21,709 nt of DNA, from positions 1 to 21,709 of IMG/VR virus record IMGVR_UViG_3300009002_000056. The stretch is one strand, 5' to 3'. The position numbers were made by a program, and so were the translations under genes. This DNA is from a virus. A model generated the notes under the pieces. The model saw only the letters and a program-made list of their open reading frames with translations. It was not told the DNA's origin and made no database searches. Every line of letters starts with the position of its first letter. The first letter of the stretch is position 1. Positions 1 through 21,709 of this stretch are shown here, in pieces.

Positions 1-43
1 CACGGAACGCATTACGTTCTAACCTATTAAAAATATCAGACAT
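1..43 (-). CDS. 5' end of a late gene cut by the window edge, function uncertain
   Basis: Only the first 14 codons are visible; they read MSDIFNRLERNAFR on the minus strand. The start is supported by an AGAGAG ribosome-binding sequence a few bases upstream and by a perfect late promoter box at 71-78 on the same strand, so this is a real gene start. It lies just downstream of gp4 on the minus strand. In T4, genes 3, 2 and 4 are neighbours, so a head or tail completion role (for example DNA end protection) is a reasonable guess. The visible peptide is too short to assign a family. Confidence 0.6.
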   Translation of the reverse strand, partial: MSDIFNRLERNAFR

Positions 44-70
44 ATAGTGTCTCTCTAAAATCCATATTGT

Positions 71-78
71 TATTTATA
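71..78 (-). promoter_or_regulatory. T4-type late promoter (TATAAATA), minus strand
   Basis: The minus strand reads TATAAATA here, the consensus -10 box used by T4-type late transcription (sigma gp55 with coactivator gp33 and the sliding clamp). It ends 27 bases before the ATG of the edge gene (start at 43). It lies immediately beyond the stop codon of gp4, so the edge gene has its own late start as well as possible read-through from gp4. Confidence 0.8.
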
Positions 79-88
79 CGTTTTATTA

Positions 89-595
89 TCATTTCTTTCT
101 CTTATATGGTTTCAATTTCTTCAGAGGTTTAAAAGGTTTCTTTCCCATAGGTTTTGGTAGCAATCCCATGGCACGTAACTCATTTTCTGTCCATATCTCG
201 AAGTGCCAACCATTATCTAAGGCATATGCCTGTGCCGCCTTCCATTTACTTTGATTCTTGATATAGGTCATACCCTCATTCAATACCTTCCTACGAGACA
301 CCCCCTTACCAGTCTTTGGTGGTAATGTCTGTTGATGAGGTTTTACTTCAACCAATACAACTCTACCATTGTCATACTGTAGAGAAAAGTCCATGAAGTA
401 TCTATGTGGTTTTCTATCAGTTTCGCATATATAAGGTATAACTGTTTCTTCACTGCCCCACTTTCTTATTTGTGGAGACGTGTCTGCCCAGTTCATAACT
501 GCGAGTTCCCAACCCGAACGATATATCACGTTCGAAGGATCCCCCAGATATTTGTCTGGATTCTTAATTTTATACTTTCCCTTGTAAGTTTTCAT
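89..595 (-). CDS. 4: Head completion protein gp4 (PD-(D/E)XK nuclease-like)
   Basis: This 168-residue protein matches T4 gp4, the head completion protein added to filled capsids before tail joining. T4 gp4 is about 150 residues. Characteristic family segments are YKGKYKIKNPDKYLGDP (residues 4-20), IYRSGWEL (24-31), WGSEETVIPY (46-55) and the block around D69-E83-V84-K85. The pattern E30, D69 and E83-x-K85 has the layout of a PD-(D/E)XK nuclease active site, as in TnsA-like enzymes; that reading is inference from the spacing. The C-terminal 20 residues are very lysine-rich, consistent with nucleic-acid contact. It is transcribed divergently from the baseplate genes; its probable late promoter is the CATAAATA variant at 626-633. 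The ribosome-binding site is weak. Confidence 0.9.
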   Translation of the reverse strand: MKTYKGKYKIKNPDKYLGDPSNVIYRSGWELAVMNWADTSPQIRKWGSEETVIPYICETDRKPHRYFMDFSLQYDNGRVVLVEVKPHQQTLPPKTGKGVSRRKVLNEGMTYIKNQSKWKAAQAYALDNGWHFEIWTENELRAMGLLPKPMGKKPFKPLKKLKPYKRKK

Positions 596-602
596 ATAAA
601 TA
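595..602 (+). promoter_or_regulatory. T4-type late promoter (TATAAATA) for the gp48-led gene group
   Basis: An exact TATAAATA box on the plus strand, 41 bases before the gp48 start at 644. Its first base is also the last base of the gp4 coding region, so the promoter abuts the divergent gp4 start codon. It is the only perfect late box on the plus strand before 9062, so it is the likely driver of all genes from gp48 to the unknown protein ending at 9066. Confidence 0.82.
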
Positions 603-625
603 GATTCATAACATTTACAAACTAC

Positions 626-633
626 TATTTATG
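626..633 (-). promoter_or_regulatory. Probable late promoter variant (CATAAATA) for gp4
   Basis: The minus strand reads CATAAATA, one base from the T4 late consensus, 30 bases upstream of the gp4 start codon. This spacing resembles that of the other boxes in the window (25-41 bases). It faces away from the plus-strand box at 595-602, and the two boxes are 23 bases apart, forming a compact divergent pair. Confidence 0.5.
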
Positions 634-643
634 GAACAGTTAA

Positions 644-1759
644 ATGCCAAGTTTTAAGCAATTATTAAAAGATAAGGTTGATCGTGTAGGTAAGGATATC
701 ATTGATAACTTTACAGATCAAATAGACGATAAGACCAAAGAGTTTACGAGTAAGGGTGGTCGGGTAACCGAGAAACTCGATCTTGGTAGTATCAAAAATA
801 TGCGATACCCGTTGCATAATGAAGACTACAAGGCAACTGTTTCCTTTACTATTATCGAAGAGGTATATAAAGCAAACACCGCACTTTTCTCTGACTTGAC
901 AAAACAAGTACAGGATAATGAAAAAGCAGTCAAAGAGTCTGCCGAAGAAAAAAGTAAAGAAGAAGGTGCCGATCTTGAACAGTTAGCAAAGCAGGGTATA
1001 GAGGCAATGGGAAAGTATCTGGGCAATACTGCAAAAGAAGTAGTTGGTGGAAAGATAAAGGTATCGGGTGAGAGTGTTACTATGTACCTACCTCTTGGAT
1101 TAACCTTTAACGATAACGTAGCATATAGAAACGTTCAATTGGGACAATTAGGTGCCACCATGGAAACTGGTATGGGTATGGCACAAGCAATGACCAGTGG
1201 CATCGGATCATTCTTAGAGAACTTCAATGGTAGTGCACCTGCTCAAGGTGGGGATCTTGCAAAACTTGCCGCTGTGCAATTGGGTAAAAAGATACCAACC
1301 TTTGGTGCTGAAATAGGACAGGTAGCACAGGTCACTGGTGGTGTTACTCTTAACCCGAACGAACGTGCTGTTTTTGATCAACCAAACATACGTGAGTTTG
1401 CATTTAACTTTAAGATGATTGCTAAGTCACCGAAAGAACAGGCAATGATCATTAAGATCATTAAAACATTTAGAACAGAATTATACCCAGAAGATATTAC
1501 ATTACCTGTTGGTGACCAAAGAAGTATATCATTGGGTTACAAGTTCCCGAACAAATTTCAATTAGCATTTCAATATGACGGTAAGGAGATGGAGCATCTT
1601 GCAAAGATTAAACCATGTTTCCTTAAAGGTGTGGATACAGTATTCAATGCGTCATCAATGGCAATGCATGAAGATGGTAGTTTTTTAGAAGTTGATATGA
1701 CACTACGTTTCCAAGAAACTGCCGCTCTAACCAAGAAAGATATTATGGAGGGTTTCTAA
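644..1759 (+). CDS. 48: Baseplate tail-tube cap protein, gp48-like
   Basis: This 371-residue protein is close in length to T4 gp48 (364 residues), which sits on the hub and starts tail-tube polymerisation. The C-terminal half carries tube-fold-like sequence: residues 250-285 (EFAFNFKMIAKSPKEQAMII and onward) resemble the gp48 segment of the form FTWDLTPRSTEDLMAIINIY, and the last 25 residues (FLEVDMTLRFQETAAL) resemble the terminal strand of gp48. The N-terminal half is more divergent, with a charged helix rich in E and K (around 85-115) and a Gly/Met/Ala-rich stretch (around 170-200). A GGAA sequence 7 bases before the ATG supports the start. It abuts gp53 (stop TAA immediately followed by ATG). 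The related tube initiator gp54 is a less likely alternative. Confidence 0.7.
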   Translation: MPSFKQLLKDKVDRVGKDIIDNFTDQIDDKTKEFTSKGGRVTEKLDLGSIKNMRYPLHNEDYKATVSFTIIEEVYKANTALFSDLTKQVQDNEKAVKESAEEKSKEEGADLEQLAKQGIEAMGKYLGNTAKEVVGGKIKVSGESVTMYLPLGLTFNDNVAYRNVQLGQLGATMETGMGMAQAMTSGIGSFLENFNGSAPAQGGDLAKLAAVQLGKKIPTFGAEIGQVAQVTGGVTLNPNERAVFDQPNIREFAFNFKMIAKSPKEQAMIIKIIKTFRTELYPEDITLPVGDQRSISLGYKFPNKFQLAFQYDGKEMEHLAKIKPCFLKGVDTVFNASSMAMHEDGSFLEVDMTLRFQETAALTKKDIMEGF

Positions 1760-2827
1760 ATGTCGTACTTCAAAAGTTTTAAACCAACATTATATCGTTT
1801 TGGAAATGAGGATAACTACTCTATTACTACAGACCTAACAAACTATGTAGATATGGTAGATCAAGTTAAATTTACATCTATGATGATAGATGATTATACC
1901 ATACCTGCTAACGAAAGACCAGACCAAACATCATTTAAAATTTATGGTACTACTGATTATTACTGGACATTCTTTCTTGCAAATGACCACATAAGAGAAA
2001 GGGGATGGCCCTTAACACTTCACGAGGTTGATACGGCGGCAGAATTAAGGTACCCACATAGAATGGTAACATGTCAAATGCAACACCAAGATGTTATTGA
2101 TTACTATGATGCTGATAATAAACCTATTACTCGTACAAAGTTAATTGGTACTGCTCCAGATAACTTCCCTGTCGGGACAGTTGTTACTGGTAACGTATCG
2201 GGTACAGTGGGAATAATTATTAAAAGAGATTTGTCTCACGGTACGTTTATCGTTGATACGTTGAATGCCAGTGTTCAGAGTGAGGTATCAGAACAATCAG
2301 TACAACCAAATAGTAATGGTGTTCTTATTTTGGAAAGAACAGATTTGGCAGAGGCAGAGACGTTTGTTCGTCCTCTTCAGTGGGTATTGAAACGTGATGG
2401 TGAAACACTTACCAATATTGATATTGCTATAGATTCCTTTGGAAGAACGGTTACGATATCTGCTATTGGTTTCTCACCAAATTCGACATATACATTATCG
2501 TATGTTATCCAGACTGCGAATACTACGGATGGTAAGTTCAGAGTAGGAGAGGATCTTGTTTATCCTAACCCCGCAGGTGGAACCACGTCCATGATTATCT
2601 ATGCAGAATCTTCACAATTAAAAGGAGTGCATCATTATGAGAATGCATCTGGAGAATGGGTAGACATAAATCCACTGAGTCAAGATCTCGGTGGTGCTAT
2701 TGCTATTAGTTATCTCGAAAACCTAAGACAGGCAAATGAGAATCTACGTCAAATAAAAGTAATTGCACCAAATCAAGTAGTGGGTATAGCATCTGATTTC
2801 AATAAAGCAATGATCGATCAAACATAA
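1760..2827 (+). CDS. 53: Baseplate wedge protein gp53, enlarged
   Basis: The N-terminal 100 residues match the T4 gp53 wedge family: a short strand-rich start (FKPTLYRFGNEDNYSITTDL), then DYTIPANERPDQTSFKIYGT and the hallmark DYYWTFFLANDHIRERGWPL (residues 67-86). T4 gp53 links wedges around the hub. At 355 residues this version is much longer than T4's roughly 196; residues about 105-290 form an extra strand-rich, Thr/Val-rich section, and the C-terminal part (HHYENASGEWVDINPL onward) resembles the normal gp53 ending. A strong GGAGG at 1747-1751, inside the end of gp48, supports this start. The stop TAA overlaps the next ATG by one base, suggesting coupled translation. Confidence 0.88.
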   Translation: MSYFKSFKPTLYRFGNEDNYSITTDLTNYVDMVDQVKFTSMMIDDYTIPANERPDQTSFKIYGTTDYYWTFFLANDHIRERGWPLTLHEVDTAAELRYPHRMVTCQMQHQDVIDYYDADNKPITRTKLIGTAPDNFPVGTVVTGNVSGTVGIIIKRDLSHGTFIVDTLNASVQSEVSEQSVQPNSNGVLILERTDLAEAETFVRPLQWVLKRDGETLTNIDIAIDSFGRTVTISAIGFSPNSTYTLSYVIQTANTTDGKFRVGEDLVYPNPAGGTTSMIIYAESSQLKGVHHYENASGEWVDINPLSQDLGGAIAISYLENLRQANENLRQIKVIAPNQVVGIASDFNKAMIDQT

Positions 2828-4188
2828 TGAAAAGACAATCGCAGTTTAAATATGAAAAGGCATTAATCACGAGTGAAAGATTACCGAACCTTGACATAGA
2901 CATACGTCCGTTAATAGTCGAACTTGTATTATATGAATCATTAGATAAACCATTTCTCACTGGTAGAATCGGTATAGCAGATGATCAAGGTATATTTGAT
3001 TCTACTAATTTCTCTGGAACCGAACGTCTACACATCCAAATGCAATCAGAGTTTGTATTGGAAGGATCTACTGATAATGTTGTAATGGATAGAGTATTCA
3101 TCATGACTGGTATTGAGGCAATAGAAAAATCCTCTAACAGTGGTAATTCTTCGATGGTTATTGTATCATTGATGGATGAACACGCATTTATCTCTAAGAC
3201 AAAAAATATATCTCGTTCCATCAAGAATGATCTCCAGAGAGAGATTGTAAAATTATGTCAGAACGAAGTCGGTAAGGATGTTGATCTATCTTATTCGGCA
3301 GGTACAGTACAAAGTAATTTCCGTGGAGTTATACCATACATGCATCCACTTGAGGCGGCATCGTGGTTGACCAGTAAAGCAACCACGGATGTTGGTGCAC
3401 CTTTCTTTCTATATGCATCTATGCACGACAACAATCTTAGGTTGGGTAGTTTAGATACAATGTTAGAACAACCTGCATGGAATGCTTCAATACCATATAC
3501 ATATTCACCATCTAATGTACAGATGCAAGAAGAGAATGGTACTCCAGATTTACAGTACTTTCAGATACAGAGTATGAAAGCAACAAAGATGCAAAATACC
3601 TTGACTCAGTTAATGTCTGGTGGTATCGGATCAAAATATACTATCACTGATATAAGTACTGGTCGTACAACAGCACAGCATTTTTCTATAGAAAAACTCT
3701 TGACACAAGCAGACGAAGCAGGTATAATAAACAAAGAGAAGCAAAACATATACAACCCATCTTATAAAACACCAGACTTCGAAGACGTTAATATCGAAGG
3801 TGCACATCTACATGATACAGATGCGTGTATATATCATAACGTAGTATCACGTGGTGTATATGGTGATAGTAAATCACTACATGATGAGGTAACAAGTGCT
3901 ATGTTCTTAAAGAAGATTCAAAGTGCATCCTACCGAAATATGATATTTAAAAACATGTATGACATTACAGTTCCTGGCCCAGGCTTTATTAAGTCGGGTG
4001 GATCCGTGGGTGATAAAATACGAATCAATGTTATCAGTGATGATTTGACAGGTAATCCAGATAATGGATTGGATCAACTTAGAAGTGGTGATTTTATTGT
4101 TTACAATACAAGACACCAGTTTGGTGGTACTGCACACAATGTGGCAATGACTGTTGCAAAACTTGAGAAGGGTTTGAGGGATGAATAA
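2827..4188 (+). CDS. Baseplate hub protein, gp27-like
   Basis: This 453-residue protein has the layout of gp27/VgrG/phage late-control D hub proteins. A first beta-barrel region (residues 20-125) reads as alternating strands (VELVLYESLDKPFLTGRIGI, then MDRVFIMTGIEAIEKS). A helical section with IVKLCQNEVG follows, then a central region with PYMHPLEAASWLTSKA (around 170-185) typical of hub proteins. The C-terminal barrel (around 375-450) reads NMYDITVPGPGF, GDKIRIN, then SGDFIVYNTRHQF and ends in LEKG. In T4 a gp27 trimer adapts six-fold wedge symmetry to the trimeric spike. It starts one base inside the gp53 stop and overlaps the OB-fold gp5-like gene by 8 bases, which fits a hub assembled with that partner. 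T4 gp27 is 391 residues. Confidence 0.82.
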   Translation: MKRQSQFKYEKALITSERLPNLDIDIRPLIVELVLYESLDKPFLTGRIGIADDQGIFDSTNFSGTERLHIQMQSEFVLEGSTDNVVMDRVFIMTGIEAIEKSSNSGNSSMVIVSLMDEHAFISKTKNISRSIKNDLQREIVKLCQNEVGKDVDLSYSAGTVQSNFRGVIPYMHPLEAASWLTSKATTDVGAPFFLYASMHDNNLRLGSLDTMLEQPAWNASIPYTYSPSNVQMQEENGTPDLQYFQIQSMKATKMQNTLTQLMSGGIGSKYTITDISTGRTTAQHFSIEKLLTQADEAGIINKEKQNIYNPSYKTPDFEDVNIEGAHLHDTDACIYHNVVSRGVYGDSKSLHDEVTSAMFLKKIQSASYRNMIFKNMYDITVPGPGFIKSGGSVGDKIRINVISDDLTGNPDNGLDQLRSGDFIVYNTRHQFGGTAHNVAMTVAKLEKGLRDE

Positions 4189-5050
4189 GTATTACGGTGA
4201 TAGTACACGATGGTTTGTGGCAGATGTTATTGATGCATCTCCACCCTATGGATATGAAGGTCGTGTGCGAATTAGGATACATGGTGTACATGATCCTGCC
4301 ACTCGATTTATTCCACAGAACGATCTTCCGTGGGCACAATGTCTTATTCCTACTACCGAAGGTGGTGTGTCTGGTTTAGGATTCTCTCCATCATTACAAG
4401 CAGGTGCATTAGTATTCGGCATGTTTATGGATGGTAAAGAATCACAAGTCCCTGTTATAATAGGATCTATGCCAAGGACAGAGTTCCCAACACCAGTTCA
4501 AAAATCATTAGCATATGACAATCTATTAGAAAGAACAACTGCTACCCAAGATTTCTACAATCAATCTATATCTGGGGTTGACGAAGATGACTCTGCCTTG
4601 TATAATGACCTTAGAGATGAAGAACCTACAGGAAAGACAACACTTTATAGAAGAGACGTTGCAATCAAGTTCTTCCTATCTAATGGATATACAATTAAAC
4701 AAGCATCCGCATTAGTCGGTGTCATCGAAACAGTCAATAGTAAGTTTGATACCACATTTGAGAATGAAGGTGGTATAGGTCTATGTGGTTGGTCTAACGT
4801 GAGATTTGCCAGACTAAAATCATTCAGTAACACATGGTGGCACTTCTCTACCCAATTATCGTTCATACTGTTTGAACTAAATAGTTCACATGTAGATGCA
4901 AACATTCGTATTCTTAATTCAGATGTTATTGATAAAAATAAAGGAAGAGCACTGGGTTCTATCATAGGAAGACACTATGCTCCAATTAAGAACGACTATG
5001 ATGCAGGTGCATTAAGACTGTTCGAACTATATTCGAATAAGAAGGTATAG
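4181..5050 (+). CDS. 5: Baseplate hub gp5-like protein: OB-fold plus lysozyme-like domain, probably inactive
   Basis: Residues 9-110 form the gp5/VgrG-type OB-fold: RWFVADVIDASPPYGYEGRV, IRIHGVHDP, then DLPWAQCLIPTTEGG, the GxxxSLQAGALVFGMFMDGKE core and PVIIGSMP. Residues about 160-285 resemble the phage tail lysozyme domain (Phage_lysozyme2 type): a helix ending FFLSNGYTIKQASALVGVIE, then GGIGLCGWSN (197-206) and STQLSFILFEL. In active members a catalytic Glu is expected in the A-E-S-G-F motif; here the aligned segment is VNSKFD (185-190) with Asn186, and the usual GIAQW-like motif reads GLCGW. Catalysis may therefore be lost, although Glu183 is near. The T4 gp5 C-terminal needle is absent: this protein ends at residue 289. 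AGAAGG precedes the ATG by about 9 bases. A one-base gap separates it from the amidase gene. Confidence 0.82.
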   Translation: MNKYYGDSTRWFVADVIDASPPYGYEGRVRIRIHGVHDPATRFIPQNDLPWAQCLIPTTEGGVSGLGFSPSLQAGALVFGMFMDGKESQVPVIIGSMPRTEFPTPVQKSLAYDNLLERTTATQDFYNQSISGVDEDDSALYNDLRDEEPTGKTTLYRRDVAIKFFLSNGYTIKQASALVGVIETVNSKFDTTFENEGGIGLCGWSNVRFARLKSFSNTWWHFSTQLSFILFELNSSHVDANIRILNSDVIDKNKGRALGSIIGRHYAPIKNDYDAGALRLFELYSNKKV

Positions 5051-5051
5051 G

Positions 5052-7031
5052 ATGTCATTAGATACACTTAATAGTAAATTAAAAGCAAACACCAAGTTAG
5101 ATTCTTACAAAGATGATATTACTACGTCTGTGGCAAAAGTAAAAGACGTACAGGTATTAAATAATAATACGGTACTTGGAACAGATGTCGGCACTACCGT
5201 AAATGGTATTAAAAGTTTAGATAATAACAAAGATAAAATTAAGCAATCCATAGCAGGAAGTAGTGCGGGTCAATTAGCACAAGTACTCCCTGGCGGTGGT
5301 GGTTTACCTAAAGCAGATGCAGATGCATTCAAGGTTGGTATATCCGCAGGTGTTGCTACAGTTACAAACGTGGCACAACAAATATCCACGTTATCTTTTG
5401 ATAGTGCAGGTGACACCATTGGAACGGAGTCTCTGGTTGCAGGGGCATCAATCCCCACCGTCTCTATGTCTGGAACCGATGTGGAATCTGCACTATCTTC
5501 TCTTACTGCTTCACTGACTGGTATTGTCCCACCCGTAGAACCAATCACTATTGTTGCCCTTGGTGGTGCAGTACTTGATGAACTTGTAGGTGCTGTAGAA
5601 ATATCTGCTGAAAGAAAAGGATCTCTATTAGGTTCGATCTCTGCCGTTGCAGGTGAAGCAACCGCACAGGCAGGTGGACTGGGTGCTGAACTCACAGCAA
5701 GTGTTGATGCTATGAAGGCAGATCTTGATAAAGCAATCGCAGATGTTAAGAGTGGATCTGCTATGACCGATATGGCAAATGCAGTATCCGCAGTAGAAGG
5801 TGTTGCAAATGATGCCGCTAATGCTGTAGCAGATGCTACAAATGCCGCCTCCAGTGCACTTGATGGTGCTGTAGCAGATGCAACAGGTGCACTAACAGCA
5901 GGACTACCCAAGGACAAATCACCATTGGGTGGTTTGCTCGACTCGGTTGCAGGTGCAGTTGGTGATCTTGTTGGTGCAGTAGGAGCAAAAATAAAAACTG
6001 GTCTCGGTACCGCACAGGATCTATTCGAAGATTTGACTGGTTCTGTTGGTAGTGCATTACAATCAGCACTGGGTGGATTTAACCTCGATAGTAGTTTCCT
6101 GTCTACCATACTTAAAGATGTGATGGAAGGTGGTGACATCAACCTAACAAAGGCGGCAAAGTCTATTGCATTGAAGAGTGAGAATACTTCCGCAGAAATG
6201 AAAGGTATTATCAGTAAAGCAGACGGTGAAACAATTAGTGAATTTAATAAAAATGTTAAAAACCTTGCTGAAGCAAATGGAATACCTCAAGCAGAAATAG
6301 ATGCCTTTGATAAAGAAATAGGTTCCATATCATCTGCATTAGATAAAGTCGATAGTACCATATCTGGATCTATCGTCTCAGAAGCAGGTGAATTCTACAC
6401 AGAAGATATTGCTCTGGCAGAACTTGCTAAAAGATATAGTGGAGCAGATACAACAGAATTCCCATATATCAATTCTAAAGAAGAACTTGGTTTGGAGTTT
6501 AAGACTAATGTTAGAGCAGTATCAGAGTTAATAATTCATGCAAGTGAATCATTTACAAATGCTAATATTGGTGCAGAAGAAATTAATATAAGACACAACG
6601 AAGCAGGTCATGACGGTATTCAGTATCATTTAATTATACGAAGAAACGGTACATTACAAAGAGGAGTGCCTCTGGACACTGTAAGTACTGCCAGTGACAT
6701 ATTAGGTCACAGTGCTAATTGTATTGACATATGTTTAGTTGGTGGTATTAACGTTGCATCCGAAGCACAAGATCCTTTGCTCAATTTATCATCTGGATCA
6801 TTCACACAATCACAGATGAAAACATTAGAAGCAATATGTCAGTCGTTCTATCATGTAGTTCCAGGCGGACAAGTACTTGGTCATAATGATATTGACGAAG
6901 CATCAAGAGATCCGTACATGGATATTAAATCTTATGTTGAAAACAAGTTCGGGAAGAAGTCAGTATATAAAGACACGTTGACCGAACAATCTAAATCACC
7001 AAGTGAATTGGTAAGTGCGAGTGCAGTATGA
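5052..7031 (+). CDS. Baseplate-associated Ala-rich protein with C-terminal N-acetylmuramoyl-L-alanine amidase domain
   Basis: The C-terminal 175 residues are an Amidase_2/T7-lysozyme/AmpD-type peptidoglycan amidase, which cuts between muramic acid and L-alanine. Visible landmarks are SELIIHASES (His496), IGAEEINIRHNEAGHDGIQY, YHLIIRRNGTLQRG (Tyr525), CIDICLVGGI, FTQSQMKTL and VLGHNDIDEASRDP (His611, Asp620). His496, His611 and Asp620 fit the three zinc ligands of AmpD; T7 lysozyme has Cys at the last site. The Lys two residues before the last ligand in T7 lysozyme is Ser618 here. Residues 1-440 are unlike any enzyme: low-complexity Ala/Gly/Ser/Val/Asp sequence, probably helical or extended. 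AAGAAGG lies 6 bases before the ATG. It lies between the gp5-like hub and the spike and overlaps the spike gene by 4 bases, so it is probably a virion enzyme used on infection rather than a free endolysin. Confidence 0.85.
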   Translation: MSLDTLNSKLKANTKLDSYKDDITTSVAKVKDVQVLNNNTVLGTDVGTTVNGIKSLDNNKDKIKQSIAGSSAGQLAQVLPGGGGLPKADADAFKVGISAGVATVTNVAQQISTLSFDSAGDTIGTESLVAGASIPTVSMSGTDVESALSSLTASLTGIVPPVEPITIVALGGAVLDELVGAVEISAERKGSLLGSISAVAGEATAQAGGLGAELTASVDAMKADLDKAIADVKSGSAMTDMANAVSAVEGVANDAANAVADATNAASSALDGAVADATGALTAGLPKDKSPLGGLLDSVAGAVGDLVGAVGAKIKTGLGTAQDLFEDLTGSVGSALQSALGGFNLDSSFLSTILKDVMEGGDINLTKAAKSIALKSENTSAEMKGIISKADGETISEFNKNVKNLAEANGIPQAEIDAFDKEIGSISSALDKVDSTISGSIVSEAGEFYTEDIALAELAKRYSGADTTEFPYINSKEELGLEFKTNVRAVSELIIHASESFTNANIGAEEINIRHNEAGHDGIQYHLIIRRNGTLQRGVPLDTVSTASDILGHSANCIDICLVGGINVASEAQDPLLNLSSGSFTQSQMKTLEAICQSFYHVVPGGQVLGHNDIDEASRDPYMDIKSYVENKFGKKSVYKDTLTEQSKSPSELVSASAV

Positions 7032-8464
7032 CAACTACAACTAAAAAACGTGACATAGGTACAGATCCTTCTATTGAAAACACAGAGGGAATACCACAGG
7101 ACGGGTTCCAAGATCCTACTGGTGAGTATCCTAAACAGGAATATCACTATGGATCCTCGATTCACAAATCTGCCCGTGGACTAAAGGTAGAGAACCTTTA
7201 TCTGGGTGGAGGATCTATAGGAACAGATTTAGATCTCGAAGATCAAGAACCATCTAAGTTCCCACATAACCAAGTAAAAGAAACAACCTCTGGTCATATC
7301 ATTTCATATGATGATACGCCTGGCGGAGAACGTATCCTACTCAAACACCGAACAGGTGCGGGTGTAGAAGTACGTGCGGATGGATCTGTTGTTATCAGTG
7401 CGGTCAACAATAAAGTAGAAGTTACTGGTGGTGACCAGACAGTAATAGTTGAAGGTAACGGAAAATTAGTGTATAATGGTAATCTGAACCTTGAGGTTAC
7501 AGGAGATTACAATGTAGATGTTGGGGGTGACTATAATGTCAACGTCAACGGAGATGTTAATAGTAACTACCGTAAGAGCAACACAACTAAGGTAGGTCTC
7601 AATACAAACTATACAACAAAAGGTTCTGCCGTATTTAAAACAGTTGAGCATGAAGCAAGAACTGTATTAGGTAACGAAGATCATGTCGTAAAGGGTTACT
7701 GGAAGAATAACATTGGTGCAGAGTGTGAGATCTTTACTGCCAATAGATTCCAAGTATCTGCCGAAGAAGAGTTTGCAATGTCTGCATTACAGGGCAACAT
7801 ATCTGCCACTGAGATATCAGTATTGGGTATGAAAGGTGCCATGGGTGGTGAACAGGTTGAGATGACCTCTCCAGTATACATGGGGCCGCAGGGTGCAGTA
7901 CCATTTACATCTGGTGCATCTTTCTATGGTTCATTCCATGGACAAGCACTCGAAGCAATCAAATCTAAGTATGCACATAAAGCAGAGAATGCTAAGACTT
8001 CAGAGAAGGCATCTAAAGAGTCGCCTGGGCAACCAAGTGGTGGTGCACCAGACGTACCTACAAATATGGAATCACTCACACCGTTGAAACCTGTACCCAT
8101 ATGTGATGCAGTTGCGGGTATACTATCCGAAGGTCACTTATCAATCAGACCAATCGTGATTGATCCAAAAGATGATCTACGTAACAAGTTGCTATTCAGA
8201 GATGACTACGCAGGATTATACGAGAAAGTTCCTACACTTGATGAGGTACGTTCTACAATGAGAGATCCTGCAAACAGAACAATCGCAAATGATGAGGGAA
8301 CCACAGTGGTAGATCTACTCGTGACAGATGGAATATTATCTGGTGAGTGGAAAGTTCCAACACCACCTAAGACTGGTCGTGTTGCACCTGCTACAACGTC
8401 ACCAAGATTTGGTTATAATGCATTGGGTAACTCAGTTGATAATAGAGGCAAAAGATTTAAATGA
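7028..8464 (+). CDS. Baseplate central spike protein with gp5C-type octapeptide repeats
   Basis: This 478-residue protein carries six consecutive eight-residue repeats at residues 130-177, beginning VEVTGGDQ, TVIVEGNG, KLVYNGNL, NLEVTGDY, NVDVGGDY and NVNVNGDV. Glycine falls at position 6 of nearly every unit, usually with Val two residues before it; this is the VxGxxxxx pattern of the T4 gp5 C-terminal triple-stranded beta-helix needle. Upstream, residues 95-128 (HIISYDDTPGGERILLKHRT, then GVEVRADGSVVIS) resemble the lead-in strands of VgrG/gp5 spikes. The later part includes a Gly/Ala/Pro-rich linker (around 325-345) and an Asp-rich region with KPVPICDAVAGIL; I do not recognise its fold. 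It starts at an ATGA overlap with the amidase gene and ends at another ATGA overlap. It is most likely the trimeric membrane-piercing needle, encoded separately from the OB-fold. Confidence 0.75.
   Translation: MTTTTKKRDIGTDPSIENTEGIPQDGFQDPTGEYPKQEYHYGSSIHKSARGLKVENLYLGGGSIGTDLDLEDQEPSKFPHNQVKETTSGHIISYDDTPGGERILLKHRTGAGVEVRADGSVVISAVNNKVEVTGGDQTVIVEGNGKLVYNGNLNLEVTGDYNVDVGGDYNVNVNGDVNSNYRKSNTTKVGLNTNYTTKGSAVFKTVEHEARTVLGNEDHVVKGYWKNNIGAECEIFTANRFQVSAEEEFAMSALQGNISATEISVLGMKGAMGGEQVEMTSPVYMGPQGAVPFTSGASFYGSFHGQALEAIKSKYAHKAENAKTSEKASKESPGQPSGGAPDVPTNMESLTPLKPVPICDAVAGILSEGHLSIRPIVIDPKDDLRNKLLFRDDYAGLYEKVPTLDEVRSTMRDPANRTIANDEGTTVVDLLVTDGILSGEWKVPTPPKTGRVAPATTSPRFGYNALGNSVDNRGKRFK
7415..7558 (+). 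repeat. Six octapeptide-encoding repeats (24-base periodicity) in the spike gene
   Basis: Six consecutive 24-base units encode eight-residue repeats with Gly at position 6 and usually Val at position 4. The period is strict at the protein level while the DNA units are divergent, so they are old repeats rather than recent duplications. The pattern corresponds to the VxGxxxxx repeats of T4 gp5C. Confidence 0.75.
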
Positions 8465-9066
8465 TTATTATACCAGACCAAAAGTACAATCCAAATTTTG
8501 CAGAAACAATTACTTCGGGCACTAAACTATCGCCTGGATGTTCAATTGCTAAGTTTCTTGGATCTAAAGGAAACCCATGTAGTTTATCTACTATAGGTAA
8601 ATACCAGAACGATCAAGACGCACGTAAGCAACTTTCTCGTAATCTATATCTACATGCAGAACTATTCCGAATGATCAATGGCAATCAAGATTTCTTCAAA
8701 GATGTTAGACTTGTAGTTGTAGAAGGTGTCTACAGGGGTGGGCCGTTGGAGACAGTTGCAGGTGATAACATTAAGAAACAAGATGGTCAAATGGTATCAT
8801 ATAGAATGATTGATGAGAATGGATCTGTTGATTTCGAAAGAACATTTGATCTCGCAGAATATTGGAAGGACTATGCTAATTTTGATAAGTTGATTTTAGA
8901 GTATGATAATTGGAATCCAGATGGATCATTAAATGCTCAAGTAACAATAGAGGTACCTACAGTACCAGAAACATTCGATATATCATATTCTAATAACGTA
9001 GAAACATTTTACAATGGTACACTTTTAAGTGCAAATGAGTTATTAGAAGTTGTAAATGATGTATAA
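8461..9066 (+). CDS. Protein of unknown function between spike and gp25
   Basis: This 201-residue protein is not one I recognise. It has no signal peptide, membrane segment or obvious catalytic motif. The N-terminal third contains two cysteines (SPGCSIAKF and GNPCSLSTI), the middle has a helix followed by a strand (NLYLHAELFRMINGN then DVRLVVVEGVYRGG), and the C-terminal 60 residues are acidic and strand-like (LILEYDNWNPDGS, VTIEVPTVPETFDI). It is joined to the spike gene by a 4-base ATGA overlap and its stop codon lies within the late promoter of gp25. A virion or baseplate-assembly role is inferred from this position only. Confidence 0.8.
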   Translation: MIIIPDQKYNPNFAETITSGTKLSPGCSIAKFLGSKGNPCSLSTIGKYQNDQDARKQLSRNLYLHAELFRMINGNQDFFKDVRLVVVEGVYRGGPLETVAGDNIKKQDGQMVSYRMIDENGSVDFERTFDLAEYWKDYANFDKLILEYDNWNPDGSLNAQVTIEVPTVPETFDISYSNNVETFYNGTLLSANELLEVVNDV

Positions 9067-9069
9067 ATA
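9062..9069 (+). promoter_or_regulatory. T4-type late promoter (TATAAATA) for gp25, gp6 and the gp7-position gene
   Basis: An exact TATAAATA box that contains the TAA stop codon (9064-9066) of the preceding gene. It ends 25 bases before the gp25 start at 9095, leaving room for a short leader with the AGGAA ribosome-binding site at 9084-9088. Confidence 0.85.
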
Positions 9070-9094
9070 GACTTATAGAATTTAGGAAACTATA

Positions 9095-9544
9095 ATGGCA
9101 CGTGCATTTTCAGTAGAAGACGGGGGACTCAATAAGACTTCAACAGTTAAGTCTTCGAGTAACCGTGAGTTTATCGATTTAGATCTTTCGTTTACAGCGA
9201 AGGGTGCGGGTGACTTATATAAAAAATCTTCGGTTGCTTCTGTAAAACAAGCATTGAGAAATATCTTGATGACCGCAAGAACCGAGAAACCTTTTAATCC
9301 ATACTTTGGTGCAAACCTCAGAGATTATTTGTTTGAGTTCGCAGATGAATTAACAGAATCTCAAATGGCAATTGCGATTATAGAGAACATAAGAGCATTT
9401 GAACCAAGAGTTGATCCTATGACTATAAAGGTATACACTGATATGGAACCAGATCAAAATAGTATTTCTATCACGATTATATTTAACATACAAAACTCTG
9501 CTTCTGAAGAAGAGTTTACTACAAGACTATCAAGGTTACGATAA
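9095..9544 (+). CDS. 25: Baseplate wedge protein gp25
   Basis: This 149-residue protein belongs to the GPW/gp25 family (T4 gp25, 132 residues), which joins the wedge core to the sheath-initiating part of the baseplate and has a sheath-like fold. Landmarks are the helix SVKQALRNILMTARTEKPFN (residues 49-68), FGANLRDYLFEFADEL, and the conserved EPR motif at 103-105 (AFEPRVDPMTIKVYTD), followed by the terminal strands ISITIIFNIQN. AGGAA at 9084-9088 supports the start. The stop overlaps the gp6 ATG by one base (TAATG), indicating translational coupling with its wedge partner. Confidence 0.95.
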   Translation: MARAFSVEDGGLNKTSTVKSSSNREFIDLDLSFTAKGAGDLYKKSSVASVKQALRNILMTARTEKPFNPYFGANLRDYLFEFADELTESQMAIAIIENIRAFEPRVDPMTIKVYTDMEPDQNSISITIIFNIQNSASEEEFTTRLSRLR

Positions 9545-11415
9545 TGGCAACAACAATTCAATCAAGTTCCTTAGATTTCGATGCAATCAAAAACAATCTA
9601 AAGACATATTTACAACAGCAGAAAGAGTTTAAAGACTACGACTTTGATGCATCTGGTCTGAATAACCTTTTAGATGTTCTTGCATATAACACGCACCTAA
9701 ATGGTTTGACTGCAAACATGGCATTGAATGAGTCGTTTCTGAATACTGCTCAGTTAAGATCGAGTGTAGTATCTCACGCAGAAACTCTTGGTTATATTCC
9801 TGCCTCTAAGTCTGCTTCACAAGCAGTGATAAATATGTCGTTCAATGTTGGTACTTCACAAGCAGACGTACCAGAGAAACTACAGATCTCATCTGGATAT
9901 AAATTTACTGCAAATGTAAACGATGCATCATACACATTCCAAACCCAAGAACTTATTGAAGCAATCAATGATGGTAATAACTTCTTCCAATTACAGACAC
10001 TGGATGGAAGTACAGACATACCTATCAAGGAAGGTATTGCTAAAACTAAAACATTCTTTGCAGGTGAAGATTCCGAAGAGACAGTATACATTATCCCAGA
10101 CGTAAGTCTTGATCGTGCTACCGCAGTAATTAAAGTATTCGATAGTTCTACGTCAAGTGACTTCACAACATATATTAATCTGGAAACTGCAAATAACATT
10201 ACTGCCACAACACCTGCGTATATTCTTAAAGAAGCACCTAACGGATACTATGAATTAACTTTCGGTAATGGATCTACATTGGGTGCAGTACCTAAAGCAG
10301 GGGCAAAGATTACTGTTGAGTATCTATCAGTAGATGGAGAAAATGCCAACGGTGCACGATTGTTCGAACCACTTGCTACAGTAGAGGTTACCGAACCACC
10401 TTCTGGTATAGGTCTTGAACAATTACCTCTTATCTCTACAGTAAATAGATCAGTTGGGGGTGCACAGAAAGAAACTCTCGATTCTATTCGAAGAAACTCT
10501 CCTTTCCGTTACGCATCACAGAACAGAATGGTAACTCATACTGACTACTCTTCATTGATTCTGCGTAGTTATGGTAGTTACATTAATGATATTATTGCAT
10601 GGGGTGGAGAAGACAATGTCGTACCAGAATATGGAATGGCATTCCTATCAGTAGATTTTAAAATTGATATCAATACTACTCTTCGTAATACTATAAAGGA
10701 CAATATTAAAGTATTAGTTGATCAATTATCAATTGCATCATTCGGTCTTAAATTTTCAGATCCGATTACAACGTTCCTTGAGACAAATGTATTCTTCCAG
10801 TATAACCCAGACTATACTAACTTAGCAATCAACACTTTACAGGAAAACGTAAAGACTGTTGTGGCAAACTACTACGATACAAATATAGGTAAATTTGGTC
10901 AAGCATACCGTAGATCTTCTATGTTAGCATTAGTGGATGATGTAAGTCCTGCTATCTTATCGTCTCGTGTAGACACTAAGATGCAACAGGTGTTTACTCC
11001 ATCTGGTGGTGTAGAGCAAGACTTTACATTCAGTTTCCCTGTACCTATTGCGGTAGCAGATGATATCAATACTGTCGTGAATACATCCACATTCTTATTC
11101 TTACCAGAATACGACCCAATACTTAATCCAACACCAACTGTTAAGACATGTAGATTAGAAAACAAACTATCGACTAATACCTTACAGGTTATTGAGAGTG
11201 CTACTGGTGGTATCATTAAAGATAATGCGGGATCGTTTAATGCGTCCGCAGGAACAGTAACATTAACAGGGTTTAAAGCAAACAGCAACGATGCAATTAA
11301 GTTGAGTGTATTAGCGGCAAACGCAAGTGCCATTGTACCTACACGTGAGTATATTCTTAAATCGGATAATACACGTCTAAGTGCGAAAGGTATTCGTACA
11401 ACTGCATCGAACTAA
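9544..11415 (+). CDS. 6: Baseplate wedge protein gp6
   Basis: At 623 residues this is close to T4 gp6 (660). The N-terminus carries the family signature: DYDFDASGLNNLLDVLAYNT (residues 31-50), ANMALNESFLNTAQLRSSVV (57-76) and SHAETLGYIPASKSAS. The body is strand-rich, includes a GYYELTFGNG segment and a conserved TLDSIRRNSPFRYASQNRMV block (about 318-338), as in gp6/gpJ-type baseplate proteins. gp6 dimers form the continuous ring that holds the wedges together and opens during baseplate rearrangement. It is coupled to gp25 by a one-base overlap and followed after 9 bases by the gp7-position gene. Confidence 0.94.
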   Translation: MATTIQSSSLDFDAIKNNLKTYLQQQKEFKDYDFDASGLNNLLDVLAYNTHLNGLTANMALNESFLNTAQLRSSVVSHAETLGYIPASKSASQAVINMSFNVGTSQADVPEKLQISSGYKFTANVNDASYTFQTQELIEAINDGNNFFQLQTLDGSTDIPIKEGIAKTKTFFAGEDSEETVYIIPDVSLDRATAVIKVFDSSTSSDFTTYINLETANNITATTPAYILKEAPNGYYELTFGNGSTLGAVPKAGAKITVEYLSVDGENANGARLFEPLATVEVTEPPSGIGLEQLPLISTVNRSVGGAQKETLDSIRRNSPFRYASQNRMVTHTDYSSLILRSYGSYINDIIAWGGEDNVVPEYGMAFLSVDFKIDINTTLRNTIKDNIKVLVDQLSIASFGLKFSDPITTFLETNVFFQYNPDYTNLAINTLQENVKTVVANYYDTNIGKFGQAYRRSSMLALVDDVSPAILSSRVDTKMQQVFTPSGGVEQDFTFSFPVPIAVADDINTVVNTSTFLFLPEYDPILNPTPTVKTCRLENKLSTNTLQVIESATGGIIKDNAGSFNASAGTVTLTGFKANSNDAIKLSVLAANASAIVPTREYILKSDNTRLSAKGIRTTASN

Positions 11416-11424
11416 GAGTAGTAT

Positions 11425-12555
11425 ATGACCACACACACAGTTTTTGATAAGACGTTACGAGATACGCAAAGACGTGACGTAAATTTGCGAGAACCGCAAA
11501 TCGAATCTGTATTGCCAGAACATTATCTTAGTGATTATCCTAAGTTTGTATCTTTCTTAAAGAAGTATTATGACTTCGAAGGTCAAACGGATTCTCTTAC
11601 AGTATTCTTAGATAATATTTTTGACACACGAGATGTGACATCTACAGATTTAAAACTGCTTGAATACTTCGAAGATGAATACCTATTAGGTCAGAACTAC
11701 TTCCAAGGATTTACTGATAAAAGAACAGCAGTAAAATATTCAAGTTATTTGTATCGTGCTAAAGGTACTCGATATAGTATTCGACAGTTCTTTAAGACGT
11801 TCTTTGATATTGAACCAGATGTGGTTTATACAAAACAATATATATTCAAGTTGAATGAATCTAAAATTGGTGCACAATCAGCAAGGTATCTGACAGACAA
11901 CAAACTATATCAAACGTTTGCTGTTGAGATTAGATCCGAACTATCGGTAGAGCAGTGGAGAGATGCATATAAGTTAATGGCACACCCCGCAGGTATGTAC
12001 CTCGGTGGTCTTACTCAGATAGTGGGTAATGCCAGTTTGGATCAGTTACAGTATGACCCAGGCGTAGCAATCAAACCACCAATCGTATTGGAAGGTGAGG
12101 GTGCATTTGCTCCTTTAGCATTCGAGCAAAATACTGCACTATTCGATTTCTCTTTAAGTGCACGTCTCGGAGAAGATTCAGCAGGAGGAAGAGCATTGTT
12201 ATTTAGAACAAACATGGGTAATGCAGCGGATGCAATCGACAAAGGTGGTAATGACCTTAATGACGTACAAGATCTTACGGTAGAGAACCTCGATAACTTG
12301 TACTCAAGTTTGGGTGAATACCTTACACCAGATTCTCCAACGTTGGATGATGATAGTGATGGTACCACAACATTCTCTGGATTTGATATATCCAGTACAG
12401 AAACCATTGACCAAGAGCAATTCACTTGGAACATGCGTACTGATAGGGTAGACGGAGACAATAACCAGTTGCTTGATGCACAAGGTAATGCAAGACAAGT
12501 TGGTGATTCCGACTCAGAAATAAGTTTAAGAGAAGCAATAAATAGAAATTTATAG
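11425..12555 (+). CDS. Baseplate wedge structural protein in the gp7 position
   Basis: This 376-residue protein lies directly after gp6, where T4 has gp7. Its N-terminal half shows a pattern I associate with wedge/structural proteins of marine T4-like phages: LPEHYLSDYPKFVSFLKKYY (residues 30-49), FDTRDVTSTDLKLLEYFEDE (66-85), then DKRTAVKYSSYLYRAKGTRY (98-117) and SIRQFFKTFFDIEPDVVY. The C-terminal 100 residues are acidic and polar, with DDDSDG and repeated Asp/Thr/Ser, and look flexible. T4 gp7 is about 1,030 residues, so if this is the functional counterpart it is a minimal version; the assignment rests on position and the N-terminal pattern. AAGAG at 11414-11418 precedes the ATG by 6 bases. 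Confidence 0.75.
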   Translation: MTTHTVFDKTLRDTQRRDVNLREPQIESVLPEHYLSDYPKFVSFLKKYYDFEGQTDSLTVFLDNIFDTRDVTSTDLKLLEYFEDEYLLGQNYFQGFTDKRTAVKYSSYLYRAKGTRYSIRQFFKTFFDIEPDVVYTKQYIFKLNESKIGAQSARYLTDNKLYQTFAVEIRSELSVEQWRDAYKLMAHPAGMYLGGLTQIVGNASLDQLQYDPGVAIKPPIVLEGEGAFAPLAFEQNTALFDFSLSARLGEDSAGGRALLFRTNMGNAADAIDKGGNDLNDVQDLTVENLDNLYSSLGEYLTPDSPTLDDDSDGTTTFSGFDISSTETIDQEQFTWNMRTDRVDGDNNQLLDAQGNARQVGDSDSEISLREAINRNL

Positions 12556-12563
12556 TATAAATA
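12556..12563 (+). promoter_or_regulatory. T4-type late promoter (TATAAATA) for the gp10-like, gp8 and large structural genes
   Basis: An exact TATAAATA box starting immediately after the TAG stop (12553-12555) of the preceding gene and ending 26 bases before the ATG at 12590. The spacing is nearly identical to that of the box before gp25. An AGG sequence in the leader serves the next gene. Confidence 0.84.
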
Positions 12564-12589
12564 GATGTAACAATCTTTAGGTAAAAGAG

Positions 12590-13591
12590 ATGACAAGACA
12601 AGTATTAAATAGAGGAACAGTCGCAAACGATGGTACGGGAGATACTCTCCGTACTACTGCGTTAAAAATTGAGCAAAACTTTGCAGAGATCTACAACAAA
12701 TTAGGAGATGGTTCATCTCTTATGCCTTTAATCGAATTCGATTCAAGTGGTATGATATTTGATGGGACAACTGCGAATGCTCATAAGACAACACTGCGTG
12801 TGACTAACCCCACAGGGACTCGTACAGTAACTATTCCAGATCACACTGGTATTATTACTATGGACACTAACACTCAGACTCTTACGAATAAGACTCTGAC
12901 CAGTCCAGTATTGACAACTCCCCAGATCAATGACACAAGTGCAAACCATCAATATGTGTTTGCTGTAAGTGAATTGACTGCCGACCGTACTGTAACTCTA
13001 CCTTTGCTAACAGGGGATGATGAATTAACGTTTAATGGTCATACTCAGACCTTATCTAATAAGACACTACAAACACCACAGATTAACTCTCCTAAGATTG
13101 GTACTGCCATTCTTGATAGTTCAACAAACGAATTGATTCACTTCAGAGATTCTGCGTCTGCTGTTAACCATGTTACAATTGCAAATGCATCCTCTAATAA
13201 CCCTGCTATCGTACAAGCAGAAGGACAGTCTAACGCATCCTTATCACTACGTTCTACAGGAACTGGTGCAGTTAAATTAGACGGTAAGGTAGCATTGAAG
13301 ACACATGCTATTACTTCAACTGGTGGATCAACAAACTCATCATACGTGGTGACTAAGTTCACATCTGGTACTAATGGTACACACACATTAACAAGTGGTA
13401 CTAATGGACTTCAAGGTGAAATACACTATCTGGTAAACACAGGTACTGCACAACAAACAATTAATGAATCAAACAGCAACCTTGCAACATATGCAAATAT
13501 TGTTATGCCTTCAAATACATCATGCTCCCTAATATGGATGGGTGATAAATGGGTGGTAGTTAGCAATGTTGGTTGCACTCTAAATACATAG
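12590..13591 (+). CDS. Baseplate pin/short fibre-like protein with gp10-type N-terminus
   Basis: The first 41 residues (NRGTVANDGTGDTLRTTALK, then IEQNFAEIYNKLGDG) match the N-terminal motif shared by T4 gp10 and gp9, which docks trimeric peripheral proteins onto the wedge. The rest is tail-fibre-like: VTNPTGTRTVTIPDHTGIIT, then two NKTL units (QTLTNKTLTSPVLTTPQI around 94-112 and QTLSNKTLQTPQINSPKIG around 152-170), and Ser/Thr/Asn-rich strands, including a double SGTNG near 262-275. The C-terminal 80 residues end MGDKWVVVSNVGC, resembling small trimeric fibre head domains. No catalytic residues are apparent. At 333 residues it is about half of T4 gp10. It probably forms a peripheral trimer on the baseplate. 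The start is fixed by the late promoter just upstream. Confidence 0.75.
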   Translation: MTRQVLNRGTVANDGTGDTLRTTALKIEQNFAEIYNKLGDGSSLMPLIEFDSSGMIFDGTTANAHKTTLRVTNPTGTRTVTIPDHTGIITMDTNTQTLTNKTLTSPVLTTPQINDTSANHQYVFAVSELTADRTVTLPLLTGDDELTFNGHTQTLSNKTLQTPQINSPKIGTAILDSSTNELIHFRDSASAVNHVTIANASSNNPAIVQAEGQSNASLSLRSTGTGAVKLDGKVALKTHAITSTGGSTNSSYVVTKFTSGTNGTHTLTSGTNGLQGEIHYLVNTGTAQQTINESNSNLATYANIVMPSNTSCSLIWMGDKWVVVSNVGCTLNT

Positions 13592-13600
13592 GAATAGAAA

Positions 13601-14977
13601 ATGCCAGTAATAACAGACCAATTTAAAAAACAAGTACTTGATGATCTTCTTCAAGACTTCAATGACTCTGCCAGTAATAGGTATTATGCAGGAATTGGAC
13701 GTTCCGAAGATTGGAACGCATCTGACGTTGCTACTGTTCCTACCAATAATACTCGTGAAGCACGTCTTGCACGTGGATCACTTCAGTCACTCAAACTGAT
13801 TCAAGACGCATCATACGTACTACCACGTAGAAGTTGGGTTGCTAACTTAATCTATGATGCATACGATGATGCAGATGTAGGTTTCCCAGAAAACCCATTC
13901 TATGCTATTAACTCTAATAACGAGATTTATATTGTATTAGAGCAAGGTAAGAAGACGGATGGTACTTCTGAACTATCAACAATTCAACCTACAGGTAATA
14001 CTAATGGTACTCCATTCCGTACTTCGGATGGTTACACTTGGAAGTTTATGTACTCAATTGGTGCGTTACGTGCTGATAAGTTCCTATCGTCTGCATTTAT
14101 GCCAGTAACATTTGTTACAGCAGTTGACTCAGACTCACCTGCCGAAGATCTTCAGCAAAACATTGTACAGAACAATGCGGTAAAAGGTCAGATCGTTGGA
14201 TATAAAATAACCAATGGTGGATCTGGATATACTTCAAACCCTACTGTTAGTATTGTTGGTAATGGTTCAAATGCTACTGCCTTTGCGGTACGTGCAGGTG
14301 AGACTATTGTTGACATCAAAGTAAAAGCAGATAGTTCGGGTAACTCAAGTGCATCATATTACGGAAACGGGTATGACTATGCTAACGTAGTTATTACTGG
14401 TGGGGGTGGTGACTCATGTACTGCTCGTGCTATTATCGGACAACCAAATGGTATTGGATCAGATCCAGTTGTTGACTTCAAGTCACAAGGTATGATGTTT
14501 AATACCAAACCAACATATAACGAAGGTGGAGACTTTATCACAGGTGATAATATTTTCCGTCAAGTATTATTGATGAGAAACCCAAGAGTTGATAGTGCGA
14601 CAGGTACATTACTCACATCTACTACTGGGTTTGCACTAAATAAGATTATAACATCTGAAACAAACTTTGTCAAGTCTGTTGTACAAAAAAGTAAAGTACA
14701 AGGGGCAGTATCTGGTGCAGTTGCAATCATCGATGATGTCGCTGATTCTGGTAATGGTCTTTGGTATCACCAGACTGAAGAAACTGGGTTTACTAACTTT
14801 GACTCTGGTGAACAGGTATCAATAGTAGGCAACAGTAGTATTGTAGGAACAGTAACCAAGTTACTTGGTGGAGAGTTCAATCCCTTTACTGGAGATTTAG
14901 TATACATAGATAATAGATCCTCAGTAACCAGATCGAACGACCAGATTGAAGACTTGAAAATAGTAATTACCATTTAG
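13601..14977 (+). CDS. 8: Baseplate wedge protein gp8, enlarged
   Basis: Residues 1-160 match the T4 gp8 wedge family: YYAGIGRSEDW (28-38), SYVLPRRSWVANLIYDAYDD (71-90), NPFYAINSNNEIYIVLEQGK, and SDGYTWKFMYSI (about 143-154). The C-terminus carries DLVYIDNRSSVTRSNDQIED, equivalent to the family's MIYMENRPPI-type ending. gp8 dimers connect gp7 to gp10 in the wedge. At 458 residues it exceeds T4's 334; part of the extra length is a two-unit Gly-rich section at about 202-290 (GGSGYTSNPTVSIVGNGSNA and the related GNGYDYANVVITGGGGDS). AGGA at 13590-13593 overlaps the previous stop and sits 7 bases before the ATG. The leader is nearly identical to the one before the next gene, which begins 9 bases after this stop. 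Confidence 0.9.
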   Translation: MPVITDQFKKQVLDDLLQDFNDSASNRYYAGIGRSEDWNASDVATVPTNNTREARLARGSLQSLKLIQDASYVLPRRSWVANLIYDAYDDADVGFPENPFYAINSNNEIYIVLEQGKKTDGTSELSTIQPTGNTNGTPFRTSDGYTWKFMYSIGALRADKFLSSAFMPVTFVTAVDSDSPAEDLQQNIVQNNAVKGQIVGYKITNGGSGYTSNPTVSIVGNGSNATAFAVRAGETIVDIKVKADSSGNSSASYYGNGYDYANVVITGGGGDSCTARAIIGQPNGIGSDPVVDFKSQGMMFNTKPTYNEGGDFITGDNIFRQVLLMRNPRVDSATGTLLTSTTGFALNKIITSETNFVKSVVQKSKVQGAVSGAVAIIDDVADSGNGLWYHQTEETGFTNFDSGEQVSIVGNSSIVGTVTKLLGGEFNPFTGDLVYIDNRSSVTRSNDQIEDLKIVITI

Positions 14978-14986
14978 GAATAGGAA

Positions 14987-17900
14987 ATGCCAAACACTTT
15001 TACAGAACAAACATTACGTTCAACATACAAAGATGATTATCACGATAGTGATAACTATCACCGTATTCTGTTTAATGCAGGTCGTGCGTTACAAGCACGT
15101 GAACTTACACAAATGCAGACTATTATTCAGTCTGAAATTACTCGTTTTGCTAATAATGTTTATGGCAAAGATGGTGTTGCGGTTGTTCAAGGTGGATTAT
15201 CGGTTAACGATGCTCATCCATACATTAAAATATCTAATGACCAAAACAACTCATTCACAAATGTAGCGGCACTTAAAGGTCAAATCCTAACTGGATCCGT
15301 AAGTTCAATAAAAGTACGAGTTCTGGAAGCAATAGCGGCAACTGGATCCGATCCAGACACAATCTATGTTCAGTACTTAGATAACCCAACAACAGTTGCC
15401 AGTACAACAGTACAAGAATCTACACCTACTGTAGTTTCTAACGAGATCCTAAGTAACGGATCTAACGTAAACCTTACTGTATCTAACATTTCTACTAATA
15501 TTGGATTTGGTTCTAAAGTAGAGGTTGGTGAATCTGAATTCTATGTTGGTGGTCACTTTGTATTCGTACCACATCAACAACTATTCATGAGCAAATACAC
15601 CACTGGTGAAACACTTGATATTGGTTTTAAAGTAGTTCAAGATATCGTAACAGTATCTGATACAGATGCCTTGTATGATAACCAAAATGCCACACCTAAC
15701 AGAGCATCGCCTGGTGCAGACAGACTGCGTATTCGTTTGGTACTTGCGTCTCGTGATGATGTTAATATTGGTGACACTTTTGTATTCTATGGACGAATCA
15801 TTGACGGTAAAGAATACATCTCTACTAAAACAGATTCTCAAAACTTTGACTATGTAAACAAACGTATCAAAGAAATTAACGGTGACTTCATTAAACAGTA
15901 CTGGAAACTACGTGTTCGTCCAGACGGTGAAAGTATTGCCAACAATTTTATACTTAATGTGGATCCAGGCGTAGCATACTTAGATGGTAAACGTATTGCT
16001 ACTAACATCCCACAACAAATTGTATTGCCTCGTGCTACTGATACTATCACAAGAGACGATGAGCAAGTAGGTATTACCTACGGAAACTATTACCACTTTG
16101 ATAGTGGTGTTGGTATGCTTAACATCGAAACAGCAGAGTCAGTAACTTTGCATACTGGATATGGTGGTACTGGTACCAATATAGGTACAGCAAACGTTCG
16201 TGCAATCACAGAAGGTAGCACACAAACACTTGCAGGTGGACAACAATATCAACGTGTTCCATCGTACAAAGCACATTTATTTAATGTTAAACTAACTAAT
16301 TTAGACTTTAGTTTGGCAGATGCATTGTCTGTTAAATCTTCAACAGATGCTCACTTGGTTAACCTTGTTCCTCGTATTGGAAACAAGGGTTCTTTACTGG
16401 TAGATCAAAGAGAAGATGCACTAATATTTGATACTCCGTTGCCTCGACCAAAAGGTTTCGCACAGGAGTTACCTGCTCGTCCCGCAACAATTACATTAAT
16501 GCAGAAGTTTAACTTTACTGCATCTGGAACGACTCACGAAATAACACTTGGTGATGCAGGTGAATCATTTGTAAACCAAACAGATATATTGATTGCACAG
16601 GGTGATGGAGCATCATCCTTTATGAAATCTGGTGTATCTACTGTTATCGGTGGTACGGGTAATAAGAAAATTACTTGTAGTGGACTAACAAGTGGTAAAT
16701 CATATGAGGTAATTGGACAGGTTAAGAAGACCAATTCTTCAGTAAAAACTAAAGCAATTACAGATGCTACTGTTACCGCACAACTGGATTCAGATGGATA
16801 TGGTATTCAATACATAGATCTCGGTAAATCAGATGTTTATAGTGTTGACCGTATACGTTCTGCTGATAGTAATGGTTATGATTTATTCCCATACTTTGTA
16901 TTCCAACCTAACAATGAACCGTCTCACCAAGGAGACTCTAAGTTGATATACACTGGTGGTGGTTTAACCAGTACGACTCAAAATGTATTTGTTAGAATGA
17001 AATATTTTGCTCCAAGTGCTAATGGAGAATTCTTTGCAGTCAACTCCTATGAAGGTCAGTTAGATTACTTAGACATTCCCGCACAATCACTTCCAGATGG
17101 AGGTAAAGTATCTTTAAGAGACGTTATCGATTTACGTCCTTCAACGAATGGTGCAGGGGCATTTACATCTGTACCTTCCTTGCCTATTCCATCTGATACT
17201 ATTACTGCGGATGCAGAATACTACTTACCACGTAATGACAAATTGGTTATATCCAAAAACAGTGAATTGCGATTGGTAAAAGGATCTTCTTCTTTAAATC
17301 CTAAGTTCCCAGAAGTTCCAGAAGATTGTATGGATCTATACAATATCCGTATGAATCCTAATACTCTTCATACTCAAGATATGAAATCAACACTGATTCC
17401 TCGCAAAGGTTATACTATGCAGGATATCAATAAGTTAGAAGAGAAGATCGATAAACTACAAGAGATGACTTCATTGTCATTACTTGAGTTGAATACTAAA
17501 ATCGGATCAGTTCTGGACTCAGCAGGTAATGACCGTGCTAAGTCTGGTTTCTTTGTAGATAACTTTGCTAACCATGCACATACGCATACACGTAGTAAAG
17601 AAGGTGCTAAGTCTGCAATCGATAAGGTTGCTAAGATGCTACGTCCACGTGCACCAGAAGAAGAGTCTTCATTATTCTATGACTCTGATGTAACTGGTAA
17701 TCTCCGTGTACAATTACATGGTGATATGATGATGCTTGATCATACGGAAGTACCGTATGACGCACAGGAACTTTCTTCAAGCACAGAAAACCTTCTACCA
17801 TTCCACGTACCATTTACTATTGGTAGATTAACAATTTCTCCAGAAACCGACACTTGGAAAGAAACCCAAAAGGTTGGTGAGAGTGTTGTAGGTAATTCAA

Positions 17901-20900
17901 CAGAGTTTGATTTACGTGAAGCACTTAACTGGAATAACTCGAATAACGCTTGGTTTGGGGTTGACCCTGCATCGTTGGATGTGGGTGAAACTGCCAAATC
18001 ATTTGTTTCGGGAACCTCAACCACAGTAGTTCAAAATACTCAAGACCCTGTACTCGTTGGTACATCAACCCAAGAAGAATTGGGAGAGTGGGTCAAGACA
18101 GGTACTGTTACTAATAATACCACTCTATCTACAGAAACTGTAGAAGTTAACAGAGAACGACAAGAAGAAGTATCCAGATCTGCTATCGATGCACAAGCAA
18201 CAAGAGTAAGTTGGGCAGCTGCCAATATTCTCGGTTCCAACTTCATTGGTGGTGGTAGCATATGGGCAGGTGGTAACTTTGGACTTGCAGGATCTGGTGG
18301 GGGAACTTTCCGAAACCAAGGTTGGAGAGGACTTGGAATACGAGTTGGTGAGAATGTAACTACTGATAACTGGGATACAGTTACAACAGAAACTCGTTCA
18401 AAGATTCGTAGTACAAATACATCAACATTCGAAACTACTAAGACTATTACTGAAGAGAATAGATTCGAACAAACTACAGAAACTACCACGACAACTTCAA
18501 CTTCCAATACGGTAAACCGTGTTGCAAGTGAATCAAGTATTCGTGATATCGTAGGTAAGAGAGTTATCGATGTATCAGTAATACCATTCATGCGTTCAGT
18601 AGAGATTAGATTCAAAGCAGAAGGATTGCGACCAAATACACAATACTTCCCATTCTTTGATAACACTAATGTGTCTCAGTTCTGTAGAACAGAATCATCA
18701 TTTAAGTTCTCTAACCGTAGACGTTGGTTAAACACTCGTTTGGGTGGTGGTATTAAAGACAACCACTTTATTTTTAAAACAAGTCAAGTCCATAACAAAG
18801 GAAAGACCAATCTCACATCTGATGCAGAGGGTACTGTAATAGGTTCGTTCGTTGTACCAAACAATGCTTCTATGAGATTCCATACTGGTAAACGTGAGTT
18901 TATGCTAATTGATGTCAACACTGCTAATGAAGATGGTGCGATGTCATTTGCTAAGACTCTGTTCCAATCAGCAGGTACTCTTGAGAAATTCGAACATAAC
19001 ATCCATGTAACTCGTACATTAAAGATAACTGGTACTTCGGATGTGTCTGTAGAGCAAAACACTACAGCAGATAGTACTGTATGGACAGATACTGTTGTAA
19101 CAACCGAACCTGCTACAGACATTAAGTCAAGCAGTACGGTAACAGCAGTTACAGGTAATAGGGAAACAACACGAGAGAATGAATCAACAACTACTGAATT
19201 TGTTCCTCGTCCACGTATTACACCTGTTCCACCTGCTACTACACCAACTGTACCACCAGCGGCAACAAGACCCACTACTCCAGTAGTTACTCGTATTCCA
19301 GTACAAGAGAGAAGAGGTCGAGGACGTAGACGTGGACGTAGATTTAGAGATCCAATTGCTCAGACTTTCCAAGTATTAGAGGCAGGTGGATTGTTTATAA
19401 CATCTATGGAAGTTTACTTTGCTACTAAGTCAAGTACTGCTCCAGTATTCTGTGAGTTAAGACCCACAGTAAATGGTGTACCACACTCAGACGTTATTTT
19501 AGCAAGTAAAAAGTTATCTCCCGCACAGGTTACTACAGTAACTACTGGGTCTAATAACAAAGCAATGTTGGCACAGTCAACTAAGTTTACTTTTGACACA
19601 CCAGTATTCTGTCCTGTCGGAGACTATGCATTAGTATTAGTTCCTGGCGATAACTCTCCAGACTACAATGCATATGCCGCTAAAGTAGGTGAGTTCCAAT
19701 TAGGATCTCAAGAAGCACGTGTAACACAACAGGCAACATTGGGTGCATTCTTTAAGTCTCAGAATGGTAAGACTTGGGAAGCGGCATCTGGATCTGACTT
19801 AACATATAAAGTCAACGTTGCTAACTTTGTTTCTTCGGGTAATATCATTCTTCAGAATGCTAACGTAGATCCAGAAGCACTAAGTAGAGATCCATTAGTC
19901 GTAGACTCTGGTTCTAACACTGTAAGGGTAGCATTTGCTAATCACGGTCTGCGTACTGGTGATAGGACAATCATTCGTGGTATTGACTCGGCAACAAGTT
20001 TCGGAAACGGACTGACAGGTGCTAACGTTAATGGTCTAAGAACTGTTGTTGCTTACGATAACTCTGGATACACATATACCGCTGGTGCTTCGGCAACCTC
20101 TCGTATGTGGTTTGGTGGTTCATCTGTAACATCATCACAAAACTTAAACTTTGAAGTATTACGTCCAAGTATTGATATTACACAACCTTCTCAGACTAAC
20201 GTAACATTGTCTATGAAGACTACTTCACAGCAATCACTTGCAGGTGATCAGACAAGATTTAGTAAAGAACCTAAGTTCCAGATAGTTGAGAACGAAAAGA
20301 ACATTTACTATAGTACACCACGTGCAGTCTATAATAGATCAACAGAGAATCTTTCTACCGCAGGTAAATTGAATGGTGCAAGATCTCTTGAGATGCAGGT
20401 AACATTAAAATCTACTTCACCGTTCTTGTCACCTATTGTTGACCTCGAACGTGCTAAAGTGATGACAATGCATAACTTGATTTCAAAGCAAGACTCCTCT
20501 GCCACACAAGGGTTCAATGTACCATTAACGTACATTAGTGAAACTCACCCGATGTTCGGTAGTGAATCTGCGAAGCATGTAACTAAGATAACTACACTGA
20601 CGGAAGAAGCAGTTGGTCTAAAAATATTAGTCGCTGCTAACCGTCCACCAGAATCAGACTTCCAAGTATATTGGAGATGTGGTGATGCAGGTGTCAATCT
20701 TGAACAGAACTTGTGGACACTGGTAAATCCAGATAACACTCTACCACCAGATACTAACAAAAACACTTTCCGTGAGTATCGATACTTGGTAGGTGGTGAA
20801 GGTGGTGCATTACCCCCATTCACTAAGTTCCAAACTAAGATAGTTATGCGTAGTACTAACTCGGCACAAGTACCAACGTTCCGTGACTTACGAGTAATAG

Positions 20901-20914
20901 CATTGGCAGTGTAA
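14987..20914 (+). CDS. Very large baseplate/tail-fibre-network structural protein (DUF4815-type N-terminus)
   Basis: This 1975-residue protein is of a kind found in cyanophage and other marine T4-like virions. The N-terminus (FTEQTLRSTYKDDYHDSDNY, then HRILFNAGRALQARELTQMQ) matches the DUF4815 family. Further segments in order: strand-rich body to about 800; a predicted coiled coil around 811-840 (INKLEEKIDKLQEMTSL); an HAHTH motif at His863, His865 and His867; a Gly-rich stretch around 1086-1118; a Thr/Glu-rich stretch around 1125-1180; VIPFMRSVEIRFKAEGLRPN (around 1197), a recurrent cyanophage structural motif; a Pro/Thr linker from about 1405 ending in an Arg-rich patch (1442-1454); then DPIAQTFQVLEAGGLFITSM and PVFCELRPTVNGVP, also typical of marine virion proteins. 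No catalytic domain is seen. It probably forms the outer baseplate and fibre attachment, a role partly held by gp7, gp10 and gp11 in T4. AGGAA at 14982-14986 directly precedes the ATG and a second copy overlaps the previous stop. Confidence 0.88.
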   Translation: MPNTFTEQTLRSTYKDDYHDSDNYHRILFNAGRALQARELTQMQTIIQSEITRFANNVYGKDGVAVVQGGLSVNDAHPYIKISNDQNNSFTNVAALKGQILTGSVSSIKVRVLEAIAATGSDPDTIYVQYLDNPTTVASTTVQESTPTVVSNEILSNGSNVNLTVSNISTNIGFGSKVEVGESEFYVGGHFVFVPHQQLFMSKYTTGETLDIGFKVVQDIVTVSDTDALYDNQNATPNRASPGADRLRIRLVLASRDDVNIGDTFVFYGRIIDGKEYISTKTDSQNFDYVNKRIKEINGDFIKQYWKLRVRPDGESIANNFILNVDPGVAYLDGKRIATNIPQQIVLPRATDTITRDDEQVGITYGNYYHFDSGVGMLNIETAESVTLHTGYGGTGTNIGTANVRAITEGSTQTLAGGQQYQRVPSYKAHLFNVKLTNLDFSLADALSVKSSTDAHLVNLVPRIGNKGSLLVDQREDALIFDTPLPRPKGFAQELPARPATITLMQKFNFTASGTTHEITLGDAGESFVNQTDILIAQGDGASSFMKSGVSTVIGGTGNKKITCSGLTSGKSYEVIGQVKKTNSSVKTKAITDATVTAQLDSDGYGIQYIDLGKSDVYSVDRIRSADSNGYDLFPYFVFQPNNEPSHQGDSKLIYTGGGLTSTTQNVFVRMKYFAPSANGEFFAVNSYEGQLDYLDIPAQSLPDGGKVSLRDVIDLRPSTNGAGAFTSVPSLPIPSDTITADAEYYLPRNDKLVISKNSELRLVKGSSSLNPKFPEVPEDCMDLYNIRMNPNTLHTQDMKSTLIPRKGYTMQDINKLEEKIDKLQEMTSLSLLELNTKIGSVLDSAGNDRAKSGFFVDNFANHAHTHTRSKEGAKSAIDKVAKMLRPRAPEEESSLFYDSDVTGNLRVQLHGDMMMLDHTEVPYDAQELSSSTENLLPFHVPFTIGRLTISPETDTWKETQKVGESVVGNSTEFDLREALNWNNSNNAWFGVDPASLDVGETAKSFVSGTSTTVVQNTQDPVLVGTSTQEELGEWVKTGTVTNNTTLSTETVEVNRERQEEVSRSAIDAQATRVSWAAANILGSNFIGGGSIWAGGNFGLAGSGGGTFRNQGWRGLGIRVGENVTTDNWDTVTTETRSKIRSTNTSTFETTKTITEENRFEQTTETTTTTSTSNTVNRVASESSIRDIVGKRVIDVSVIPFMRSVEIRFKAEGLRPNTQYFPFFDNTNVSQFCRTESSFKFSNRRRWLNTRLGGGIKDNHFIFKTSQVHNKGKTNLTSDAEGTVIGSFVVPNNASMRFHTGKREFMLIDVNTANEDGAMSFAKTLFQSAGTLEKFEHNIHVTRTLKITGTSDVSVEQNTTADSTVWTDTVVTTEPATDIKSSSTVTAVTGNRETTRENESTTTEFVPRPRITPVPPATTPTVPPAATRPTTPVVTRIPVQERRGRGRRRGRRFRDPIAQTFQVLEAGGLFITSMEVYFATKSSTAPVFCELRPTVNGVPHSDVILASKKLSPAQVTTVTTGSNNKAMLAQSTKFTFDTPVFCPVGDYALVLVPGDNSPDYNAYAAKVGEFQLGSQEARVTQQATLGAFFKSQNGKTWEAASGSDLTYKVNVANFVSSGNIILQNANVDPEALSRDPLVVDSGSNTVRVAFANHGLRTGDRTIIRGIDSATSFGNGLTGANVNGLRTVVAYDNSGYTYTAGASATSRMWFGGSSVTSSQNLNFEVLRPSIDITQPSQTNVTLSMKTTSQQSLAGDQTRFSKEPKFQIVENEKNIYYSTPRAVYNRSTENLSTAGKLNGARSLEMQVTLKSTSPFLSPIVDLERAKVMTMHNLISKQDSSATQGFNVPLTYISETHPMFGSESAKHVTKITTLTEEAVGLKILVAANRPPESDFQVYWRCGDAGVNLEQNLWTLVNPDNTLPPDTNKNTFREYRYLVGGEGGALPPFTKFQTKIVMRSTNSAQVPTFRDLRVIALAV

Positions 20915-20915
20915 T

Positions 20916-21143
20916 ATGAGTGATTTAGTGCATGTAAAAGATGAACCAGATTTTGCGAGAGATCCAGAATCTGGTGCCATTATAAATATAAATAGAAGTG
21001 CAATACAAAGAGCACGAGAGCAAAAGCAGGTACGACTGCGAAAACAAGCAGAAGATAAACAATTGAGAGCAGAAGTAGATTCATTAAAGACCGACATAAA
21101 TGATATCAAAACAATGCTCTCCGCAATAGTAGAGAAATTATAA
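20916..21143 (+). CDS. Small coiled-coil protein of unknown function
   Basis: A 75-residue, highly charged protein. The first 28 residues read MSDLVHVKDEPDFARDPESG and onward to NINRS; the remainder is a likely coiled coil with heptad-like leucines and isoleucines (RLRKQAEDKQLRAEVDSLKT, then DINDIKTMLSAIVEKL). It follows the large structural gene after a single base and its TAA directly abuts the ATG of the next gene, so it is part of the same unit. Comparable short coiled-coil proteins with a K/R-D-P-x-S-x-A start occur near fibre genes in marine T4-like phages, as far as I recall. A structural or chaperone role is a guess. Two overlapping late promoter boxes lie within its coding sequence. 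Confidence 0.82.
   Translation: MSDLVHVKDEPDFARDPESGAIININRSAIQRAREQKQVRLRKQAEDKQLRAEVDSLKTDINDIKTMLSAIVEKL
20981..20994 (+). promoter_or_regulatory. Two overlapping late promoter boxes inside the 75-residue gene
   Basis: The sequence TATAAATATAAATA contains two exact TATAAATA boxes, at 20981-20988 and 20987-20994, sharing two bases. They lie inside the coding sequence of the small coiled-coil gene (encoding the Ile-Ile-Asn-Ile-Asn part) and about 150 bases before the fibre-like gene at 21144, which they could supply. Coding constraint on an Ile/Asn-rich peptide could produce the same string, so promoter activity is inferred. Confidence 0.55.
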
Positions 21144-21709
21144 ATGGCACGTCCGTATACATTACTAACAGACTCCTTCAAGATATTAAGAGACAATCTC
21201 AATACTGTTTCTTATAATGTCGGTGATCCAGTTAACTTGCTTACCCATGGTGACAGTGATGTCGTTATGGCAATTAATGAGATAGAACGGGTCTTCGATG
21301 CTTCGGCAGGTGAGATTTTATATCCTACTGGTAATTCTTTACAGGGGGAGACTCAGACTCGACTATTGCTAAGTACTGCACAAAACAGTGGTACGGACAT
21401 TACACTGAAGGCAGGATTAGATATTAATCTTGATGCAGTGGGTGATATCAATCTCGATGCAGGTGGAGCAAACATCAACTTCCTTGATGACTCTGTCGCA
21501 CGATTCAATTTCACATTAGGTGCCACTAACGTATTAGATGTTACTGGTGTCCTTGATCTTAACATTTCAAGTAACCTTGATGCAGACATTGCAGGTAACT
21601 CTACACTTACAACTACTGGATCTCAAACACAAGAGGGTACATCCCTTAACTTAGATTTCTCTGGTGACATTACACTGGACGCAGATGGTAACGATATCAT
21701 CTTTAAAAA
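21144..21709 (+). CDS. Tail-fibre-like structural protein, 3' end beyond the window
   Basis: The reading frame is open from the ATG at 21144 to the window end (188 codons visible). The N-terminus reads MARPYTLLTDSFKILRDNLN followed by VSYNVGDPVNLLTHGDSDVV and AINEIERVF, a pattern seen at the start of fibre proteins of marine phages and probably used for attachment to the virion. From residue 85 the sequence turns into repetitive strands with alternating Ile/Leu and Asp/Ala/Gly (DITLKAG, DINLDAVG, DINLDAGG, DITLDADG), typical of beta-stranded fibre shafts. The start codon abuts the stop of the preceding gene; GAGA about 8 bases upstream is a modest ribosome-binding site. The receptor-binding part is not in the window. 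Confidence 0.82.
   Translation, partial: MARPYTLLTDSFKILRDNLNTVSYNVGDPVNLLTHGDSDVVMAINEIERVFDASAGEILYPTGNSLQGETQTRLLLSTAQNSGTDITLKAGLDINLDAVGDINLDAGGANINFLDDSVARFNFTLGATNVLDVTGVLDLNISSNLDADIAGNSTLTTTGSQTQEGTSLNLDFSGDITLDADGNDIIFK

Follow-up and report, generated by a model that had tools for sequence, protein, structure and literature searches.

Separately encoded OB-fold, amidase and spike proteins at the predicted tail hub of an uncultured marine group of T4-type phages

The DNA analyzed here, hereafter referred to as the window, comprises positions 1 to 21,709 of IMG/VR record IMGVR_UViG_3300009002_000056, a 21.7-kb viral record. It contains three consecutive open reading frames (ORFs) on the + strand that encode an OB-fold protein, a protein with an amidase domain, and a beta-helical spike (Table 1). 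The OB and amidase genes are separated by a single base and the amidase and spike genes overlap by 4 bases, and a recheck found the ORF coordinates, the gap and the overlap of the original prediction to be exact in every case. The three-gene operon is flanked by gp53-/gp27-like and by gp25-/gp6-like baseplate genes. The gene at the gp27 position shares its last 8 bases with the OB gene, which it directly precedes in relatives as well. Just 5' of junction 1, a purine-rich AAGAAGG, read by eye, resembles a ribosome-binding site, while the ATGA overlap at junction 2 is likely to couple translation of the amidase and spike genes; a 4-base overlap at this point is present in most of 64 triplets.

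Table 1. Positions of the genes, domains and residues discussed, numbered in the window.
Feature	Position	Strand	Evidence or remark
gp53-like protein, 355 aa	1760-2827		
gp27-position hub/tail protein, 453 aa	2827-4188	+	phrog_350 tail protein, E=1.2e-37
Hub protein with OB fold and C-terminal lysozyme-like domain, 289 aa	4181-5050	+	PF06714, PF18013
OB-fold domain, residues 1-107	4181-4501	+	Most conserved part of the OB protein in alignments
phi29-gp13-type lysozyme-like domain, residues 158-239	4652-4897	+	PF18013; catalytic Glu replaced, Val in the window
Junction 1: stop TAG, 1 base, ATG	5048-5054	+	
Putative amidase subunit, 659 aa	5052-7031	+	PF01510, phrog_822 amidase, T7 lysozyme match
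Predicted helical domain before the amidase, residues 350-433	6099-6350	+	AF2 pLDDT about 70-89 over most of it; conserved C-terminal part length
Zinc amidase domain	6510-6950	+	AF2 pLDDT mostly about 90
Predicted metal ligand H496	6537-6539	+	
Predicted catalytic Y525	6624-6626	+	
Predicted metal ligand H611	6882-6884	+	
Predicted metal ligand D620	6909-6911	+	
Junction 2: ATGA overlap, amidase stop / spike start	7028-7031	+	
Spike protein, 478 aa	7028-8464	+	T4 gp5 match, E=2.4e-14; phrog_430 baseplate hub, E=8.9e-32
gp5 linker motif PQDGFQDPTGEYPKQEYHY, spike residues 23-41 = T4 gp5 110-128	7094-7150	+	
Beta-helix with octapeptide repeats, residues ~75-300	7250-7927	+	C-terminal limit approximate
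Conserved 201-aa protein directly 3' of the spike gene	8461-9066	+	Same place in relatives

Several neighboring genes were also inspected. Neither a PHROGs family nor a significant Pfam match was found for the 201-aa protein, and in the gp53-like protein the Pfam gp53 match covers residues 23-79 only, the remainder being an unexplained extension. Further downstream, positions 14987-20914 encode a 1975-aa protein that matches phrog_358, a family of unknown function (E=1.7e-286). Its gene sits about where phage HTVC008M has a VrlC-annotated gene.

Pfam analysis of the first of the three products detected an OB domain (PF06714, E=3e-6) followed by a Phage_lysozyme2 domain (PF18013, E=7.9e-9, 36.3 bits against a curated cut-off of 28.2). 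A family profile of the OB protein matched residues 5-99 of T4 gp5 (E=2.8e-10), and an N-terminal OB fold adjoining a gp27-like hub gene, as in T4 gp5, is found here. Glu45 has been suggested as the catalytic residue of phi29 gp13 (PMC10394673). The corresponding column holds Val in the window and Glu in just 1 of 54 family members (L056), a count that assumes an alignment register that is uncertain in the catalytic helix, and four relatives carry a Glu one position off this column. Based on these alignments, the lysozyme-like domain of the hub looks like an inactive remnant, and the loss of activity may not be universal, given the Glu retained in L056 and the neighboring Glu in the other four. 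The OB fold and the remnant-like appearance of the adjoining domain thus agree with the original prediction. The further idea that the remnant derives from the GH24 lysozyme of T4 gp5 does not hold, as the domain is of the phi29 gp13 type and none of the three proteins matched PF00959, the Pfam family of the T4 gp5 lysozyme. A splitting-off of the enzyme of gp5 itself is likewise unsupported, since both the PF18013 domain and the amidase lack a match to GH24.

The third product matches the beta-helix of T4 gp5, and the register of glycines in its octads was equalled in only 1 of 500 shuffles, confirming the separate octapeptide-repeat spike that had been proposed. Residues 110-128 of T4 gp5, including GFSDPTGQYPRR, align with spike residues 23-41, and T4 residues 385 onward align with the spike from residue 76 onward. 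The N-terminus of the spike carries the linker that joins OB fold and lysozyme in gp5, here DPTGEYP; among distant spikes, DPTGE is invariant and DPTGEYP nearly so. In the spike, the equivalent of T4 residues 110-128 thus leads directly to that of residue 385, and in the single-chain gp5 of HTVC008M a similar motif stands between OB fold and beta-helix, so that the gene break falls between the OB fold and the linker. Maturation cleavage of T4 gp5 occurs in the linker between lysozyme and beta-helix, at Ser351/Ala352 (PMC3004832). The suggestion that separate genes may replace this cleavage is therefore unsupported in its simple form, given that the spike begins upstream of the equivalent of T4 110-128, whereas the T4 cut lies after the lysozyme. 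Functionally, cleavage in T4 and separate genes both yield non-covalent parts.

Residues 489-621 of the middle protein match Amidase_2 (PF01510, E=1.4e-6, 29.1 bits against a curated cut-off of 26), and the amidase domain also matches T7 lysozyme (E=1e-11). An alignment of 43 sequences and the lengths of the parts divide the protein into a variable, Ala-rich, helical N-terminus, ranging from 172 to 602 aa across relatives, and a conserved C-terminus of ~310 aa. Residues 1-480 contain 14.8% Ala in the window, consistent with the earlier description of a separate Ala-rich amidase protein. The three predicted metal ligands and the predicted catalytic tyrosine are invariant in all 64 of 64 amidase sequences and in the 43-sequence alignment. 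At the position of Cys130 of T7 lysozyme the amidase has Asp, and at that of Lys128 it has Ser in the window and variable residues in relatives, so that amidase activity is not certain. An AF2 model built from the 43 sequences had a mean pLDDT of 68.6, with values of about 80-89 over residues 360-430 and a weak N-terminus; with 10 sequences only, the model was poor. AF2 is weak over the first 349 residues, and profile comparison gave no support for homology of this N-terminal part either to the helical middle region of gp5 from cyanophages or Xanthomonas phage X1 or to the M15 protein of phage phiM12. An antisense ORF of 290 aa (window 5270-6142, minus strand) lies opposite the Ala-rich stretch of the amidase gene and is probably a by-product of composition. 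The residue patterns of both proteins together are most simply read as a shift of the hub's enzyme activity from the OB chain to the amidase, provided that the alignment register holds.

To survey relatives for the three-gene order, we searched viral contigs three times with proteins or profiles and once with a deep amidase alignment, retaining the best 80 matches of each; still more distant arrangements may lie beyond these. Among the matches listed, OB, amidase and spike were separate genes in 192 of 226 loci, and the other 34 were cut by contig ends or had broken ORFs. These matches include 88 distinct triplets, falling at 90% identity into 46, 53 and 38 clusters for OB, amidase and spike, respectively, although many loci come from shared contigs and a contig end truncates some of these triplets (64 of an earlier set are complete). 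A more distant spike search added at least 76 further loci, of which 60 of the 76 listed have all three genes and 16 lack an OB match. Of the 16, most run off a contig end, and three (L242, L244 and L246) belong to a sister clade with an extra gene, their OB gene having been missed by the profile or lying outside the stretch. The gene order is still kept where the three proteins are about 31-48% identical.

Given how nearly contiguous the three ORFs are, they might represent a single gp5 gene broken by a sequencing error, or one whose parts are joined by frameshifting or readthrough. This explanation is hardly credible: the same break points recur in the 88 distinct triplets at the identities given above, there is no fused ORF in 302 loci and no ORF matching two profiles in the 226-locus set, each ORF has its own start, and no slippery heptamer precedes either stop codon. 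Moreover, some relatives have OB and amidase in one frame, still separated by a stop. We accordingly reject a frameshift or assembly artefact, which had been named among the findings that would refute the original prediction. Judging from the sequences, the three-gene arrangement is a conserved variant in a large uncultured group of marine T4-type phages.

Some relatives carry an additional gene within the array. In the sister clade (L159:9897-10820; L238, L240, L245, L248, L250, L253, L255 and L258), a gene for 281-469 aa lies between OB and amidase, and the spike is longer, at about 770-900 aa. In L159, L242 and L250, the three loci for which the extra protein was compared with PHROGs, it fell into no family. 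As far as we could see, the extra protein is not a cut-off amidase N-terminus, as it did not match the amidase profile either. At two other loci (L073:8259-8963 and L307:4804-5511), an extra gene of ~235 aa lies between amidase and spike, and the L307 protein has a weak QueC-like match (E=0.003).

The catalytic domain of the middle protein is closest to the lysis amidases of the T7 type, raising the question of whether this gene encodes an endolysin that sits in the baseplate operon by chance and acts outside the virion. In eight long relatives (72-144 kb, possibly incomplete), there is one Amidase_2 match each, in open frames of 503-844 aa, and seven of the eight encode a small enzyme elsewhere, comprising five GH24 proteins of 153-164 aa and two M15 proteins of 167 aa. 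The presence of a separate small endolysin candidate in these phages implies that the amidase is probably a tail lysin and would be carried in the virion. An endolysin role is further disfavored by the build of the protein, whose 659 aa and long helical N-terminus do not resemble a T7-type endolysin, and by the strict placement of its gene between the two gp5 parts in every complete locus; we regard this role as unlikely. It is also rather unlikely that the middle protein acts as a scaffold, controls length or is injected, with the amidase domain as a secondary module. The Ala-rich, helical N-terminal part of variable length would suit such a protein, and the middle protein has a profile similarity to a solved tape-measure protein, albeit a weak one (E=0.0043) of the kind that helical low-complexity sequence easily gives. 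The catalytic residues, however, are its most conserved feature, and a freely varying N-terminus is better suited to a tether than to a length ruler.

Comparison with known systems places the arrangement among several variants of gp5. The marine hub shares with T4 gp5 the N-terminal OB fold, the linker (DPTGQYP in T4), the octapeptide beta-helix and the gp27 neighbor. T4 gp5, in contrast, is one chain with an active GH24 lysozyme and a single cut at Ser351/Ala352, whereas the marine hub has three genes, a phi29-type lysozyme-like domain without the Glu, an amidase in trans and a break before the linker. In HTVC008M, gp5 is a single chain in which the OB fold is followed by a linker-like DPNGTYP and the beta-helix. 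No isolate of the marine clade turned up among the phage records searched; the nearest by gp6, C48C1 (38% identity), has a short hub protein encoded by a single gene. A split gp5 has been reported for Agrobacterium phage Atu_ph04, Sinorhizobium phage phiM9 and Rhizobium phage vB_RleM_P10VF (PMC6630229), and as in this phiM9 group, the OB and spike parts of the marine hub are in separate genes. The rhizobial phages OLIVR5 and ORM_20 differ in having, by a by-eye reading, a muramidase-like segment within the spike chain, a terminase rather than gp27 as neighbor of the spike gene, and no separate amidase gene that we could see.

Parallels were also found in three further phages. Methylophilales phage Melnitz EXVC044M is split near the same point, with OB plus an enzyme domain in one gene and linker (DPNNFYP) plus beta-helix in another. 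It has only two genes and no middle gene, and its enzyme domains are of the VanY/M15 peptidase type (L168:16364-19407): a VanY-like domain is fused to OB, and the spike ends in an M15-like one. Neither gp5 nor an OB domain comes up in the main text of the paper on this phage. Rhizobium phage RHph_I1_18 likewise has OB and Phage_lysozyme2 in one gene and the spike in another, but retains the lysozyme Glu, encodes a 116-aa protein between the two, and has an M15-like domain on the spike and no amidase. Sinorhizobium phage phiM12 resembles the marine phages in that gp5 is followed by a separate protein that begins with helical-looking sequence and ends in a wall enzyme, but its gp5 is intact, with both OB and beta-helix, and the enzyme is an M15 peptidase with no relation to the marine amidase detectable by profile comparison. 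Split gp5 proteins are therefore already known from rhizobial phages, with similar cases in Melnitz and RHph_I1_18. What appears to be new is the combination, in an uncultured marine clade, of an inactive-looking hub lysozyme with a conserved amidase encoded in trans, and the open-access literature searched yielded no description of the amidase arrangement.

Based on the data presented above, we propose that the central hub of this T4-type contractile tail is a gp5 assembled from separately made parts, with the amidase as tail lysin, and assign this reading a probability of roughly 0.7. The OB-fold protein would lie under the gp27-like ring, its lysozyme-like domain, lacking the catalytic Glu, probably having a structural or wall-binding role. 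The needle would be a separate beta-helix trimer, whose N-terminal segment (residues ~17-62, with the DPTGEYP linker) may dock onto the OB domains in place of a covalent link. The middle protein would be anchored to hub or needle by its helical N-terminus, and its zinc amidase would cut the MurNAc-L-Ala bond as the needle enters the periplasm. From the original idea of a modular hub, this proposal keeps the separate OB and spike homologues of gp5, the independent wall enzyme and the conservation of the arrangement, and drops the splitting-off of a GH24 enzyme and the replacement of cleavage. With somewhat better than even confidence, we further suggest that a widespread uncultured marine T4-type lineage has turned gp5 into a non-covalent three-part hub, with a dead lysozyme, a zinc amidase subunit and DPTGEYP holding the spike to the OB ring in trans.

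If this proposal is correct, a T4-type puncturing device can change its wall chemistry, from glycosidase to amidase, by swapping a subunit rather than a domain. A three-part hub would also allow a direct test of whether the spike linker holds the OB ring without a peptide bond. Finally, the domain that annotations of marine phages call 'gp5 lysozyme' may be inactive, the active enzyme being the product of the next gene.
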